A stretch of 64,000 bases of DNA. It comes from Streptomyces sp. PR69 (GTDB lineage Bacteria > Actinomycetota > Actinomycetes > Streptomycetales > Streptomycetaceae). The stretch is taken from NCBI RefSeq assembly GCF_026420845.1, contig NZ_JAOWCB010000007.1, positions 124,001 to 188,000 of the forward strand, given 5' to 3'. The notes under the pieces are model-generated. The model was not told the origin of the DNA. It did no database searches and was given only the letters and a program-made list of their open reading frames with translations. Of the stretch, positions 1 to 64,000 are shown in pieces. Every line of letters begins with the position of its first letter. Position 1 is the first letter of the stretch. The position numbers were made by a program, and so were the translations under genes.

Positions 1-63
1 GCGCGTATACCGCCCGGGAGCGACGGCGGTTCGGGTGCCTCGCCCACGGCGGCGCGTGCCGGG

Positions 64-2448
64 GTGCCGCACCAGTCGACCGGATCCGCGGCCGGCAGAG
101 GCCCTGCGAAAGCCTCCGCCCCGAAAGCCGACGCCCTCGAAGCTGACGCCCCCGAGGCCGAGGGCGCGGCGGAGAGTGAGCCCGGCCGGAGCGCGGGCAC
201 GGGCGGCAAGAAGGCCGAGAAGAAGCCGGAACGGGAGAAGCCGGCACAGGCGGGGCCCGGGCGGGCTGGGACCTCCCCATCGGCGGCAGTTCAGGCAGCC
301 GGGACGCCTGACAGCACCCGACCCGAAAGCGGGCGTCCGGGCAAGCCCGATGCGGGCAAGTCCGATGTGGCCAAGTCCGATGTGGCCAAGTCTGAAGCGG
401 GCAGGTCCGATGCGGGCAGGTCCGATGCGGGCTCAGCCGGCGCGGGCAAGGGCGGTGCCGGCGCGGCGGGCTCGGGGAAGGCGGAGCCGGCCAGGGGCGG
501 TACGGGCGGCGGGCGGAGCGCGGCGTCCGCAAGTGCGGCGGGGCGCGGGGCCACCGGGGCCGACGGGCAGCTCCTCGCCGGGCGGTACCGGCTCGGCGGG
601 GTCCTCGGACGCGGCGGCATGGGCACGGTGTGGCGGGCGGTCGACGAGACCCTCGGCCGCACGGTGGCCGTCAAAGAACTGCGCTTCCCCAACAGCATCG
701 ACGAGGACGAGAAGCGACGGCTCATCACCCGCACCCTGCGCGAGGCCAAGGCGATCGCCAGGATCCGCAACAACAGCGCGGTGACCGTCTACGACGTCGT
801 CGACGAGGACGACCGCCCCTGGATCGTGATGGAACTCGTCGAGGGCAAGTCCCTCGCCGAAGTCATCCGCGAGGACGGCACCCTGACGCCCCGCCGCGCC
901 GCCGAGGTCGGACTCGCGATTCTCGACGTGCTGCGCTCGGCCCACCGGCAGGGCATCCTGCACCGCGATGTGAAGCCGTCCAATGTGCTGATCGCCGAGG
1001 ACGGACGGGTGGTGCTCACCGACTTCGGCATCGCCCAGGTCGAGGGCGACCCCTCGATTACCTCCACCGGCATGCTCGTCGGCGCGCCCTCCTATATATC
1101 CCCAGAGCGGGCCCGCGGCCACAGGCCGGGCCCGGCAGCCGACCTCTGGTCGCTGGGCGGGCTGCTGTACGCGAGCGTCGAGGGAGCGCCGCCGTACGAC
1201 AAGGGGTCGGCGATCGCGACGCTGACGGCCGTGATGACCGAGCCGCTGGACCCGCCGAAGAACGCGGGTCCGCTGGAGGAGGTCATCTACGGGCTGCTGG
1301 CCAAGGACCCGGAGCAGCGGCTGGACGACGCCGGCGCCCGCAAGCTGCTGACCGCCGTGGTCCATGCGCCTGAAGCGCCCGAGCAGCCCGCCGGCCCGGA
1401 GGCGGAGTCCGATGCCACACGGGTCATAGCGATGCCGCCTCCGCCCGCTCCGCACCGGGGCCCGGCCGCCCGGCCTCCGGCGCAGCCGGCCGGGAAGGAC
1501 CCCGCCGCCGACCGGCTGCGCGGCGCGCTCCGTTCCGTACGGAACGCCGCAGCGGCCGCGGCGGAGCCGAAGCCGCGGCCCCAGGAGCCCGCCGGACGGC
1601 CCGCGCCGGTGCCTGCTCCCATCACCGATGTGGTGTCCCGCCGCACCCTGGTGATCATTGCGGTGGTGGTCGTGCTGGCCGTGCTGTCCGTCGTGCTGCT
1701 GCTCACGCTGGGCGGCGGCGAGGAGGGCGGCAAGGGCGCTCAGGGCGACAGGACCGCCTCGGCCGGCGCGGCGAGCGGCGGGGCGGACGGCGGAGCGGCC
1801 GCGGCGGGCAAGGACGCCGCCAAGGGCGGCAACGCCAAGGACACGGACTCGGGCGGCGGTCCCGGTGGCCAGGACGGCGGGGCCGCGGAGGGCGCCAAGG
1901 ACGGCGCCAGGGGCGACAACGGAGACGAGCCGGACGGCGAACAGGGCGACGACGGCGGGAAGAACGGCGACAAGCCGGGCGGGGCCGCGCTGCCCGAGGG
2001 CTATAAGACGGTCCCCAACGACCAGTTCCACTTCAGCGTCGCCATGCCCGAGAACTTCAGGCAGACGGGCATAGCGGGCCGGAACTCCGGCGCGATATTC
2101 AGCGAGAGCGGCGGATTCCCCCGGCTGCAGATCGATTTCACCTCCAGCCCCGGGGACGACGCCGCATGGGCCTGGCAGCAGGCCGTGGCCGGAGTCAGGG
2201 CAAGCAGCAGCGGCTATCGGCACCTCGGCATCGACAAAGTCGCGTACAACGGCTATCCGACCGTGGCCGACTGGCAGTTCGAGCGCAATCAGGGCGGCGA
2301 GCGGGTACGGGTTCTCAACAGGGGCTTCAAGGTGGACGCCCGGCGCGGCTACTCGATCATGATCAGCTGCAAGGCGAGTGAATGGCAGGACGAGGAGTGC
2401 ACGACGCTGCGCGAGACGGCGTTCGCCACGTTCAGCCCCAAGGACTGA
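64..2448 (+). CDS. Membrane Ser/Thr protein kinase (first of four tandem)
   Basis: This 794-aa protein phosphorylates Ser/Thr residues and is anchored in the membrane. The kinase domain spans roughly residues 172-440 and has every catalytic element: glycine loop GRGGMGTV (~182), Lys204 in VAVKEL, HRDVKPSN with Asp302, and DFG with Asp320. A single membrane segment lies at ~528-550, followed by a Gly/Asp/Lys-rich linker and an extracytoplasmic domain (~645-794). No PASTA repeats are present. The first ~170 residues are low-complexity Ala/Gly/Lys, with a near-repeated five-residue unit (KSDVA, RSDAG) around 340-440. The frame is open to the left edge, so the true start may lie outside the window; GTG 64 is the first start visible. 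It is followed on the same strand by three related genes. The kinase assignment is secure; the ligand is unknown. Confidence 0.9.
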   Translation: MPHQSTGSAAGRGPAKASAPKADALEADAPEAEGAAESEPGRSAGTGGKKAEKKPEREKPAQAGPGRAGTSPSAAVQAAGTPDSTRPESGRPGKPDAGKSDVAKSDVAKSEAGRSDAGRSDAGSAGAGKGGAGAAGSGKAEPARGGTGGGRSAASASAAGRGATGADGQLLAGRYRLGGVLGRGGMGTVWRAVDETLGRTVAVKELRFPNSIDEDEKRRLITRTLREAKAIARIRNNSAVTVYDVVDEDDRPWIVMELVEGKSLAEVIREDGTLTPRRAAEVGLAILDVLRSAHRQGILHRDVKPSNVLIAEDGRVVLTDFGIAQVEGDPSITSTGMLVGAPSYISPERARGHRPGPAADLWSLGGLLYASVEGAPPYDKGSAIATLTAVMTEPLDPPKNAGPLEEVIYGLLAKDPEQRLDDAGARKLLTAVVHAPEAPEQPAGPEAESDATRVIAMPPPPAPHRGPAARPPAQPAGKDPAADRLRGALRSVRNAAAAAAEPKPRPQEPAGRPAPVPAPITDVVSRRTLVIIAVVVVLAVLSVVLLLTLGGGEEGGKGAQGDRTASAGAASGGADGGAAAAGKDAAKGGNAKDTDSGGGPGGQDGGAAEGAKDGARGDNGDEPDGEQGDDGGKNGDKPGGAALPEGYKTVPNDQFHFSVAMPENFRQTGIAGRNSGAIFSESGGFPRLQIDFTSSPGDDAAWAWQQAVAGVRASSSGYRHLGIDKVAYNGYPTVADWQFERNQGGERVRVLNRGFKVDARRGYSIMISCKASEWQDEECTTLRETAFATFSPKD

Positions 2449-2610
2449 GCACGACCGGGCGAGGACACGTATCGTGAGAGCTCGCGGACGGTACGCAGCC
2501 GTAAGAAGGCGTTGTCCGACCGGAATTGACACCGGTATGGACACCGCGGCGGACGGTTTCGCACAAGCTGGGTGACCGGCCGGGGAACAGCGGGCTGGTG
2601 GGGAGGCCTT

Positions 2611-5163
2611 GTGGACGACTACGCGGGACGGGTACTCGCCGACCGCTACCGCCTGCCGCTGCTGCCCGCCGAGGCCTATGAGCTGGGTGAGACCCCGGCG
2701 TTTGACACCTACAGCGGACATGAAGTGCTGGTGCGGCAGGTGCCGCTGCCCGAAGTGGTCGAAGCGGAGGTCGTGGAAGGCGACGGCGGCGGCCATGAGG
2801 CAGGCGGCCCGCCGGCCGGAGCGGCCGCATGGCGGACAGGCCAGGGGCGTACGACGCGCCGTCCCGCAGACCCGGCGGTGCGCAGGGCGGTCGAAGCCGC
2901 GCAGGCCGCCGCGCAGATCCCCGATCACCCGCGTCTCGACCAGGTCTTCGACGTCTTCGCGGAGGCGGGCTCCCTATGGATCGTGAGTGAGCGTGTGGAG
3001 GCGCGCCCGCTCGCGGCGCTGCTCGCCGAGAGGCCCCTCAGCCCCTATCGCGCCGCCGAGATCGCCTCGGATGTGCTCACCGCGCTGCGCGCTCTCCACG
3101 CGCACGGCTGGACCCACCGGAATATCACCGTCCGTACGGTCCTCGTCTGCGACGACGGCCGGGTGGTGCTGACCGGGCTCGCCGCGGGCGCGGCGGAGGA
3201 GGCCCTGTGCGGCTATGCGCCCGTTCCGGCGCCCGACCAGGGGCAGCCCCGGGAGCACGGCGAAGCGCAACAGGAGCGGGCACAGGCACAGGCGTACGCC
3301 CCGGAGCCCCAGCCCCAGCCCCAGCCGCACCCGGCGCCGGAGTCCGCCGCGGCGCCCGACGTCCGCGCCGCCAGGGCAGGAGCGATCGCCGCGTATCGGG
3401 CCGGGGCCCAGGCCGCCGCCCGGGCCAATGAGGCACGACAGCAGACGGGCGACCCCGACTGGTGGGCCCAGCCGCGGACCGGGAGCGGCTCAGACCGCGT
3501 TCCCGGTCAGTCCGGCGTTCCCGGTCAGTCCGGCGGCCCCGGCGGCGGCCCGGAGGCCGGTCCCGGCGGTCCCCGTGGTCCCGTTGGCCCTGGCGAGCCC
3601 GGCGGCGGCAACCGCGTACAGCTGGCGGGCTCCTGGCATGACGGTCCGGGGCAGGGGCGTGACGGCGGCCCCGGCCCCGCGCCCGCAGGCGGCGCGCGCC
3701 CGGCGCTGCCCCAGCCCCGCACGTACGACGGTGCTCAGCGTCCGCCCGCGCTGCCGTCTCCGGCGAAGGCCCCTGCAAAGGCCCCGGCCAAGGCAGGCTC
3801 GGCCGGGCGCTGGGATGAGGTCGTCGCAGAGGACGGAGCCCGTTACCAGGGCCCCGCAACGCCGCTGGCGGCCGAGCGGGCCCGGCAGGCGCGGATCGCG
3901 GTCGTCGGCGCGGTCACCGAGCGCTGGGCCCCCGAGCAGGCGGGCCCGGTGCACGAGAACTGGCAGCTCGCCGCCCCCGTCGGGCCCGCGACCGACCTCT
4001 GGGCGCTCGGCGCGCTGCTGTTCCGGGCCGTGCAGGGCCACGCCCCGTACCCCGAAGAGAACGCCGTGGAGCTGGTGCAGCTCGTCTGCGCGGAGCCGCC
4101 CGCCTTCGCCGAGGAGTGCGGCCCGCTGCGCCCCGTCGTCGAATCGCTGCTGCGCCAGGACCCGACTGAACGCCCCGACTTCGAGGAGCTGCGCGGCTGG
4201 CTGCGCTCCCTGGTGCGGTCCGCGCCGGAGCCGGACGCGGGGATGAACATCGTCTCCGTTCCCTCGGGGCCCGTGGACGCCGCCCGCCTCCCGGTCGTAC
4301 GGCGGCGCGGTGAGCTGGTGCGCATGCGCAGACGGCGCGCGGGCGTTCCGGACGTCGTCTACGGCCGTCACCGCCATCGCAGAGACCCGCACGGCGGCGG
4401 TCGGGAGCGGGGCCCGCGGGCGCTCGGCCGCACCCTGCTGCTGCTGATCCTGCTGCTGACGGCGGCCGGCATCGCCTACGCCGCGCTGTTCCTGCCCAAG
4501 GCGGATGCGGACCGCCCGTCGCAGGGCCGGGAGCCGACGCAGAGCAGCGGCCAACAGCAGGGGGAAACCGGGGCAGATGGAGTCGGCGGCCGCCCCTCCC
4601 CGGCCGGTCCGAGCCCCGACCACACCGCCCCCGGCGACACCGCCACGGACGGCGCGGAGCAGTCGCCCGGCGCTCAGCAGCCGCAGACCTCGGCCCCGGC
4701 GGGAAGCCTCCCCGACGGCTATGCCCTGCGCAAGGACCCCGAGGGCTTCCGGATCGCCGTCGACAAGGACTGGCGGCGCAGCCCGGTCAACGACGCCGGT
4801 CAAGTCCGCTACTCGGACGGAGACTTCACCCTCATCGTCGTCCCCGGCCGCGACAGCGTGGCCGACCACGGCGATGACCCGCTCGCCTACCAGCGCGACA
4901 AGGAGCGTGAACTCCAGCCGTTCCGGGACTCCTCCTGGGCCAGCGCGACGGGCCTGCGGCGGATCGACGTCGGGCGGCAGTCCATGGCGGAAGGCCAGTT
5001 CACCTGGCGGGACAGCAGCGGCCGCGAGGTGTACGTGCGCAATCTCGCGCTGATCGTCGACGGCCGCTATCACGTGATCCAGGTGATCGGGCCGGAGGCG
5101 CAGCGCGACGAGGTGACCGAGTACCACGAACAGGCCGCCGCCTCCTACCGGGTCACCCGCTGA
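2611..5163 (+). CDS. Membrane pseudokinase of the Ser/Thr kinase family
   Basis: This 850-aa protein has a kinase-like fold without catalytic residues. Where active kinases have HRD it reads HRN (codon 3115 onward), the DFG motif is replaced by TGLAAG, and no glycine loop is visible after the DRYRLP start. A ~190-residue Pro/Gly/Gln-rich insertion splits the N- and C-lobes. One membrane helix lies near residue 610-630, followed by an extracytoplasmic domain that begins with a DPEGF motif shared with the next gene. GTG 2611 is preferred to GTG 2572 because GGGAGG lies 4 nt upstream and the protein then begins VDDYAGRVLADRYRLP, as I recall for close relatives. It probably acts as a scaffold or regulator of the neighbouring active kinases; that role is inferred. 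Confidence 0.85.
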   Translation: MDDYAGRVLADRYRLPLLPAEAYELGETPAFDTYSGHEVLVRQVPLPEVVEAEVVEGDGGGHEAGGPPAGAAAWRTGQGRTTRRPADPAVRRAVEAAQAAAQIPDHPRLDQVFDVFAEAGSLWIVSERVEARPLAALLAERPLSPYRAAEIASDVLTALRALHAHGWTHRNITVRTVLVCDDGRVVLTGLAAGAAEEALCGYAPVPAPDQGQPREHGEAQQERAQAQAYAPEPQPQPQPHPAPESAAAPDVRAARAGAIAAYRAGAQAAARANEARQQTGDPDWWAQPRTGSGSDRVPGQSGVPGQSGGPGGGPEAGPGGPRGPVGPGEPGGGNRVQLAGSWHDGPGQGRDGGPGPAPAGGARPALPQPRTYDGAQRPPALPSPAKAPAKAPAKAGSAGRWDEVVAEDGARYQGPATPLAAERARQARIAVVGAVTERWAPEQAGPVHENWQLAAPVGPATDLWALGALLFRAVQGHAPYPEENAVELVQLVCAEPPAFAEECGPLRPVVESLLRQDPTERPDFEELRGWLRSLVRSAPEPDAGMNIVSVPSGPVDAARLPVVRRRGELVRMRRRRAGVPDVVYGRHRHRRDPHGGGRERGPRALGRTLLLLILLLTAAGIAYAALFLPKADADRPSQGREPTQSSGQQQGETGADGVGGRPSPAGPSPDHTAPGDTATDGAEQSPGAQQPQTSAPAGSLPDGYALRKDPEGFRIAVDKDWRRSPVNDAGQVRYSDGDFTLIVVPGRDSVADHGDDPLAYQRDKERELQPFRDSSWASATGLRRIDVGRQSMAEGQFTWRDSSGREVYVRNLALIVDGRYHVIQVIGPEAQRDEVTEYHEQAAASYRVTR

Positions 5164-5362
5164 CAGCGCGTTGATCACCCGCTGTCACCGCGGTGGCAGG
5201 GTGTCAACTCCCCTGGGCACAGGGCCAATCGCGGCTTCCGCACCGCTTTCGCCGGGATTCCGGCCGCTTTTCTTCGTCACGGTGTGGTCACTTGGGCAGC
5301 CCCGGTTCCTTACCGGTGCTTTCTCTCCGTAACCTGTGAACCCAAGGATCGGGGCGGGGAAC

Positions 5363-7090
5363 GTGGAACACTCTCAGGGCACGACGGAGGCGGGGCTGCT
5401 GCTCGCCGGGCGCTACCGGCTGCGCGAGTCGATCGGCCGCGGCGGCATGGGCAAGGTCTGGCGCGCGGATGACGAAGTCCTGGGCCGCGTCGTCGCGGTG
5501 AAGGAGCTGACAGCCGGACGGTACGCCTCCGAGGCCGACCGCGCCGTGCTGCACGCCCGCACCAAGAAGGAGGCCAGGGCCGCCGCGCGGATCAGCGACC
5601 CCGGCGTCGTCACCGTCCACGATGTGCTGGACCACGACGACCGCCCGTGGATCGTCATGCAGTATGTCGACGGACCTTCACTCGCCGACGCGGCCAAGGA
5701 GACCGGGCGGATAGCGTCGGCCGAGGCGGCGCGTGTAGGGCTGCAGGTGCTGCGCGCGCTCGGCGCGGCCCATGCGGTCGGAGTGCTCCACCGCGATGTG
5801 AAACCCGGCAACATCCTGTTGGGGCGGGACGGCCGGGTGCTGATCACGGACTTCGGGATCGCGGCGATCGAGGGAGATGCCACGATCACCCGGACCGGTG
5901 AGATCGTCGGTTCCATCGACTATCTGGCCCCGGAGCGGGTACGGGGACACGACCCCGGCCCCGCGTCCGATCTGTGGTCGCTGGGGGCGACGCTCTATAC
6001 GGCGGTGGAGGGCGAGTCGCCGTTCCGCCGCTCCTCGCCGCTGGGCACCATGCAGGCCGTGGTGGACGAGGAGGCGCCGCCCCCGCAGCACGCCGGGCTG
6101 CTCGCCCCCGTCATCATGGCGCTGCTGCGCAAGGACCCGGCCGCCAGACCGTCGGCGGCGGAAGCGGAGCGGATGCTGGAGGAGGCGCTGGAGGGGCGTA
6201 CGACGGCGGTGACGTCCCTGCCCGCGACACAGCACTTCACCACGCGCCTCCCGGCCCAGGCCCCGGCCACCCCGCCCCCGGATGCCGCCACCCCGGCCCC
6301 GGCCCCGGACGCCGGAACGCCCCTCCACAGCACGCCGTTCCAGGGAATGCACCCGCCCGCGGCTCCCGCCCATACGCCCGTCGTGGCTCCGTACCCGGCG
6401 ACGCACCGCCCGCGCCGTTTCGGAGGGCTGCGCGGCGTGGCGCTCATCGTGGTCCTCGCGGCGCTCGTCGGGGGCGGCGCGGGCCTTGCGGTGATGAAGT
6501 ACGCGGACGGCTTCGGCGGAAACGACGCCGGCGGCGAAAGCGGCGGACGGCAGACAGCCGGCAACTCGGCGGACTCGCAGGACCCCCAGGGCTCCCAGAG
6601 CGCCGCGGGACCTGAGGAGGCCGTGAACCCCGCGGAGTGGCGGCGCGTCCAGGACCCCGAGGGCTTCAGCCTGCTGGTGCCCCAGGGCTGGCAGCGGCAG
6701 CTCGACGGCGACCAGATCGACTACACCCCCGACAACGGCCGCCACCGCATCCGCATCAGCATCGACCCCACGCCCGACTTCGAGAACCCCTATATGCACA
6801 TGCTCAGCATGGAGAAGGGCCTGCGGAAGCGGCTGCCCGACTACCGGCGGATGCAGCTGGACCAGAACACCTTCCGCGACCAGACGCTCTCCGCCATCTG
6901 GGAGTTCACTTGGACGGAGAAGCAGAACCACCCCGGTCCGCGCCGCGCGATCGACCAGATGTACTACGGGGACGACGGCACGGAGTACGCGCTGTATATG
7001 TCGGGGCCCGCCGACGACTGGGAAACCACCCGACGGCAGTTCGACGTCATGGTGCAGAGCTGGCGACCGCCGGAGGCGGCGGCTGAGTGA
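5363..7090 (+). CDS. Membrane Ser/Thr protein kinase (third of four)
   Basis: This is a 575-aa active-type kinase. The sequence shows glycine loop GRGGMGKV, VAVKEL lysine, HRDVKPGN and DFGIAA, all within the first ~270 residues, then a Pro/Ala-rich linker. One membrane segment (ALIVVLAALVGGGAGLAV) is followed by a ~170-residue outer domain with DPEGF near its start, like the pseudokinase before it. GTG 5363 follows a GGGGCGGGGA purine run and gives the usual short N-terminus. GTG 5336 is in frame but has no ribosome site. The 199-bp gap before it suggests its own promoter. The substrate and signal are unknown. Confidence 0.9.
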   Translation: MEHSQGTTEAGLLLAGRYRLRESIGRGGMGKVWRADDEVLGRVVAVKELTAGRYASEADRAVLHARTKKEARAAARISDPGVVTVHDVLDHDDRPWIVMQYVDGPSLADAAKETGRIASAEAARVGLQVLRALGAAHAVGVLHRDVKPGNILLGRDGRVLITDFGIAAIEGDATITRTGEIVGSIDYLAPERVRGHDPGPASDLWSLGATLYTAVEGESPFRRSSPLGTMQAVVDEEAPPPQHAGLLAPVIMALLRKDPAARPSAAEAERMLEEALEGRTTAVTSLPATQHFTTRLPAQAPATPPPDAATPAPAPDAGTPLHSTPFQGMHPPAAPAHTPVVAPYPATHRPRRFGGLRGVALIVVLAALVGGGAGLAVMKYADGFGGNDAGGESGGRQTAGNSADSQDPQGSQSAAGPEEAVNPAEWRRVQDPEGFSLLVPQGWQRQLDGDQIDYTPDNGRHRIRISIDPTPDFENPYMHMLSMEKGLRKRLPDYRRMQLDQNTFRDQTLSAIWEFTWTEKQNHPGPRRAIDQMYYGDDGTEYALYMSGPADDWETTRRQFDVMVQSWRPPEAAAE

Positions 7091-7131
7091 GGCGGTAGCA
7101 TCCGCTGCCGGCCCCGGCCGACGATGTGAAC

Positions 7132-8892
7132 ATGACGAACGATGGGGGACGGGTGAACGAGCCCACCAGTTACGGACTCAGGCCGCCGCACGCCGGGCAG
7201 CCGCCGTACCAGGTTCAGGGACAGGGACAGGGACACGGACAGGGACAGAGTCAGGGGCACGCGCAGGCCCAGGGACAGGCCCAGGGACAGGCCCAGGGAC
7301 AGCAGAGCCCCGTGTACCAGCCCACCCGGACGGCCCAGGCCCCCGCGGGAACCCCCGCAGCAGCCCCCACGGGCGGCGAACCCGGCCAGGGCCGGCTGAT
7401 CGGCGGCCGCTACCGGCTTGTCTCCCGCCTCGGCCACGGCGGCATGGGCACGGTGTGGCGGGCCCATGACGAGGTCGTGGACCGTGCCGTGGCGGTCAAG
7501 GAGCCCCGGGTTCCCGAGCACTTGAGCGAGAGCCACCGGGACAACGTCTACCAGCGGATGCAGCGTGAGGCGCGCGCCGCCGCCCGGATCGAACACCCCT
7601 CGGTCGTCACCATGCACGACGTGGTGATCGAGGACGACAAGCCGTGGATCGTCATGGAGCTTGTGCAGGGCCAGTCGCTGGCCGACCGGCTGCGCGACGG
7701 CACCCTTGACGTCCGCGAGGCCGCCCGCATAGGCCTCGCCGTCCTCGGCGCGCTCACCGCCGCGCACGAGGTCGGCGTGCTGCACCGCGACGTCAAACCG
7801 GACAACGTCCTGCTGGGCCGCGGCGACCGGGTGGTGCTCACCGACTTCGGGATCGCCCAGGTGGAGGGCGAGCAGGGGCTGACGGAGACCGGCGCGTTCG
7901 TCGGCTCCCCGGAATTCATCGCGCCCGAGCGGGTGCTGGGCCAGCACCCCGGGCCAGAGTCGGACCTGTGGTCGCTGGGCGTCGTGCTGTATGCGGCCGT
8001 CGAGGGCATGTCCCCGTACCGCCGCTCCAACACCCCCGCGACGCTGCAGGCCGTGATCTCCGCCGAGCCGCAGATGCCCGCCCGCGGCAGTGGGGCGTTC
8101 GGTTCGCTGGTGATACGGCTGCTGCGCAAGGACCCGGCGATGCGGCCGGACGCGGCCGAGGTCCGGCAGACGCTGGAGTCGATCGTGCGCCCAGCGCACC
8201 CCGCCCTCGATATGACGGCGCTGGCCTCGCACGCGGGCGGCGCGAGCGCGGCCTCGGGCGGCAGCCGCTGGGTGCCCCCGGTGCTGCACAAGAACCGCCC
8301 GGCGCAGTTCGGGCTGCTGGGCGGGGCGGCGGCCGTGGCGCTCGCGCTCCTCTTCGTACTTCTGGATCCGTTCGGCGGCGACGAACTGCCGCAGGGCTGG
8401 GAGGCGCGCACGGACCGGGAAGTGGTCGAGGCGAATATCGCCGTGCCGTCCGAATACGAGAGGGTCGAGGGCGACAACGGACGCAGCGTCACCTACTGGG
8501 ACCCCAGCGGGGTGTTCACCGTCTATCTGGAGCGCGTCGAGACCGCTGAGGAGGAGGACGAGCTGCCGCCGGAGGCCGATGTGTGGAAGGAGCATTACGA
8601 GAAGGGCGGCAAGGACGGCGACGAGATCAAGGACCAGGAGGTCACCTCGACCGCCTCGACGCAGCAGGGCAAGAAGGCGTTCGACACCGTCGTCGACTAT
8701 GTGCCCTCCAGGTCCTCAAGCGATGATCCGATCCGCTACCGCTGGCAGGAGCGCGTGGTCGCCACCGGCAAGGGGGCCGACCAGGTCTACTGGCGGCTGC
8801 GGGTGTCGGGCCCCGCGGAGGGCTGGGCGGCCGCGGAGGGCGATCTGCTGTTCGACCGGGTCGTGAAGCATCTGGACATTCAGGGGCTGTGA
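7132..8892 (+). CDS. Membrane Ser/Thr protein kinase (fourth of four)
   Basis: This ~586-aa kinase has GHGGMGTV, VAVKEP, HRDVKPDN and DFGIAQ in a domain at ~90-355, one membrane helix (~403-420) and a ~170-residue extracytoplasmic domain. The N-terminal 70 residues contain a Gln/Gly low-complexity run encoded by tandem hexamers such as caggga and caggcc (about 7211-7300). The gene starts 35-60 bp after the third kinase, so the two may be co-transcribed. Start choice is open: GTG 7126, ATG 7132, or GTG 7153, which has GGGGGA just upstream. The kinase call is secure. Confidence 0.88.
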   Translation: MTNDGGRVNEPTSYGLRPPHAGQPPYQVQGQGQGHGQGQSQGHAQAQGQAQGQAQGQQSPVYQPTRTAQAPAGTPAAAPTGGEPGQGRLIGGRYRLVSRLGHGGMGTVWRAHDEVVDRAVAVKEPRVPEHLSESHRDNVYQRMQREARAAARIEHPSVVTMHDVVIEDDKPWIVMELVQGQSLADRLRDGTLDVREAARIGLAVLGALTAAHEVGVLHRDVKPDNVLLGRGDRVVLTDFGIAQVEGEQGLTETGAFVGSPEFIAPERVLGQHPGPESDLWSLGVVLYAAVEGMSPYRRSNTPATLQAVISAEPQMPARGSGAFGSLVIRLLRKDPAMRPDAAEVRQTLESIVRPAHPALDMTALASHAGGASAASGGSRWVPPVLHKNRPAQFGLLGGAAAVALALLFVLLDPFGGDELPQGWEARTDREVVEANIAVPSEYERVEGDNGRSVTYWDPSGVFTVYLERVETAEEEDELPPEADVWKEHYEKGGKDGDEIKDQEVTSTASTQQGKKAFDTVVDYVPSRSSSDDPIRYRWQERVVATGKGADQVYWRLRVSGPAEGWAAAEGDLLFDRVVKHLDIQGL

Positions 8893-8943
8893 CCGCTCCA
8901 GTCGGCCGCAACCCCATGACAAGCCGCTGATCAGGGCATTTGT

Positions 8944-8959
8944 GCCAGCGATCGCTGGC
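8944..8959. promoter_or_regulatory. 16-bp perfect palindrome upstream of the dehydrogenase
   Basis: GCCAGCGATCGCTGGC reads identically on both strands and lies 87 bp before the dehydrogenase start. It has no T-tract, so an operator is more likely than a terminator. The regulator is unknown. Confidence 0.35.
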
Positions 8960-9030
8960 GTGGTCGCAGCGGCCTGGTGAGCAGGGTGTGAAAAGGTGTT
9001 ACCGGCGGGTACCCAAAGTTCCGGATGGCG

Positions 9031-9036
9031 CATACT
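9031..9036 (+). promoter_or_regulatory. Candidate -10 box (CATACT) for the dehydrogenase
   Basis: CATACT lies 9 nt before ATG 9046, a spacing that would give a leaderless or nearly leaderless transcript, common in Streptomyces. No convincing -35 is visible. Confidence 0.35.
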
Positions 9037-9045
9037 CTCGGCCCC

Positions 9046-10683
9046 ATGACGGACTCGCAGGCACTCGCCGCCGCCTCCTCCCCCTCCCCCTCTTCTTCTG
9101 GCGGCAATCCGACAGCCGCAGCTCCGGCCGGTGTGCGCACCGCGGCCGATGTCGTCACCCCGGAGGTGGTCGCCCAGCTGACCCGAGGCGTCGTCGGCTC
9201 CGGCCGCACCGCCAACCACACGCCCTTCACCGGCGAGCAGCTGGCCGAGCTGCCCGAGTCGACACCCGAGGACGTCGCCGCCGCCTTCGAACGGGCCCGC
9301 GCCGCCCAGCCGGTCTGGGCGGCGACCTCCGTGCGCGCCCGCGCCGCGGTGCTGCTCCGTTTCCACGATCTGGTGCTCCAGCGGCAGGCCGAGGTGCTCG
9401 ACCTGATACAGCTGGAGACGGGCAAGGCCCGCCTGCACGCCCATGAGGAGGTCCAGGCCGTCGCCGTGGCGGCCCGCCACTACGGCCGTACGGCCCCCGC
9501 GTATCTGCGGCGCAAGCGGCACACGGGCGTCGTCCCCGTCCTGACCAAGACCGCGGAACTGCGCCATCCGCGCGGCGTCGTCGGCCAGATCGCCCCCTGG
9601 AACTACCCGCTGGAGCTGTCCGTCGGCGATGCGCTGCCCGCCTTCGCCGCCGGCAACGCGGTGGTGATGAAGCCGGACACCGAGACCGCCCTCACCGCGC
9701 TGTGGGCGCGCGATCTGCTCATCGAGGCCGGACTGCCCGCCGAGGTCTTCCAGGTGGTGCTCGGAGACGGACCGGTCGTCGGCCCCGAAGTCGTCCGGCA
9801 CGCCGACTACGTCTCCTTCACCGGCTCCACCCGCACCGGCCGCGAGGTCGCCCAGGGCGCCGCCGCCCGGCTCATCGGCGTCTCCCTCGAACTGGGCGGC
9901 AAGAACGCGATGCTGGTCCTGCACGACGCGGATGTGGAGAAGGCCGCGGCCGGCGCGGTGCGCGCCTGCTTCTCCTCCGCCGGCCAGCTGTGCATCTCCA
10001 TCGAACGGCTCTACGTCCACGAGTCGATCGCCGACGACTTCATCGAACGGTTCGCGGCCCGTACGAAGGCGATGCGCCTCGGCAGCGCCCTCGCCTACGG
10101 AGCCGACATGGGCTCCCTGGTCAGCGAGCGGCAGCTGGAGACGGTCACCCGCCATGTCGAGGAGGCCGTCGCCAAGGGCGCCCGGCTCATCGCAGGCGGC
10201 CGCGCCCGGCCCGACATCGGCCCGCTCTTCTACGAACCGACGATCCTCGACGGAGTCGAGGCCCCGATGGCCGTCTGCACCGAGGAGACCTTCGGCCCGG
10301 TCGTCTCCGTCTACCGCTTCACCGACGAGGACGAGGCCGTCCGGCTCGCCAACGCCACCCCGTACGGGCTGAACTCCAGCGTGTGGACCCGGGACGGCAG
10401 GCGCGGCCACGCAATCGCCGCCAGGCTGCGCACCGGCACCGTCAACATCAACGAGGGCTATGCGCCCGCGTACGGCAGTGTGCAGTCGCCGATGGGCGGC
10501 ATGAAGGACTCCGGACTGAGCCGGCGTCATGGCTCCGAGGGCATCCTGAAGTACACCGAGGCCCAGACCGTCGCCCAGCAGCGGCTGCTGCCGCTGGCGC
10601 CGTCCTTCGGCATGGACGACGAGAAGTACGCGGCGTTCATGAGCGCCTCCCTGAAGGTCATGAAGGCGCTGAGACTGCGCTGA
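9046..10683 (+). CDS. gabD2: Succinic-semialdehyde dehydrogenase
   Basis: This 545-aa NAD(P)-dependent aldehyde dehydrogenase is predicted to oxidise succinic semialdehyde to succinate (GABA shunt). The sequence shows the cofactor-site segment with WNYPLE, catalytic Glu282 in LELGGKN and catalytic Cys316 in GQLC, and the length is slightly above the family norm because of a ~40-residue Ser/Pro-rich N-terminus. ATG 9046 is preferred over ATG 9025 because a -10-like box at 9031 would place transcription near it. The C-terminal tail (SFGMDDEKY) is typical of the actinobacterial GabD2-like group. It is followed after 32 bp by a GMC oxidoreductase on the same strand, so an operon is likely. Exact substrate preference is inferred from family resemblance. 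Confidence 0.85.
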   Translation: MTDSQALAAASSPSPSSSGGNPTAAAPAGVRTAADVVTPEVVAQLTRGVVGSGRTANHTPFTGEQLAELPESTPEDVAAAFERARAAQPVWAATSVRARAAVLLRFHDLVLQRQAEVLDLIQLETGKARLHAHEEVQAVAVAARHYGRTAPAYLRRKRHTGVVPVLTKTAELRHPRGVVGQIAPWNYPLELSVGDALPAFAAGNAVVMKPDTETALTALWARDLLIEAGLPAEVFQVVLGDGPVVGPEVVRHADYVSFTGSTRTGREVAQGAAARLIGVSLELGGKNAMLVLHDADVEKAAAGAVRACFSSAGQLCISIERLYVHESIADDFIERFAARTKAMRLGSALAYGADMGSLVSERQLETVTRHVEEAVAKGARLIAGGRARPDIGPLFYEPTILDGVEAPMAVCTEETFGPVVSVYRFTDEDEAVRLANATPYGLNSSVWTRDGRRGHAIAARLRTGTVNINEGYAPAYGSVQSPMGGMKDSGLSRRHGSEGILKYTEAQTVAQQRLLPLAPSFGMDDEKYAAFMSASLKVMKALRLR

Positions 10684-10702
10684 GGCCGCGTTGAGGCCGC
10701 GT
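10681..10702 (+). repeat. 11-bp tandem duplication at a stop codon
   Basis: Two exact copies of tgaggccgcgt begin at the dehydrogenase stop codon. A third start of the unit (tgagagg) runs into the ribosome site of the next gene. Confidence 0.7.
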
Positions 10703-10715
10703 TGAGAGGAGTCCG

Positions 10716-12494
10716 GTGCACAAGGTGAACGACGCATACGACTACGACGTCATCGTCGTCGGCTCGGGCTTCGGCGGCTCTGTCTCGGCGCTGCGGCTGA
10801 CGGAGAAGGGATACCGGGTCGGCGTCCTGGAGGCCGGCCGCCGCTTCACCCGGGAGACCCTCCCCAGGAACTCCTGGGACCTGCGGAACTACCTCTGGGC
10901 CCCGGCGCTCGGGCTGTTCGGCATCCAGCGCGTCCATCTGCTGGGCAATGTGATGGTGCTGGCGGGCGCGGGCGTCGGCGGCGGCTCCCTCAACTACGCC
11001 AACACCCTGTATGTGCCGCCCCCGGCCTTCTTCCAGGACCGCCAGTGGGCGTCCATCACCGACTGGCAGGACGAACTCGCCCCGTACTACGACCAGGCGA
11101 AGCGGATGCTGGGGGTGCGGCTCAACCCGACCATGACCCCCTCGGATGTGCATCTCAAGGCGACCGCACAGGCGATGGGCGTCGGCGACACCTTCCATAT
11201 GGCCCCGGTCGGCGTCTTTTTCGGCGATGGCGAGGACGCGGACGGCACGGCGAAGACGCGGCCGGGCGGGGCCGTGGACGATCCGTACTTCGGCGGTGCG
11301 GGACCGGCCCGCAGGGCGTGCACCGAGTGCGGCGAGTGCATGACCGGCTGCCGCCACGGCGCGAAGAACACCCTCAACGAGAACTATCTCCACCTCGCCG
11401 AACAGGCCGGCGCGGTCATCCACCCCATGACGACGGTCGTCGCGATCGCCGAGGACGGGCAGGGCGGCCACAAGGTCACCACAGTGCCCACGGACGCACG
11501 GCGCAAGGGACGGCGCAGCGTGCTGCGGGCGCGGTACGTGGTCGTGGCGGCGGGGACGTACGGCACCCAGACCCTGCTCCACACGATGCGCGACCGCGGG
11601 CTGCTGCCGCGTATCCCGGCCCGGCTTGGCGAGCTGACCCGCACCAACTCCGAGGCGCTGGTCGGCTCCCAGACCACCGACCGCCGCTACCGGGCGAGGC
11701 ACGGCGCACGGAAGGCGGACTTCACCCGGGGCGTGGCGATCACCTCGTCCATCCACCCGGACGCCGACACCCACATCGAACCGGTCCGCTACGGCAAGGG
11801 CTCCAACGCGATGGGCCTGCTGTCCATCCTCCAGGTGCCGTACGCGGAGCGCCGGGTGCGGGGCTGGCTGCGCAACGCGGTCCGGCATCCCTGGCTGATG
11901 GCCCGCTCCCTGTCCAACAGGCGCTGGTCGGAGCGGTCGATCATCGGTCTGGTGATGCAGTCCGTGGACAACTCCCTGACCACCTACCGCAGGCCGCGCG
12001 GCCCCGGAAAGGGTCTGCTGACCGCCCGCCAGGGCCATGGCGCCCCCAACCCCAAGCAGATCGCCGAGGGCACCCGCGCGGCCACTCTGCTCGCCCAGGA
12101 GATCAACGGCTTCGCCGGCTCGAACGTCGGGGAGCTGATGGGCACCCCGCTGACCGCGCACTTCCTCGGCGGCTGTGTCATCGGCGCGTCGGCTGAGGAC
12201 GGGGTGATCGATCCCTACCACCGGCTGTACGGCCATCCCGGCGTTTCCGTGGTCGACGGCGCGGCCGTCTCGGCGAACCTGGGCGTCAACCCGTCCCTGA
12301 CGATCACGGCGCAGGCCGAGCGCGCCATGTCCTTCTGGCCCAACAAGGGCGAACCGGACCCGCGTCCGGCGCAGGGCGAGCCGTACCGGCGGCTCGCGCC
12401 CGTGGCCCCGGTGTCGCCCACGGTCCCGGCGGGGGCGTTCGGCGCGCTGAAGCTGCCGTTCCTGGGGGTGCCGGCGGTCCCGCCGAAGCCGTAG
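10716..12494 (+). CDS. GMC-family FAD oxidoreductase (cholesterol-oxidase-like)
   Basis: This 592-aa flavoprotein has an N-terminal dinucleotide-binding fold with VVGSGFGGSVSALRL (residues ~12-26) and the acidic residue at the end of strand 2 (LEAG). A central cysteine cluster, CTECGECMTGCRHG, is typical of the cholesterol-oxidase-like GMC branch, and the C-terminal NLGVNPSLTITA segment is the usual FAD/active-site end of this family. It starts at GTG 10716 with GAGAGGAG about 6 nt upstream. It probably shares a transcript with the upstream dehydrogenase. A sterol or other alcohol substrate is possible, but the substrate cannot be read from sequence. Confidence 0.82.
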   Translation: MHKVNDAYDYDVIVVGSGFGGSVSALRLTEKGYRVGVLEAGRRFTRETLPRNSWDLRNYLWAPALGLFGIQRVHLLGNVMVLAGAGVGGGSLNYANTLYVPPPAFFQDRQWASITDWQDELAPYYDQAKRMLGVRLNPTMTPSDVHLKATAQAMGVGDTFHMAPVGVFFGDGEDADGTAKTRPGGAVDDPYFGGAGPARRACTECGECMTGCRHGAKNTLNENYLHLAEQAGAVIHPMTTVVAIAEDGQGGHKVTTVPTDARRKGRRSVLRARYVVVAAGTYGTQTLLHTMRDRGLLPRIPARLGELTRTNSEALVGSQTTDRRYRARHGARKADFTRGVAITSSIHPDADTHIEPVRYGKGSNAMGLLSILQVPYAERRVRGWLRNAVRHPWLMARSLSNRRWSERSIIGLVMQSVDNSLTTYRRPRGPGKGLLTARQGHGAPNPKQIAEGTRAATLLAQEINGFAGSNVGELMGTPLTAHFLGGCVIGASAEDGVIDPYHRLYGHPGVSVVDGAAVSANLGVNPSLTITAQAERAMSFWPNKGEPDPRPAQGEPYRRLAPVAPVSPTVPAGAFGALKLPFLGVPAVPPKP

Positions 12495-12520
12495 CAGAAC
12501 GGGCGTTGTGGCAACGGAAA

Positions 12521-12550
12521 GGCGCTGCACCCCCCTCCGAGTGCAGCGCC
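12521..12550. terminator. Bidirectional terminator hairpin
   Basis: GGCGCTGCAC pairs perfectly with GTGCAGCGCC around a 10-nt loop. It sits between the convergent oxidoreductase and surface-protein genes. Confidence 0.75.
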
Positions 12551-12599
12551 TTCCCCGTCTATGCGGCGGTGTGCCTCAGCCGCCTACGCGGCTGCCTGC

Positions 12600-13748
12600 T
12601 TACGCGGTCGCGCCGTTGCCGCGACGCTTCAGCGCGAAGACGACGCCCGCGCCGGCGACGACGGCGATGCCACCGGCGATGCCGATGGTCGGCAGCATGG
12701 AGTTCGAACCGGTCTCCGCGAGGCTGCCGGTGACCGGGTACTGCTTGACCTCACCCTGCGGCTTGGTGTCCGGACCCGGCTTCGGGTTCGGCTTGCCGTT
12801 GTCCGTGCCCGGCTTGGCCTCGCCCGGGTTCTCGTTGCTGCTGCCCGGCTTCAGGACCTCGAAGAAGGCGGAGTCGCCTTCGTGGTCCTCGGCGATGCAG
12901 TCCTGGCCGTTCACATCGCCCAGGTAGCCGCCTGCGCCGAAGGAGTAGCCGTCACCCAGCGGTGCGTCCTTGGTGATCTTCACCCGCAGATCGGCCTTGA
13001 CGAACTCGCCGGCCTTCATGCCCTCGACGCCCCAGAAGTAGAAGCTGTACTCGACGGCCTCGTCGATGTTGATCCACTCGTTGGTGGCGGGGTCGCGGAA
13101 CTCCAGGTCGACGAACTTGCGAAGCGACTTCGCCTCGTCGTCGACCTCCCAGTTGTCGACCTCGGCGTAGAAGGCGACCTCGCGGAGGGTGACCTTCGAC
13201 TGGTTCGTGATGGTGAGGCTGAAGTTGTGCCAGCCGCTGCCTGCGACGATCTTCCCGGGCAGCCCGGACACATCGGCGCTCAGAGCGTCCTGCTCGAAGT
13301 TCTCGTCCAGCTCCCAGCAGTAGGGCGGGGGCTCCTCTTCGCCCTCCTCGTCCTCGGGCTTGGCGTCGCCCTCGCCCTCGGACGTCTCGGAGGTCTTGTC
13401 GTCCTCCTTCTTCTCGCCCTCGCCCTCACCCTCGGGCTTCTTCTCGCCCTCGGCCTCGGAGGCGGGCGTGTCGTTCTGGGACTCGCCGCCCGTCTCCGTA
13501 CCCGTTTCCGTCTTCGCGTCGCCCTCGGAGGACTCTTCGGACTTCTCGGACTTCTCGGTCTCGGCCGGGGTCTCCGTGTCGTTCTCCGTGGACGGGTTGG
13601 TCCCCTCCGCCGGCGTCTTGGACGTCGAATCGGAGGTGGTGGTGCCGTTGTTGCCGTCAGTCGCGTATGCGGCCGGAGCAGCCAGGAACGCGGCAGGGGC
13701 TATGACAGCGGTCGCGGCGGCGACAGCCATAGCGCGGCGAAGCTTCAA
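12600..13748 (-). CDS. Sortase-anchored (LAETG) acidic cell-surface protein
   Basis: This 382-aa secreted protein is attached to the wall by sortase. The sequence shows an N-terminal signal peptide (KLRRAMAVAAATAVIAP, cut after AAYA), a ~95-residue Glu/Thr/Ser/Gly-rich acidic region, a folded middle domain (~125-330) and a C-terminal LAETG, hydrophobic stretch and Lys/Arg tail (VFALKRRGNG). LAxTG is the motif of class E sortases in Streptomyces. I place the start at TTG 13748, with GAGGT 4 nt upstream, because it begins directly at the basic end of the signal peptide. ATG 13781 would add 11 residues unlike a signal peptide. The ligand is unknown. Confidence 0.82.
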   Translation of the reverse strand: MKLRRAMAVAAATAVIAPAAFLAAPAAYATDGNNGTTTSDSTSKTPAEGTNPSTENDTETPAETEKSEKSEESSEGDAKTETGTETGGESQNDTPASEAEGEKKPEGEGEGEKKEDDKTSETSEGEGDAKPEDEEGEEEPPPYCWELDENFEQDALSADVSGLPGKIVAGSGWHNFSLTITNQSKVTLREVAFYAEVDNWEVDDEAKSLRKFVDLEFRDPATNEWINIDEAVEYSFYFWGVEGMKAGEFVKADLRVKITKDAPLGDGYSFGAGGYLGDVNGQDCIAEDHEGDSAFFEVLKPGSSNENPGEAKPGTDNGKPNPKPGPDTKPQGEVKQYPVTGSLAETGSNSMLPTIGIAGGIAVVAGAGVVFALKRRGNGATA

Positions 13749-13894
13749 TGTGACCTCGGTGAAGTCCGGCGTGCCGCCCATCGGGAGGCACGAGGTGGTG
13801 GGCCTCCCCCGGTGATGTCACGGGCGAGGCTCTTGGTTCCGCATGCATGACCTGTGGCGGGTGGGGTTGGTTGCAGGGAACTCACAGAATCTTT

Positions 13895-13987
13895 ATGTGT
13901 TCTGGATCACTTTCACCGGCCGTGCTCGCCGCGGGCGTGGTGCTGTTCCTGGCGGCCCGTCGCCGCAAGGCCGGGCAGGCCGCGTAA
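13895..13987 (+). pseudogene. Possible C-terminal remnant of a second sortase substrate
   Basis: In one frame (13922-13987) the DNA reads as a hydrophobic stretch, VLAAGVVLFLAARRRKAGQAA, minus its last residue a typical membrane-plus-basic tail, then a stop. The preceding residues carry no LAxTG and no gene body. It looks like the broken end of a sortase-anchored protein, but it is short and could be chance. Confidence 0.3.
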
Positions 13988-14018
13988 CTCAGGGCAGACC
14001 GCGTAACTCAGGGAAGAC
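13981..14018. repeat. 19-bp tandem repeat, two copies
   Basis: cgcgtaactcagggcagac is repeated once with a single change (c to a). The first copy overlaps the end of the possible sortase-substrate remnant. Confidence 0.75.
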
Positions 14019-14046
14019 CGCTTGACGAGGCGGCTGCACACACGGC

Positions 14047-14078
14047 AAGGGCCCCGCGGATTCTTCCGCGGGGCCCTT
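14047..14078. terminator. Strong intrinsic-type hairpin
   Basis: A perfect 14-bp stem (AAGGGCCCCGCGGA with its complement) surrounds a TTCT loop. It lies in a 798-bp stretch (13749-14546) without a convincing gene. Confidence 0.7.
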
Positions 14079-14306
14079 GGCGGTCGGCACCGGCGTCAGG
14101 GCAGCGCGGGTGCCGAGATGCGACGCCGGGGGGTTGCGCCGCGTGGGGGAGAGGCGGCCGCCGGAGCACGGACGGTGTGCGGGCGGGCTCGGCCTCAAGA
14201 GTCTGGAGGAGGTTCGAGGAGGGGTTCGAGAAGGAGGTGCGAGGCGTGCGGCGGGCGCGGCAGGAGACGTGCCGACGGATGAGTGACGCTGCATTTCCGG
14301 GTCGTC

Positions 14307-14340
14307 GCGGTCGGCTCCGGGCGTCCCCGGAGCCGACCGC
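14307..14340. terminator. Perfect 15-bp hairpin in gene-poor DNA
   Basis: GCGGTCGGCTCCGGG pairs with its exact complement across a CGTC loop, and TCTTT follows on the plus strand. It may end the chorismate mutase transcript from the right or an unrecognised small transcript from the left. I see no supported gene between 14080 and 14546. Confidence 0.55.
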
Positions 14341-14546
14341 TCTTTGGAGTGACCGGGCTGCTGTCCCCTGCCGACCGGTCACGCGCGCTGGGGCGAGGTC
14401 CCACGACGTGCCTGCGACACGTCACACGCTCCAGCGGAGCCACGCGTGGTTTCCTTCGAGGCCCGCCCCTGGCTGGCACGGACAACCGGACAACGACGGC
14501 CCGCGGCCCGCGGTCACGCTTCGGACGAGTGAGGATGTGCCCGAAC

Positions 14547-14897
14547 TCAGATGCGGCCCCGGCACAGCTCCAGCAGGGTCATCGCCAGCGAGGTGCCCGG
14601 CTTGCCCAGGGCGTCGCGGTAGTGGGCGAGGACCTCCATCTCCCGCGCCAGGTTCACCCGCCGGCCGCCGGAGGAGATGCGGGCGTCCTGGATGACGGCT
14701 GAGACGGCCATGCGTTCCTGGATCAGGCCGATGATCCGGTCGTCGAGCGCGTCGATGCGCTCCCGCGCACCGGTGATCACGGTCGCGGCTTCGTCGGTGC
14801 GCGCGCCGGTGTCGGTCGCGGCAGCTGTGGCGGTCGCTGCGACTGTGGCGGCGGCTGCGACTGCGGCGGTCGTCGCATCGGCTGTGATCGGGGTCAT
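14547..14897 (-). CDS. Chorismate mutase (AroQ type)
   Basis: This 116-aa enzyme converts chorismate to prephenate, the branch point toward phenylalanine and tyrosine. The C-terminal ~80 residues form the all-helical AroQ domain: an ARERIDALDDRIIGLIQERM helix with the conserved Arg, Asp and Arg positions, then a second helical segment ending LLELCRGRI. The first ~40 residues are an Ala/Thr run (AAVAAAATVAATATAAATD) probably without structure. ATG 14897 is chosen because AGGAGC lies 6 nt upstream and the AroQ domain follows. It is divergent from guaA. A leader peptide and a strong hairpin lie upstream and suggest transcription attenuation. Confidence 0.88.
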   Translation of the reverse strand: MTPITADATTAAVAAAATVAATATAAATDTGARTDEAATVITGARERIDALDDRIIGLIQERMAVSAVIQDARISSGGRRVNLAREMEVLAHYRDALGKPGTSLAMTLLELCRGRI

Positions 14898-14963
14898 GAT
14901 CGGGGCTCCTGTCTGCAGTGCTCTGCTGTGCCGGGGCCCCGGAGCCACACGGCCCGGAAACGG

Positions 14964-14998
14964 CAGGCGCCCCGGGCCTTGTCGGCCCGGGGCGCCTG
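14964..14998 (-). terminator. Putative attenuator terminator before chorismate mutase
   Basis: A perfect 15-bp GC-rich stem (CAGGCGCCCCGGGCC and complement) has a 5-nt loop. It lies 12 nt after the leader-peptide stop and 66 nt before the chorismate mutase start. No U-tract follows, which is normal for Streptomyces terminators. Confidence 0.6.
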
Positions 14999-15010
14999 GG
15001 AAGTCGCTTG

Positions 15011-15091
15011 TCAGTTGCTCAAGCAGACACGACCATGGCAGCCGGCGGGCCGGTTGCCATAGGTAAAGAGGAAGGTCTGCTGCGTGCGCAT
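15011..15091 (-). CDS. Putative Phe/Tyr leader peptide of chorismate mutase
   Basis: This 26-residue ORF runs ATG to TGA. Codons 7-11 read Phe-Leu-Phe-Thr-Tyr, the end products of the chorismate mutase branch. Immediately after these codons the RNA can fold into a 9-bp hairpin (GGCAACCGG with CCGGCTGCC, one mismatch), and a 15-bp terminator follows the stop. GGCCCG in the leader can pair with CGGGCC in the terminator arm, giving a possible antiterminator. A -10-like CATACT lies 6 nt before the ATG, so the mRNA is probably leaderless. The layout is that of ribosome-mediated attenuation; function is inferred. Confidence 0.55.
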   Translation of the reverse strand: MRTQQTFLFTYGNRPAGCHGRVCLSN

Positions 15092-15097
15092 GCGGAC

Positions 15098-15103
15098 AGT
15101 ATG
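15098..15103 (-). promoter_or_regulatory. Candidate -10 box for the leader peptide/chorismate mutase
   Basis: CATACT on the minus strand is 6 nt upstream of the leader ATG, so transcription should start at or next to the A of ATG. Confidence 0.4.
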
Positions 15104-15172
15104 GCTCCTGCGGGCGTGCGCCGGGCAAGCCGGGTTCGGATGGTGAGACGAAGAGAGGACCGGCCGCGCCGG

Positions 15173-15178
15173 TAGAAT
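15173..15178 (+). promoter_or_regulatory. Candidate -10 box (TAGAAT) for guaA
   Basis: TAGAAT lies 57 nt before the guaA GTG, leaving a ~50-nt leader with GGAAGG near the start. No clear -35 is visible. Confidence 0.4.
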
Positions 15179-15235
15179 CGACAAAGAGAACCCCTCCAGA
15201 ACCCCTTCTCCCACCACCGCCGGAAGGCCGCCGTA

Positions 15236-16833
<1,598 letters not shown>

Positions 16834-16885
16834 CCTGTGGTGCCCTGACGGGCGCCACAGACGCGGCAGACACGACGGGCACACC

Positions 16886-16920
16886 GACGCCGCCGTCCTC
16901 CGTATGGGGACGGCGGCGTC
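16886..16920. terminator. guaA terminator
   Basis: GACGCCGCCGTCC pairs perfectly (13 bp) with its complement around a 9-nt loop, 55 bp after the guaA stop. Confidence 0.75.
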
Positions 16921-16966
16921 GCGCTGTCTATGGCCAGTTGCCCCAGCCGGAGCTACCTTCCGGCCC

Positions 16967-17833
16967 ATGAGCGAGACGCCCCCACCGCTGCCCCCACCGC
17001 TGCCCCCGTCGCCGCCCCCTCCGTCCCCGCCCCCTCCGTCCCCGCCCCCGCCCGTTCCCGTCGAGCAGCTCGACTTCGCGATGCCGCCTGAGCATGACTC
17101 TCCGGACGACGAGCGTGCCGGTCGCAAGGAGCGGCTCGCGGCCGCCCTGCGGCTCTTCGGCCGCTTTGGATACGAGGAGGGGGTCTCGGGCCATATCACC
17201 GCACGGGACCCGGAGTTCGCCGACTGCTTCTGGGTCAACCCCTTCGGGGTGCCGTTCGCGCAGATCACCGCGGGAGAGCTGCTGCTGGTCAACAGCGCGG
17301 GGCAGGTCGTCGCCGGGCGTCACCATGTCAACCAGGCCGCCTTCGCCGTCCACGCGGCGGTCCATCTCGCCCGCCCCGACGTCGTGGCCGTGGCGCACAC
17401 CCATTCGATGTACGGGCGGGCGCTGGCCGCGCTCGGCGAGCTGATCGACCCGATCAGTCAGGAGGCATGCGCCTTCTATGAAGACCATGCCCTGGTCGAC
17501 TCCTACACCGGGGTGGCCGTCGACGAGGCTGAGGGACGCCGGATCGCCGCCGCCCTCGGCCCACGCAAGGCCGTCATCCTGCGCAATCACGGCCTGCTCA
17601 CCGTCGGCGACTCGGTCGACGCGGCGGCCTGGTGGTTTATCTCCATGGAGCGCTGCTGCCGCATCCAGCTGCTGGCACGGGCGGCGGGCAAGCCCGTCCT
17701 CATCGGAGCCCGTGACGCTGCGGCAACCCGTGAGCGGCTGGGGAGCGATCTGGTCGCCTGGATCAGTTATCAGCCCCTGTGGCGGCAGGTCAGCAGGGAA
17801 GAGCCCGATCTGCTGAGCCGGCACGCCGACTGA
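16967..17833 (+). CDS. Class II aldolase/adducin-family protein with polyproline N-terminus
   Basis: This 288-aa protein has a class II aldolase fold after an unusual N-terminus. Residues ~5-28 are almost wholly Pro with Ser/Leu, encoded by a ccccctccgtcc-type repeat. The aldolase domain shows the metal-binding histidines in HTHSMYGRA and in RNHGLLTVG and the family GHITARDPE segment. ATG 16967 is chosen because upstream in-frame codons lie inside the guaA terminator. Relatives act on fuculose- or rhamnulose-type phosphates, but the substrate is not identifiable here. The polyproline run would need elongation factor P for efficient translation. Confidence 0.85.
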   Translation: MSETPPPLPPPLPPSPPPPSPPPPSPPPPVPVEQLDFAMPPEHDSPDDERAGRKERLAAALRLFGRFGYEEGVSGHITARDPEFADCFWVNPFGVPFAQITAGELLLVNSAGQVVAGRHHVNQAAFAVHAAVHLARPDVVAVAHTHSMYGRALAALGELIDPISQEACAFYEDHALVDSYTGVAVDEAEGRRIAAALGPRKAVILRNHGLLTVGDSVDAAAWWFISMERCCRIQLLARAAGKPVLIGARDAAATRERLGSDLVAWISYQPLWRQVSREEPDLLSRHAD

Positions 17834-17840
17834 GGCGGCG

Positions 17841-17904
17841 CATTCGGCGAGGTCGCCGTCCGGTGCGGCCGCCGTTCGGCGAGGCCGCCGCCCGGTGAAG
17901 CGGC
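17841..17904. repeat. 32-bp tandem repeat, two imperfect copies
   Basis: A 32-bp unit starting cattcggcgaggtcgc is followed directly by a copy with six changes, immediately after the aldolase stop. Related fragments (attcggcggtatg) occur just downstream. Confidence 0.6.
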
Positions 17905-18027
17905 GACTCCGAGTGTTGCGACCTCCCTGAGCACGGCTGTGGGCGGTTTCCGGCGGTATGGGGCGGCATCCTGTGGCATTCGGCGGTATGTGCGGTGAGC
18001 CGCCATGGGCCCGCATACGTATGGTCA

Positions 18028-18041
18028 GTTGATAGGTCAAC
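18028..18041. promoter_or_regulatory. Inverted repeat upstream of doxX-like gene
   Basis: GTTGATAGGTCAAC has perfect 5-bp arms around TAGG and lies 44 bp before the DoxX start. It is a possible operator; no regulator is assigned. Confidence 0.3.
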
Positions 18042-18085
18042 CGTAGGCGTGGCAGGTGGGACAAGGTGGACAGGTGGGACTGACG

Positions 18086-18607
18086 ATGACACCAATGCAG
18101 CGGATGACTACGACATACGGCATGGCGGACGGGGGCAGACAGGGCGGCTGGAAGGCGCTGGCCAGCCGGTACGCCCTGCTGCCCCTGCGCGTCTTCCTCG
18201 GCGTGACCTTCATCTACGCCGGGCTCGACAAAATCACCGACAGCAGCTTTATGTCGGCCAGCGGCACCGGCTCGATCGGGGAGATCATGCGCTCCGTGCG
18301 CGATACCTCCGCCGTGCCGTGGCTGGTGGACATCGCCCTGGAGAGCCCTGTGGGCTTCGGCTATGCCATCGCCTGCGGGGAACTCATGGTGGGCATCGGC
18401 ACGCTCTTCGGGATCATCGCCCGTCTGGCCGCCGTCGGCGGCGCGCTGATCTCGCTGAGCCTGTGGCTGACCGTCAGCTGGGCGACCGATCCGTACTACT
18501 ACGGCAACGATCTCGCCTATCTGATGGCCTGGCTGCCGCTGGTGCTCGCCGGGGCGCCCATGTTCTCGGTGGACGCGCTCTGGGCGGAACGGCGACGTAT
18601 GCGGTAG
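18086..18607 (+). CDS. DoxX-family integral membrane protein
   Basis: This ~173-aa protein has four hydrophobic segments and the DoxX signature LRVFLGVTFIYAGLDKI in the first segment. DoxX proteins are small quinone- or thiol-related membrane proteins; the exact role is unknown. ATG 18086 has GGTGGGAC upstream. GTG 18056 and 18074 are in-frame alternatives. Its last 90 bp overlap the convergent gene on the other strand. Confidence 0.8.
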   Translation: MTPMQRMTTTYGMADGGRQGGWKALASRYALLPLRVFLGVTFIYAGLDKITDSSFMSASGTGSIGEIMRSVRDTSAVPWLVDIALESPVGFGYAIACGELMVGIGTLFGIIARLAAVGGALISLSLWLTVSWATDPYYYGNDLAYLMAWLPLVLAGAPMFSVDALWAERRRMR

Positions 18608-18846
18608 TGCACCCAGGCCGCAGCCCCAGCCAGGAACAGTCCGCCGAAGACGATGGGGAACACCGCGAACCAGGGGGTGTGCCATGCGTCCGCCGCATCG
18701 CCCGCGTACAGCAGCGCGGCGGTGAGCGCGGCGAGCCCCGCGATCAGCCTGGCGGGCCGGAGCGGATGCCGGAACCGGCCGCCGCTGTCGCGGTCGTACC
18801 CCTGCGGGACCGGCATCGGCTCGGGATGTGAATCAGCGTGCTGCAC
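18517..18846 (-). CDS. Small two-helix membrane protein downstream of PspC gene
   Basis: This 109-aa protein has an N-terminal basic region and two hydrophobic helices (LIAGLAALTAALLYAG and FAVFPIVFGGLFLAGAAAW), then an Arg/Ser-rich tail. Its GTG start overlaps the end of the PspC gene by 14 nt, consistent with translational coupling. The 3' 90 bp are antisense to the DoxX gene end. I recognise no named family beyond a membrane protein often found beside pspC. Confidence 0.7.
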   Translation of the reverse strand: MQHADSHPEPMPVPQGYDRDSGGRFRHPLRPARLIAGLAALTAALLYAGDAADAWHTPWFAVFPIVFGGLFLAGAAAWVHYRIRRRSAQSASTENMGAPASTSGSQAIR

Positions 18847-20206
18847 GGGTGACCTCCACCTGTCCGATGCCCACGTCGAGGCGCAGCTCCAGCGTCCCGG
18901 ACGGCTCTGCCCCGTCCGGGGCGGGGAGCCGGTGCTCCCGCTCCAGCCCGGGCTCGACGTCTATGTCGTCCGCCGCGTCCCCCGGCAGTTGAACATCGCC
19001 GAGGCCCGCCTCGACGTCCAGCGTCACCGGAGCGTCCTCGGGCAGCACAACTCTCAGCTGCCCCGCCCCGACCTCCGCCGACGTCGAGACCGTGCGGCCC
19101 GCCGGGATGGAGAGGGCGGAAAGATCGAGCGTGCCGACGCCGGTGCCCAGCTCATACTGCGACTGCACGGCGGAGACCGTGTCCGGCCGCCACTCGGTGC
19201 GGACCCAGTGCGTGCTGATCTCCTTGGGCAGGGCAGCCGCACCCGCCAGCAGCACCGCCGTGACCATGGTGAGCAGGACGGTGCCAAAGCCTGTGCGGCC
19301 TATCAGCGCGCTGACGAGCAGCCCGAGCCCGAACACCGCGAGCGCGCAGACGAGACCGATCTGCAGACTGGTGCCGAGCGGATTCCCGTCCCAGGACAGC
19401 CCTGTGCCCAGCCCGCCCGCGACCAGCGCGAGCAGGAAGGTGACGCCGCCGATGCCGCGCGGGCCACGCGGTGGGCGGGGCGCTGCCCACACATCGCGGC
19501 CGCTGCGGAAGAGCGGAGGGCCGCCGTCGGCGGCGGCCACGCTCTCCGGGCCCCACAGATAGCCGGTGGGAACCGGGCCCGTGCTGCCGTCCTTCACGAT
19601 CGGGTCACGCCACCAGGAGGGGCTCTCGGGGACCGGCGGCGCCGTGGCCTCGGGCGGGGCCTCGGCCGCGGCCTGCGCGGCGGCGGGGTCGAGCGGCACG
19701 CCGTCCGGCGCGCTGACTCTGCGGCGGTGGGACCAGTAGGCGGCCCAGCCGACGGCGATGGACAGCAGCACGGCGAACGACAGCATGTTGTCGTTGTGCA
19801 GCATCGACAGCAGCAGCCCGCAGCCGACGAGCGCGAGCAGCACCGCGGCCAGCGATGCTCCGGTGACCCGGCCCGACAGCAGCCGGCGCGCCTCGTTCTC
19901 CTCTTCTCCCTCCAACGGGATCAGCAGCCAGGCGAAGCCGTAGAAGACGAGGCCGATGCCGCCGGTGACGGAGAGCACCCCGACGACGATGCGGAATATC
20001 ACCGGATCGATGTCGCAGTACCGGCCGAGGCCGCCGCACACCCCCGCGAGCGCCTTGTGCTCCGCGGACCGCCGCAGCGGCCCCGCTGCGGGAAGCGCCG
20101 AGGCCGCCGCGTCCTCCGCGGAGTCCGCATGGGCATCCGGGCCTGCGGCTGCCCCGTGCGGGCGGGAGGCACGGTGGCCGTGGGGCGGCATGGTCGGCTG
20201 GTTCAT
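18833..20206 (-). CDS. PspC-domain membrane protein with LiaF-like C-terminus
   Basis: This 457-aa protein has a PspC domain at ~50-115 (HKALAGVCGGLGRYCDIDP then a membrane helix), several further membrane helices, and a soluble C-terminal beta-rich region (TVSTSAEVGAGQLRVVLP) resembling the envelope-stress-sensing part of LiaF-type proteins. ATG 20206 gives MNQPTMPPHG. It is divergent from a PspC-containing histidine kinase and a response regulator. The three probably form one envelope-stress circuit, with this protein modulating the kinase; that role is inferred. Confidence 0.85.
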   Translation of the reverse strand: MNQPTMPPHGHRASRPHGAAAGPDAHADSAEDAAASALPAAGPLRRSAEHKALAGVCGGLGRYCDIDPVIFRIVVGVLSVTGGIGLVFYGFAWLLIPLEGEEENEARRLLSGRVTGASLAAVLLALVGCGLLLSMLHNDNMLSFAVLLSIAVGWAAYWSHRRRVSAPDGVPLDPAAAQAAAEAPPEATAPPVPESPSWWRDPIVKDGSTGPVPTGYLWGPESVAAADGGPPLFRSGRDVWAAPRPPRGPRGIGGVTFLLALVAGGLGTGLSWDGNPLGTSLQIGLVCALAVFGLGLLVSALIGRTGFGTVLLTMVTAVLLAGAAALPKEISTHWVRTEWRPDTVSAVQSQYELGTGVGTLDLSALSIPAGRTVSTSAEVGAGQLRVVLPEDAPVTLDVEAGLGDVQLPGDAADDIDVEPGLEREHRLPAPDGAEPSGTLELRLDVGIGQVEVTRAAR

Positions 20207-20384
20207 ACGTCCATGGTGACGGGCCGCCCAGCCGGGCGGCACCGGGCCCGACCCTGGCCGATCCCTGATATCGGCCCCTGGCCCGCATCGGGGGTCCGCG
20301 CCGGGGTCCGCCGGGGCGGTTTCAGGGTCGGGTCAGGGGACGCCCCTGATACCGGCGCCCGCCCGGACGTGTGACCATCGGAGC

Positions 20385-21692
20385 ATGCCCGCCGTCACGC
20401 CCCGAGCCGCCGCTGCCTCCCGCGCCCCTGCCCCGGAGGAGCAGCCGGCGCGCAAGCTGTACCGCAGCGCTGACGGGCGGATGCTCGGCGGCGTGGCCCG
20501 CGGTCTGGCCGGGCATCTGGGCCTCCCCGTCGTCTGGGTGCGGCTCGTCTTCCTCGCGCTCTTCCTCGCCGACGGCCTCGGAGTGCTGCTGTACGCGGTC
20601 TTCTGGATCGTCGTGCCGCTCGGCGTCGGCGGCAGGACCGCCGAGCCCCGCTCCGTCTTCGAGATCACCCCCGGCGGCCGCCGCAGACTGCGCAAGCCTG
20701 ACAAGGGTCAGATCGTGGCGCTGGTCGCTCTGCTCATCGGTTCCGCGATCTTCGTCGGCAGCGTCGACATGGGCGGCAGCACCGGCCGCTATATCTGGCC
20801 GATCCTGCTCGTCGGCGCGGGCGTCGTGCTGGTCTGGCGGCAGGTGGACAACGCCCGCCGCGCCCGCTGGGCCGATCTGCCCACGGACAGCCGCCGCCGC
20901 GGGCTGCTCCAGATCGGCCGGGCGGTCGCCGGAGTCGCCCTCGTCGGCCTGGGGCTGACCGTTTTCGTCGTGGTCCGCGGCTCCGCCGCACAGCTGGGCA
21001 ATGTGCTCACCGGCGCCATAGCCGTCATCGCCGGAGTCGCCCTGCTCGCCGGGCCCTGGCTGGTGCGGATGACCCAGGACCTCTCCGAGGAGCGCACGAT
21101 GCGCATCCGCGCCCAGGAGCGCGCCGAGGTCGCGGCCCATGTCCATGACTCCGTGCTGCACACCCTCACTCTCATACAGCGCAACGCCCATGACGGCTCG
21201 GAGGTCCGCAGGCTCGCCCGCGCCCAGGAGCGCGAGCTGCGCAACTGGCTCTACAAGCCGGAGGGCACCGGCAAGGAGGAGGACGAAGAGCCGGACTCCG
21301 TCGCCGAGGCCGTCAGAAAGTCCGCCGCCGAGGTCGAGGACAAGCACGGCGTTCCGCTTGAGGTCGTCGTGGTCGGCGACTGCCCCCTCGACGAGGGACT
21401 CGGCGCCCAGATGCAGGCCGCGCGCGAGGCGATGGTGAACGCCGCCAAGTACGGTGGCGGAGGCGGCCCCGTCCAGGTCTACGCGGAGGTCGAGGGGCGT
21501 ACGGTCTTTGTGTCCGTACGGGACCGGGGTCCGGGCTTCGACCTTGACGCGGTGCCCGGCGACCGCATGGGCGTCCGAGAATCGATCATCGGCCGGATGC
21601 AGCGCAACGGCGGCACGGCGCGGCTGCGTTCCGCGCCCGGGGAGGGCACGGAAGTGGAGCTTGAGATGGAGAGGGCGGCGAGCGAGGAATGA
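20385..21692 (+). CDS. PspC-domain sensor histidine kinase
   Basis: This 435-aa kinase begins with a PspC domain (~23-90, RMLGGVARGLAGHLGLP), followed by about four more membrane helices (to ~225). The dimerisation region has His254 in HVHDSVLHTL, and the HATPase domain shows NAAKYGG and VRDRGPGF (~345-430). PspC fused to a NarL-type kinase resembles LiaS-like cell-envelope sensors. It overlaps its response regulator by 4 nt (ATGA) and is divergent from a second PspC protein. Likely trigger: cell-wall or membrane stress, by family analogy. Confidence 0.9.
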   Translation: MPAVTPRAAAASRAPAPEEQPARKLYRSADGRMLGGVARGLAGHLGLPVVWVRLVFLALFLADGLGVLLYAVFWIVVPLGVGGRTAEPRSVFEITPGGRRRLRKPDKGQIVALVALLIGSAIFVGSVDMGGSTGRYIWPILLVGAGVVLVWRQVDNARRARWADLPTDSRRRGLLQIGRAVAGVALVGLGLTVFVVVRGSAAQLGNVLTGAIAVIAGVALLAGPWLVRMTQDLSEERTMRIRAQERAEVAAHVHDSVLHTLTLIQRNAHDGSEVRRLARAQERELRNWLYKPEGTGKEEDEEPDSVAEAVRKSAAEVEDKHGVPLEVVVVGDCPLDEGLGAQMQAAREAMVNAAKYGGGGGPVQVYAEVEGRTVFVSVRDRGPGFDLDAVPGDRMGVRESIIGRMQRNGGTARLRSAPGEGTEVELEMERAASEE

Positions 21693-22387
21693 CCGAGGAG
21701 ACCACTGCCGAGGAGACGGCCGTCGAGCGGCGGGTGCGGGTGGTGCTCGTCGACGACCACCGGATGTTCCGCACCGGAGTGCAGGCCGAGATCGGTCAGA
21801 CGGAGCGCACCGGAGTGGAGGTGGTCGGCGAGGCCGCCGACGTCGACCAGGCGGTCACCGTCATCACGGCGACCCGCCCCGAGGTCGTGCTGCTCGACGT
21901 CCATCTGCCGGGCGGCGGCGGGGTCGAGGTGCTGCGCCGCTGTGCCCCGCTGATGGCGGCCGCCGGGAATCCGGTGCGCTTTCTCGCGCTGTCCGTCTCC
22001 GATGCCGCGGAGGACGTCATCGGCGTGATCCGCGGCGGCGCCCGCGGCTATGTCACCAAGACGATCACAGGCACGGACCTGGTCGATTCGATCTTCCGGG
22101 TGCAGGAGGGCGATGCCGTGTTCTCGCCGCGGCTCGCCGGGTTCGTCCTGGACGCGTTCGCCTCCACGGACGCGCCGCCCGTGGACGAGGATCTGGACCG
22201 GCTGACCCAGCGAGAGCGCGAGGTACTGCGGCTGATCGCACGCGGCTATGCCTACAAGGAGATCGCCAAGCAGCTGTTCATCTCGGTGAAGACGGTCGAG
22301 TCGCATGTCTCCGCGGTATTGCGCAAGCTCCAGCTGTCGAACCGCCATGAGCTGACGCGCTGGGCGACCGCCCGCCGGCTGGTCTGA
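21689..22387 (+). CDS. NarL/FixJ-family response regulator
   Basis: This 232-aa DNA-binding regulator is partner of the upstream histidine kinase. The receiver domain has acidic pair Asp21/Asp22 in VDDH and phospho-acceptor Asp70 in VLLDVHLP. The C-terminal LuxR-type helix-turn-helix (LTQREREVLRLIARG) spans ~165-225. The start codon overlaps the kinase stop by 4 nt. It likely controls the PspC genes on either side and envelope targets, as inferred from LiaR-type systems. Confidence 0.92.
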   Translation: MTEETTAEETAVERRVRVVLVDDHRMFRTGVQAEIGQTERTGVEVVGEAADVDQAVTVITATRPEVVLLDVHLPGGGGVEVLRRCAPLMAAAGNPVRFLALSVSDAAEDVIGVIRGGARGYVTKTITGTDLVDSIFRVQEGDAVFSPRLAGFVLDAFASTDAPPVDEDLDRLTQREREVLRLIARGYAYKEIAKQLFISVKTVESHVSAVLRKLQLSNRHELTRWATARRLV

Positions 22388-22455
22388 CGATCTGGGCATC
22401 CGGCCGCAGGGCGGGCTGCACGGGCCCGGCTGCGCCGGCCAGCTACGCGGGCCGG

Positions 22456-23598
22456 CTACGCGGGCCGCGTCGCGCCCGCGAAGGGCATCTGGTCGATCGG
22501 CGCGATCCGCACCGTGTCGCCCGGCTTGGGCGCATGGATCATCTGGCCGTTGCCGATGTAGATGCCGACATGGCTGACGCCGGAGTAGAAGAAGACCAGG
22601 TCGCCCGGGGCGAGTTGGGAGCGGGTGACCCGCCGGCCCGCATTGATCTGGGTGTAGGTGGTGCGGGGCAGAGAGACCCCGGCGGAGCGCCATGCCGCCT
22701 GGGTGAGCCCTGAGCAGTCGAACGACGCCGGTCCGGTCGCGCCCCACACATACGGCTTGCCGAGCGCCCCGTAGGCGAAGGAGACGGCCTGTGCGGCACG
22801 GGAGTCGGCGGCCTTCGCGGGGGCGGCGGCCGGTGTCTGGGCGGATGTCCGCGCGGGCGCCGGCGCGGCAGCCGGCCCGGTCTGCTCGGCGGCGCGCGCC
22901 CCGGAGGCGCGCGGCGTCGCAGCCCGGGCGTCGCCGCTGCTCTCGCCGGCCGCTGTGCCTTCGTACGCGGCGCGCTGGCGGGCGGTCAGCCGGTCCATCA
23001 GCCGCTGGGCGGCCGTGAGCTTCTCCTGGGCGGTCGCCTTGTGGCGGGCGAGGTCCGACTGCCGGGCCTTGAGTGTCTCCACCCGCTCTTCCGCGCGCGC
23101 CTTGAGCTGCCCGATCTCCATGAGCTGCCGGTGCACCCCGGCGATCGCCCCGGCCTGCAGCTCGCCGACGCGGCCCGCGAGTTCGGCGCGCTCCAGATAC
23201 TCGTCGGGGTCCGAGGTGAGCGCGAGCTGCATGCCCGGGTCCATGCCGGCCGCGCGGTACTGGGCGGTGGCGAACGACCCCAGCCTGTTGCGCGAGGCAT
23301 TGAGCTTCTCGGTTTTCCGCGCCGCCTCGTCGCGCAGCTGATCCAGCTCCCTGCGCGCTTTGGCGGTCGCTTCCTTCGCGCCGTTGTGCTTCTCGGCCGC
23401 AGCCTCCGCCTCCTGGTAGAGCTGGTCGACCTTGGCCTTGATCTGCGCGGGCGTGAGGGCCTGCTCGGCGTGGGCGCCGCCCTCGAAAGCGGTCGCCGTC
23501 GCCGCCGAGGCGAGGGCGAGTGTGGCGGCGGTACGGGCGGCGGGCCAGGCCAGGGGGTTCTGCTTGGGTTTCCGGTGCGCTGCCACGACGGCGTCCAC
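22456..23598 (-). CDS. Secreted NlpC/P60 (C40) peptidoglycan endopeptidase
   Basis: This 380-aa hydrolase is predicted to cut stem peptides in the cell wall. It has an N-terminal signal peptide (ending GGAHA), a ~170-residue coiled-coil region of Ala/Glu/Arg, an Ala/Pro linker, and the C-terminal C40 domain with Cys in FDCSGLTQAAW, His in SHVGIYIG and the final HAPKPG. It is paralogous to the gene ending at 24327. GTG 23598 is used; GTG 23586 is possible. Unlike its paralogue, no c-di-AMP riboswitch is recognisable upstream. Confidence 0.9.
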   Translation of the reverse strand: MDAVVAAHRKPKQNPLAWPAARTAATLALASAATATAFEGGAHAEQALTPAQIKAKVDQLYQEAEAAAEKHNGAKEATAKARRELDQLRDEAARKTEKLNASRNRLGSFATAQYRAAGMDPGMQLALTSDPDEYLERAELAGRVGELQAGAIAGVHRQLMEIGQLKARAEERVETLKARQSDLARHKATAQEKLTAAQRLMDRLTARQRAAYEGTAAGESSGDARAATPRASGARAAEQTGPAAAPAPARTSAQTPAAAPAKAADSRAAQAVSFAYGALGKPYVWGATGPASFDCSGLTQAAWRSAGVSLPRTTYTQINAGRRVTRSQLAPGDLVFFYSGVSHVGIYIGNGQMIHAPKPGDTVRIAPIDQMPFAGATRPA

Positions 23599-23908
23599 GT
23601 CCTTCCGTTTTCCCTGCGGACCCGGCGGCGGGTCCGCACAGGGGGAGCGGGCCGCCGCCGGGTCTTCGGCGGGGCGGCCGACGTCCGCCGGGGCGGCCCG
23701 GCGGGTGGTGGGAGTCGGCCACCTGCCGCAGGACGCTAGACCTGGCGGTCACGGCCGAGCAGCGTATGGACCGCTATTGCCCGAAGGTGGACAGGGGCGT
23801 GCGCATTGGGATCGGGTGGATCGTGGGGCGGGGCCCTTTGCCGCTGTGGGCTGACCAATGCCCGGGAAAGCGCTCGACCCGCCCGGAGAGTGGTGGTATG
23901 GGCCGGGC
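23599..23908. other. Intergenic, divergent promoter region
   Basis: About 310 bp between divergent starts. Only a -10 for the right-hand gene could be supported; no RNA or gene is visible. Confidence 0.5.
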
Positions 23909-23914
23909 TAGGCT
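23909..23914 (+). promoter_or_regulatory. Leaderless -10 box (TAGGCT)
   Basis: TAGGCT ends 7 nt before ATG 23922, fitting a leaderless transcript of the small membrane protein. Confidence 0.45.
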
Positions 23915-23921
23915 CCGCTTC

Positions 23922-24275
23922 ATGGACGTACTCATCAATGTCTTCGTCGCCCTGCACATCATCGGCATCGCCTCACTGCTCGGCGGCTTTCTGACCCAGA
24001 TGAAGGCGATGAGCGCGGGCACGGCGCGCTTCACCCCGGCGATGCTGCACGGCGCGCTGACCATGCTGATCACCGGGGTGGCGCTGGTCGGTCTCAATCA
24101 GGCCGACGATCAGACGGTGAACAACCTCAAGGTCGGCATCAAGCTGGCGGTCCTGGTCGTCATCCTGGGCCTGGTGTACGTCAAGCGGGACGAGGAGAGG
24201 ATCGACAAGCCGCTGTTCGGCGCGGTGGGCGCGCTGACGACGGCCAATGTCTTCATCGCCACGCTCTGGACCTGA
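23922..24275 (+). CDS. Small integral membrane protein
   Basis: This 117-aa protein has four hydrophobic segments covering most of its length, starting with VLINVFVALHIIGIASLL and ending near ANVFIATLW. No catalytic motif is visible. The start has a leaderless -10 immediately upstream. It lies between two divergent or convergent NlpC/P60 genes and may be unrelated to them. Function unknown. Confidence 0.75.
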   Translation: MDVLINVFVALHIIGIASLLGGFLTQMKAMSAGTARFTPAMLHGALTMLITGVALVGLNQADDQTVNNLKVGIKLAVLVVILGLVYVKRDEERIDKPLFGAVGALTTANVFIATLWT

Positions 24276-24277
24276 CC

Positions 24278-24345
24278 TCTGTCACACGGGGCGCCTGGCG
24301 TCTGTCACGCGGGCGCCCGGTCTCCGTCACGCGGGGCGCACGCTG
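24278..24345. repeat. Three short tandem repeats at a gene end
   Basis: Three copies of a ~22-bp unit built on tctgtcacgcggggcgc lie between the convergent genes. The last copy runs into the 3' end of the NlpC/P60 gene. Confidence 0.6.
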
Positions 24346-25568
24346 CCGTAGATGGGCATGTAGTAGATCGACTCCTCGCGCACGTTCGCACCGGGCTTGG
24401 GCGCGTGGATCATCATGCCGTCGCCGATGTAGATGCCGACATGGCTGATGTCGTCGTAGAAGAAGACCAGGTCGCCCGGGAGCAGATCTTCCGTCGCGAC
24501 CCTCTTGCCGGCCTTCACCTGGTCCCAGGTGGTGCGCGGAAGGGAGACCCCGGCGGCCCGCCAGGCGGCCTGGGTCAGCCCTGAGCAGTCATAGGACGAC
24601 GGGCCGCTCGCGCCCCAGACGTATGGCTTGCCGAGCTGGGCGCGGGCGAAGTCCAGGACTTTGCCGGCCTTGGCCGCGTAGCCCGCGTCCGTGTCGCCGC
24701 CGGACGCCGTGCCCGACCCGGACTCAGTTCCGCTTCCCGTCCCGGAGCCCTGGCTCTGCCCCTGCTGTCCCTGCTGTCCCTGCTGCTCCTGTTGTGCCTG
24801 CTGCTCCTGCGCGCGCCTGCGCTCCCTGTCGGCCTCCGCGGCGGCTGCCGCCTCCGCTTCCGCCCTGGCCTGCGCCTCGGCCTTGCGGCGCGCCTCCTCC
24901 GCCTTCCTGCGCTCGATCTCCGCGAGTCGCGCCTTCTCCTCAGCCGTCAGCTTCGACAGCAGCTCGCGCGCCTCGCGCAGCTTCGCCTGGACCTCCTGCT
25001 TCCCGGCGCGCAGCGTCTCCTGTGACGCGGTGAGCGCCTCCAGGCTCTTCGCCGCCTCGGCGCGCTGCTTCGCGGCCGCGGCACGCTCGGTCTCATAGGC
25101 GGAGACCGCGCTGCGCTGCCGGTCGCTCAGCCGCTCCATCAGCTGCGTCTGGTCGAAGTACGACTGCGGGCTGTCAGCGAAGACCAGCGCGGCGGTCGGA
25201 GCGACCGCCCCCGAGCGGTACTGCGCGGCGGCGTAGCCGCCCAGCGCGCGCCGTGACTCGTTCAGCGCCTCGGTGCGCTCCGCCGCTTCGTCGAGCAGCT
25301 TGCCGACCTCCCGCCGTTGCTCGGCGGTGGCCTCCTTGGCCCGGTTGTACTTCTGAGTGGCGGTCCCGGCCTGCCGGTACAGGTCGTCGACCTTCTTCTG
25401 CACGTCCTCTATGGACGGCTTCGGCTCGGCGGGCGCGGCGGGTGAGGCGCTCGCGTTCTGGGAGGACAGCAGGGTGACGCCGGCGAGGGCTGCGGTGGTG
25501 AACCCGACGGCGGGGGTGGATATCGCGGTACGGCCGCGGGGCTTGCGATGCGACGCCAAGGCCGACAT
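24327..25568 (-). CDS. Secreted NlpC/P60 endopeptidase under c-di-AMP riboswitch
   Basis: This 413-aa wall hydrolase has a signal peptide (ending NASA), a long coiled coil (~50-240, Ala/Glu/Lys/Arg-rich), a Gln/Gly/Ser low-complexity linker (~245-290) and a C-terminal C40 domain: Cys in YDCSGLTQAAW, His in SHVGIYIG. The domain is close to that of the gene at 22456. ATG 25568 has GAAGGAG just upstream. The 5' leader contains a ydaO-type riboswitch, which in Streptomyces controls wall-remodelling genes in response to cyclic di-AMP. Confidence 0.92.
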   Translation of the reverse strand: MSALASHRKPRGRTAISTPAVGFTTAALAGVTLLSSQNASASPAAPAEPKPSIEDVQKKVDDLYRQAGTATQKYNRAKEATAEQRREVGKLLDEAAERTEALNESRRALGGYAAAQYRSGAVAPTAALVFADSPQSYFDQTQLMERLSDRQRSAVSAYETERAAAAKQRAEAAKSLEALTASQETLRAGKQEVQAKLREARELLSKLTAEEKARLAEIERRKAEEARRKAEAQARAEAEAAAAAEADRERRRAQEQQAQQEQQGQQGQQGQSQGSGTGSGTESGSGTASGGDTDAGYAAKAGKVLDFARAQLGKPYVWGASGPSSYDCSGLTQAAWRAAGVSLPRTTWDQVKAGKRVATEDLLPGDLVFFYDDISHVGIYIGDGMMIHAPKPGANVREESIYYMPIYGSVRPA

Positions 25569-25579
25569 CTCCTTCTTCC

Positions 25580-25742
25580 GTGAACCGCCTACCGGGTTAG
25601 CTGACGGGTTCGGGCGGGGACGGAAGGCTGCCCTACGGACCGGCGAGAGTCCGATTCACCCCGATTGTGCTGGGTGGTTCCCCGGTTCCGAACTTCCCTG
25701 CGGAAAGCCCGGATTCGGCGTGGGCGACCCGGTTGGCGTGGT
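25580..25742 (-). ncRNA. c-di-AMP riboswitch (ydaO/yuaA class)
   Basis: The minus strand carries the conserved blocks in order: GCCGAATCCGGGC, GAACCGGGG, ATCGGGGTGAATC, GTAGGGCAGCCTTCCG, CGAACCCGTCAGCTAACC and GGTAGGCGG, then a ribosome site and ATG 25568. This is the ydaO pattern known upstream of Streptomyces rpf and nlpC genes. Ligand binding normally lowers expression. Confidence 0.9.
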
Positions 25743-25775
25743 TCGCCATGGCGGTGCGGGCTCGCTTGGTCGAGC

Positions 25776-25781
25776 ACGCTA
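25776..25781 (-). promoter_or_regulatory. Candidate -10 box for the riboswitch transcript
   Basis: TAGCGT (TAnnnT form) on the minus strand lies ~35 bp before the first riboswitch block, with TTCACA 18 bp upstream as a weak -35. Confidence 0.45.
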
Positions 25782-25996
25782 GCCAACCCGTGTGGTTGCT
25801 GTGAAGGTTGATGTTCGAAATGTCCGATACATTTTCGTGACCTCAGCGAGATCTGGCCGTTTACCGCCGGTAGGGCTGACGGCGTCGCCGCCGGTCACTG
25901 ACCGGATGTCGTCGTTCCGTCGCGCACGGTACGCGCAAGCCCGCCGCCCACGGCTGGCTCCGGCCCGCCCGGGGTCTGACTCAATGCGGCCCCGGA

Positions 25997-26019
25997 GTGT
26001 CAGAGCGGACGCCTAGACT
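25997..26019 (+). promoter_or_regulatory. PafBC-type DNA-damage promoter of pcrA
   Basis: GTGTCAGAG-N8-TAGACT matches the RecA-NDp consensus TTGTCRGTG-N8-TAnnnT at all but two positions with exact spacing. It ends 9 nt before ATG 26029. In actinobacteria such promoters are activated by PafBC after DNA damage. Confidence 0.55.
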
Positions 26020-26028
26020 TTGAGAGCG

Positions 26029-28473
26029 ATGAGCAGCCTCTTTGACGACAGCTTCCTGGCGGACCTCCGGCCCCCCGAGGACGAGCACCCGCCGCCGCCC
26101 GAGGACAGGGCCCCGGAGCCGGTTCCGGACGACCTCTTCCAGGGCGCCTACGACGTGCCCCCCGCGCGGGACGCGTACTACCGCGACGGCGCGCCCCGCC
26201 CTGTCGTGGACCCCGCCGCCCTGCTGGAGGGGCTCAACGAGCAGCAGCGCGCCGCCGTGGTGCACTCCGGCTCGCCGCTGCTCATCGTGGCCGGCGCGGG
26301 CTCCGGCAAGACGCGGGTGCTCACCCACCGCATCGCGCATCTGCTGGCCACCCGGCATGTGCACCCCGGGCAGATCCTGGCGATCACCTTCACCAACAAG
26401 GCCGCCGGGGAGATGAAGGAGCGCGTCGAGCAGCTCGTCGGCCCGCGGGCGGGCGCGATGTGGGTCTCCACCTTCCACAGCGCATGCGTGCGCATCCTGC
26501 GCCGCGAGTCCAAGAAACTCGGCTTCACCTCGTCGTTCTCGATCTACGACGCCGCGGACTCCAAGCGGCTCATGGCGCTGGTCTGCCGGGACCTGGACCT
26601 CGACCCCAAGAGGTTCCCGCCCAAGTCCTTCAGCGCCAAGATCTCGAATCTGAAGAACGAGCTGATCGACGAGGAGACCTTCGCCGATCAGGCTGCTGAC
26701 AGGTTCGAGAAGACCCTGGCCGAGGCGTACCGGATGTACCAGGCGCGGCTGCGCGAGGCCAACGCCCTGGACTTCGACGACATCATCATGACCGCCGTCC
26801 ATCTCCTCCAGGCGTTCCCGGATGTCGCCGAGCACTACCGCCGGCGCTTCCGCCATGTCCTGGTCGACGAGTACCAGGACACCAATCACGCCCAGTACAC
26901 GCTCGTGCGCGAACTGGTGGGGGAGGGGTACGAGGACCTGCCGCCCGCCGAGCTGTGCGTGGTGGGCGACGCCGACCAGTCGATCTACGCCTTCCGCGGC
27001 GCGACCATCCGCAACATCCTCCAGTTCGAGGAGGACTACCCGGACGCCACCACCATCCTGCTGGAGCAGAACTACCGCTCGACGCAGACCATCCTCTCCG
27101 CCGCCAACGCCGTCATCGAGCGCAACGAGAGCCGCCGCCCGAAGAACCTGTGGACCAACGCGGGCGCCGGCGCGCAGATCACCGGTTATGTCGCCGACAC
27201 CGAGCACGACGAGGCGCAGTTCGTCGCCGACGAGATCGACCGGCTGACGGACGCGGGCGAGGCGAAGGCCGGCGACGTCGCCGTCTTCTACCGCACCAAC
27301 GCCCAGTCCCGTGTCTTCGAAGAGGTTTTCATCCGTGTCGGCCTGCCCTACAAGGTCGTCGGCGGAGTGCGCTTCTACGAGCGCAAGGAGGTCCGGGACG
27401 TCCTCGCGTATCTGCGCGTCCTGGCCAACCCCGAGGACAGCGTCCCGCTGCGCCGCATCCTCAACGTTCCCAAGCGGGGCATCGGCGAGCGCGCCGAGGC
27501 GATGATCGAGGCGCTGGCGCTGCGCGAGAAGACCAGCTTCCCGCAGGCGCTGCGCCGCGTGGACGAGGCGTACGGCATGGCGGCCCGCTCCGCCAACGCC
27601 GTCAAGCGCTTCAACGCCCTCATGGACGAGCTGCGCACCGTCGTGGAGTCCGGCGCGGGCCCCGCCACCATCCTGGAGGCCGTCCTGGAGCGCACGGGCT
27701 ATCTCGCCGAGCTCCAGGCCTCCACCGACCCGCAGGACGAGACCCGGGTCGAGAACCTCCAGGAACTGGCCGCCGTGGCCCTGGAGTTCGAGCAGGAGCG
27801 GGGTGAGGCGGAGGGAGCCGGGACCCTCGCCGAGTTCCTGGAGCAGGTGGCGCTGGTCGCGGACTCCGACCAGATCCCCGACGAGGACACGGAGGGCTCC
27901 GGCGTCATCACGCTGATGACGCTGCACACGGCCAAGGGTCTGGAGTTTCCGGTCGTCTTCCTCACGGGCCTGGAGGACGGCGTCTTCCCGCATATGCGGG
28001 CGCTTGGGCAGACCAAGGAACTGGAGGAGGAGCGGCGGCTGGCCTATGTGGGCATCACCCGCGCCCGTGAGCGCCTGTATCTGACCCGTTCGACGATGCG
28101 CAGCGCCTGGGGCCAGCCGTCGTACAACCCGCCCTCCCGATTCCTTGAGGAGATCCCCGGGCAGCATCTGGAGTGGAAGCGGACCGGCCCCGCGGCCGCT
28201 CCCGCGGGCCCGACCGCGGGGATCGCTTCCTCGCTGAGCGCCGCTTCAGGCTCGCGTGGGGGCCGCGGAGCGCCGGGCTTTGCCACGCGGCGCGCAGGCG
28301 AGAAGCCGGTGATCGCGCTGTCGGTGGGCGACCGGGTCACCCATGACCAGTTCGGTCTGGGTACGGTGATCGAGGTGAAGGGCTCCGGCGGCGACGCACA
28401 GGCGACGATCGACTTCGGCGACGCCAAGCCGAAGCGGCTGCTGCTGAGGTACGCACCGGTCGAGAAGCTGTGA
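26029..28473 (+). CDS. pcrA: ATP-dependent DNA helicase PcrA/UvrD
   Basis: This 814-aa 3'-5' helicase acts in DNA repair and replication restart. The sequence shows Walker A AGAGSGKTRVL (~86-96), Walker B VDEYQDTN (~277), QNYRSTQ, the UvrD C-terminal domain with LMTLHTAKGLEFPVVF and VGITRARERLYLTRS, and a C-terminal Tudor-like segment (GDRVTHDQFGLGTV). An acidic ~65-residue N-terminal extension precedes the helicase core. ATG 26029 is chosen (TTG 26020 is an alternative) because the -10 box TAGACT ends 9 nt before. The promoter looks DNA-damage-inducible. The stop codon lies inside a tandem repeat. Confidence 0.95.
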   Translation: MSSLFDDSFLADLRPPEDEHPPPPEDRAPEPVPDDLFQGAYDVPPARDAYYRDGAPRPVVDPAALLEGLNEQQRAAVVHSGSPLLIVAGAGSGKTRVLTHRIAHLLATRHVHPGQILAITFTNKAAGEMKERVEQLVGPRAGAMWVSTFHSACVRILRRESKKLGFTSSFSIYDAADSKRLMALVCRDLDLDPKRFPPKSFSAKISNLKNELIDEETFADQAADRFEKTLAEAYRMYQARLREANALDFDDIIMTAVHLLQAFPDVAEHYRRRFRHVLVDEYQDTNHAQYTLVRELVGEGYEDLPPAELCVVGDADQSIYAFRGATIRNILQFEEDYPDATTILLEQNYRSTQTILSAANAVIERNESRRPKNLWTNAGAGAQITGYVADTEHDEAQFVADEIDRLTDAGEAKAGDVAVFYRTNAQSRVFEEVFIRVGLPYKVVGGVRFYERKEVRDVLAYLRVLANPEDSVPLRRILNVPKRGIGERAEAMIEALALREKTSFPQALRRVDEAYGMAARSANAVKRFNALMDELRTVVESGAGPATILEAVLERTGYLAELQASTDPQDETRVENLQELAAVALEFEQERGEAEGAGTLAEFLEQVALVADSDQIPDEDTEGSGVITLMTLHTAKGLEFPVVFLTGLEDGVFPHMRALGQTKELEEERRLAYVGITRARERLYLTRSTMRSAWGQPSYNPPSRFLEEIPGQHLEWKRTGPAAAPAGPTAGIASSLSAASGSRGGRGAPGFATRRAGEKPVIALSVGDRVTHDQFGLGTVIEVKGSGGDAQATIDFGDAKPKRLLLRYAPVEKL

Positions 28474-28522
28474 CGTCGTGAAGCTGTGACGTCGTGAAGC
28501 TGTGACGTCGTGAAGCTGTGAC
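28464..28522. repeat. 16-bp tandem repeat spanning the pcrA stop codon
   Basis: Three full exact copies of gaagctgtgacgtcgt and one partial copy run head to tail. The first copy encodes the last Lys-Leu and stop of pcrA. Confidence 0.95.
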
Positions 28523-28533
28523 AAGTGTGAGAA

Positions 28534-28563
28534 AAGGTCCCCTCCGTGACCGGAGGGGACCTT
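28534..28563. terminator. Bidirectional terminator between pcrA and M23 gene
   Basis: AAGGTCCCCTCCG pairs perfectly (13 bp) with its complement across TGAC, between convergent genes. Confidence 0.75.
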
Positions 28564-28575
28564 GGTCGTTGAGGT

Positions 28576-30093
28576 CTACGTCGGGTCAAGGCCCTTGCCG
28601 CGCAGCCAGGTCAGCGGGTCGACGGCGGAGCCGCCTCCGGGCCGGACCTCGAAGTGGAGGTGCGGCCCGGTCGAGTTGCCCGAGTTGCCCGCGTACGCAA
28701 TGACATCGCCGGCCTTGACCGAGCCGGAGCGGATCTTGGTGCTGCTGAGGTGGCAGTACCAGGTCTCGGTGCCGTCGGGAGCGGTGACGATGGCCATGTT
28801 GCCGTAGGCGCTGTTCCACTGGGTGCGCACGGTGCCGTCGGTAGCGGCCATGACAGGCGTGCCGTAGGCCACCGGGAAGTCGATGCCGGTGTGCACGGAC
28901 ATCCAGTTGATGCCCGCCTGGCCGTAGTAGGCGCTGAGGCCGTGCTGTTTGACCGGCAGCATGAACTTGGGGCGCAGCGCCTCCCGCCGCTTGGCCTCTT
29001 CCTCGCGCTTCTTGCGCTCCGCCTCCTGGCGTGCCTTGAGGTCGATGCGCTCCTGGGTGCGGGAGGCGCGGTCGCCGAAGTCGCGGGCGTCGGCGCTGAG
29101 GGCCGCGAGCTGCGTATCAATCTTGCTGTTGGCCGCGATGGACTTGGCCGCGGCCTCTTCGGCGGCGGCCGCGACATTGGACGTGCTGTCCTTGCCGTCC
29201 CCGTCGCCGCCCGAGCCGAGGCTGTTGACGGATGCGGCCGCGATGCCGGCGACGCCCATCACACAGGCCGAGGGGACGGCCACGGTGAGCAGGGCGGAGC
29301 GTTTCGCGGGGGTGCGGCGGCGGCCTCTGCCGCCCCCGCCGGAGCGGCGGACGGGGCGCGGGGTGACCGGAGCGGCGGGGGTGAGCGTCTCAGGCTCGCC
29401 GTCCGGACCATCGCCATCGGCGTCGGCGCCGCTCCCGGCCGCCACACCGCCGTCCTCGCTGTCGCCGTCGAAGCCGTGCCCGCCGTTGCCTTGGTCGCCG
29501 GACGGCGTCTCGTAGGCGTAATCCTGGGTGAACGGCTGAGTGAAGTCCCGCTCCCCGGACTCCTGCTCCTGCCCGAACTCCTGCTCCGGCGTGAACTGCT
29601 GCGGTACGAAAGGCTCCGCGGCGGTCCCGTCCGCGTTCCAGGCGGTCGCATCCCACTGGCCGGTGGTGTCGTACGGCGGCGTCACCCACTGACCCGTGGC
29701 CGTCGCCTCGTACCCGTCGTATCCGCCGTATCCGAACGATGCGGCGACGTTCTCGTACTGGCCCGTCTGGCTCGAGGCCTGGTTCCAGGCGGTGGCGTCC
29801 CACTGGCCGGTGGTGTCGTAACCGGCCGTGTCGTAAGAGGCGGTGGCGGGCGCCGGATAGGCGGCGGTCTCGTACTGCTGCTGGTGCTGCTCGCCCTGTG
29901 CTCCGGCGTAGCCCGCGTCGTAGCCGTAACCGTAGTCGGCCGTTCCGGCGTTCCACTGCGAGGCGTCGTACTGGCCGCTCTGGCCGGCCTCGTAGCTGCC
30001 GGGCAGGGAGCCGAAGAGCGGGTCGGCGTCAAAGCTGCCGGCAGCGTGGCCGTCGTATCCGACGTACCCGGCGTGGGCGTGCTGGTCGTTCAC
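28576..30093 (-). CDS. Membrane-anchored M23-family (LytM) endopeptidase
   Basis: This ~505-aa zinc metallopeptidase is predicted to cleave peptidoglycan cross-bridges. The C-terminal ~120 residues carry the M23 zinc ligands: HTGID and HLHFEV. Before it are a basic region, one membrane helix (SALLTVAVPSACVMGVAGI) and a coiled coil. The N-terminal ~230 residues are Tyr/Gln/Gly/Asp-rich with repeats of GQWDATAW and similar units. GTG 30093 is chosen over ATG 30228 because the residues before it are Arg-rich and atypical and GAGAG lies upstream. Its 3' end faces pcrA. Confidence 0.85.
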   Translation of the reverse strand: MNDQHAHAGYVGYDGHAAGSFDADPLFGSLPGSYEAGQSGQYDASQWNAGTADYGYGYDAGYAGAQGEQHQQQYETAAYPAPATASYDTAGYDTTGQWDATAWNQASSQTGQYENVAASFGYGGYDGYEATATGQWVTPPYDTTGQWDATAWNADGTAAEPFVPQQFTPEQEFGQEQESGERDFTQPFTQDYAYETPSGDQGNGGHGFDGDSEDGGVAAGSGADADGDGPDGEPETLTPAAPVTPRPVRRSGGGGRGRRRTPAKRSALLTVAVPSACVMGVAGIAAASVNSLGSGGDGDGKDSTSNVAAAAEEAAAKSIAANSKIDTQLAALSADARDFGDRASRTQERIDLKARQEAERKKREEEAKRREALRPKFMLPVKQHGLSAYYGQAGINWMSVHTGIDFPVAYGTPVMAATDGTVRTQWNSAYGNMAIVTAPDGTETWYCHLSSTKIRSGSVKAGDVIAYAGNSGNSTGPHLHFEVRPGGGSAVDPLTWLRGKGLDPT

Positions 30094-30336
30094 CAACTTC
30101 TCTCTCGCCTCGGCAGCAGGACCTGGGGCGCCTGGGTCCGGGGCCAGTGAACGACGGTCCCGGAGGCGACGCGGTGGCCGCGACTGTACCCGGCGGTATG
30201 CGACGGCGACAATCTCCGGCTGCTTCAAGGGAATCAGGAAACGGGCATTCGGCGGCCTTTCGGCAGTCAGTGGACGCAGCTTTGGCGGTACGTTCGAAAT
30301 TCGTTCGACCTGAGGCTCTGGATGTGCTCCGCGGCG
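30094..30336. other. Intergenic region upstream of M23 gene
   Basis: This 243-bp gap contains a direct repeat of TCGAAC spaced 11 bp on the minus strand and an imperfect TCGAA-N5-TTCGA inverted repeat at 30294-30308. No gene is visible. Confidence 0.4.
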
Positions 30337-31236
30337 TCAGGCCACGGAGACCGCGCCGGATGCGCTGATCACCGCTGGTTCGCTCGTCTCCAGCGCCTGG
30401 CGGACGCCGGCGGCGACGGCGGGGTGCACCGGCAGCGCAAGATGGCCGATTCCGCTCACGGGCACGTTCTCCGCGATCAGGTCGGGGTGGTCGATGCAGG
30501 CCGTCTCCATCGGCATCATCAGCTGGTCGAGATCGCTCCAGAAGCTCACACATCTGGTGCGGCAGCCCGGAGCGGGCTGCCGCAGCTCCTCGATCACCGG
30601 CGATCCGGGGCGCATCTGACGCGCAAGGGGGTGTGCGCCCGCGAGCAGGGCGACAGGTGTACCCGCATGCGGGGTGCCGAGGGTGACGAGCGTGCGTACG
30701 CGGCTGTCGCCGGCCAGCCGCTGCACGTAGTAGCGGGCGACGAGGCCGCCGAGGCTGTGCCCCACGACATCGACCTCACGGTGGCCCGTGCGGGCGCATA
30801 TGTCCTCTATATGGCGGCCGAGCGACGCGGCGGCGGTCCGGATGTCGCAGGTGAGCGGGGAGTAGGTGAAACAGCTGACCCGGCGGCCGCCGTCGCGGGC
30901 CAGAAAGCGGCGCAGCAGCACGAACACCGAGCGGTTGTCCACGAAGCCATGGAGCAGAACGACAGGCGGGCGCTGCCCCGCGTCGACGGGCAGAGCGGCC
31001 GTGCCCTCGGGGCGTCGGCCCGTGGGACCCGTCGGACCCGCAGGCCCGGAGGCAGGCTCCGGGCCGGGGCGCTCCGGCGTCAGGCCCGTGGGATAGAGCA
31101 GCAGATGGCCGGCGAGGACGGTCAGCTCCAAGGCGGTGGCGCGGAGCAGTGCGGCCGACAGCCGCAGATGCCGTACAGGATGCAGACACCGTGGCATCGG
31201 CGGCAGCAAGGGCAGGACCCTGGTGGGGACCCTCAT
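30337..31236 (-). CDS. Lipase/esterase of the alpha/beta-hydrolase fold
   Basis: This 299-aa hydrolase has the nucleophile elbow GHSLGG (Ser), oxyanion segment VVLLHGFVDN, a following TLGTPHAGTP typical of class I lipases, and a late His in GIGHLALP. The N-terminal ~50 residues include a hydrophobic stretch (LRATALELTVLAGHLLLYP) that may anchor it in the membrane or act as a signal. A Pro/Gly-rich linker separates it from the catalytic domain. ATG 31236 has GGGGAGG upstream. It matches, by position and content, the lipase between the M23 gene and icmB in S. coelicolor as I recall it. Substrate unknown. Confidence 0.82.
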   Translation of the reverse strand: MRVPTRVLPLLPPMPRCLHPVRHLRLSAALLRATALELTVLAGHLLLYPTGLTPERPGPEPASGPAGPTGPTGRRPEGTAALPVDAGQRPPVVLLHGFVDNRSVFVLLRRFLARDGGRRVSCFTYSPLTCDIRTAAASLGRHIEDICARTGHREVDVVGHSLGGLVARYYVQRLAGDSRVRTLVTLGTPHAGTPVALLAGAHPLARQMRPGSPVIEELRQPAPGCRTRCVSFWSDLDQLMMPMETACIDHPDLIAENVPVSGIGHLALPVHPAVAAGVRQALETSEPAVISASGAVSVA

Positions 31237-31665
31237 GGCCTACCTCCCCTACGGCACGCGAGAGCAGGCTCCTTCCCCCGTGCGCCCCTCATGGGGTGCT
31301 GCCACTCATGGCCGGCGGATGCGCTGCCTGGTCCCCGGCGCCGCCCGCCGTCCTGTGCGGCCTGGACGGCGGGCGGCGCCGGGGCGGTGACGGTGCGCAA
31401 ACCGAGGTGGGTCGGGTCGCGCCGCCGTGCCGGGCGGCTGACGGCGCGGTGGCGCGACGACCCTGTAGCGGCTCCCCTCGCAGTCGTGCCCGCGACGGCT
31501 TGTGAGCCCTCTGGTGCGGGTACGACGCATAGCGAACATGTCCCACGTGTGATTTCCCCCTCCCCGTTCACCGCGAAACTGCGGGTTGCGGGATGCTGGA
31601 GATAAACGTTCGTTCACTTCGGCGCCCCTTGAGGGGGCACGGCAGCCGGGTTTGTGGAGGCAGTG
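31237..31665. other. 429-bp divergent intergenic region
   Basis: This stretch between the lipase and icmB starts holds a very large hairpin (31333-31384). I see no supported gene; the ORFs here have poor codon use. Confidence 0.5.
31333..31384. repeat. 21-bp perfect inverted repeat between divergent genes
   Basis: Arms at 31333-31353 and 31364-31384 are exact complements over 21 bp (CCCCGGCGCCGCCCGCCGTC plus C) with a 10-nt loop. A terminator is unexpected between divergent starts. It could be a 5'-UTR structure, the end of a small RNA, or a mobile palindrome. Confidence 0.85.
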
Positions 31666-32079
31666 ATGGGTGTGAGCGGTCCGATCCGCGTGGTGGTGGC
31701 CAAGCCGGGCCTCGACGGCCATGACCGCGGGGCGAAGGTGATCGCGCGGGCGCTGCGCGACGCGGGCATGGAGGTCATCTACACCGGGCTGCACCAGACG
31801 CCCGAGCAGATCGTGGACACGGCGATCCAGGAGGACGCGGACGCGATCGGCCTGTCCATCCTCTCCGGCGCGCACAACACGCTCTTCGCGAAGGTGATCG
31901 AGCTGCTGAAGGACCGGGACGCGGAGGACATCAAGGTCTTCGGCGGGGGGATCATCCCCGAGGCGGACATTCCCCCGCTGAAGCGACTCGGTGTGGCGGA
32001 GATCTTCACTCCTGGTGCGACCACGGCGTCCATCGTTGACTGGGTCAACGCGAACGTGCGCCATCCGGCTGAGGCGTAG
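31666..32079 (+). CDS. icmB: Isobutyryl-CoA mutase small (B12-binding) subunit
   Basis: This 137-aa protein is the separate cobalamin-binding half of an acyl-CoA mutase that interconverts isobutyryl-CoA and n-butyryl-CoA. It shows the B12 signature DGHDRG (base-off His ligand), SILSGAH and the glycine-rich [14 protein letters not shown] 31666 has GTGGAGG upstream. The large subunit is not in the window, as in S. coelicolor where icmA is unlinked (from memory). It could instead serve a related mutase such as the hydroxyisobutyryl- or methylmalonyl-CoA type; gene order supports icmB. Confidence 0.8.
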
Positions 32080-32082
32080 GCC

Positions 32083-32323
32083 ATGTTTGGGGGCTCCGCC
32101 CCCGGACCCCCGCTCCTCAAACTCCCCCAGACTCCGTCCGGGGGCACCCCTGGGGGCACCTCCGTGGGGGTACCCCCGGACGAAGTCTGCGGGAGGTGGC
32201 TGCGGGAGCTTGAGGACACGTCCGAAGGCCGTACCGGGGTCTGGGGCGGAGCCCCCGTCACGGGAAGGGGTCCACACGCCCCAGGGCGTAGGGGGAGGTC
32301 AGGGGAAAGACCACACGCAGCAG
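32083..32323. repeat. GC-rich palindromic intergenic repeats
   Basis: Several overlapping short palindromes lie between convergent genes (ggggctccgcccc, tccgggggcacccc, ggggtacccccgga). The pattern is similar to the array at 47.9 kb and typical of Streptomyces low-information sequence. The region probably also terminates both transcripts. Confidence 0.55.
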
Positions 32324-33946
32324 TCAGGCGGGGGCGGGCCCGGGCGGCGGGCCCGTTAGTTCGGTGTGGATGGCCGCCCGCAGGCGCAGGGTGGACACCA
32401 GCCGCTGGAAGGCCTCCGCCCAGTAGCCGCCCGCGCCCGGGGACGCTCCTTCCGGTTCGTCCGGTGTGGCCGCCAGCGGCTCCAGGCGGACGGCCGCGGA
32501 GGGGTCCAGACAGCGCTCGGCCAAGCCCATCACACCGCTGAAGCTCCACGGATAGCTCCCGGCGTCGCGTGCGATGTCCAGCGCGTCGACCACCGCCCGG
32601 CCCAGCGGCTCCGCCCACGGCACCGCGCACACCCCGAGCAGCTGGAACGCCTCCGACAGGCCGTGCGCCGCCACGAACCGCGCGACCCACTCCGCCCGCT
32701 CCTCTTCCGCCAGCGCCACCAGCAGCTTCGCCCGCTCGGCCAGGGATATCGTGCCGGGGCCGTCCGCCGGCGGAGAACCGGGCGCGCCCAGCAGCGCCCG
32801 GGACCACTCGGCGTCCCCCTGCCGCACGGCCGCCCGGCACCACGCGGCGTGCAGCTCGTCCCGCCAGCCGTCCGCCACGGGCAGGGCCACCGTCTCCGCG
32901 GCCGAACGCCCGCCCAACCGCTCCCGCCAGACCGACAGCGGCGCGGCTTCCACGAGCTGCCCCAGCCACCAGGAGCGCTCGCCGCGCCCCGAGGGCGGCT
33001 TCACGGTCATGCCGTCGCGCTGCATGTCCGCGTCACACTCGTGCGGAGCCTCCACCGCTATCGCCGCCTGCCCGTCCCGGCCGTCGTGGCACAGGCTGAT
33101 GCAGGAGGCCGCCCGCTGTGCCATGCGACCGGCGAGCGCTGAGCCCGGCAGTGCGGACAGCAGCTCGGCGGCCAGGGCCCTGACGTTCCGGCTCCGGTCG
33201 GACAGGGCCTGCTCCAGGAACGGCTCATCCGCCTGACACAGCCCCGTACGGAGCGAGTCGAGGAACATCAGCCGGTCCTCGGCCCGCTCGGTGGTCCACG
33301 TCGAAGCCAGCAGCTCCCGCGCCGCACCCGCGTCCTGGTCCCGGACCGCCGCGAGCAGAGCGACCCGCTCGGCGAACAGGCCCTCCTCCCACGGCTTTCG
33401 CACCGCATCCGCGTCGGTCACATCGAGCAGTGCCGAGCCGCTGCCCGCGCTGCGCAGCGCGAATCTCCACTCCGCGTTGAGCCCGGCGAGCCACAGCGCG
33501 CGCGGCCCGGCGAAGGCGAGCGACTGCGGCCGCAGGTCCGTGCGCGCCCGCGCCGCGTCCAGCAGAGCGGGCAGCAGCTCCGCCGGGGCCTGATACCCCT
33601 GCGCGTTGGCGGTGGTCAGCCACTGCGGGAGCAGCTCGGTGAGATCGGGCGCGACGCCGCGCCTGCCGCCGCCCGAGGGCGCGCGGTCCGCAAGCAGCTG
33701 GGCCAGGCGGCGGCGAGCTGCCGCGGGCAACGGCGGCCGCGGGTCATGAGGGGCGCGCTCGGGCAGGGGCGCCGCGGGCGCGGGCAGCAGCCCCGCCCTG
33801 CGCCGCACGGTCTGCAGAGCCGCCGCGTCCAGCAGCGCGACCGGCGCGTCCTTGGCGGGCTCGACGGCCGCGGCCGGCACCGCACGGCGGTCGGTGCCGA
33901 GGAGGGCCGAGGTGACGAGATCCTCCCAGAGCGAGGTGTCGGCCAT
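32324..33946 (-). CDS. DUF5691-family protein of the MoxR/VWA cluster
   Basis: This 540-aa protein is largely helical, Ala/Leu/Arg-rich and repeat-like, resembling alpha-solenoid (HEAT-like) scaffolds. No signal peptide or catalytic motif is visible. I assign it to DUF5691 from its MADTSLWEDLVTSALLGTDR start and its partners. ATG 33946 follows a purine-rich GAAAGGGTGG. It is the second gene of a two-gene operon behind the SWIM protein, 83 bp apart, and faces away from the MoxR operon. It may present substrates to the MoxR ATPase; that is inference. Confidence 0.72.
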   Translation of the reverse strand: MADTSLWEDLVTSALLGTDRRAVPAAAVEPAKDAPVALLDAAALQTVRRRAGLLPAPAAPLPERAPHDPRPPLPAAARRRLAQLLADRAPSGGGRRGVAPDLTELLPQWLTTANAQGYQAPAELLPALLDAARARTDLRPQSLAFAGPRALWLAGLNAEWRFALRSAGSGSALLDVTDADAVRKPWEEGLFAERVALLAAVRDQDAGAARELLASTWTTERAEDRLMFLDSLRTGLCQADEPFLEQALSDRSRNVRALAAELLSALPGSALAGRMAQRAASCISLCHDGRDGQAAIAVEAPHECDADMQRDGMTVKPPSGRGERSWWLGQLVEAAPLSVWRERLGGRSAAETVALPVADGWRDELHAAWCRAAVRQGDAEWSRALLGAPGSPPADGPGTISLAERAKLLVALAEEERAEWVARFVAAHGLSEAFQLLGVCAVPWAEPLGRAVVDALDIARDAGSYPWSFSGVMGLAERCLDPSAAVRLEPLAATPDEPEGASPGAGGYWAEAFQRLVSTLRLRAAIHTELTGPPPGPAPA

Positions 33947-34029
33947 GCTGCCACCCTTTCTTCTGCTCTTCTGCTCTTCTGCGTTTCTTGTGCGTTCAGC
34001 TCTTCTGCTTCGGTCGGGTCGCCGCGCCT

Positions 34030-35376
34030 TCAGATCAGCGGAATCGTCCCTGATGTGTCCTCGGACCAGACGGCGATCGGGGAGAAGCCCCGATGGCCCG
34101 CCTCGCCGAACACGGTCACCGGCCGGCCGCCGGACACCGCGGCGAGACGCAGCAGGCCGGGACGGGACAGCGCGTCGGGGGCGACCGGCAGCGCCAGCGC
34201 GCCGTCCGCGTCGGCGAGCTGCCACCCCTCGTCCGCGGGGGCCGGTATGACATCGCCCAGCGTCACCGGCCAGGACTCCAGCCACGGGTCGTCCCGCAGC
34301 GCCCGTCCGTACGCCTCGACCGCTGCGGCGACCGGCGCTCCCGGCGGCCGTCCGCCGTCCTGCACGGGGGCGCCGGCCAGCTCGGTCAGCTCAGCCCGCA
34401 GCTGCCCGGCACCGCCGTACGGAGTCAGCACGGCCTGCACCGTCAGACCCACGGGCAGCGCCAGCTGCGGCGCCCGGCCCGCGGCCCCGAAGGACAGCAG
34501 CAGCGCCGTCCGGCCCGACTCCCGGCCGTGCAGCCAGATGCGGCGCGTGGTGATCCTGCCCTCCGCCGAGTCGTACTGCGCGAGGATCAGCCAGCGGTCC
34601 CGCACCGGCTCGCCCACAGCGGGCGTGGACAGCCCCACCCGGGACCGGACCACCGCCGCCAGCGGCTCGGGCAGCCGGTCGAGGCCCAGCCAGGCCGTAT
34701 TCAGCAGATGCAGCAGCGCGCACTCCTCCAGCAGCCGCACCGGCCAGCCCGCACCCGAGCCGGGAATCGCCCCCAACTCCCGGACCCGCGCCGCCAGCCC
34801 GGGCGCCTGGGCGTCCACCATGCGGGCCGCGGTCTCCTCCCACAGCCCGTAACCCGACTGCTCCGCCGTGGCCAGCCCGGAGCGCAGCAGATCCGCGAGC
34901 CGCTGCTCCAGCTCGCCCGCGCCCGCCGTGATCCGCTCCGCCCGGCGCTCCGCGCGCCGCCGGGACGCCTCCGGATCGGCTGGCTTCCCGCCGCCGCCCC
35001 CACTCTTGCCGTCCCGGTCGGCGGCACGCTGTCTGCGGCCCTCCAGCCACTGCTCGGCCCACTCCGGCGCGGTCGAGTCCCGGACCGCGGTGTCGTCCGA
35101 CGCCCAGAGCAGCAGCAGCCCCAGCGCGTGCTTGCACGGGAACTTACGGCTCGGACAACTGCACTTGTAGGACGGGCCGCCCGCGGTGTCCACGACGGTC
35201 TGATACGGCCTGCTGCCGCTGCCCTTGCACAGGCCCCACACCGCCCCCGAGCCGCTGCAGCCCGCATCCGACCACGGGCCCGGCACGCTCAGCCTGTTTC
35301 CCGCTCTGCGTGAAGCGTCGTCAGGAGCCAGTGCCAGCACCTGTTCCGACGTCCAGCGCACCCCCTGCTGATTCAT
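34030..35376 (-). CDS. SWIM zinc-finger protein of the MoxR/VWA cluster
   Basis: This 448-aa protein has the SWIM motif CxCx6CxH (Cys72, Cys74, Cys81, His83), which binds zinc and usually nucleic acid or protein. The rest has no recognised catalytic site. ATG 35376 is favoured over GTG 35406: it begins MNQQGVRWTSEQVLALAPD and a DNA-damage-type promoter -10 (TACCGT) ends only 7 nt upstream, giving a leaderless mRNA. It heads the operon with DUF5691 and is divergent from the MoxR operon. SWIM plus MoxR plus VWA suggests a damage-related assembly or remodelling role; that is inferred. Confidence 0.82.
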   Translation of the reverse strand: MNQQGVRWTSEQVLALAPDDASRRAGNRLSVPGPWSDAGCSGSGAVWGLCKGSGSRPYQTVVDTAGGPSYKCSCPSRKFPCKHALGLLLLWASDDTAVRDSTAPEWAEQWLEGRRQRAADRDGKSGGGGGKPADPEASRRRAERRAERITAGAGELEQRLADLLRSGLATAEQSGYGLWEETAARMVDAQAPGLAARVRELGAIPGSGAGWPVRLLEECALLHLLNTAWLGLDRLPEPLAAVVRSRVGLSTPAVGEPVRDRWLILAQYDSAEGRITTRRIWLHGRESGRTALLLSFGAAGRAPQLALPVGLTVQAVLTPYGGAGQLRAELTELAGAPVQDGGRPPGAPVAAAVEAYGRALRDDPWLESWPVTLGDVIPAPADEGWQLADADGALALPVAPDALSRPGLLRLAAVSGGRPVTVFGEAGHRGFSPIAVWSEDTSGTIPLI

Positions 35377-35383
35377 GTCGACG

Positions 35384-35406
35384 ACGGTAGGGCCGACCAC
35401 TGACAA
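35384..35406 (-). promoter_or_regulatory. PafBC-type DNA-damage promoter, leftward operon
   Basis: On the minus strand TTGTCAGTG-N8-TACCGT matches the RecA-NDp consensus (TTGTCRGTG-N8-TAnnnT) at every defined base and spacing. It is 7 nt from the SWIM ATG. The 13-bp arm CGATTGTCAGTGG is repeated in mirror image at 35442-35454. Confidence 0.75.
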
Positions 35407-35444
35407 TCGGCTCTGACCTGCGGCGACGGTTCGTCAGCGATCGA

Positions 35445-35467
35445 TTGTCAGTGGCGTGGTGCACCGT
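35445..35467 (+). promoter_or_regulatory. PafBC-type DNA-damage promoter, rightward operon
   Basis: TTGTCAGTG-N8-CACCGT matches RecA-NDp perfectly at the upstream element; the -10 has C for the first T. It lies 47 nt before the MoxR start and is a mirror copy of the leftward promoter. Confidence 0.65.
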
Positions 35468-35514
35468 GGAGAACGCATCGGCCGAACGGGGCCGAGCGAT
35501 CTTGAGGGGGATCC

Positions 35515-36687
35515 ATGTCTGTGTCCAAAGCCATGTCTGAAACCATGCCTGAAACCACGCCCGAAGGTGCTTGTGACGCGGCGTCCGGCGCATCGGACGC
35601 GTCCGGCGCGGAGGCGCTGCGGCCCCATGCGGAGCAGGCGTTCGCACATGAGCTGGCGGCCCTCGCAGCGGCCGACGACCGGCCGCGTCCGGTCGGCTGG
35701 CGGCTGTCGCCGTGGGCCGTCGCCACCTATCTCCTCGGCGGCGCCCTTCCGGACGGCACCGTGATCACGCCCAAGTACGTGGGGCCGCGGCGGATCGTGG
35801 AGGTCGCCGTCACGACACTCGCCACCGACCGGGCCCTGCTGCTGCTCGGCGTCCCCGGCACCGCGAAGACATGGGTGTCCGAGCATCTCGCGGCGGCCGT
35901 CAGCGGCGACTCGACCTTGCTTGTGCAGGGCACCGCCGGCACCCCGGAAGAGGCCATCCGCTACGGCTGGAACTATGCGCAGCTGCTCGCGCACGGCCCC
36001 AGCCGCGACGCCCTCGTGCCCAGCCCGGTCATGCGCGCCATGGCCGAAGGCATGACCGCGCGCGTCGAGGAGCTCACCCGCATCCCCGCCGACGTCCAGG
36101 ACACCCTGATCACGATCCTGTCCGAGAAGACCCTCCCGGTGCCGGAGCTGGGAGAGGAAGTGCAGGCGGTGCGCGGCTTCAACCTCATCGCCACCGCCAA
36201 TGACCGAGACCGCGGGGTCAACGACCTCTCCAGCGCGCTGCGCCGCCGCTTCAACACGGTCGTGCTGCCGCTGCCCGCCACGGTCGACGACGAAGTCGAC
36301 ATCGTGTCACGGCGCGTGGACCAGATAGGGCGTTCGCTCGACCTGCCGGCCGCGCCCGAGGGGCTTGAGGAGATCCGGCGCGTCGTCACCGTCTTCCGCG
36401 AGCTGCGCGACGGCGTCTCCGCCGACGGCCGCACCAAGGTCAAGTCCCCGTCGGGCACGCTGTCCACGGCCGAGGCGATCTCCGTGGTCACCGGCGGTCT
36501 CGCTCTCGCGGCGCACTTCGGCGACGGAGTGCTGAGGCCCGCCGACGTGGCCGCGGGCATCCTCGGCGCGGTGGTGCGCGACCCGGCCGCGGACCGGGTG
36601 ATCTGGCAGGAGTATCTGGAGACCGTCGTGCGTGAGCGGGACGGCTGGAAGGACTTCTACCGCGCCTGCCGCGAGGTGAGCGCATGA
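35515..36687 (+). CDS. MoxR-type AAA+ ATPase
   Basis: This 390-aa AAA+ ATPase probably acts as a chaperone that loads or remodels a VWA-protein partner. Walker A is GVPGTAKT (~112-119). The Walker B position reads VEEL rather than the usual DE. The Sensor-1 region is ATANDRDRG and the arginine finger region SSALRRRFN. ATG 35515 has GAGGGGGA 5 nt upstream. A Ser/Asp-rich N-terminal tail of ~35 residues precedes the fold. Its stop overlaps the DUF5682 start by 4 nt, and a VWA gene follows. Whether the altered Walker B still supports ATP hydrolysis is untested. Confidence 0.9.
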   Translation: MSVSKAMSETMPETTPEGACDAASGASDASGAEALRPHAEQAFAHELAALAAADDRPRPVGWRLSPWAVATYLLGGALPDGTVITPKYVGPRRIVEVAVTTLATDRALLLLGVPGTAKTWVSEHLAAAVSGDSTLLVQGTAGTPEEAIRYGWNYAQLLAHGPSRDALVPSPVMRAMAEGMTARVEELTRIPADVQDTLITILSEKTLPVPELGEEVQAVRGFNLIATANDRDRGVNDLSSALRRRFNTVVLPLPATVDDEVDIVSRRVDQIGRSLDLPAAPEGLEEIRRVVTVFRELRDGVSADGRTKVKSPSGTLSTAEAISVVTGGLALAAHFGDGVLRPADVAAGILGAVVRDPAADRVIWQEYLETVVRERDGWKDFYRACREVSA

Positions 36688-39116
36688 CACATCCGCTGCT
36701 CCTCGGCGTCCGCCACCACGGGCCCGGCTCGGCGCGGGCGGTCCGGGCCGCACTGGACACGGCCTCGCCCACGGCCGTTCTGATCGAGGGCCCGCCCGAG
36801 GCGGACGGACTGCTGCCGCTGGCCGCCGACGACGGCATGCGGCCGCCGGTCGCGCTGCTCGCCCATGCGGCCGACGACCCGGGGCGGGCGGCGTTCTGGC
36901 CGTTCGCCGAGTTCTCGCCGGAGTGGACGGCGATCCGGTGGGCGCTGGCGCACGACGTCCCGGTGCGGTTCATCGACCTCCCGGCGGCTCACTCGCTGGC
37001 GATGCGGCAGGAGGAGACCACAGGGGAGCCGGAGGAGCCGGGGGAGCAGGAAGGCGCCGCAGAGGAATCGCAGCAGGCCGCGGAGGAGGACGCCGCGAAG
37101 AAGGACGCCGCGAGGGACGCCGCACCTGAAGGCGGCGGAGAGGAGACGGACATCCACGGCGCCGCGCAGGCCATGCGGGTGGACCCCATCGGCGCGCTCG
37201 CCCAGGCCGCCGGATACGACGACCCGGAGCGCTGGTGGGAGGACGTCGTCGAGCACCGCACGGCGCGCGAGGACGACGACTCCCACGCCCCGTTCGCCGC
37301 CGTCGCCGAGGCGATGGCCGCGCTGCGCGAGACATACGGCCACGGCGGGCAGCAGAGCGACCTCGTACGCGAGGCGCATATGCGGCTCAAACTCCGGGCG
37401 GCGCGCAAGGAGTTCGGGGACGCCGTCGCCGTGGTCTGCGGGGCCTGGCATGTGCCCGCGCTCGCCCGGAAGACCACGATGGCCGCCGACCGGGCGCTCC
37501 TCAAGGGACTCCCCAAGGTCAAGGCCGAGATGACCTGGGTGCCCTGGACCCACCGCCGCCTCTCCCGGCACACCGGCTACGGCGCGGGCATCGACTCGCC
37601 CGGCTGGTACGCGCATCTGTTCAACGCCCCCGACCTGCCCGTCGAACGCTGGATGACCAAGGTCGCCGGACTGCTCCGCGACGAGGACCACATGGTCTCC
37701 TCCGCCCATGTCATCGAGGCGGTGCGCCTCGCGGGGACGCTCGCCGCCATGCGCGGACGCCCCCTCGCCGGTCTGACCGAGACGACCGACGCCATAAGAG
37801 CCGTGATGTGCGAAGGCTCCGATGTGCCGCTCGACCTCGTCCGGGACCGGCTCGTCGTCGGAGACGTGCTCGGGGAGGTCCCTGACACAGCCCCCGCCGT
37901 CCCGCTCCAGCGCGATCTGGCCCGGCAGCAGCGCAGCCTGCGCCTCAAACCCGAGGCGCTGGAACGCGAGGCGGAGCTCGATCTGCGCAAGGAGACCGAC
38001 GCCGCCAAGAGCCGGCTGCTGCACCGGCTGCGACTGCTCGGCATCCGCTGGGGCGAGCCGTCCGCCGGGCGGCAGGGCACGGGCACCTTCCGGGAGACCT
38101 GGCGGCTGCGCTGGGATCCGGAGCTGGCCGTGCGGGTCGCGGAGGCCGGGGTCTGGGGCACCACCGTGCTCTCCGCGGCCACCGCCAAGGCGGAGTCACA
38201 GGCCGTGGAGGCGGCCGCGCTCGCCGATGTCACTGCCCTCGCCGAGCAGTGTCTGTTGGCCGGGCTGCCGGACGCGCTGCCCGTGGTGATGCGGGCTCTC
38301 GCCGACCGCGCCGCCCTCGACGCGGACGTCGGCCATCTCGCCCAGGCGCTGCCCGCGCTGGTCCGCTCGCTGCGGTACGGGGATGTGCGGTCCACGGACA
38401 CCGCCGCGCTCGGGGAGGTCGCCACCGGGCTCGCCGAGCGGATATGCGTCGGCCTGCCGCCCGCGTGCGCGGGGCTCGACGCGGACGGCGCGGCCGCGAT
38501 GCGCACCCATCTGGACGCCGTGCACGGCGCGATCGGGCTGCTGCCGGACGCCGGGGAGCTGCCCGTCCGCTGGACCTCGGTGCTCCGCCGCCTCGCCGAC
38601 CGCGACACGGCGCCCGGAGTCCTCCGCGGCCGCGCCGTACGGCTGCTGCTCGACGACCGGCGACTGGAGGACGACGAGGCAGCGCGGCTGATGGCGCTCG
38701 CCCTCTCCGCCGGAACACCGCCCGCCGACGCGGCCGCCTGGATCGAGGGCTTCGTCGGCGGAGCCTCCGGCGGCGGCATGCTCCTGATCCATGACGAGCG
38801 GCTGCTGGGGCTGGTCGACGCCTGGCTCACCGGGGTGCCCGCGGAGGCGTTCACGGATGTGCTTCCGCTGCTGCGCCGCACCTTCTCGGCATACGAGCCC
38901 GGGGTGCGCCGCACGCTGGGCGAGCTGGTGCGGCGCGGCGCCCCTGGCGCGGCCGGGGGAGGGGCCGCGCCGCGCTCCGGGGCCCTCACGCCCGGCTTCG
39001 GCCACGGTCTCGACGGGACACGGGCGGACGCGGTCCTGCCGGTGGTGCGTCTGCTGCTCGGGACCGCGGGGGCCGAGGGCCCGCACGAACACGACCTGAC
39101 GACCTTGCGGGGGTGA
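36684..39116 (+). CDS. DUF5682-family protein of the MoxR/VWA cluster
   Basis: This 810-aa cytoplasmic protein begins LLLGVRHHGPGSARAV, with a short His-Gly motif near the N-terminus. Residues ~112-155 are an acidic, Glu/Ala/Lys-rich insertion of low complexity. The rest is helix-rich and ends in a Pro/Gly tail. No enzyme signature is secure. The RHHGPGS start recalls esterase-like folds in distant relatives, a weak hint only. It overlaps the MoxR gene (ATGA) and is 4 bp before the VWA gene, so the three are co-translated and probably form one complex. Confidence 0.78.
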   Translation: MTHPLLLGVRHHGPGSARAVRAALDTASPTAVLIEGPPEADGLLPLAADDGMRPPVALLAHAADDPGRAAFWPFAEFSPEWTAIRWALAHDVPVRFIDLPAAHSLAMRQEETTGEPEEPGEQEGAAEESQQAAEEDAAKKDAARDAAPEGGGEETDIHGAAQAMRVDPIGALAQAAGYDDPERWWEDVVEHRTAREDDDSHAPFAAVAEAMAALRETYGHGGQQSDLVREAHMRLKLRAARKEFGDAVAVVCGAWHVPALARKTTMAADRALLKGLPKVKAEMTWVPWTHRRLSRHTGYGAGIDSPGWYAHLFNAPDLPVERWMTKVAGLLRDEDHMVSSAHVIEAVRLAGTLAAMRGRPLAGLTETTDAIRAVMCEGSDVPLDLVRDRLVVGDVLGEVPDTAPAVPLQRDLARQQRSLRLKPEALEREAELDLRKETDAAKSRLLHRLRLLGIRWGEPSAGRQGTGTFRETWRLRWDPELAVRVAEAGVWGTTVLSAATAKAESQAVEAAALADVTALAEQCLLAGLPDALPVVMRALADRAALDADVGHLAQALPALVRSLRYGDVRSTDTAALGEVATGLAERICVGLPPACAGLDADGAAAMRTHLDAVHGAIGLLPDAGELPVRWTSVLRRLADRDTAPGVLRGRAVRLLLDDRRLEDDEAARLMALALSAGTPPADAAAWIEGFVGGASGGGMLLIHDERLLGLVDAWLTGVPAEAFTDVLPLLRRTFSAYEPGVRRTLGELVRRGAPGAAGGGAAPRSGALTPGFGHGLDGTRADAVLPVVRLLLGTAGAEGPHEHDLTTLRG

Positions 39117-39120
39117 CTCG

Positions 39121-40362
39121 ATGACCACAGCGGACAAGACAGCAACGGAAGCAGCCGCGGAAGCAGCCAAGGAGGCGGTCGCGGAGGGGGCCGCGGAAGC
39201 GGGCGGAGACGAGCGGCTGCGGCGCTGGCGGCTCGTCCTCGGGGGCGGCGGCGCCGACGGCACGAACTGCGCGCTCACCGGCAGGGACGCGGCCATGGAC
39301 GGTGCGCTCACCGCGCTCTACGGCGGAGCGGCGGACAGCCGTGGCCGCGGCCGTGGGCGTGACCGCTCCGCGGGGCTGGGGGCGTCCGCGCCCTCCGTGG
39401 CCCGCTGGCTGGGGGACATCCGCAGCTATTTCCCCAGCTCTGTCGTCCAGGTGATGCAGCGGGACGCGATCGACCGGCTCGGACTGTCCACACTGCTTCT
39501 GGAGCCGGAGATGCTGGAGGCCGTCGAGGCCGATGTGTATCTGGTCGGCACGCTGCTCTCCCTCAACAAGGCCATGCCGGAGACGACGAAGGAGACCGCA
39601 AGGGCGGTGGTGCGCAAGGTCGTCGACCAACTGGAGAAGAAGCTCGCCACACGCACCCGCTCCACGCTCACGGGGGCGCTGGACCGCTCGGCCAGGGTCA
39701 GCCGGCCCCGGCACCGGGACATCGACTGGCACCGCACCATCAGGGCCAACCTCAAGAACTATCTGCCCGAGTTCCACACGGTCGTGCCGGAGCGCCTCAT
39801 CGGATACGGGCGGGCGTCGCAGTCGGTGAAGAAGGAAGTGGTGCTCTGCATCGACCAGTCCGGGTCGATGGCCGCCTCCGTCGTCTACGCCTCGGTGTTC
39901 GGCGCGGTCCTTTCCTCCATGCGGTCCATCAGCACCCGGCTGGTCGTCTTCGACACCTCCGTCGTCGACCTCACCGACCAGCTGGACGACCCGGTCGACG
40001 TCCTCTTCGGCACACAGCTCGGCGGCGGCACCGACATCAACAGGGCCTTGGCGTACTGCCAGTCGCAGATCACCCGCCCCGCCGACACCGTCGTCGTTCT
40101 CATCAGCGATCTGTACGAAGGGGGGATTCGGGACGAGATGCTGAAGCGGGTCGCGGCGATGAAGGCCTCGGGGGTGCAGTTCGTCGCGCTGCTCGCACTC
40201 TCCGACGAAGGCACGCCGGCATACGACCGCGAGCACGCGGCGGCGCTCGCCGCGCTGGGCGCGCCCGCGTTCGCCTGTACGCCGGATCTGTTCCCGGAGG
40301 TGATGGCGGCGGCGATCGAGAAACGCCCCCTGCCCATACCGGACATGGCACCGCATCGGTAA
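39121..40362 (+). CDS. VWA-domain (CoxE-like) protein of the MoxR/VWA cluster
   Basis: This 413-aa protein has a C-terminal von Willebrand A domain with all metal-ion site elements: DQSGS (~245), GGGTD (~302) and VLISDLYEGG (~325). An Ala/Glu-rich N-terminus (~30 residues) and a middle helical region precede it. No membrane segment is present, so it is cytosolic. MoxR ATPases typically act with VWA proteins to insert metals or remodel partners. Operon position 4 bp after DUF5682 supports a complex with MoxR and DUF5682. Confidence 0.9.
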   Translation: MTTADKTATEAAAEAAKEAVAEGAAEAGGDERLRRWRLVLGGGGADGTNCALTGRDAAMDGALTALYGGAADSRGRGRGRDRSAGLGASAPSVARWLGDIRSYFPSSVVQVMQRDAIDRLGLSTLLLEPEMLEAVEADVYLVGTLLSLNKAMPETTKETARAVVRKVVDQLEKKLATRTRSTLTGALDRSARVSRPRHRDIDWHRTIRANLKNYLPEFHTVVPERLIGYGRASQSVKKEVVLCIDQSGSMAASVVYASVFGAVLSSMRSISTRLVVFDTSVVDLTDQLDDPVDVLFGTQLGGGTDINRALAYCQSQITRPADTVVVLISDLYEGGIRDEMLKRVAAMKASGVQFVALLALSDEGTPAYDREHAAALAALGAPAFACTPDLFPEVMAAAIEKRPLPIPDMAPHR

Positions 40363-40462
40363 CCGAGGACTTGCGTCCCCCTGGGATGGGCGTGCAAGCA
40401 TCGTCCCCGATCCGGCGGAAGGCTTGCTTCCGCCACCTCACCATGGGAAGGCTCCCCGCTCC

Positions 40463-41416
40463 GTGACCGACGCCGTCACTCCTTCTGCCGCTGCCCCGGG
40501 CGTATCGCGCCCGGGGGCGACAGGGGTGCGGCTGCTGCGCGCCGCGCTGTTCCTCGGCGGACTGCTGGCGCTCGGCCTTCTCTTGGGCGGTAAGGCCCAT
40601 GCGGCGCCCTCGCCCGTGCCCGCGGTGGAGGAATCCGCCGCAGGGGCCGTGGCGGTCGAGGAGCCGCTGGGCGCGGGCCGGGAGACGGCTGCGCCGATGC
40701 CGGCTGAGTCACCTCGCTCACCCGAGCCGCCTGAGCCTGTTGGGCCCCTTGAGCCTGTTGAGCCGCTTGTGACGCCTGGACTGCCTGAACTGCCTGGTCT
40801 GTCTGGGCCGCCCGGACCGTCCGACCGGCCCGGACTGCCAGGTTCACCTGAGGCGTTCCGAATACCCGAGGTGATCCAGACACCGGCGCTTCCTGCGGCT
40901 CCGGAGGTGCCGGACTCGCCGGGCGTACCGGATGTGCCCGGCGTACCGGCGCCTCCCGTACCGCCGTCGTCCGCGCACGCTTCCGGCGGGGCGGACGACC
41001 GGGGCCGTGCGGCGCAGCCCGCAGCCGACCGGCAGACGGCGGCCGCTGGGGCGACCAGAACGGAGACGGGGACGGGGGCCGGGACGCGAGCCGGGACGCG
41101 AGTCGTCGGCGAACAGCTCCTCCGGCGAGGCGAGTTCCGCACGTCTTCCCGTTCCGCTGTCTGCCGGCCCGTTGACGATCACCGTGTGGAGCCTGGGGGC
41201 TTCCAGAGAGGGCCGCGGACGCCTCATGGTCCGCAGGGCATGGGCGGCGCGGCGCCGGAGTCGGGCGAGCCGCACTCGCCGCGTACGGGAGACCCGTGCG
41301 GCGCCGCGGCCCGTGTCCCCGCATCGGAGCAGGCCCTCGCGCGCGGCGCGGGCCTGGCGGACGGCGTATGGCCGGTCCGCGAGAGGCCGCGCGACATCCT
41401 CGAATTCCCTGGCTAG
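40463..41416 (+). CDS. Secreted proline-rich protein, possibly frameshifted
   Basis: This 317-aa product has a basic N-terminus and a signal peptide (LLRAALFLGGLLALGLLLGG, cut after AHA), then a long Pro/Glu/Val/Leu region. The end (RPRDILEFPG) recalls the conserved ends of a Streptomyces secreted family from memory. Between ~41080 and ~41250 the +1 frame (ESSANSSSGEASSARLPVP) also reads like protein, so a pair of compensating indels or a sequence error is possible. GTG 40463 is chosen; GGAAGG lies 12 nt upstream. Function unknown. Confidence 0.6.
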   Translation: MTDAVTPSAAAPGVSRPGATGVRLLRAALFLGGLLALGLLLGGKAHAAPSPVPAVEESAAGAVAVEEPLGAGRETAAPMPAESPRSPEPPEPVGPLEPVEPLVTPGLPELPGLSGPPGPSDRPGLPGSPEAFRIPEVIQTPALPAAPEVPDSPGVPDVPGVPAPPVPPSSAHASGGADDRGRAAQPAADRQTAAAGATRTETGTGAGTRAGTRVVGEQLLRRGEFRTSSRSAVCRPVDDHRVEPGGFQRGPRTPHGPQGMGGAAPESGEPHSPRTGDPCGAAARVPASEQALARGAGLADGVWPVRERPRDILEFPG

Positions 41417-41530
41417 GGCGGACCGTTCCCCCGCTTACGGACCTGCCGCGCGGGGGCGGGACAGGTCTGCCCGCCGACCGGTCGTACGACGCCGGTCAGT
41501 CTCATCGAATTCGAAGGAACCGACGCAAGC

Positions 41531-42514
41531 ATGCACAAGAACATTCGCCGCTCCATAGCCGTCGCCGCGACGGCCACCGGTGTGTGGGCGGTCGGCACGG
41601 CGTCCGCAGGCGCTGCCGAGCTGCCCGTGTCCATACCGGTGACGGCGCCGGACGCGCCCGTCGGCGTCACGGTGTCCGTCGAGCAGAACGTCACGCAGGA
41701 AGCCGAGAGCGCCGCCGCGCACGCCGCCGGGAAGGCGGCCCAGGCGGCCAAGGCGGCCGACGAGGTCACCGACACCGCGGAAGACCTCCGGGGCGACGTT
41801 CCCGGCGGCGTTCCCGGGGACGTCTACGGCGGCGTCCACAGCCATGTCCCGGATGCCGAGGGCGCGCAGGACGGCGCTCGGGGCGCCCAGGCGGATGCCC
41901 AGGGCGCGGCCCAGGGTGAGATCGACTATCTCTTCGGACCGCTGTCCGCTTTCGCGCCCGAGCTGGAGCACAGCGCGGGCGCGGCGGTCGAGGAGACGTC
42001 CGAGGCCGTGCTGCCGCTGATCGTCGTGGCGGCCGTCGACGCGGCGGAGCCGACGGCCGGGCAGGCGGCCGGAGACGCCGAAGCGCTGGGGCAGGGCATG
42101 GCAGGCGGTGTGACGCCGTTCGCGGGCGGGGTCGCATCCGAGGCCGTCCCGTGCGTCAACGGAGTCGTCGGCGCCGCGCGGCCGGTGGTCGACACCGCCG
42201 TCTCCCAGGTCCAGCCGCTGGCGCAGGGCGTCGGCGGCAGCGCGGGCGGCTTCGCGCAGGGCGTGGGCGCCCAGGCTCAGTCCTTCGCCCAGGGCTTCGC
42301 GGGCACGGTGGCGGACGGCGCCCAGCCGCTCGCCCAGAACGCGGTCGGCGGCGCCCAGGGCGTGGCCGAGGCGGTCACCCCCGCCTACGCTGACCAGCTC
42401 GCCGACGGGCTGACCTCGATGGCCGGCGCGTACGACGTCCCGGGCCACTACGACGTCCCGGGTCACTACGAGGTCCCGGGTCACTACGAGGTCACAGCCC
42501 ACTACGCGGTCTGA
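41531..42514 (+). CDS. Secreted Ala/Gly-rich protein with C-terminal Tyr-His repeats
   Basis: This 327-aa secreted protein has a signal peptide (RRSIAVAATATGVWAVGTASA), an Ala/Gly/Gln/Asp-rich, chiefly helical body with many GAQ and GQG steps, and a C-terminal YDVPGH-type hexapeptide repeated three to four times. It has no known catalytic motif. ATG 41531 has a purine-rich GGAACC site. The repeat resembles metal-binding or surface-adhesive tails; that is a guess. A strong terminator follows. Confidence 0.7.
   Translation: MHKNIRRSIAVAATATGVWAVGTASAGAAELPVSIPVTAPDAPVGVTVSVEQNVTQEAESAAAHAAGKAAQAAKAADEVTDTAEDLRGDVPGGVPGDVYGGVHSHVPDAEGAQDGARGAQADAQGAAQGEIDYLFGPLSAFAPELEHSAGAAVEETSEAVLPLIVVAAVDAAEPTAGQAAGDAEALGQGMAGGVTPFAGGVASEAVPCVNGVVGAARPVVDTAVSQVQPLAQGVGGSAGGFAQGVGAQAQSFAQGFAGTVADGAQPLAQNAVGGAQGVAEAVTPAYADQLADGLTSMAGAYDVPGHYDVPGHYEVPGHYEVTAHYAV
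42436..42510 (+). repeat. 18-bp repeats encoding YDVPGH
   Basis: Three near-exact 18-bp units based on tacgacgtcccgggccac and a degenerate fourth lie head to tail at the 3' end of the secreted protein gene. Confidence 0.9.
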
Positions 42515-42554
42515 GCCGTTCCGCCCGGCTCCGTTTGGGGACGGAGCCGAATCC

Positions 42555-42584
42555 AGGGTGGCCCCGCGGCGGCGGGGCCACCCT
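42555..42584. terminator. Terminator after secreted protein gene
   Basis: AGGGTGGCCCCGC forms a perfect 13-bp stem with a GGCG loop, 40 bp after the stop. Confidence 0.8.
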
Positions 42585-42603
42585 CCGGCCATCCCGGCGA
42601 CTC

Positions 42604-42637
42604 CGTCCGAAACGCTTCTCCGTCCGAAACGCCTCTC
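42604..42637. repeat. 17-bp tandem repeat
   Basis: Two copies of tccgtccgaaacgcttc, one change, lie in the gap before sucC. Confidence 0.75.
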
Positions 42638-42662
42638 CGGCTGCGGTCCCCGCACGCGATTC

Positions 42663-42678
42663 TGTGACCGGTATCACC
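42663..42678. promoter_or_regulatory. Crp-like site upstream of sucC
   Basis: TGTGA-N6-TCACC matches the Crp consensus TGTGA-N6-TCACA at nine of ten positions. Its centre is about 62 bp before the predicted transcription start, a class I position. Confidence 0.45.
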
Positions 42679-42698
42679 GCGCCGGTGTGATCTGCGAT

Positions 42699-42726
42699 TT
42701 AGGGAGCCAGCTCCCACGGGGATAAC
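42699..42726 (+). promoter_or_regulatory. Candidate sucC promoter
   Basis: GATAAC (-10) lies 16 bp after TTAGGG. The overlapping palindrome GGGAGCCAGCTCCC (42703-42716) may be an operator. Confidence 0.35.
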
Positions 42727-42856
42727 CTGCGAGACGGACATGCCGCGTCCACGGACACCGTGTACGCCCCCCTATGTGACAGCGGAGTCACGTTGCCCTT
42801 CGCGGCACGCCCACGCAGACAACGAACCGCGATCATCAGAAAAGGGACGGACGCGC

Positions 42857-44035
42857 GTGGACCTGTTCGAGTACCAGGCGAGGGACCTCTTCGCCAAGCA
42901 CGGTGTACCGGTGCTGGCCGGTGAAGTCATCGACACGCCTGAGGCGGCGCGCGAGGTGACCAAGCGTCTCGGCGGCAAGTCGGTCGTCAAGGCGCAGGTC
43001 AAGGTCGGCGGCCGGGGCAAGGCCGGCGGCGTCAAGGTGGCGTCCGACGAGGACGACGCGGTCGCGAAGGCCGGCGACATCCTCGGCATGGACATCAAGG
43101 GCCACACGGTCCACAAGGTGATGCTCGCCGAGCTGGCGCCGGAGATCGCCGAGGAGTACTACGTCTCCTACCTCCTCGACCGCACCAACCGCACCTTCCT
43201 GGCGATGGCCTCCGTCGAGGGCGGCATGGACATCGAAGAGGTCGCGGCCACCAAGCCCGAGGCCCTGGCCAAGATCCCGGTCGACGCGAACGAGGGCGTG
43301 ACCCCGGAGAAGGCCCGCGAGATCGTCGCGGCCGCGAAGTTCCCGGCCGATGTCGCCGACAAGATCGCCGAGGTGCTGGTCTCCCTGTGGAAGACCTTCG
43401 TCGCCGAGGACGCCCTGCTCGTCGAGGTCAACCCGCTCGCCAAGGTCGCCAATGGCGACATCCTGGCGCTGGACGGCAAGGTGTCGCTGGACGCCAACGC
43501 CGAGTTCCGCCAGCCGGAGCACGCGGAGCTCGAGGACAAGGCCGCAGCCAACCCGCTCGAGGCTGCCGCCAAGGCCAAGGGTCTCAACTACGTCAAGCTG
43601 GACGGCGAGGTCGGCATCATCGGCAACGGCGCGGGTCTGGTCATGTCGACCCTCGACGTCGTCGCGTACGCCGGTGAGAAGCACTCCGGCGTCAAGCCCG
43701 CCAACTTCCTCGACATCGGCGGCGGCGCCTCGGCCGAGGTGATGGCGAACGGTCTGGAGATCATCCTGGGCGACCCGGACGTCAGGTCCGTCTTCGTCAA
43801 CGTCTTCGGCGGCATCACCGCGTGCGACGCGGTCGCCAACGGCATTGTGCAGGCCCTGGAGCTCCTGGAGTCCAAGGGCGAGGCCGTTGCCAAGCCGCTC
43901 GTCGTGCGTCTGGACGGCAACAACGCGGAGCTGGGTCGCAAGATCCTCGACGACCGCAACCACCCGCTCGTGCAGCGTGTGGACACCATGGACGGCGCGG
44001 CCGACAAGGCCGCCGAGCTGGCTGCTGCGAAGTAA
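42857..44035 (+). CDS. sucC: Succinyl-CoA synthetase (ADP-forming) beta subunit
   Basis: SucC pairs with SucD to make succinate, CoA and ATP from succinyl-CoA in the TCA cycle. The 392-aa protein has an N-terminal ATP-grasp fold ([30 protein letters not shown]) and a C-terminal CoA-ligase fold with the power-helix region [13 protein letters not shown] 42857 has AGGGAC upstream and gives the standard start. Upstream in-frame codons are rejected as they are not coding-like. sucD follows after 21 bp. Confidence 0.97.
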
Positions 44036-44056
44036 GGGACGAGGGACACCACAACC

Positions 44057-44941
44057 ATGGCTATCTTCCTCACCAAGGAATCCAAGGTCATCGTCCAGGG
44101 CATGACCGGCTCCGAGGGTCAGAAGCACACCAAGCGCATGCTGGCTTCCGGCACCAACATCGTCGGCGGCGTCAACCCGCGCAAGGCGGGCACGACGGTC
44201 GCGTTCGACGGCGCCGAGGTCCCGGTCTTCGGGTCCGTCAAGGAGGCGATGGAGCAGACCGGCGCGGACGTCACGGTCATCTTCGTCCCGGAGAAGTTCA
44301 CCAAGGACGCGGTCATCGAGGCGATCGACGCCGAGATCGGCCTCGCGGTCGTCATCACGGAGGGCGTCGCCGTCCACGACACCGCGCAGTTCTGGGCGTA
44401 CGCGGGCGCCAAGGGCAACAAGACCCGGATCATCGGCCCGAACTGCCCGGGCCTGATCACCCCCGGTCAGTCGAACGCGGGCATCATCCCGGCGGACATC
44501 ACCAAGCCGGGCCGCATCGGACTGGTCTCCAAGTCCGGCACGCTGACCTACCAGATGATGTACGAGCTGCGTGACATCGGCTTCTCGTCCTGCGTCGGCA
44601 TCGGCGGCGACCCGATCATCGGCACCACGCACATCGACGCGCTGAAGGCCTTCCAGGAGGACCCCGACACCGACCTGATCGTGATGATCGGCGAGATCGG
44701 CGGCGACGCCGAGGAGCGTGCGGCGGACTTCATCAAGGCCAACGTCACCAAGCCGGTCGTCGGCTATGTCGCGGGCTTCACCGCGCCGGAGGGCAAGACC
44801 ATGGGCCACGCGGGCGCCATCGTCTCCGGCTCCTCCGGCACCGCCCAGGCGAAGAAGGAGGCCCTTGAGGCCGCGGGCGTCAGGGTCGGCAAGACTCCGA
44901 CCGAGACGGCCAAGCTGGCGCGGGAGATCCTCGCCGGCTGA
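44057..44941 (+). CDS. sucD: Succinyl-CoA synthetase alpha subunit
   Basis: The 294-aa subunit binds CoA and carries the phosphohistidine. The sequence shows the CoA-binding fold ([16 protein letters not shown]), the [10 protein letters not shown] segment and the active-site His in [18 protein letters not shown] 44057 follows sucC by 21 bp with GACGAGGGA upstream, indicating one operon. A 17-bp terminator hairpin lies downstream. Confidence 0.97.
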
Positions 44942-44946
44942 CGTAG

Positions 44947-44981
44947 GCGTACGTCAGTGTGATACGCGTACGTCAGTGTGA
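44947..44981. repeat. 16-bp direct repeat after sucD
   Basis: Two copies of gcgtacgtcagtgtga are separated by 3 bp, just before the sucD terminator. Confidence 0.7.
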
Positions 44982-44989
44982 ACATGCCT

Positions 44990-45031
44990 GAATGGGCCCG
45001 CACCCCTCCGGATGGGGGTGCGGGCCCATTC
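44990..45031. terminator. sucCD terminator
   Basis: GAATGGGCCCGCACCCC forms a perfect 17-bp stem with a short loop, ~50 bp after the sucD stop, serving both convergent genes. Confidence 0.85.
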
Positions 45032-45095
45032 GCGTCATGTGCGTCATGTGCGTCACCTGCGTCGCCTTGCGTCGCAGGATCGCCGGCATCACCGC

Positions 45096-46112
45096 TCAGC
45101 GGGGCTGCGGAAGCAGACGGTCAGGGCCGGCGGCGGGCCCGGAGCGGAGCCAGTCGCGCAGTGCCTCGGCCTCCTCGCTCAGCTGCTCTGGGCCGGCGGC
45201 CGGAGGCACCCCGCCGACCTGATGCCCCGGAGCCACGGGGGCCCGGTACTCTCTCGGGGCGGTGACCGCTGTGGCGGCCGTGACCCCGATCAGCAGCGTC
45301 ATGGCCGCGACCGCCGCCCGTGTCCACAGTCTGGCCCGGCGTTCGCCGCCGGTGCGGACGGCGCGCGCGGGCGACAGCACCATGGCGGGCCCGGAACCGG
45401 TGAGGGCCGTCAGCCGCTCCTGGAGCACCCCGGCGTCGGCCAGCTCGGGCAGGCGCGCGGCAACGGCCTCACGGGCGTGCAGCAGCCGGTGCGCGGCGGC
45501 CGGAGTGGACGCCTCCGTCTCGGCGGCCGTCTCGGGCAGGTCAATGCCCAGGCCGTCGTAGAGCAGCAGGGTCCGGCGGTACGGCGGCGGCAGCGCGAGC
45601 AGCGCGTCGAGCAGGGCGCGGCGGTCGCGTTCGACCGGCGGGGTGTCGCGGTGCCGGTGGGCGCGGCGCAGCCGGTGCCAGGGGGAGAGGGCGTAGTCGT
45701 ACGCGACGGCCCGTACCCAGCCCGCGGGGTCCCGGTCGCATGCCACCTCGGGCCAGTGCTGCCAGGCGTGGTGGAAGGCGCGTTCGACCGCCTCCTGGGA
45801 GAGCCTGCGGCGGCCGGTGAGCAGATAGGCCTGGCGCACCAGGGCGGGGGCGGCGTCGGCGTAGAGCGCGTCGAACGCCTCGGCGGGGGTGGGCGGCGGT
45901 GTCCGCCCGTGCGCCGCTTCCTGATCGTCAGCCGGATCCGCTTCCCGGCCCGGCTTCTGGTCCTGGACCTGATCCTGGACCTGGTCCTGTACCTGTACCT
46001 GTACCTGTACCTGTTCTTCCTCCGGCTCTGTCTCGGGCGCCGGTGAACCTTCTGGCGCTGCTTCCGCGGTGGGCTCCGCAGACGCGGCCAGGAGGGTGCT
46101 GCTCCGGGTCAT
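45096..46112 (-). CDS. ECF-sigma-like protein fused to a membrane helix
   Basis: This 338-aa protein has an N-terminal acidic Glu/Gln/Val low-complexity region, then a sigma-70 region 2-like segment (EAFDALYADAAPALVRQAYLLTG and AWVRAVAYDYALSPW, split by a few residues), a region 4-like segment (LLALPPPYRRTLLLYDGLG) and a C-terminal membrane helix (AAVAAMTLLIGVTAATAVTA). A membrane-tethered sigma-like factor or an anti-sigma/sigma fusion is possible. ATG 46112 is chosen. The Val-Gln repeat is encoded by a hexanucleotide microsatellite. It is divergent from the DUF6350 gene. Confidence 0.7.
   Translation of the reverse strand: MTRSSTLLAASAEPTAEAAPEGSPAPETEPEEEQVQVQVQVQDQVQDQVQDQKPGREADPADDQEAAHGRTPPPTPAEAFDALYADAAPALVRQAYLLTGRRRLSQEAVERAFHHAWQHWPEVACDRDPAGWVRAVAYDYALSPWHRLRRAHRHRDTPPVERDRRALLDALLALPPPYRRTLLLYDGLGIDLPETAAETEASTPAAAHRLLHAREAVAARLPELADAGVLQERLTALTGSGPAMVLSPARAVRTGGERRARLWTRAAVAAMTLLIGVTAATAVTAPREYRAPVAPGHQVGGVPPAAGPEQLSEEAEALRDWLRSGPAAGPDRLLPQPR
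45961..46016 (-). repeat. Hexanucleotide microsatellite inside the sigma-like gene
   Basis: cctgta and cctgga units repeat about nine times, encoding alternating Val-Gln and Asp-Gln. Six-base steps keep the frame, so copy number can change without a frameshift. Confidence 0.85.
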
Positions 46113-46228
46113 GGCCAGGACACCACCGCTCTGCACTCTGAGTAAAAGTACATAAACGTATCTTGAGCGACACAACGGTCATTCGCCTGTTACAGGGCGA
46201 AAGCGCGTGTCGTTGGCAGCATGGCCGC

Positions 46229-47884
46229 GTGACTCAGGCGACCGACGTGACCGACGTGACCGACGCGTCCGACGTGACGCAGCCGGCCGAGACGGAGAGC
46301 GTGGCGTACGGCGGACGGGCCGTCGTGGCGGCCGCGGCGTCCGTACGCGGGGTGACGGCGGCGGGGCTGGGCCTCGGGGCCCTGACCGTGCTGGTGGTGA
46401 TGGCGTGGATCAGCTCCCCGTACCCCGACAGCGGGCCGGGCGGGGCGTTCCACGTCGCCGCGTCCCTCTGGCTGCTGGCCCATGGCGTGGAGCTCGTACG
46501 GACCGACACGCTCTCCGGCCAGCCCGCCCCCGTGGGCGTCGTGCCGCTGCTGCTCGTCGCGCTGCCCGTCTGGCTGGTGCACCGCGCGGCGCGGGACTCC
46601 GCGGAGCGCGGCCAGCGGGACGGGCTGCGCAACGGCCTGGACGTGTGGTGCGCGGTGACGGCGGGATATCTGACCGTCGGCGCGGCGGCGACGGCGTACG
46701 CGGCGGGCGGGCCGCTGGGCGGCGACGTCCTCAGCGCCGTACTGCATCTGCCGCCGCTCGCAGCGGCGTCGGCGGCCGCGGGGATCTGGACGGCCCGGGG
46801 GCGGCCGCTGGGGCCGCTGCCGGGATGGACGCCGGAGCGGGTACGGGTCGCGCTCGCCCGCACCCGCGCGGTCGTGGCGCTGCGGGCGGCCTGCGCGGGC
46901 GCCCTCACCCTGGTCATCGGCGGTGCGGTGCTCGCCGTCACCTCACTGGGGTGGCACTGGGGCATGGCGCAGGAGTCGCTGTTCCGGCTGTCGGAGGTGT
47001 GGTCGGGGCGCGCCGCGGTAGTGCTGCTGATGCTGGCGCTGACGCCGAACGCGGCGGTGTGGGGGGCGGCGTACGGGCTGGGGCCCGGCTTCGGGGTGGG
47101 CGCCGGTGCGGCGGTGACGCCGTTTGGCGCGGGCGGGACCCGCGCGGGCGGGACCGTCGCCGACGCCTCCGTCGCCGTCCCGTATTTCCCGTGGCTCGCG
47201 GCGGCGCCGGAGACGGGCGGCGGGGCGACGCCGCTGACGTGGGCCGCGACTGTCGTGCCGGTGGCGGCGGGTGGAGTGGTGGCGTGGCTGACGGTACGGG
47301 GCCGGGGGCCCGCCGGGCCGCCCCCCGCCGGGTGGCGGGACACCGCGCTCACCGCCCTCCTCGGCGCGGCCGGCTGCGCCCTGCTGACCGCCTTCCTCGC
47401 CGCGGCGTCCGGCGGACCCCTCGGTACCGGCCGACTGGCGGCCTTCGGCCCCGTGTGGTGGCTGACGGGCGCGGCGGCGCTGGCGTGGTGCGGGGGGATC
47501 GGGGTGGCGGGGGCGCTGGGGGTATGGGGGTGGCGGCGGTGGCGCGCGTTGCGGGAGGCACGCCGGGGGAGTAGTGGGGTGCGTGGGGCGTCGGTGGGCA
47601 GGGAGCAGGGTCCCGAGGAGACGGCTGAGCAGCGCGCGGAACCCTCGGGGCCCGTTGAGCCCGTCGAGCCCTTTGAGGCCCCCGAGTCCGCGGAGCCTTC
47701 GGGGGCCTCTGCGCCCTCGGGGGCAGCCCTCTCGGAGACGTACGACTTCCTGCCGGCGGACCCGTGGGCGGACCGGGGGGACCTGGGCGAACCGCGCACG
47801 GAGCCCTCGGGCTCTTCAGGGGGCGACTCTCCCCAACCCCTCCCCCTACGCCCTGGGGCGTGGGGGGACCCCCACTTCCCGTAA
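46229..47884 (+). CDS. DUF6350 multi-spanning membrane protein
   Basis: This ~551-aa protein has about ten hydrophobic segments (from [20 protein letters not shown] to [19 protein letters not shown]), separated by short loops, then a ~110-residue Glu/Pro/Ser-rich cytoplasmic tail. It matches the Streptomyces DUF6350 type, thought to act in cell-division- or envelope-related transport; function unproven. GTG 46229 is preferred to TTG 46163: the extra segment would carry a rare TTA codon and is not coding-like. A Thr-Asp-Val repeat follows the start. Confidence 0.8.
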
Positions 47885-47888
47885 CTGG

Positions 47889-48035
47889 GGGCTTCGCCCC
47901 CAGACCCCGTTCGGGGGCCGGGCTTCTGCCCAGGCCCGTTCGGGGTGGCCGGGCTTCCGTGCAGGTCCCGTTCGGGGGGGGCCGGGCTTCCGTCCAGACC
48001 CCCTCCGGGGGGTGGGCTTCCGCCCCAGGGTGGTG
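47889..48035. repeat. 31-bp palindromic tandem array
   Basis: Five degenerate copies beginning at 47889, 47920, 47951, 47983 and 48014 share gggcttccgcccag and a later ccccgttcgggg palindrome. Spacing is 31, 31, 32 and 31 bp. It starts immediately after the DUF6350 stop. Confidence 0.85.
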
Positions 48036-48400
48036 TCCCGTCGAGTGGTGTAGCCATCCGGACCGTGCCGGTCCGGATGGCCTGTGATCGGCTGGCCCGG
48101 CCGCAGCTCCGCGCCGCCGCGTGAGCCGGTCAGGGTGGCGGAGGCTGCCCGGGTCCCCCGGTCCCCGGCCGAACCTGCCGCCGCCTGCGAAGCCGCCAAG
48201 GCTGACCGGCTAAACCACTCGGCGGCACACCATCCCCGGGCCCCTCGCGGTGGTGGGGCTCCGCCCAGGCCCGTTTGGGGGTGGGCTCCCCCAGGCCCCC
48301 CCGGGGGGGGGTGGGTCCCCAGCTCTCCTCCAGTGCGGGCTTTTCACAGGCCCGTTCGAGGGCGGGGGTGTGGGGAGGGCCCGGCGGGGCTTCGCTCCTG
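48036..48400. repeat. Gene-free DNA with further degenerate palindromes
   Basis: Copies related to the 31-bp unit recur from about 48258 (ggggctccgcccaggcccg and following). No coding potential is visible in 48036-48257. Confidence 0.5.
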
Positions 48401-48409
48401 GGGTCCTTG

Positions 48410-48436
48410 GGGGTGCGGGGCCAAGCCCCGCACCCC
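48410..48436. terminator. Terminator for the leftward gene
   Basis: GGGGTGCGGGGC forms a perfect 12-bp stem with a CAA loop, 22 bp past the end of the minus-strand gene. Confidence 0.75.
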
Positions 48437-48457
48437 TCTCCGGTGGGGGCCGCTGTG

Positions 48458-49417
48458 TCAGGTGCGGTTCTCGTGGGTGAGCTGGATCAGCGTCGCCTTC
48501 GTGGCGACCGTCAGCCGCAGCTGAACCGAGCCGCCGCCGAGGGGGGCGGTCGGGCTCAGCCAGGTCGTCACCCGGCATGAGCCGGGGCCGTCCTCAACCG
48601 TGGACGCGGCGCCCCGGTCGTACTCCGGCAATGACGCGCGGACCCGCACCAGGGCGTCGTCGAGGTCGTCGGGGTCCAGCCCCGTAGGACCGATCAGCGC
48701 ACCCAGCACGGTCATACCGTCGCTGTCGGGCAGCTGATCGAGCAGTTCGACCGTCACGCGCGCCCCCGGGCACGCCTCGCGGATACGCTCCGCCAGATCT
48801 GCCACGCGTCGCTTGCCCTCCGGCTGCCCAAGCCCGGCCAGCCGGGCTTCGACGCCGACGTAGACCGACGCCAGGTCGGCACCCTCGTCCATCAGGTCCG
48901 CGACGTCCTCCTCGGACAGCGGGGAGTGCGGCACTGAGGGAGTCAGATCCAGGTAGCCCTCGCCGCCCTCGCCGATCTCGTCGTCCTCGTCGTCCTCGTC
49001 GTCCTCGTCGTCCGGCTCCTCGAACGGGTCGGCGCCGACTCGCGCGTACAGCGCGTACGCACCGCATACGGTGCGTCCCTGCTGCCACAGCCGGTCGGGA
49101 ACGTCCACCCAGCCCGAAAGGAGTGTGTCATCGACGGTGAACCGGGCCTCGTCGAAGCCCAGCCGGCTGATGAGCGGTCCGACCGAGGTGCGCAGTGACC
49201 GCTCGGGATCGGCCTCTTCGGCCCTGGGGCACACCAGGAGCAGTCCAGCGAGAAAGCCGGTGCGCAGTCCGTCCGGATCCGCGGACTCGAACTCCACCGA
49301 AGCCGGTTTCAGTTCCGTCACCAGATCCAGCGTCGCCCGCATCGCTTCGGCAGCGGTGCGCGCGCTCGCCGGGTTCAAGCTGACCCGGACGACCACATCG
49401 GTCGGACCGTACGACAT
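48458..49417 (-). CDS. Hypothetical protein with acidic linker
   Basis: This 319-aa cytoplasmic protein has two folded halves joined by a DEDDEDDEDDE acidic run (~160-172) encoded by a cgtcgtcct repeat. The second half (VTVELLDQLPDSDGMTVLG) shows alternating beta-alpha features. I recognise no family; no membrane or signal segment is visible. ATG 49417 is chosen (MSYGPTDVVVRV) because the upstream residues are Arg-rich and unlike coding sequence. A terminator follows. Confidence 0.65.
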   Translation of the reverse strand: MSYGPTDVVVRVSLNPASARTAAEAMRATLDLVTELKPASVEFESADPDGLRTGFLAGLLLVCPRAEEADPERSLRTSVGPLISRLGFDEARFTVDDTLLSGWVDVPDRLWQQGRTVCGAYALYARVGADPFEEPDDEDDEDDEDDEIGEGGEGYLDLTPSVPHSPLSEEDVADLMDEGADLASVYVGVEARLAGLGQPEGKRRVADLAERIREACPGARVTVELLDQLPDSDGMTVLGALIGPTGLDPDDLDDALVRVRASLPEYDRGAASTVEDGPGSCRVTTWLSPTAPLGGGSVQLRLTVATKATLIQLTHENRT

Positions 49418-49515
49418 CAGTGGGTCACATATCCTTCCCGTGAGACATTCACATGCCCGGCGTTCTTCCAGACGTTCCCGTAAGCGCCCTCGAATCCGCC
49501 GTGCACGCGGTGCTT

Positions 49516-49870
49516 TCATGCGGCGGAGGTGCGACGGCTGGTCGCGGGCGCGGCCCGTACCGCCGCGAGCTTCTCCACGCTGTCGGCCTGCTGGGCCGCG
49601 GAGGTGGCGACACCTGCCGCCTTCAGCACGGCCTCCGCGTGCGCGGTCGCCTTCTTGGCCCAGTCGCCGGCTTTTCCGGCGTGCTTGGCCGCGTCGTCGG
49701 CGCCGCTGGCAGCGTCAGCGGCACGGACTGCCGCCCGCGCAGCCCGCTTGTCGTGTCTTTGGGGCGGCGCTCTCCTCGGCGGCTCGCCGCGCGGCTTCCT
49801 TGGCCTTCGCCGCCGCGGCTTCGGCCTGGGCGCGCTCGCACCGCTCGTCTCGTTTTCTTTCCGCTGATGG
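49516..49870 (-). pseudogene. Frameshifted ALF-repeat-like fragment
   Basis: In one minus frame the DNA encodes ERCERAQAEAAAAKAKEAARR and in another, from ~49750, AKHAGKAGDWAKKATAHAEA and AQQADSVEKLAAV. Both resemble the Ala-rich helices of ALF-repeat proteins in Streptomyces polymorphic exoproteins. A frameshift near 49755 and the lack of a start or remaining body indicate a decaying fragment. Confidence 0.55.
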
Positions 49871-50230
49871 TCGTATCCCCTCGATGGCTGTCGGGCCGGG
49901 TCGGGGCCCAACTGCGGCAACTGATGCCGAAACCGCGCACGATGGCACATGCTCCCGGCCGACCGGCACACCGCCCGGTCGCCGCGGCCATCCGGCCTGC
50001 CCGTGTTCGGACGGCGTCAACTGGCCGCCCGGCCATGGCCTGGCACCGCACCTCCCGCGAGGGCGGCAGCCGGGAGGATGATATGAGTATTCAAGCTGCA
50101 ACGGGGGAAGCGGGGGATGGATCGCAGACTGCTGCTGCGACCGTCGAGGGATGTTCGCTGTTCGAGATGGTGACGGGGCCTCACCCGATTTCTCCCAGCC
50201 GTACTGACCATACGCACAGGAAGCAATCGA
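49871..50230. other. Gene-poor intergenic DNA
   Basis: About 360 bp without supported genes between the ALF fragment and the secreted protein at 50231. A ribosome site (AGGAAG) ends it. Confidence 0.5.
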
Positions 50231-50737
50231 GTGACTGTGAAGCTTACTTCTGCCCTTCTCGCCACAGGCGCCGTCCTGGGGACCGTCGCCTTCGCCGCAA
50301 CCGCCGTCGCCGACTCCCGGGACGGCCACGCTCCGGCGGCCCCCGCCGCGGCGGCCGAGCTGCCGCCCTTCGCCGTCGAGGACTTCGCCTACCCTCAGGC
50401 CGACAAGATCCTCGAAGAGCGCGGAATCCGCCTGGTCCGCGGCGACGGCCGCATCACGCTCGCCGACTGCGCGACCGCGACCAACCCGATCGAGGTCTAC
50501 AGCCGCTCCAAGGGCCAGTACTGCTTCGAGGTGACCGGCAAGGGCGGGTACCTCCAGCTGGAACTGGATCAGGTGTACGGGGTCAAGGGCAACGACTACG
50601 CGACCCGCGTGGACATGAGCGTCGACGAGCGTGAGGTTTCCTTCGACGTCGACAAGAACACCTGGACGCCGGTGGGCGAGGCAGCCGACCCCCAGGGCCG
50701 CGACCACGTCCTCCTGGAGATCCACGCCAACAGGTAA
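50231..50737 (+). CDS. Small secreted protein, companion of a broken protease gene
   Basis: This 168-aa secreted protein starts with a signal peptide (TSALLATGAVLGTVAFAATAV, cut after AVA) and has a beta-rich body with two Cys residues (DCAT and YCFEV). GTG 50231 has AGGAAG 7 nt upstream. By memory, similar Streptomyces proteins precede secreted trypsin-like/FG-GAP genes. Here that gene is degraded, so this one may now be orphaned. Function unknown. Confidence 0.65.
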   Translation: MTVKLTSALLATGAVLGTVAFAATAVADSRDGHAPAAPAAAAELPPFAVEDFAYPQADKILEERGIRLVRGDGRITLADCATATNPIEVYSRSKGQYCFEVTGKGGYLQLELDQVYGVKGNDYATRVDMSVDEREVSFDVDKNTWTPVGEAADPQGRDHVLLEIHANR

Positions 50738-50743
50738 GCGACG

Positions 50744-51043
50744 CCTGCCGCGAGAGCGGGATCAGCTTCCACGGCAGCGCGGACCTTCTCCAGCCCGCCG
50801 TGCGGACCGTGGCCATCACCGAGGTCATTCCCCGCACGGACCGTGACCTGGTCATCGCCAGGCTCGCCGAGCTGGTCACCGATGTCGCACTGTCCCGCTC
50901 GCCATTTCCGCGCCGCAGGCGGGGGAGAGGCAGCATGTTCCGCTCGGCGGCGACTTCAAGGCTCCGTGCACGCTGTGGGACTCCGGCACGGGCGGCGGTT
51001 TCGACGCCCCGGTCAAGCACTGGAACAGCAAGATCGTGAGCTG
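50744..51043 (+). pseudogene. Remnant of secreted trypsin-like/FG-GAP protein gene
   Basis: Successive fragments in different frames read AVRTVAITEVIPRTDRDLVI and, after an indel, FKAPCTLWDSGTGGGFDAPV then a stop near 51043. These resemble internal and C-terminal parts of Streptomyces trypsin-family exoproteins. No start, catalytic triad or full domain remains. Confidence 0.55.
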
Positions 51044-51173
51044 AGACGGCCGGGCCGGCGCCGCGGGGCGGCGCCGGCCGGACTCACCAGGCTCCCCGGG
51101 GGCGTCGTGCAGCACAGCTGCGCGGCGCCCCCGGCGCTTTGCGCGCGGGCTCTGCGCGGGCTCTGCGCGCGCG

Positions 51174-51950
51174 CTACTCCTTGACGCCGATCACACCGCG
51201 CAGAGGCTCCGGGAGGAGTTCGTTGCAGGCGAGCTGGCCGTCCTTGGTCAGGGCGTCCGAGACGCAGGTGTAGTAGTCGCGGTAGACGAGCTGCGCGGTG
51301 AAGTTCGCGGCGACGAACATCAGGGCGATCGAGGCCATGACCAGGCCGCTGACCGCCGCGGTGATCAAGGGCCTGGCGGGGCCGCCGCCGGACTGCGTCT
51401 CCTGGGAGGCGGGCGGTTGCGGAGCGGCCGGGGCGGGGGTGCGGGACTGCGGCTTGGCGCGCAGGGAGCTGATCGCCCAGTACAGGGCGAGCGAGCCCAG
51501 CAGCAGCGCGATCTCCGGGAAGTCGAAGAGCGCGAAGAAGAACGCCCACATGCCCGACAGCAGCGCATAGCGCGCCCGGCGCTGCACCGGGTCCGTCGGG
51601 TCCCAGCGCAGACCTCCCGGGCCTCCGGGGCCCTGGCCCTGCTGGCCGCCTGGGCGGCCGCCGAAGCCGCCGCCGGAGGAGCGGCCCGGCTGGCGGCTGC
51701 TCCACTGGCCGCCCCAGGAGGAGCCGCTGGAGCTGCCAGAGCCGCCGGTCCCGCCGGAGGAGTCGGCGCCCTCGCCCTGTGCGCCCTCGCGGTCGTCCCC
51801 TTCGCCGCCATTGCCGTTCTCGGGGCGGCGCGGCTGCCAGGGCTGGTCCGGCCTGCCCTCCGGCGGCGGGGCGAAGGGGTTGTTGTCGTCCGTGGACTGG
51901 CGTTCCCGCGGCAACAGGAGGTGGCCCATACGGCGGCGTCGGTCCGGCAT
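51174..51950 (-). CDS. Integral membrane protein upstream of purNH
   Basis: This 258-aa protein has a Gly/Pro/Gln/Ser-rich disordered N-terminal ~110 residues and a C-terminal membrane part with three hydrophobic segments (LLSGMWAFFFALFDFPEIAL, LLGSLALYWAISSL, ITAAVSGLVMASIALMFVA). It has no recognised motif. ATG 51950 is used; ATG 51929 (MGHLLLPRER) is equally likely. It is divergent from purN. Function unknown. Confidence 0.72.
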   Translation of the reverse strand: MPDRRRRMGHLLLPRERQSTDDNNPFAPPPEGRPDQPWQPRRPENGNGGEGDDREGAQGEGADSSGGTGGSGSSSGSSWGGQWSSRQPGRSSGGGFGGRPGGQQGQGPGGPGGLRWDPTDPVQRRARYALLSGMWAFFFALFDFPEIALLLGSLALYWAISSLRAKPQSRTPAPAAPQPPASQETQSGGGPARPLITAAVSGLVMASIALMFVAANFTAQLVYRDYYTCVSDALTKDGQLACNELLPEPLRGVIGVKE

Positions 51951-52192
51951 CTGGTGAACGTCTTCCCCTCGTCGTGCCCGTCAGCGGACGGGTGCTGTCC
52001 CCAGACGCTACCTCCCGGCCACGCCCCCGTGCCGTGGGGGCCGTTCTCGGTGCCGGTATCGTTGCTGACGGTCGGCTCCTTCGTAGGGTTCCCCGTATCG
52101 AAGGGCATGATTCGTTCGTACGACCATACAAAGCCGGCCCATTCCGTCGGCGCCGCCCGTCAGAACAGCAGCCCGTGAGAAAGAGACCCGCC

Positions 52193-52835
52193 GTGGCCTC
52201 CCCGCCTCCCCTCGCCCGCCCCGGCCGGCCCGTACGCCTTGTCGTCCTGGTCTCCGGCTCCGGCAGCAATCTGCAGGCCCTGCTGGATGCCGTCGACGCC
52301 GACCCGGAGGGGTTCGGCGCACGCGTCGTCGCGGTCGGCGCCGACCGCGACGGCATCGCCGGACTGGAGCGTGCCGAGCGCGCGGGGCTTCCCACGTTCG
52401 TGTGCAAGGTCAAGGACCACCCCACGCGTGAGGCGTGGGACCACGCGCTCACCGAAGCGACGGCGGCGTACGACCCCGATCTCGTCGTGTCGGCCGGCTT
52501 TATGAAGATCGTGGGGAAGGAGTTCCTCGCGAGGTTCGGCGGGCGGATCATCAATACGCACCCCGCCCTGCTGCCCAGCTTCCCCGGTGCGCACGGCGTG
52601 CGCGACGCGCTCGCCTACGGCGCGAAGATCACCGGGTGCACCGTCCACTTCGTCGACGACGGCGTCGACACCGGTCCGATCATCGCGCAGGGCGCGGTCG
52701 AGGTGACGGAAGAGGACACCCCGGACGGTGCCGCCGCTCTCCATGAGCGGATCAAGGAAGTCGAGCGAAGGCTGCTCGTCGATGTCGTGCGGCGTCTGGC
52801 CCGGCACGGCTACCGCATTGAGGGACGAAAGGTTC

Positions 52836-52849
<14 letters not shown>
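52193..52849 (+). CDS. purN: Phosphoribosylglycinamide formyltransferase
   Basis: PurN adds a formyl group from 10-formyl-THF to GAR in purine synthesis. The ~218-aa protein has [16 protein letters not shown] near the N-terminus, the catalytic Asn/His/Asp region with [15 protein letters not shown], and [18 protein letters not shown] 52193 is preferred (GAGAAAGAG upstream); GTG 52175 is in frame. It overlaps purH by 14 nt, so the two are translationally coupled. Confidence 0.95.
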
Positions 52850-54404
<1,555 letters not shown>

Positions 54405-54417
54405 CGCGACTGAGGCG

Positions 54418-54459
54418 CGCCCCGGGCCCGCGGACCGTGAAGGCCGCGGGCCCGGGGCG
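54418..54459. terminator. Bidirectional terminator after purH
   Basis: CGCCCCGGGCCCGCGG forms a perfect 16-bp stem with a 10-nt loop between convergent genes. Confidence 0.85.
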
Positions 54460-54497
54460 GGTGCGGATGGCGCTCCGGCTCTCGGCTGCCGAGTCCG

Positions 54498-54998
54498 CTA
54501 CCAGGCCCAGTGGCCGTGGCAGGCCCCGTTCGTCACCCACTCGTGAGAGGTGATGTTGTTGTTGGCCTTTGAGCCGTTGGTCATGCGCTGGACATTGCCG
54601 TTGATGTCCCGGGCCAGATTGTCGACGTAGTCGTTCTGACGGATGCAGAGGTAACCGCCTTTGTAGTCCTTCTTGGACCAGAACCTGACAGCGACCAGCC
54701 CGTTCGGGTCATCGGCGCCAGTGTTCACCAACGATGTCGCCGCATCGTCCTCGTTGCCGCGGAACGGGCCGGAGTTGTTGCCCCAGTGGGAGTCCCAACT
54801 CGGGGTTGTGCCCATCCAGCCGGAGCAGTACGTATACCTGTAGGCACGGAAGTTGCCGTCCCCCCAGTTGTTGTCGCGGATGTTCTCGCACGCGTTCGCC
54901 GCGGTTGCCGACGGCGACGCCTGGGCTGCGCTGATAGGGATCACCGAACTTGCCCCCGCCAGGGCCAGTGCGGCGGCAGCAATGCGGATCTTGCGCAT
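54498..54998 (-). CDS. Secreted peptidase-inhibitor-I36-like protein
   Basis: This 166-aa secreted protein has a signal peptide (RIAAAALALAGASSVIPISA, cut after AQA) and a ~135-residue Asn/Trp/Gly-rich beta domain with four Cys residues, VRFWSKKDYKGGYLCI and a final SHEWVTNGAC. The arrangement resembles the I36-like outer domain of the kinase at 56124, which ends SHKWVEHC. ATG 54998 has AAGGAG upstream. It lies 54 bp after a lipoprotein gene on the same strand. A protease-inhibitor role is inferred only. Confidence 0.72.
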   Translation of the reverse strand: MRKIRIAAAALALAGASSVIPISAAQASPSATAANACENIRDNNWGDGNFRAYRYTYCSGWMGTTPSWDSHWGNNSGPFRGNEDDAATSLVNTGADDPNGLVAVRFWSKKDYKGGYLCIRQNDYVDNLARDINGNVQRMTNGSKANNNITSHEWVTNGACHGHWAW

Positions 54999-55052
54999 GG
55001 GTGTTCTCCTTCTGGTTTCTGATGGAACGGTGTGAGAGAGCCGCGAAGGCTC

Positions 55053-55979
55053 TCAGGACGAGGTGATCTCCGCCGCGCGGGCAAGGGCGGCGAGTTCCAT
55101 GCGGCGGCGCGTGTCGATCTCGTCGCGGTACCGCCGTCGGACCTCGCGGCTGTACTCGCGCTCCAGCGAGCGCGCTGTCTTCCCCAGGGAGGTGCGAGCA
55201 GCGCACTCCGCCTCGCGGACCGCGAGGCGCACTTCGATCGTGTGCGCGGTCTCCGGGCTCACTCCTTCGCTGAGCCGCGGCAGATCCGACCGAAGCTCAC
55301 CGGGAGACGCGTATCGGTGACCCGCCTCGTGCATACAGGCAGACCATGCGCGCTGGGCCGAGCGGAAGCGGGGATCGCGCTCGATGTCAGGTACATAGAG
55401 CGGAGTGAGGTTGTCCGTGACCCTGGTGACGCGGAACCATGTGCGCGGATCGCCGTAAAGGCGGCGCTGTGCCTCGGCCTGGCAGCCCCCGATGGTGCTG
55501 CCGACGGTCTGGCCGCCGGGCAGGGTGACGTGCATCTCCAGCTCGTCGCTGCGGCCGAGTGCGGTCACGTAGCGTGCGCGGTCCTCCTCGGTCAGCTGAT
55601 TGCGGTAGGCGATGTTCGGATTGGAGAGTTTCTCCTTCATCAACTCCTTCTCGATCCGGCCCCCGTAGCCGTGCTTGCGCGCCCAGGTGACGTCGGTGAG
55701 CACATAGCCATGGCGGAGGGCCTCCCCTTCGCCGCGCCACGCTCTCACCCAGTAGCGGAAGCCCTGGCCCTCCATGCAGCGTTTGACGAGGAGGGCCTCC
55801 GCGTGTCCCAGGCGCGCCCGCTCGGCGTCGGTCAGCTCCCTCCCCTGATCACGGACCGCTCCAACGGCCTTGCGGGGTTCCGCAGAACCGTTCCGCTCGA
55901 CGTTGTCGCCGGTACAGCCGACCGTCGCGAGTGCGATGACCGCCGCGGTCGTGCACGAAGAAGTGAAGTATCGCCTCAT
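55053..55979 (-). CDS. Lipoprotein of the I36 signalling cassette
   Basis: This 308-aa protein has a lipobox (LATVGC) after a signal peptide starting MRRYFTSSCTT. The mature part is rich in Arg/Glu helices with several Cys (KRCMEGQGF, IGGCQAE, SACMHEAG) and no recognised catalytic site. ATG 55979 is preferred over ATG 56030, whose extension is low in coding character. It lies between the kinase and the secreted I36-like gene on one strand and may be their partner; this is inference. Confidence 0.72.
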   Translation of the reverse strand: MRRYFTSSCTTAAVIALATVGCTGDNVERNGSAEPRKAVGAVRDQGRELTDAERARLGHAEALLVKRCMEGQGFRYWVRAWRGEGEALRHGYVLTDVTWARKHGYGGRIEKELMKEKLSNPNIAYRNQLTEEDRARYVTALGRSDELEMHVTLPGGQTVGSTIGGCQAEAQRRLYGDPRTWFRVTRVTDNLTPLYVPDIERDPRFRSAQRAWSACMHEAGHRYASPGELRSDLPRLSEGVSPETAHTIEVRLAVREAECAARTSLGKTARSLEREYSREVRRRYRDEIDTRRRMELAALARAAEITSS

Positions 55980-56123
55980 GGCGGTGCTACCCCCTGTGGC
56001 CTGCGTCGCCGGTGCGGGCGGCGCAGTCATTACCTTCGTGGCGGGAGGAGGCGGCGGATACCTCGGACATCCGAGGTTCCCTCCGGAGGCGTGGTTCGAC
56101 GGCGGCGGTTCACCCGCCGCAGC

Positions 56124-57503
56124 TCAGCAGTGCTCAACCCACTTGTGCGACAGCGGCGCGTATGTGCCCGCCAGGTTGCCCTGTTGGTTGACGCTGGTGC
56201 AGCCGGTGCGGCGGGTCTCCCGGGTCAGGTCGAAGCCGGCGGGCCGGAAGTCACGGCCCCGGTAATACGCCACGTCGTGGCGCTCCTTCGACTCCTGGTC
56301 GTTGTTGAAGACCGACCTCACCGGGCGGTCCCGCGTCCATGGGCAGGTCTCCTCGCCCGCCAGCCAGTCCGGGTCGTCGTCCGCCCAGCTGCACAGCTCG
56401 CCCATGCCGTTGGGCTCGCTGAAGAAGCACACCGTCCCCCGGGGGCAGCGGTGGTAGCCGTACGACACGCCGTCGTCCCACAGCACATAGGTCGCCGCCG
56501 CCCCGACGACCGCCGCGGCCAGGCCGGCTGTCAGGGCGGCCCGCCGCCGTCTGCGGGGGCGCAGCCGGGGCAGCCGGGGCAGGCGGGCCGAGCGGGAGGC
56601 GCCCGCGGCCCGCTCCACGCGCTGCAGGAGGGCGGCCGTGTCCCCGGCTGCCGCGCGCTCCCCGTGCGTACGGGCCAGGCAGCCGGCGACGATGTCCCGC
56701 CAGGCGTCGGGAAGCGCGGGTGACAGCCGCAGTTCCTCCTCGCCGCGCGCGTAGCGTACGGCCGCGTCGCGGCGGGCGGCGACCGTCGCTCCGGGCAGCG
56801 GCAGCGAACCGGTCAGCACCAGATGCGCCAGCACGCCGAAGGCCCATACGTCGGCGGTCGGGCGGATCCGCTGGCCGCGCTCGCCGATCTCCGACCACAG
56901 CAGCTCGGGCGGGGTGTAGTCGGGGGTGGAGAAGGCGGGCGCGTACGCATGCGTCCCCTCCAGCTCCGCCGCCAGATTGAAGTCGCCGAGCCGGGCCGTC
57001 CCGTCCTTCATCAGCAGGACATTGGCGGGCTTGAGGTCGCCGTGCACCCAGCCGGCGTGGTGCAGCTGGCGCAGTCCCTCGCACACCTGGGCCAGCAGGG
57101 CCGGACCGGAGGCCGGCGGCTGCGGGGACGCGTTCAGCAGAGCCTCAAGCGACCCTTCCGCTCGCTCCAGTACGAGGACGGTGGCGCCGTCGAGGTCCGG
57201 CCGGTCCGGGCAGTCGGCCGTCAGCACCTCGTACATCCGGATCAGCCGCGGACTGCGCAGCCTGCGCAACAGCTCCACCTCGCGGTCCGCCAGCTCCCGC
57301 AGATGCCGCAGCTGGCGCGGGGTGCGGGTGCCCGTCGGCAGGAACTTCAGCGCGGCCGTCTGCGGCAGCCGCGCGTCCCGGCTGGTGCGCCGGGCCCCGT
57401 ACACGCTGCCGAAGGCACCGGAGGCCAGGGGCTCGCGCACCTCCCAGCAGCCCGCCCGGAACCCCTTCGGCACCGGCACCGTATACGGCTGTGCCTCGCT
57501 CAT
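56124..57503 (-). CDS. Ser/Thr kinase-like protein with outer I36-like domain
   Basis: This 459-aa protein has a kinase domain (~15-280): ALKFLP lysine, catalytic loop HGDLKPANV (HGD for HRD, Asp kept) and GDFNLA, where DFG has become DFN. A membrane helix (~333-350, ALTAGLAAAVVGAAATYVLW) leads to an outer Cys-rich I36-like domain of ~105 residues. Catalysis is plausible but weakened motifs leave it uncertain. The start ATG overlaps the stop of the FHA gene (ATGA), so the two are coupled. The outer domain likely binds a secreted protease, inhibitor or wall product. Confidence 0.85.
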   Translation of the reverse strand: MSEAQPYTVPVPKGFRAGCWEVREPLASGAFGSVYGARRTSRDARLPQTAALKFLPTGTRTPRQLRHLRELADREVELLRRLRSPRLIRMYEVLTADCPDRPDLDGATVLVLERAEGSLEALLNASPQPPASGPALLAQVCEGLRQLHHAGWVHGDLKPANVLLMKDGTARLGDFNLAAELEGTHAYAPAFSTPDYTPPELLWSEIGERGQRIRPTADVWAFGVLAHLVLTGSLPLPGATVAARRDAAVRYARGEEELRLSPALPDAWRDIVAGCLARTHGERAAAGDTAALLQRVERAAGASRSARLPRLPRLRPRRRRRAALTAGLAAAVVGAAATYVLWDDGVSYGYHRCPRGTVCFFSEPNGMGELCSWADDDPDWLAGEETCPWTRDRPVRSVFNNDQESKERHDVAYYRGRDFRPAGFDLTRETRRTGCTSVNQQGNLAGTYAPLSHKWVEHC

Positions 57504-58297
57504 CGCCCGGCCAGCGCGCCGAGATCGTCCTCCTGGACCAGATCGAAACGGAGCGCGAGCGAGACGATCGACTCGCGCTTGCCGTGGAGGCGCGGGCCGG
57601 GGTCCGCCGTCTCCGGGCCCGGCTTGAGGCGCAGTTTGACCGCGAGGTAGTCGATGTTCCACTGCACGGAGGCGCGGTTGGCCGCGGGCCACTGCGGCCG
57701 CAGACGCTCGACGAGCTGTTCGCAGGTGGGCAGCGGCGCGTGCGGAGCGCCGCGCAGGCGGGGTTCGCACAGGGCCGTCAGCACGTGGAAGTAGCGCTTG
57801 GTGCGGTCGAGCGGGAAGGGGAGCGTCGTCGGCTCGCCGTCACAGGCGGGGACGCCGGCGGTGTCGGCGTAGTCATGGCGCGGCGCCCAGACGTCAAAGC
57901 TCAGCAGCTCATCGCCGGCCGGCAGGACGACGCGGGAGAACTCGAACGGCACGGGCGCGCCGATCCTGCCTGGGGAGATCTTGATGTGCTCGCCCGCGCC
58001 CTCGGGGTTCTCGACGACATAGGTTGCGGCGCTGCTGAGGTTGCTCAGCGACCAGAAGGCGCCGGACGCCGTGATCTCGCCCGCGGCGCGCGACACTCCT
58101 GGATGGCTGATGGCCAGCCGGCGCTCTCCCTCTGCCCCGTCGGCTCCCTCAGCCTGGCCGGCCCCCTCGGCTCGGCGCTCCCCCTCGGAGCGGCCGGCTC
58201 CCTCGGCTCGGCCGAAACGGAGCTGCTCGCCCGGGGCGAGCCGGATCTGCCGGTCGTCGTGGGCGCGGTCGCCGGGCACGACGATGATGCTGTACAT
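57500..58297 (-). CDS. FHA-domain protein partner of the kinase
   Basis: This 265-aa protein has an FHA domain in its first ~130 residues (RFGRAEGAG, LAISHPGVSRAAGEI, SLSNLSSAATYV), interrupted by a ~30-residue Ala/Glu/Gly low-complexity insertion encoded by a gctccctcggct-type repeat. The second half is helical with a basic winged-helix-like region (SVQWNIDYLAVKLRLKPG). FHA domains bind phosphothreonine, so it is the likely substrate or adaptor of the overlapping kinase. ATG 58297 has a GGGAC site upstream. Confidence 0.82.
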   Translation of the reverse strand: MYSIIVVPGDRAHDDRQIRLAPGEQLRFGRAEGAGRSEGERRAEGAGQAEGADGAEGERRLAISHPGVSRAAGEITASGAFWSLSNLSSAATYVVENPEGAGEHIKISPGRIGAPVPFEFSRVVLPAGDELLSFDVWAPRHDYADTAGVPACDGEPTTLPFPLDRTKRYFHVLTALCEPRLRGAPHAPLPTCEQLVERLRPQWPAANRASVQWNIDYLAVKLRLKPGPETADPGPRLHGKRESIVSLALRFDLVQEDDLGALAGR

Positions 58298-58405
58298 GTC
58301 CCGTCCCTTCCCCCCCGATGGAGTCAGCGCCAGGGTAGGGACGGGCGGAGATCGACGACATCGTTCCGGCACAAGCGTCGTGAATACGCCAGGAGAACGG
58401 CCGAA

Positions 58406-58440
58406 GGCCGTGACCCCGCCGGAGAGGCGGGCTCACGGCC
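58406..58440. terminator. Hairpin near the FHA gene start
   Basis: GGCCGTGACCCCGCC pairs with its near-complement (one C.C mismatch) around a 5-nt loop. It probably ends the leftward transcript of the remnant and truncated gene at 58496-59384. Confidence 0.65.
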
Positions 58441-58495
58441 CTCGTGGAGCACGGAACACCCGGTGAAACCCGGATGAACAGTGAACGGTAAACGC

Positions 58496-58608
58496 TCAGG
58501 CGCGCGGGCGGCTGAACCAGGCGGCGCCGTCCGACTTGCCGACGAAGACGGCGATCAGGATGGCGAGCACGGTGTGCGCGGCCGTGACCAGGTCAGCCGA
58601 CCGATCAA
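58496..58608 (-). pseudogene. C-terminal remnant of a paralogue of the 59686 gene
   Basis: The remnant reads TVLAILIAVFVGKSDGAAWF then SRPRA and stop. The intact neighbour ends TLVVAILLIIFASKSASAEW then FKRPRH. The similarity and equal end show that a second copy once stood here. Its upstream part is replaced by the lower-GC segment beginning at ~58609. Confidence 0.7.
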
Positions 58609-58616
58609 GGCAGAAG

Positions 58617-59384
58617 CTAGCAGCTCACACCCTTCCACTCAGTCAACGCGCCGGTGAATGTGTACCTGAACTGCACGCAGCGGTTGGACTTTGCGGCAGA
58701 CTTGAAGGTGTTCTGGAAGCTCTTCGCCACCGACCCCATGGTTCCCATGCAAATGGTGCGAGTGGGAATCCCGCGAACCTTTTTGGGAACTTTCAAGCAG
58801 GCTGCCCTCGTCAGTTCGCTAGCCTTGCTGTATTTGGCAACCGCTTTAGTCTCTGCCTTGTTGTACTTTACGTAGATGCCCCACCCGAAGCTGATCTTTG
58901 GGTCTGCAACCACTGGGAATGCCGTGCTTGCTGTGGGGTGGATCTCTTGTACGAGTTCGTTTCCGCTCAATCGGTAGTCGGTCGGCACGGAATGCCCCTC
59001 GGCGTCTTTTGCCCAGGGAGCGTCGATGCGTCCGAGTATTTCAGTCAGCTCTTCCGGCCGATCCTCAGAACTCACCTCGTTGGCATCTTGGCGCTCATTG
59101 AATTCGAGCTTGTCCGAATGGGTGGACCTGACAATGTAGTAGCCGTCCTGCGCCCCATCTGGGGTAAACGCTTCGACCAGTTCCGTCTGGTTCGGCAGCT
59201 TCAACGAGAAGCGCTGTGTTGTGCTTGCACTCTGGTTCTGGAGCGTCACAAGACTGCGAACGCCCCCGTCTGATGTGTGCTGAACCGCGACATCGGTCGA
59301 CGGCGCGGCACCCCGGTAAATGACTGTGCCGGCGGAAGAGCGGCTGCCCTGTACATTGGTGGTGCTGGGCAGCTTCATGGTCAT
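58617..59384 (-). CDS. 5'-truncated lower-GC gene, probably acquired
   Basis: From ATG 59384 this gives 255 aa, Ser/Thr/Lys-rich with several Cys at the end (FTGALTEWKGVSC). The open frame continues upstream to 59495, through DGKPTVSVPRASGEAIEIAS, with no in-frame start codon before a TGA at 59498, and no signal peptide is visible. Relatives, from memory, are longer secreted proteins, so this copy looks truncated at the 5' end. The GC content is visibly lower than the surroundings. It lies inside an interrupted paralogue. Confidence 0.6.
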   Translation of the reverse strand: MTMKLPSTTNVQGSRSSAGTVIYRGAAPSTDVAVQHTSDGGVRSLVTLQNQSASTTQRFSLKLPNQTELVEAFTPDGAQDGYYIVRSTHSDKLEFNERQDANEVSSEDRPEELTEILGRIDAPWAKDAEGHSVPTDYRLSGNELVQEIHPTASTAFPVVADPKISFGWGIYVKYNKAETKAVAKYSKASELTRAACLKVPKKVRGIPTRTICMGTMGSVAKSFQNTFKSAAKSNRCVQFRYTFTGALTEWKGVSC

Positions 59385-59607
59385 GATCTCGCCACTGGGG
59401 GATGCGATCTCGATCGCTTCCCCAGATGCACGCGGAACGGATACGGTCGGCTTTCCGTCCGGCCCTTCAGAGGCACCCCGGTGTGCCGAGCACGGTCAAC
59501 GCTCAATCCGTGGATGACGTTACCTGTGACATACATGCAAGATCAACTGTAAATTCCGGCCAGCATGTGTCCTGGTGGTGGCCTGTCTTCCCCTCAGAAG
59601 GCAGGCG

Positions 59608-59657
59608 CGAGGCCCTTGGCTGCCATGGCATCTCGCCGATGACAGTCAAGGGCCTCG
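59608..59657. terminator. Terminator-like hairpin after the 59686 gene
   Basis: CGAGGCCCTTGGCTG pairs with its near-complement (one G.T pair) around a 20-nt loop, ~30 bp past the minus-strand stop. Confidence 0.6.
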
Positions 59658-59685
59658 TGTTGGTTTCGCTCTTGCCGGAGTCTTG

Positions 59686-60216
59686 TCAGTGGCGCGGGCG
59701 CTTGAACCACTCTGCCGATGCGCTCTTGGAGGCAAAGATGATCAGCAGGATCGCCACGACAAGGGTGATCAAGCCGACCGGGATGGTGAAGATGCCGCTG
59801 ATAACGGCGAACGCCCCGTACACAATGGAGCAGACGCGGACGCTGTTGCCTCCGTTGGTGTACTTCAGTGCCAGCGCGAGCCCCAGCGCGGCGAACACCA
59901 GGGCGAGCACCATGAAGAACCCGATGACACCCTTGCCCAAGTCCGCGAACGCTTCGGCCTCGGTGCCGCTGAAGGACTCGTCCGCGACCTTGTCGAACTG
60001 CGACAAGTAGTAGGCGTACATGGCTGCGACGACCAGCTGGCAGGCGAAGATCACATACAGGAAGATGCGTGCCGCCTTGGTGATGCCCGGCATCTCGGTC
60101 GGGCCGGCCGGGTAGCCGTAGCCCGGCTGGATCGGCGGGGCCTGCGGGTAGCCGTAGCCGGGCTGGCCCTGGGGCTGGGGCTGGCCGTAGGGGTTGTTCG
60201 GGTCGCCGAAACTCAT
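59686..60216 (-). CDS. Four-helix membrane protein with Gly/Pro/Gln tail
   Basis: This 176-aa protein has a Pro/Gln/Gly/Tyr-rich N-terminal ~40 residues (FGDPNNPYGQPQPQGQPG) and then about four hydrophobic helices, ending FKRPRH. ATG 60216 has GGAGG upstream. It belongs to a broad family of small actinobacterial membrane proteins of unknown role. A truncated paralogue lies at 58496-58608, separated by a lower-GC insertion. Confidence 0.75.
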   Translation of the reverse strand: MSFGDPNNPYGQPQPQGQPGYGYPQAPPIQPGYGYPAGPTEMPGITKAARIFLYVIFACQLVVAAMYAYYLSQFDKVADESFSGTEAEAFADLGKGVIGFFMVLALVFAALGLALALKYTNGGNSVRVCSIVYGAFAVISGIFTIPVGLITLVVAILLIIFASKSASAEWFKRPRH

Positions 60217-60513
60217 GGCGGGTTTCCTCCGTTGAAAGTGCGGGGACGACGCGGTCCGCGCGGAGGAACGTGCACAACCTTCGCGATCTGCCCCCCAGCA
60301 CTGCCGCGGCACTGCGCGGCTCATCGTGGTCGTAACGTCGACTTTTTGTCCAGTCGGAATGCACAGGTGTTGTGCAAGTGCAACCCTGCGTGACCGGGGC
60401 CGCTGGAGTGTGCGCATCCCGTGAACCGGTGCGATCGGATGCGGACGGGATGCGATGGGGAGCGACAGGATGCGATTGGAACAGAGGCCGGGTCATCCGG
60501 GAGGATGGGGCCC

Positions 60514-61377
60514 ATGACCGCCCAGATTCTCGATGGCAAGGCCACCGCAGCCGCGATCAAGTCCGACCTGACCGCCCGCGTGGCGGCCCTCAAGGCCAAG
60601 GGTGTGACGCCCGGGCTGGGGACCCTGCTCGTCGGGGACGACGTCGGCAGCCAGAAGTACGTCGCGGGCAAGCACCGCGACTGCGCGCAGGTGGGCATCG
60701 CGTCCATCCAGCGTGAACTGCCCGCCACCGCCACGCAGGAAGAGATCGAGGCGGTCGTCCGGGAGCTCAACGAGGACCCCGCCTGCACCGGCTACATCGT
60801 GCAACTCCCGCTCCCCAAGGGCATCAACGCCAACCGGGTGCTGGAGCTGATGGACCCGGCCAAGGACGCGGACGGGCTGCACCCGATGAACCTCGGCCGG
60901 CTCGTGCTGAACGAGACCGGTCCGCTGCCGTGCACCCCGGCCGGCATCGTGCATCTGCTGCGCCGCCACGGCGTGGAGATCGCCGGTGCGCATGTGGTGG
61001 TCGTGGGCCGCGGCGTCACCATCGGCCGCCCGATGCCGCTGCTGCTGACACGCCGGTCCGAGAACGCGACCGTCACCCAGTGCCACACGGGTACCCGCGA
61101 CCTCGCCGCGCAGCTGCGGCAGGCGGACATCATCGTCGCCGCCGCGGGCGTGCCGCATCTGATCAAGCCGGAGGACGTCAAGCCGGGCGCGGCGATCCTC
61201 GACGTCGGCGTCAGCCGCGACGAGAGCGGCAAGATCGTCGGCGATGTCCATCCGGGCGTCGCGGAGGTGGCCGGCTGGGTCGCCCCCAACCCGGGCGGCG
61301 TCGGCCCGATGACCCGCGCCATGCTGCTGGTGAACGTCGTCGAGGCGGCGGAGCGCGCCGTCGCCGCCGCGGGCTGA
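60514..61377 (+). CDS. folD: Methylenetetrahydrofolate dehydrogenase/cyclohydrolase
   Basis: FolD interconverts 5,10-methylene-THF and 10-formyl-THF, feeding purine synthesis. The 287-aa protein has the N-terminal catalytic fold with [12 protein letters not shown] (active Lys and Tyr), [13 protein letters not shown], the NADP site [13 protein letters not shown], and the C-terminal [19 protein letters not shown] 60514 has GGGAGG upstream. DUF3017 follows after 17 bp in the same operon. Confidence 0.97.
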
Positions 61378-61394
61378 AACGGAGGGCCGGGCCC

Positions 61395-62165
61395 ATGGGC
61401 GTAACTGCGAACAGCGACCCGTCCGACGACGCGCCGGAGCCTTCCGGCGACCCATCGCCGACATCGCCCCCGCCCGCCGGGGCGGCCGCTCGCCCTGCGG
61501 GCCCGGCCGATGCGTCACCCGGCGGTGGCGGGCCGTCCGAGCGGAGCACGGCAGCCGCGGCGGACTCCGCGGGTGCGGCGCAGCTCAACGGGGGTGGTCC
61601 GATCGCGTCCGCTCGGGAGGCGGCGCGGGGCAAGGGCGACGGACCGACCCCGTCCAATCCGTCTGAGGGGAGCGCGGCAGCCGCGGCGGACGGGCCGGAG
61701 CCCGACGGAGACCCGCCGAGCGGCGCGTCCGCGGGCGCGTCCGACGCGGCCGACGGCCCCGTCAAGAAGGGCTCCCGGAGGTTCCCCGCCGTCACCACCG
61801 ACACCGCACGCCCCGAGGGCGGCGGCCGCGCCGCGCCGGGGGACGCGCCCGCGCCCGCGCGGCAGTGGCCGCTGCTCACCGTGCTGCTGCTCGCCGGGGC
61901 CGGACTGCTGATCGTCGGCATTGACGCCTTCGCCGACTCGTTCCGCATCGGCACGATCCTGGTCGGCGTCGCGCTGCTCGCCGGGGCTGTCATGCGCCGT
62001 GTCGTGCCCTCCGTGGGCATGCTGGCCGTGCGGTCGCGGTTCACCGACATGGTGACGTACGGCCTGCTGGGCACGGTGATCGTGCTGCTCGCCCTGGTGA
62101 CCCAGCCGAAGCCCTGGCTGGACGTCCCCTTCCTGGAGGACGCGGTCCACTTCACGGTCCGGTAG
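61395..62165 (+). CDS. DUF3017 membrane protein
   Basis: This 256-aa protein has a ~155-residue low-complexity Pro/Ala/Gly/Asp N-terminus and a C-terminal DUF3017 part with about three membrane helices (LLTVLLLAGAGLLIVGIDAF, ILVGVALLAGAVMRRVV, MVTYGLLGTVIVLLALV). It is co-transcribed with folD. In S. coelicolor the same pair precedes malate dehydrogenase, from memory. Function unknown. Confidence 0.82.
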   Translation: MGVTANSDPSDDAPEPSGDPSPTSPPPAGAAARPAGPADASPGGGGPSERSTAAAADSAGAAQLNGGGPIASAREAARGKGDGPTPSNPSEGSAAAAADGPEPDGDPPSGASAGASDAADGPVKKGSRRFPAVTTDTARPEGGGRAAPGDAPAPARQWPLLTVLLLAGAGLLIVGIDAFADSFRIGTILVGVALLAGAVMRRVVPSVGMLAVRSRFTDMVTYGLLGTVIVLLALVTQPKPWLDVPFLEDAVHFTVR

Positions 62166-62253
62166 CCCGCGCGAAGCCCGCCCCCGCGGTACCCCACCGC
62201 CCGGCCGCATCAGCATCGGCGCGGCAGTACCCACACGGCATCACGGCGGCGAG

Positions 62254-62271
62254 TATCTTGACGACGAGATA
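62254..62271. promoter_or_regulatory. Inverted-repeat operator/promoter of icd
   Basis: TATCTTGACGACGAGATA has 5-bp perfect arms plus inner pairs and ends in a GATAAAT -10-like box. It lies 36 bp before the icd start. Its binding factor is not known from sequence. Confidence 0.45.
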
Positions 62272-62306
62272 AATCGCCGAGTCGTGCGAGAGGGACGTAC
62301 CGCCTG

Positions 62307-63533
62307 ATGCCCAAGATCAAGGTAGCCAACCCCGTCGTCGAGCTCGACGGCGACGAAATGACCCGCATCATCTGGCAGTTCATCAAGGACAGGCTGATCC
62401 TGCCGTACCTCGACGTCGAGCTGGAGTACTACGACCTCGGCATCGAGCACCGCGACGCCACCAACGACCAGGTGACGATCGACGCCGCGCACGCCATCAG
62501 AAAGCACGGGGTCGGGGTCAAGTGCGCCACGATCACACCGGACGAGGCGCGGGTCGAGGAGTTCGGCCTCAAGGCGATGTACCGCTCTCCCAACGGCACC
62601 ATCCGCAATATCCTCGGCGGAGTGATCTTCCGCGAGCCGATCATCATGGAGAACGTCCCGCGGCTCGTCCCCGGCTGGACCAAGCCGATCGTCGTCGGCC
62701 GCCATGCCTTCGGCGACCAGTACCGCGCCACGGATCTGAAGGTCCCCGGAGAGGGCACCCTCACCATGACCTTCACCCCGAAGGACGGCTCGGAACCGGT
62801 GGAGCTGGAGGTGTACGAGTTTCCCGGCGCGGGCGTCGCGCTGTCCATGTACAACCTCGACGCGTCGATCCGCGACTTCGCCCGCGCATCGTTCCGCTAC
62901 GGCCTGGCGCGGGGGTACCCGGTGTACATGTCCACCAAGAACACGATCCTGAAGAAGTACGACGGCCGCTTCAAGGATCTCTTCCAGGAGGTCTTCGACA
63001 CCGAGTTCAAGGCCGATTTCGACGCCAAGGGGCTGACCTACGAGCACCGGCTGATCGACGACATGGTGGCCTCCGCGCTCAAGTGGGAGGGCGGCTATGT
63101 CTGGGCGTGCAAGAACTACGACGGCGACGTCCAGTCCGACATCGTGGCCCAGGGCTTCGGCTCCCTCGGGCTGATGACGTCGGTCCTGATGTCGCCCGAC
63201 GGCAGGACGGTCGAGGCGGAGGCCGCACACGGCACCGTCACCCGTCACTACCGCAGGCGTCAGCAGGGCAAGCCGACGTCGACCAACCCCATCGCATCGA
63301 TCTTCGCCTGGACCCGCGGCCTCGCCCACCGGGGAGAGCTGGACGGCACTTTGGATGTCACGCACTTCGCGCGGACGCTGGAGCAGGTGTGCGTCGAGAC
63401 CGTCGAGAACGGGCAGATGACCAAGGATCTGGCGGTCCTGATCGGCCCCGACCAGCCGTGGCTCACGACGGAGCAGTTCCTGGACGCGCTCGACGCGCGT
63501 CTGCGGAAGAAGACGGCCGCCTCGCTCGGCTGA
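62307..63533 (+). CDS. icd: NADP-dependent isocitrate dehydrogenase (homodimer type)
   Basis: This enzyme oxidises isocitrate to 2-oxoglutarate in the TCA cycle. The 408-aa length and motifs ([50 protein letters not shown]) mark the homodimeric type II form, not the ~740-aa monomeric form. ATG 62307 is chosen; GAGAGGGA lies ~12 nt upstream. It follows folD-DUF3017 where S. coelicolor has mdh (from memory). A palindromic promoter lies upstream. Confidence 0.95.
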
Positions 63534-63541
63534 AACGGCGA

Positions 63542-63579
63542 CGGCGGCCCGACCTCCCCCCGTAGAGGCCGGGCCGCCG
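63542..63579. terminator. icd terminator
   Basis: CGGCGGCCCGACCTC pairs with its near-complement (one mismatch) around an 8-nt loop, just after the icd stop. Confidence 0.7.
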
Positions 63580-63591
63580 CGTCCTGGCGGA

Positions 63592-64000
63592 TCAGGGGCA
63601 GCCGGTGTGCCGCAGGTACGGCCACGACTTGGGTCCGGGCAGCCCGTCGACCTTGAGCTTCGCGTTGCAGACGGAATTCGCGCTCCGCTGCACGGGCTTG
63701 AACGCCGCCTTCGACTTGGGGCCGAAGTAGCCGTCCACCGCGATGCTCTTCTTCCAGACGTGCTTGAGGATGCACTGCGCCTCGATGCCCGCCGAGGTCA
63801 CCTTGTTGGCCGCGGGGACGACGGTGTTGCCGCTGTAGTGGCCCGCGTACCAACGGCCGTTCTTCTTCTTCATGTGGCACGAGTAGGCCGCGGCCCCGCT
63901 CTCCTGAGCCGCCTGTGCCGTGGTCGCCTGTGCCGTGGTCGCCTGTGCTGCCGGGGCGAGGGCGAGACCGCCGCCGAGAGCGGCGGCGGCCGTCGCCAGC
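63592..64000 (-). CDS. Secreted peptidoglycan-binding-like protein, cut by window edge
   Basis: The frame is open to the right edge and shows about 135 residues. The visible start is a signal-peptide hydrophobic run (LATAAAALGGGLALAPAAQA), then a TTAQA repeat, then a ~95-residue domain with four Cys residues and the peptidoglycan-binding-like VDGYFGPKSKAAFKPVQ and VDGLPGPKSWPYL. ATG 63873 would miss the signal peptide, so the true start is off the window. It probably binds cell wall or serves as a small secreted enzyme co-factor; inference. Confidence 0.7.
   Translation of the reverse strand, partial: LATAAAALGGGLALAPAAQATTAQATTAQAAQESGAAAYSCHMKKKNGRWYAGHYSGNTVVPAANKVTSAGIEAQCILKHVWKKSIAVDGYFGPKSKAAFKPVQRSANSVCNAKLKVDGLPGPKSWPYLRHTGCP

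Follow-up and report, generated by a model that had tools for sequence, protein, structure and literature searches.

A Streptomyces relative of the Deinococcus ddrTUVWX operon with predicted mirror-image PafBC-type promoters

Introduction

What do five genes that face away from each other across a short gap in Streptomyces sp. PR69 have in common, and are they switched on together by DNA damage? They lie in a stretch of 64,000 nucleotides (the window). A sequence-only reading of it had placed SWIM-DUF5691 and MoxR-DUF5682-VWA operons divergently across 138 bp, and re-reading the coordinates confirmed this layout. We consider the locus to be probably the Streptomyces version of the ddrTUVWX DNA-damage operon, proposed to encode a PafBC-controlled remodeller. 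The features are as follows.

32324 to 33946, minus strand: DUF5691 protein, DdrU-like, 540 aa (PF18944, E 2.9e-171)
34030 to 35376, minus strand: SWIM zinc-finger protein, DdrT-like, 448 aa (PF04434; AlphaFold model pLDDT 91.7)
35384 to 35406, minus strand: predicted left RecA-NDp promoter, TTGTCAGTG-N8-TACCGT, 12/12 against the consensus
35445 to 35467, plus strand: predicted right RecA-NDp promoter, TTGTCAGTG-N8-CACCGT, 11/12, C for T
35515 to 36687, plus strand: MoxR AAA+ ATPase of DdrV/YehL type, 390 aa (AAA_5)
36684 to 39116, plus strand: DUF5682 protein, DdrW/YehM-like, 810 aa (PF18934, E 1.1e-301)
39121 to 40362, plus strand: VWA/CoxE protein, DdrX/YehP-like, 413 aa (VWA_CoxE PF05762, E 2.7e-62)

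The genes are tightly packed: 83 nt separate the SWIM gene from the DUF5691 start (ATG at 33946), the MoxR stop and DUF5682 start overlap (36684/36687), and 4 nt lie between the DUF5682 and VWA genes.

Results

Relatives of the gene set in Deinococcus and E. coli

The set had been taken as undescribed, which proved wrong. By sequence comparison the Streptomyces module is orthologous to ddrTUVWX of Deinococcus (Deide_18730-18690 in D. deserti; also in D. taeanensis), which comprises the same five genes, and is a sister of E. coli yehLMPQ. Identity to the D. taeanensis proteins was 72% for MoxR (DdrV), 53% for VWA, 44% for DUF5682 and 36% for SWIM; DUF5691 matched its homologue at 35% over 71 aa (E 9e-7). 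The D. taeanensis genes run SWIM-DUF5691-MoxR-DUF5682-VWA, and the operon has an extra 78-aa gene. The available part of the D. deserti study describes ddrTUVWX as induced by radiation or DNA damage in an IrrE-dependent manner, and its table of most-induced genes has four of the five, Deide_18700 not being listed (PMC5552922). The control differs: ddrTUVWX is one operon governed by the repressor DdrO and the protease IrrE via the RDRM, whereas here there are two divergent operons with predicted PafBC-type activator promoters. A pattern search for the RDRM before D. taeanensis ddrT gave no match, and a degenerate RDRM-like stretch was seen by eye only.

E. coli yehI and yehL-yehM-yehP-yehQ share the MoxR, DUF5682, VWA and SWIM components, but there the SWIM gene is last, a DUF4132 gene (yehI) lies nearby, DUF5691 is missing and the MoxR protein appears to fall in a separate clade. 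We know of no damage control for the E. coli yeh genes. The literature searched gave no molecular function for ddrTUVWX or yehLMPQ, and nothing on DUF5682, DUF5691, PF18934 or PF18944 under those names. The comparison joins three orphan observations: a radiation-induced operon in Deinococcus, the yeh genes of E. coli and an unannotated Streptomyces locus.

The MoxR protein is 40% identical to E. coli YehL. In a tree that sampled only DdrV- and YehL-type proteins, and that carries a long-branch warning, it belonged to a DdrV clade of 16 rows (support 100/100), set apart from the clade with YehL. The sequence-only reading had remarked on VEEL in place of Walker B. The letters are correct but not peculiar, as R[VFIL]EE[LIVM][TS]R occurs in 80/80 homologues and in all 24 tree rows, E. 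coli YehL included. Judged from these alignments, VEEL is a family hallmark and not an anomaly: only the Mg-binding Asp of Walker B is replaced by Glu, and the catalytic Glu is kept.

The intergenic gap contains a predicted mirror pair of promoters

RecA-NDp/PafBC promoters in mycobacteria follow TTGTCRGTG-N8-TAnnnT, and recA is one of their targets. The gap between the SWIM and MoxR ATGs (35377-35514) contains CGATTGTCAGTGG at 35442-35454 on the plus strand and, at 35397-35409, the same letters as a perfect reverse complement. The left site meets the RecA-NDp consensus fully, and is the single match to TTGTCRGTG-N8-TANNNT in the 64-kb window (0 in 100 shuffles). The right copy is one base short of the full pattern (CA for TA), and meets the consensus only with this mismatch. 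Compared with the mycobacterial promoters, what differs is that in Streptomyces two sites in mirror image would serve the two halves of a single module. With each half under its own PafBC-type promoter, one signal should switch on both halves together.

Between the left promoter and the SWIM ATG (35376) there are 7 nt, so that the SWIM transcript is predicted to be leaderless, as had been proposed and as comparison supports. The right promoter is 47 nt from the MoxR ATG (35515), which by eye is preceded by a purine-rich stretch. The LexA-like box TCGAAC-N4-GNNCGA had 136 matches in the window at up to two mismatches, none of them within 35377-35514; at this threshold, which more degenerate boxes would escape, LexA control of the module was rejected.

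The predicted promoters are conserved in Streptomycetaceae

The proposed RecA-NDp/PafBC-type pair was supported by relatives: of 29 homologous Streptomycetaceae loci, 28 score 10/12 or better at each of the two sites. In an 80-locus comparison the order of the genes changes little from phylum to phylum. Copies from outside Streptomycetaceae mostly run along a single strand as SWIM-DUF5691-MoxR-DUF5682-VWA; within the family the SWIM-DUF5691 half is inverted and the order is split in all 29 loci. Both exact 9-mers were found in 15 of 16 sampled genus genomes. The exact pair at set spacing was present in 92/150 genus genomes (reversed control 0 in the rows listed), some of these sites being without confirmation of lying at the module locus, and absent from 58/150, a count of exact letters that is separate from presence of the module. 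The sets of Streptomyces genomes behind these counts may overlap.

In a first set of co-directional actinobacterial copies, a RecA-NDp-like site of at least 9/12 preceded SWIM in 24/34 (controls 6/198), while 10/34 scored below 9 and only 5/34 had the exact 9-mer. A second such set gave 11/20 (controls 4/140), with 9/20 below 9; a stricter scan of it (9-mer, limited single mismatches) placed a site just before SWIM in 2/20, plus one of unclear position. Such sites (at least 9/12) preceded SWIM in 0/10 copies from Chloroflexi, Cyanobacteria and Armatimonadota. These promoter counts omit the 7/80 loci lacking a SWIM match. Simple patterns found no LexA-type boxes adjoining the SWIM gene in the R. 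etli and Methylosinus copies.

RecA-NDp motifs occur at repair genes of the same genome

Could the two sites instead serve a general sigma factor, or some different regulator, with no more than a likeness to RecA-NDp promoters, leaving the module outside damage control? A motif match alone is no proof, the right -10 begins with CA (CAnnnT, not TAnnnT) in all 29 divergent Streptomycetaceae relatives, and for S. venezuelae an initial search pointed, according to its authors, to a lack of conservation of the mycobacterial PafBC motif (PMC9380542). Against this, the same motif lies upstream of recA, dnaX, ruvC, mgsA/rarA, a Y-family polymerase, lhr and topo IV/gyrase A in the PR69 genome, and at recA, dnaX, rarA and the Y-family polymerase gene the start codon is again 7 nt past the -10. 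PafB- and PafC-like genes are also present, as two adjacent WYL genes (G000:C47) among 5 WYL matches, with a PafA-like gene nearby that was identified by eye. Moreover, in Deinococcus the orthologous operon responds to DNA damage through a different regulator, according to the part of that study available (PMC5552922). We regard this alternative, of lookalike sites and a module outside damage control, as very unlikely.

The motif is also far more frequent than its controls. The PR69 genome has 36 relaxed sites (3 for the reversed pattern), and 60 genomes of the class have 268 strict sites (2 for the control pattern; counts summed by hand). Downstream sequence was read at 30 of the 36 sites, and 10 of these, picked by eye as repair-like, were scanned; the resulting 9/10 repair-like rate is biased by that selection. 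Among the sites read downstream 13 were strict, and 5 of these preceded a repair or replication family. The longest frame was taken as the ORF, and the resulting list includes some obviously spurious ones.

Shared damage control of both operons, as originally claimed, is thus backed by motif conservation, regulon context and the PafB/PafC-like genes. Both operons are presumably induced by DNA damage here, and the module is very probably controlled through PafBC. That the same operon is apparently under two unrelated damage regulators argues for a role in the DNA-damage response. The sites are also sequence evidence for a Streptomyces PafBC regulon, a matter that published work had left undecided (PMC9380542).

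Domains and folds of a possible remodeller

Like NorQ/NorD, the module pairs a MoxR AAA+ protein with a VWA MIDAS partner (available part of PMC9976466); the VWA protein has, by eye, a MIDAS DxSGS. It differs from NorQ/NorD in its MoxR group, its EE Walker B and its added SWIM, DUF5691 and DUF5682 proteins.

The SWIM model combines a ZSWIM8-like zinc finger with an OB-like C-terminus, residues 250-442 resembling tandem OB-fold proteins. Fold matches of the C-terminus included RPA70 (Z 5.9 over 171 residues), M. smegmatis SSBb (Z 7.1), SOSS1 (Z 6.9) and HIN domains (Z 5.6 to 6.7). These OB-type scores are of medium strength (Z 5.5 to 7.2). With this model Foldseek gave no match at E <1e-3.

The DUF5682 model (pLDDT 85.6) has an N-terminal alpha/beta domain and a C-terminal alpha-solenoid, and R10-H11-H12, E35 and H256 are invariant in the alignment columns of 41 sequences. 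Its GxxH...E...GxxH motifs prompted a comparison with TraB/PrgY and EreA enzymes, an identity for which hhalign gave no support: probabilities from shallow alignments were 0.5% against 9 EreA-type proteins and 0.3% against E. coli YbaP, which does not exceed the 0.2 to 1.2% of three unrelated controls. PF01963 was found in 0/60 genomes of the class. The fold search matched helical-repeat proteins, aligned mainly to the C-terminal solenoid; this solenoid dominated the search, so that the lack of a TraB/EreA structure among the matches listed excludes nothing.

The invariant R-H-H, E and H in the alpha/beta domain would suit a chaperone that matures a metal cofactor or an enzyme, comparable to NorQD, CbbQO or CoxD, with DUF5682 as client and damage control serving a metal-dependent repair enzyme. 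MoxR/VWA pairs are known maturation factors (available parts of PMC9976466 and PMC3893208). However, no known enzyme family matched DUF5682, and a maturation role would leave the SWIM protein's zinc finger and OB-like features without an explanation; we find this reading rather doubtful.

The MoxR and VWA core also recalls biological-conflict or phage-defence systems of the MoxR-vWA ternary kind, for which DNA damage would be an infection signal. Distribution is patchy (DUF5682 in 8/119 genomes of the phylum), and MoxR homologues occur in one phage record and, at E 1e-30, on 40 plasmid records (<60% identity in 26 cases). Yet the bpMoxR match, at 22.8 bits, is weak and under the cut-off of 27 bits, gene order varies little between phyla, and a MoxR homologue at E <1e-200 in 15/15 same-genus genomes looks like a core gene. 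The profile search found no beta-propeller family in the VWA protein, and SWIM, YehL and YehM do not appear in the available main text of the paper on MoxR-vWA ternary systems (PMC7159879). As no PADLOC family matched any of the five proteins at E 1e-3, identity with a known defence system was rejected; we judge a defence role unlikely.

A tentative mechanism

Returning to the damage-response reading, one signal, ssDNA activating PafBC on RNA polymerase, would turn on both halves, each of which in Streptomycetaceae has one of the mirror-image PafBC-type promoters to itself. In mycobacteria PafBC is activated by ssDNA, according to the available part of PMC11804915. The MoxR hexamer and its VWA partner would form an ATP-driven remodeller, with the client held at the VWA MIDAS site. 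The SWIM protein, through its zinc finger and two OB-like domains, would bring this remodeller to nucleic acid, likely ssDNA, while DUF5691 and the DUF5682 solenoid may act as scaffold. The conserved His/Glu pocket of DUF5682 could be an enzyme matured by the motor, or a client site. We put this mechanism forward tentatively, as a model that may well need replacing.

It is quite conceivable that the MoxR-DUF5682-VWA-SWIM core serves bacteria in general as a DNA-damage machine, an ATP-driven remodeller brought to ssDNA by a SWIM/OB protein. Regulators unrelated to each other, at least PafBC in Actinobacteria and DdrO/IrrE in Deinococcus, would have taken it over, and in Streptomyces both the Ddr and Yeh types would be under PafBC. 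The Streptomyces sister module, yehI-L-M-P-Q, had a perfect (12/12) RecA-NDp site in all five complete copies read.

A divergent module with mirror-image promoters

The locus consists of two operons, SWIM-DUF5691 to the left and MoxR-DUF5682-VWA to the right. Family matches (SWIM, DUF5691, MoxR/AAA_5, DUF5682 and VWA_CoxE) bore out the gene calls of the sequence-only reading, and the window sequence contains the divergent gap and two inverted 13-mers exactly as that reading had claimed. The features are:

33946, minus strand, start of the DUF5691 gene, 83 nt past the SWIM gene
35377-35514, 138-bp gap between the SWIM and MoxR genes
35384-35406, minus strand, left RecA-NDp site
35409-35441, stretch between the promoters, holding a short TCTGACCTGC-like element
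35445-35467, plus strand, right RecA-NDp site
Plus strand, MoxR and DUF5682 genes, which overlap, and the VWA gene 4 nt further on

Both copies had been matched to the RecA-NDp promoter (TTGTCRGTG-N8-TAnnnT). One has the full pattern, which has a single match in the 64 kb and was absent from all 100 shuffles; the rightward copy is off by one -10 base (CACCGT). Many Streptomyces have the TCTGACCTGC-like element too, in one orientation or the other, and it may serve one of the promoters as an upstream element.

The mirror-promoter locus is real and conserved. Both exact 9-mers (TTGTCRGTG type) lie between SWIM and MoxR in 15 of 16 genus genomes, own genome included, and the right copy is degenerate in the one exception. 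Of 150 genus genomes, 92 have the mirror pair in exact form, spaced 35-65 nt, compared to 0 for the reversed control in the rows shown. The motifs were present at homologous loci: 28 of 29 named Streptomycetaceae loci scored at least 10/12 on both sides, the exception being Streptacidiphilus (left 12, right 9). In all 29, an ATG starts 7 nt past the left -10 and the right -10 opens with CA, which is therefore a stable variant. Regulation of the module is best explained as PafBC-type damage control, as judged from sequence. The DNA-damage control proposed earlier for both halves is strengthened by motif and conservation, with a variant right -10, and stands as a prediction. At one of the 15 loci (L032, genome G173), the mirror promoters are 578 bp apart, each retaining the exact 9-mer, with a small gene between them whose product is lipoprotein-like (by eye).

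The motif in the genome and the class

The relaxed pattern TTGTCRGTG-N7..9-NANNNT gave 36 sites in the own genome (6.57 Mb, 104 contigs), compared to 3 for the pattern read backwards. Downstream genes were read for 30 of these sites, and 10, picked as repair-like, were family-scanned. Nine had a family (RecA, RuvC, DnaX clamp-loader ATPase, MgsA/RarA, Y-family polymerase, Lhr-type helicase, topo IV/gyrase A subunit, RecD2-type HHH domain and exonuclease); the scan gave none for the tenth. Five of the 13 strict (TAnnnT) sites read had a repair or replication family in that scan, and at 6/30 sites the picked start codon lay 7 nt past the -10, as for SWIM. Across 60 genomes from the class, strict-pattern sites numbered 268, varying widely from genome to genome, compared to 2 for the reversed control (counts summed by hand). 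An initial search in S. venezuelae, as described in an excerpt of PMC9380542, suggested that the M. smegmatis PafBC motif was not conserved there; our motif counts argue against its being absent across the genus. In the own genome, a pair of adjacent WYL genes, close to a gene judged PafA-like by eye, look like PafB and PafC. The activator of mycobacterial PafBC is ssDNA, according to the excerpted text of PMC11804915.

Three further cases were seen. In the own genome, a 12/12 site (L012, G000:C16:64728-64750) precedes a gene for a WGR plus PQQ/beta-propeller-type protein; 7 nt past its -10 comes an in-frame GTG. The gene is a further damage-regulon candidate. Another 12/12 site (L027, G000:C44:26156-26178) is followed 7 nt later by a protein that matched no Pfam family and is 497 aa or longer, being truncated at the end of the locus. 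In another actinobacterial genome, identical sites with starts 63 nt apart form a mirror pair (G030:C1:1907155-1907240), possibly a second divergent damage locus.

The same five genes in Deinococcus

The five-gene set, for which the sequence-only reading knew of no described function, is known in Deinococcus as ddrTUVWX. The portion of PMC5552922 available describes D. deserti Deide_18730-18690 as an operon induced by radiation and dependent on IrrE; an RDRM precedes its first gene, and its function is given as unknown. The operon opens with a SWIM gene and closes with one for a VWA CoxE-like protein; four of its five genes, all but Deide_18700, are in the most-induced table. In D. taeanensis, a 78-residue gene lies between ddrV and ddrW (PMC9510100, in part), and the plasmid record agrees (SWIM, DUF5691, AAA ATPase, 78-aa protein, DUF5682, VWA). 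Identities between window and D. taeanensis proteins were 36% (SWIM), 35% (DUF5691, 71 aa only), 72% (MoxR), 44% (DUF5682) and 53% (VWA). In a MoxR tree, both fall in one 16-row clade (support 100/100) apart from E. coli YehL, and the tool gave a warning about the long branches separating these groups. The D. deserti operon is IrrE-dependent with an RDRM, whereas PafBC-type promoters are predicted in Streptomyces. Given the orthology and the printed induction, one operon thus appears to be controlled by two unrelated damage regulators, one in each phylum. The mirror-promoter version in Streptomyces is new, as far as our literature searches show.

Locus order across phyla

MoxR homologues of at least 72% identity occurred in 38 of 197 genomes of the class sample (match list counted by hand). 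Among 80 named homologous loci, 29 are divergent, all of them Streptomycetaceae, 44 have SWIM and MoxR on the same strand, and 7 gave no SWIM hit. In 35 of the 44, all five genes share a strand and run SWIM-DUF5691-MoxR-DUF5682-VWA; these include a Richelia copy with its genes spread out. Six of the 44 run into a contig edge; DUF5691 was not seen at L116, nor DUF5682 or VWA within the flank at L117 (Calothrix) and L144. By record titles, the co-directional form occurs in Actinobacteria, Chloroflexi, Cyanobacteria and Armatimonadota. Plasmids of D. taeanensis and R. etli carry annotated copies of all five genes. On Hymenobacter (DUF5682 in three pieces) and Methylosinus plasmids the first four are annotated, and the VWA gene is not listed. 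A faecal 'Bacteriophage sp.' record (MT835988.1:12858-13853) encodes a MoxR homologue with 54% identity to the window protein.

We scored about 100 nt upstream of the estimated SWIM start. Sites of at least 9/12 preceded 24 of 34 named co-directional actinobacterial loci (6/198 control windows), and sites of at least 10/12 preceded 18 (1/198); the exact 9-mer was present in only 5. None of 10 non-actinobacterial loci reached 9/12, compared to 2/53 controls. In another sample, 11 of 20 actinobacterial genomes reached at least 9/12 (4/140 control windows). Thus, many Actinobacteria beyond Streptomyces, though not all, have a RecA-NDp-like site before SWIM. The simplest reading of this distribution is an inversion of the first half in Streptomycetaceae, together with the gain of a second copy of the site.

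Protein features

The sequence-only reading had pointed to VEEL at the Walker B position of this ATPase. The letters are correct, and R[VFIL]EE[LIVM][TS]R is present in 80/80 named MoxR homologues and 24/24 tree rows, which makes the Asp-to-Glu change a trait of the family. In the model of the SWIM protein (pLDDT 91.7), the N-terminal part is like ZSWIM8 (Z 8.5, 107 residues), and residues 250-442 gave many OB-fold nucleic-acid-binding matches, judged by title (RPA70, Z 5.9 over 171 residues; M. smegmatis SSBb, Z 7.1; SOSS1, Z 6.9; HIN domains). As the Foldseek E-values are weak and Z values of this size can arise by chance, we can only infer that the protein may bind ssDNA. In the DUF5682 model (pLDDT 85.6), an alpha-solenoid comes after an alpha/beta domain whose R-H-H, E and H residues are invariant; attempts to place the protein as a TraB/EreA enzyme failed. 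By analogy with the MoxR/VWA pair NorQ/NorD (PMC9976466, in part), the VWA MIDAS site would hold a client, which the MoxR/VWA pair would be expected to remodel.

A sister module

In E. coli, yehL-M-P-Q (MoxR, DUF5682, VWA, SWIM) lies downstream of the DUF4132 gene yehI. YehI-like proteins (E 1e-40) were found in 9 of 101 Streptomyces genomes, and in 7 of these 9 a 12/12 RecA-NDp site lies on the coding strand 56-112 nt ahead of the first aligned residue. Of the remaining two, one has its 12/12 site pointing away and the other has just a 10/12 site, further upstream. Five modules (L090, L218-L221) are complete, with yehI, MoxR, DUF5682, VWA and a SWIM-like CxC..CxH motif (by pattern), and all five have a 12/12 site; L222 and L223 are additional, incomplete loci. 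Sites of 12/12 precede the first gene at L209 and L211-L216 (near 1400) and at L090. The L090 locus (4874-4961) also has a weaker 10/12 site, which points the opposite way, toward another gene similar to YehI. The YehI-like protein of L090 has a WGR domain at its N-terminus, a domain that occurs in PARP proteins. This is echoed in E. coli, where yehF (L091:1475-2299), annotated PF05406 (WGR), lies upstream of yehI/yehLMPQ.
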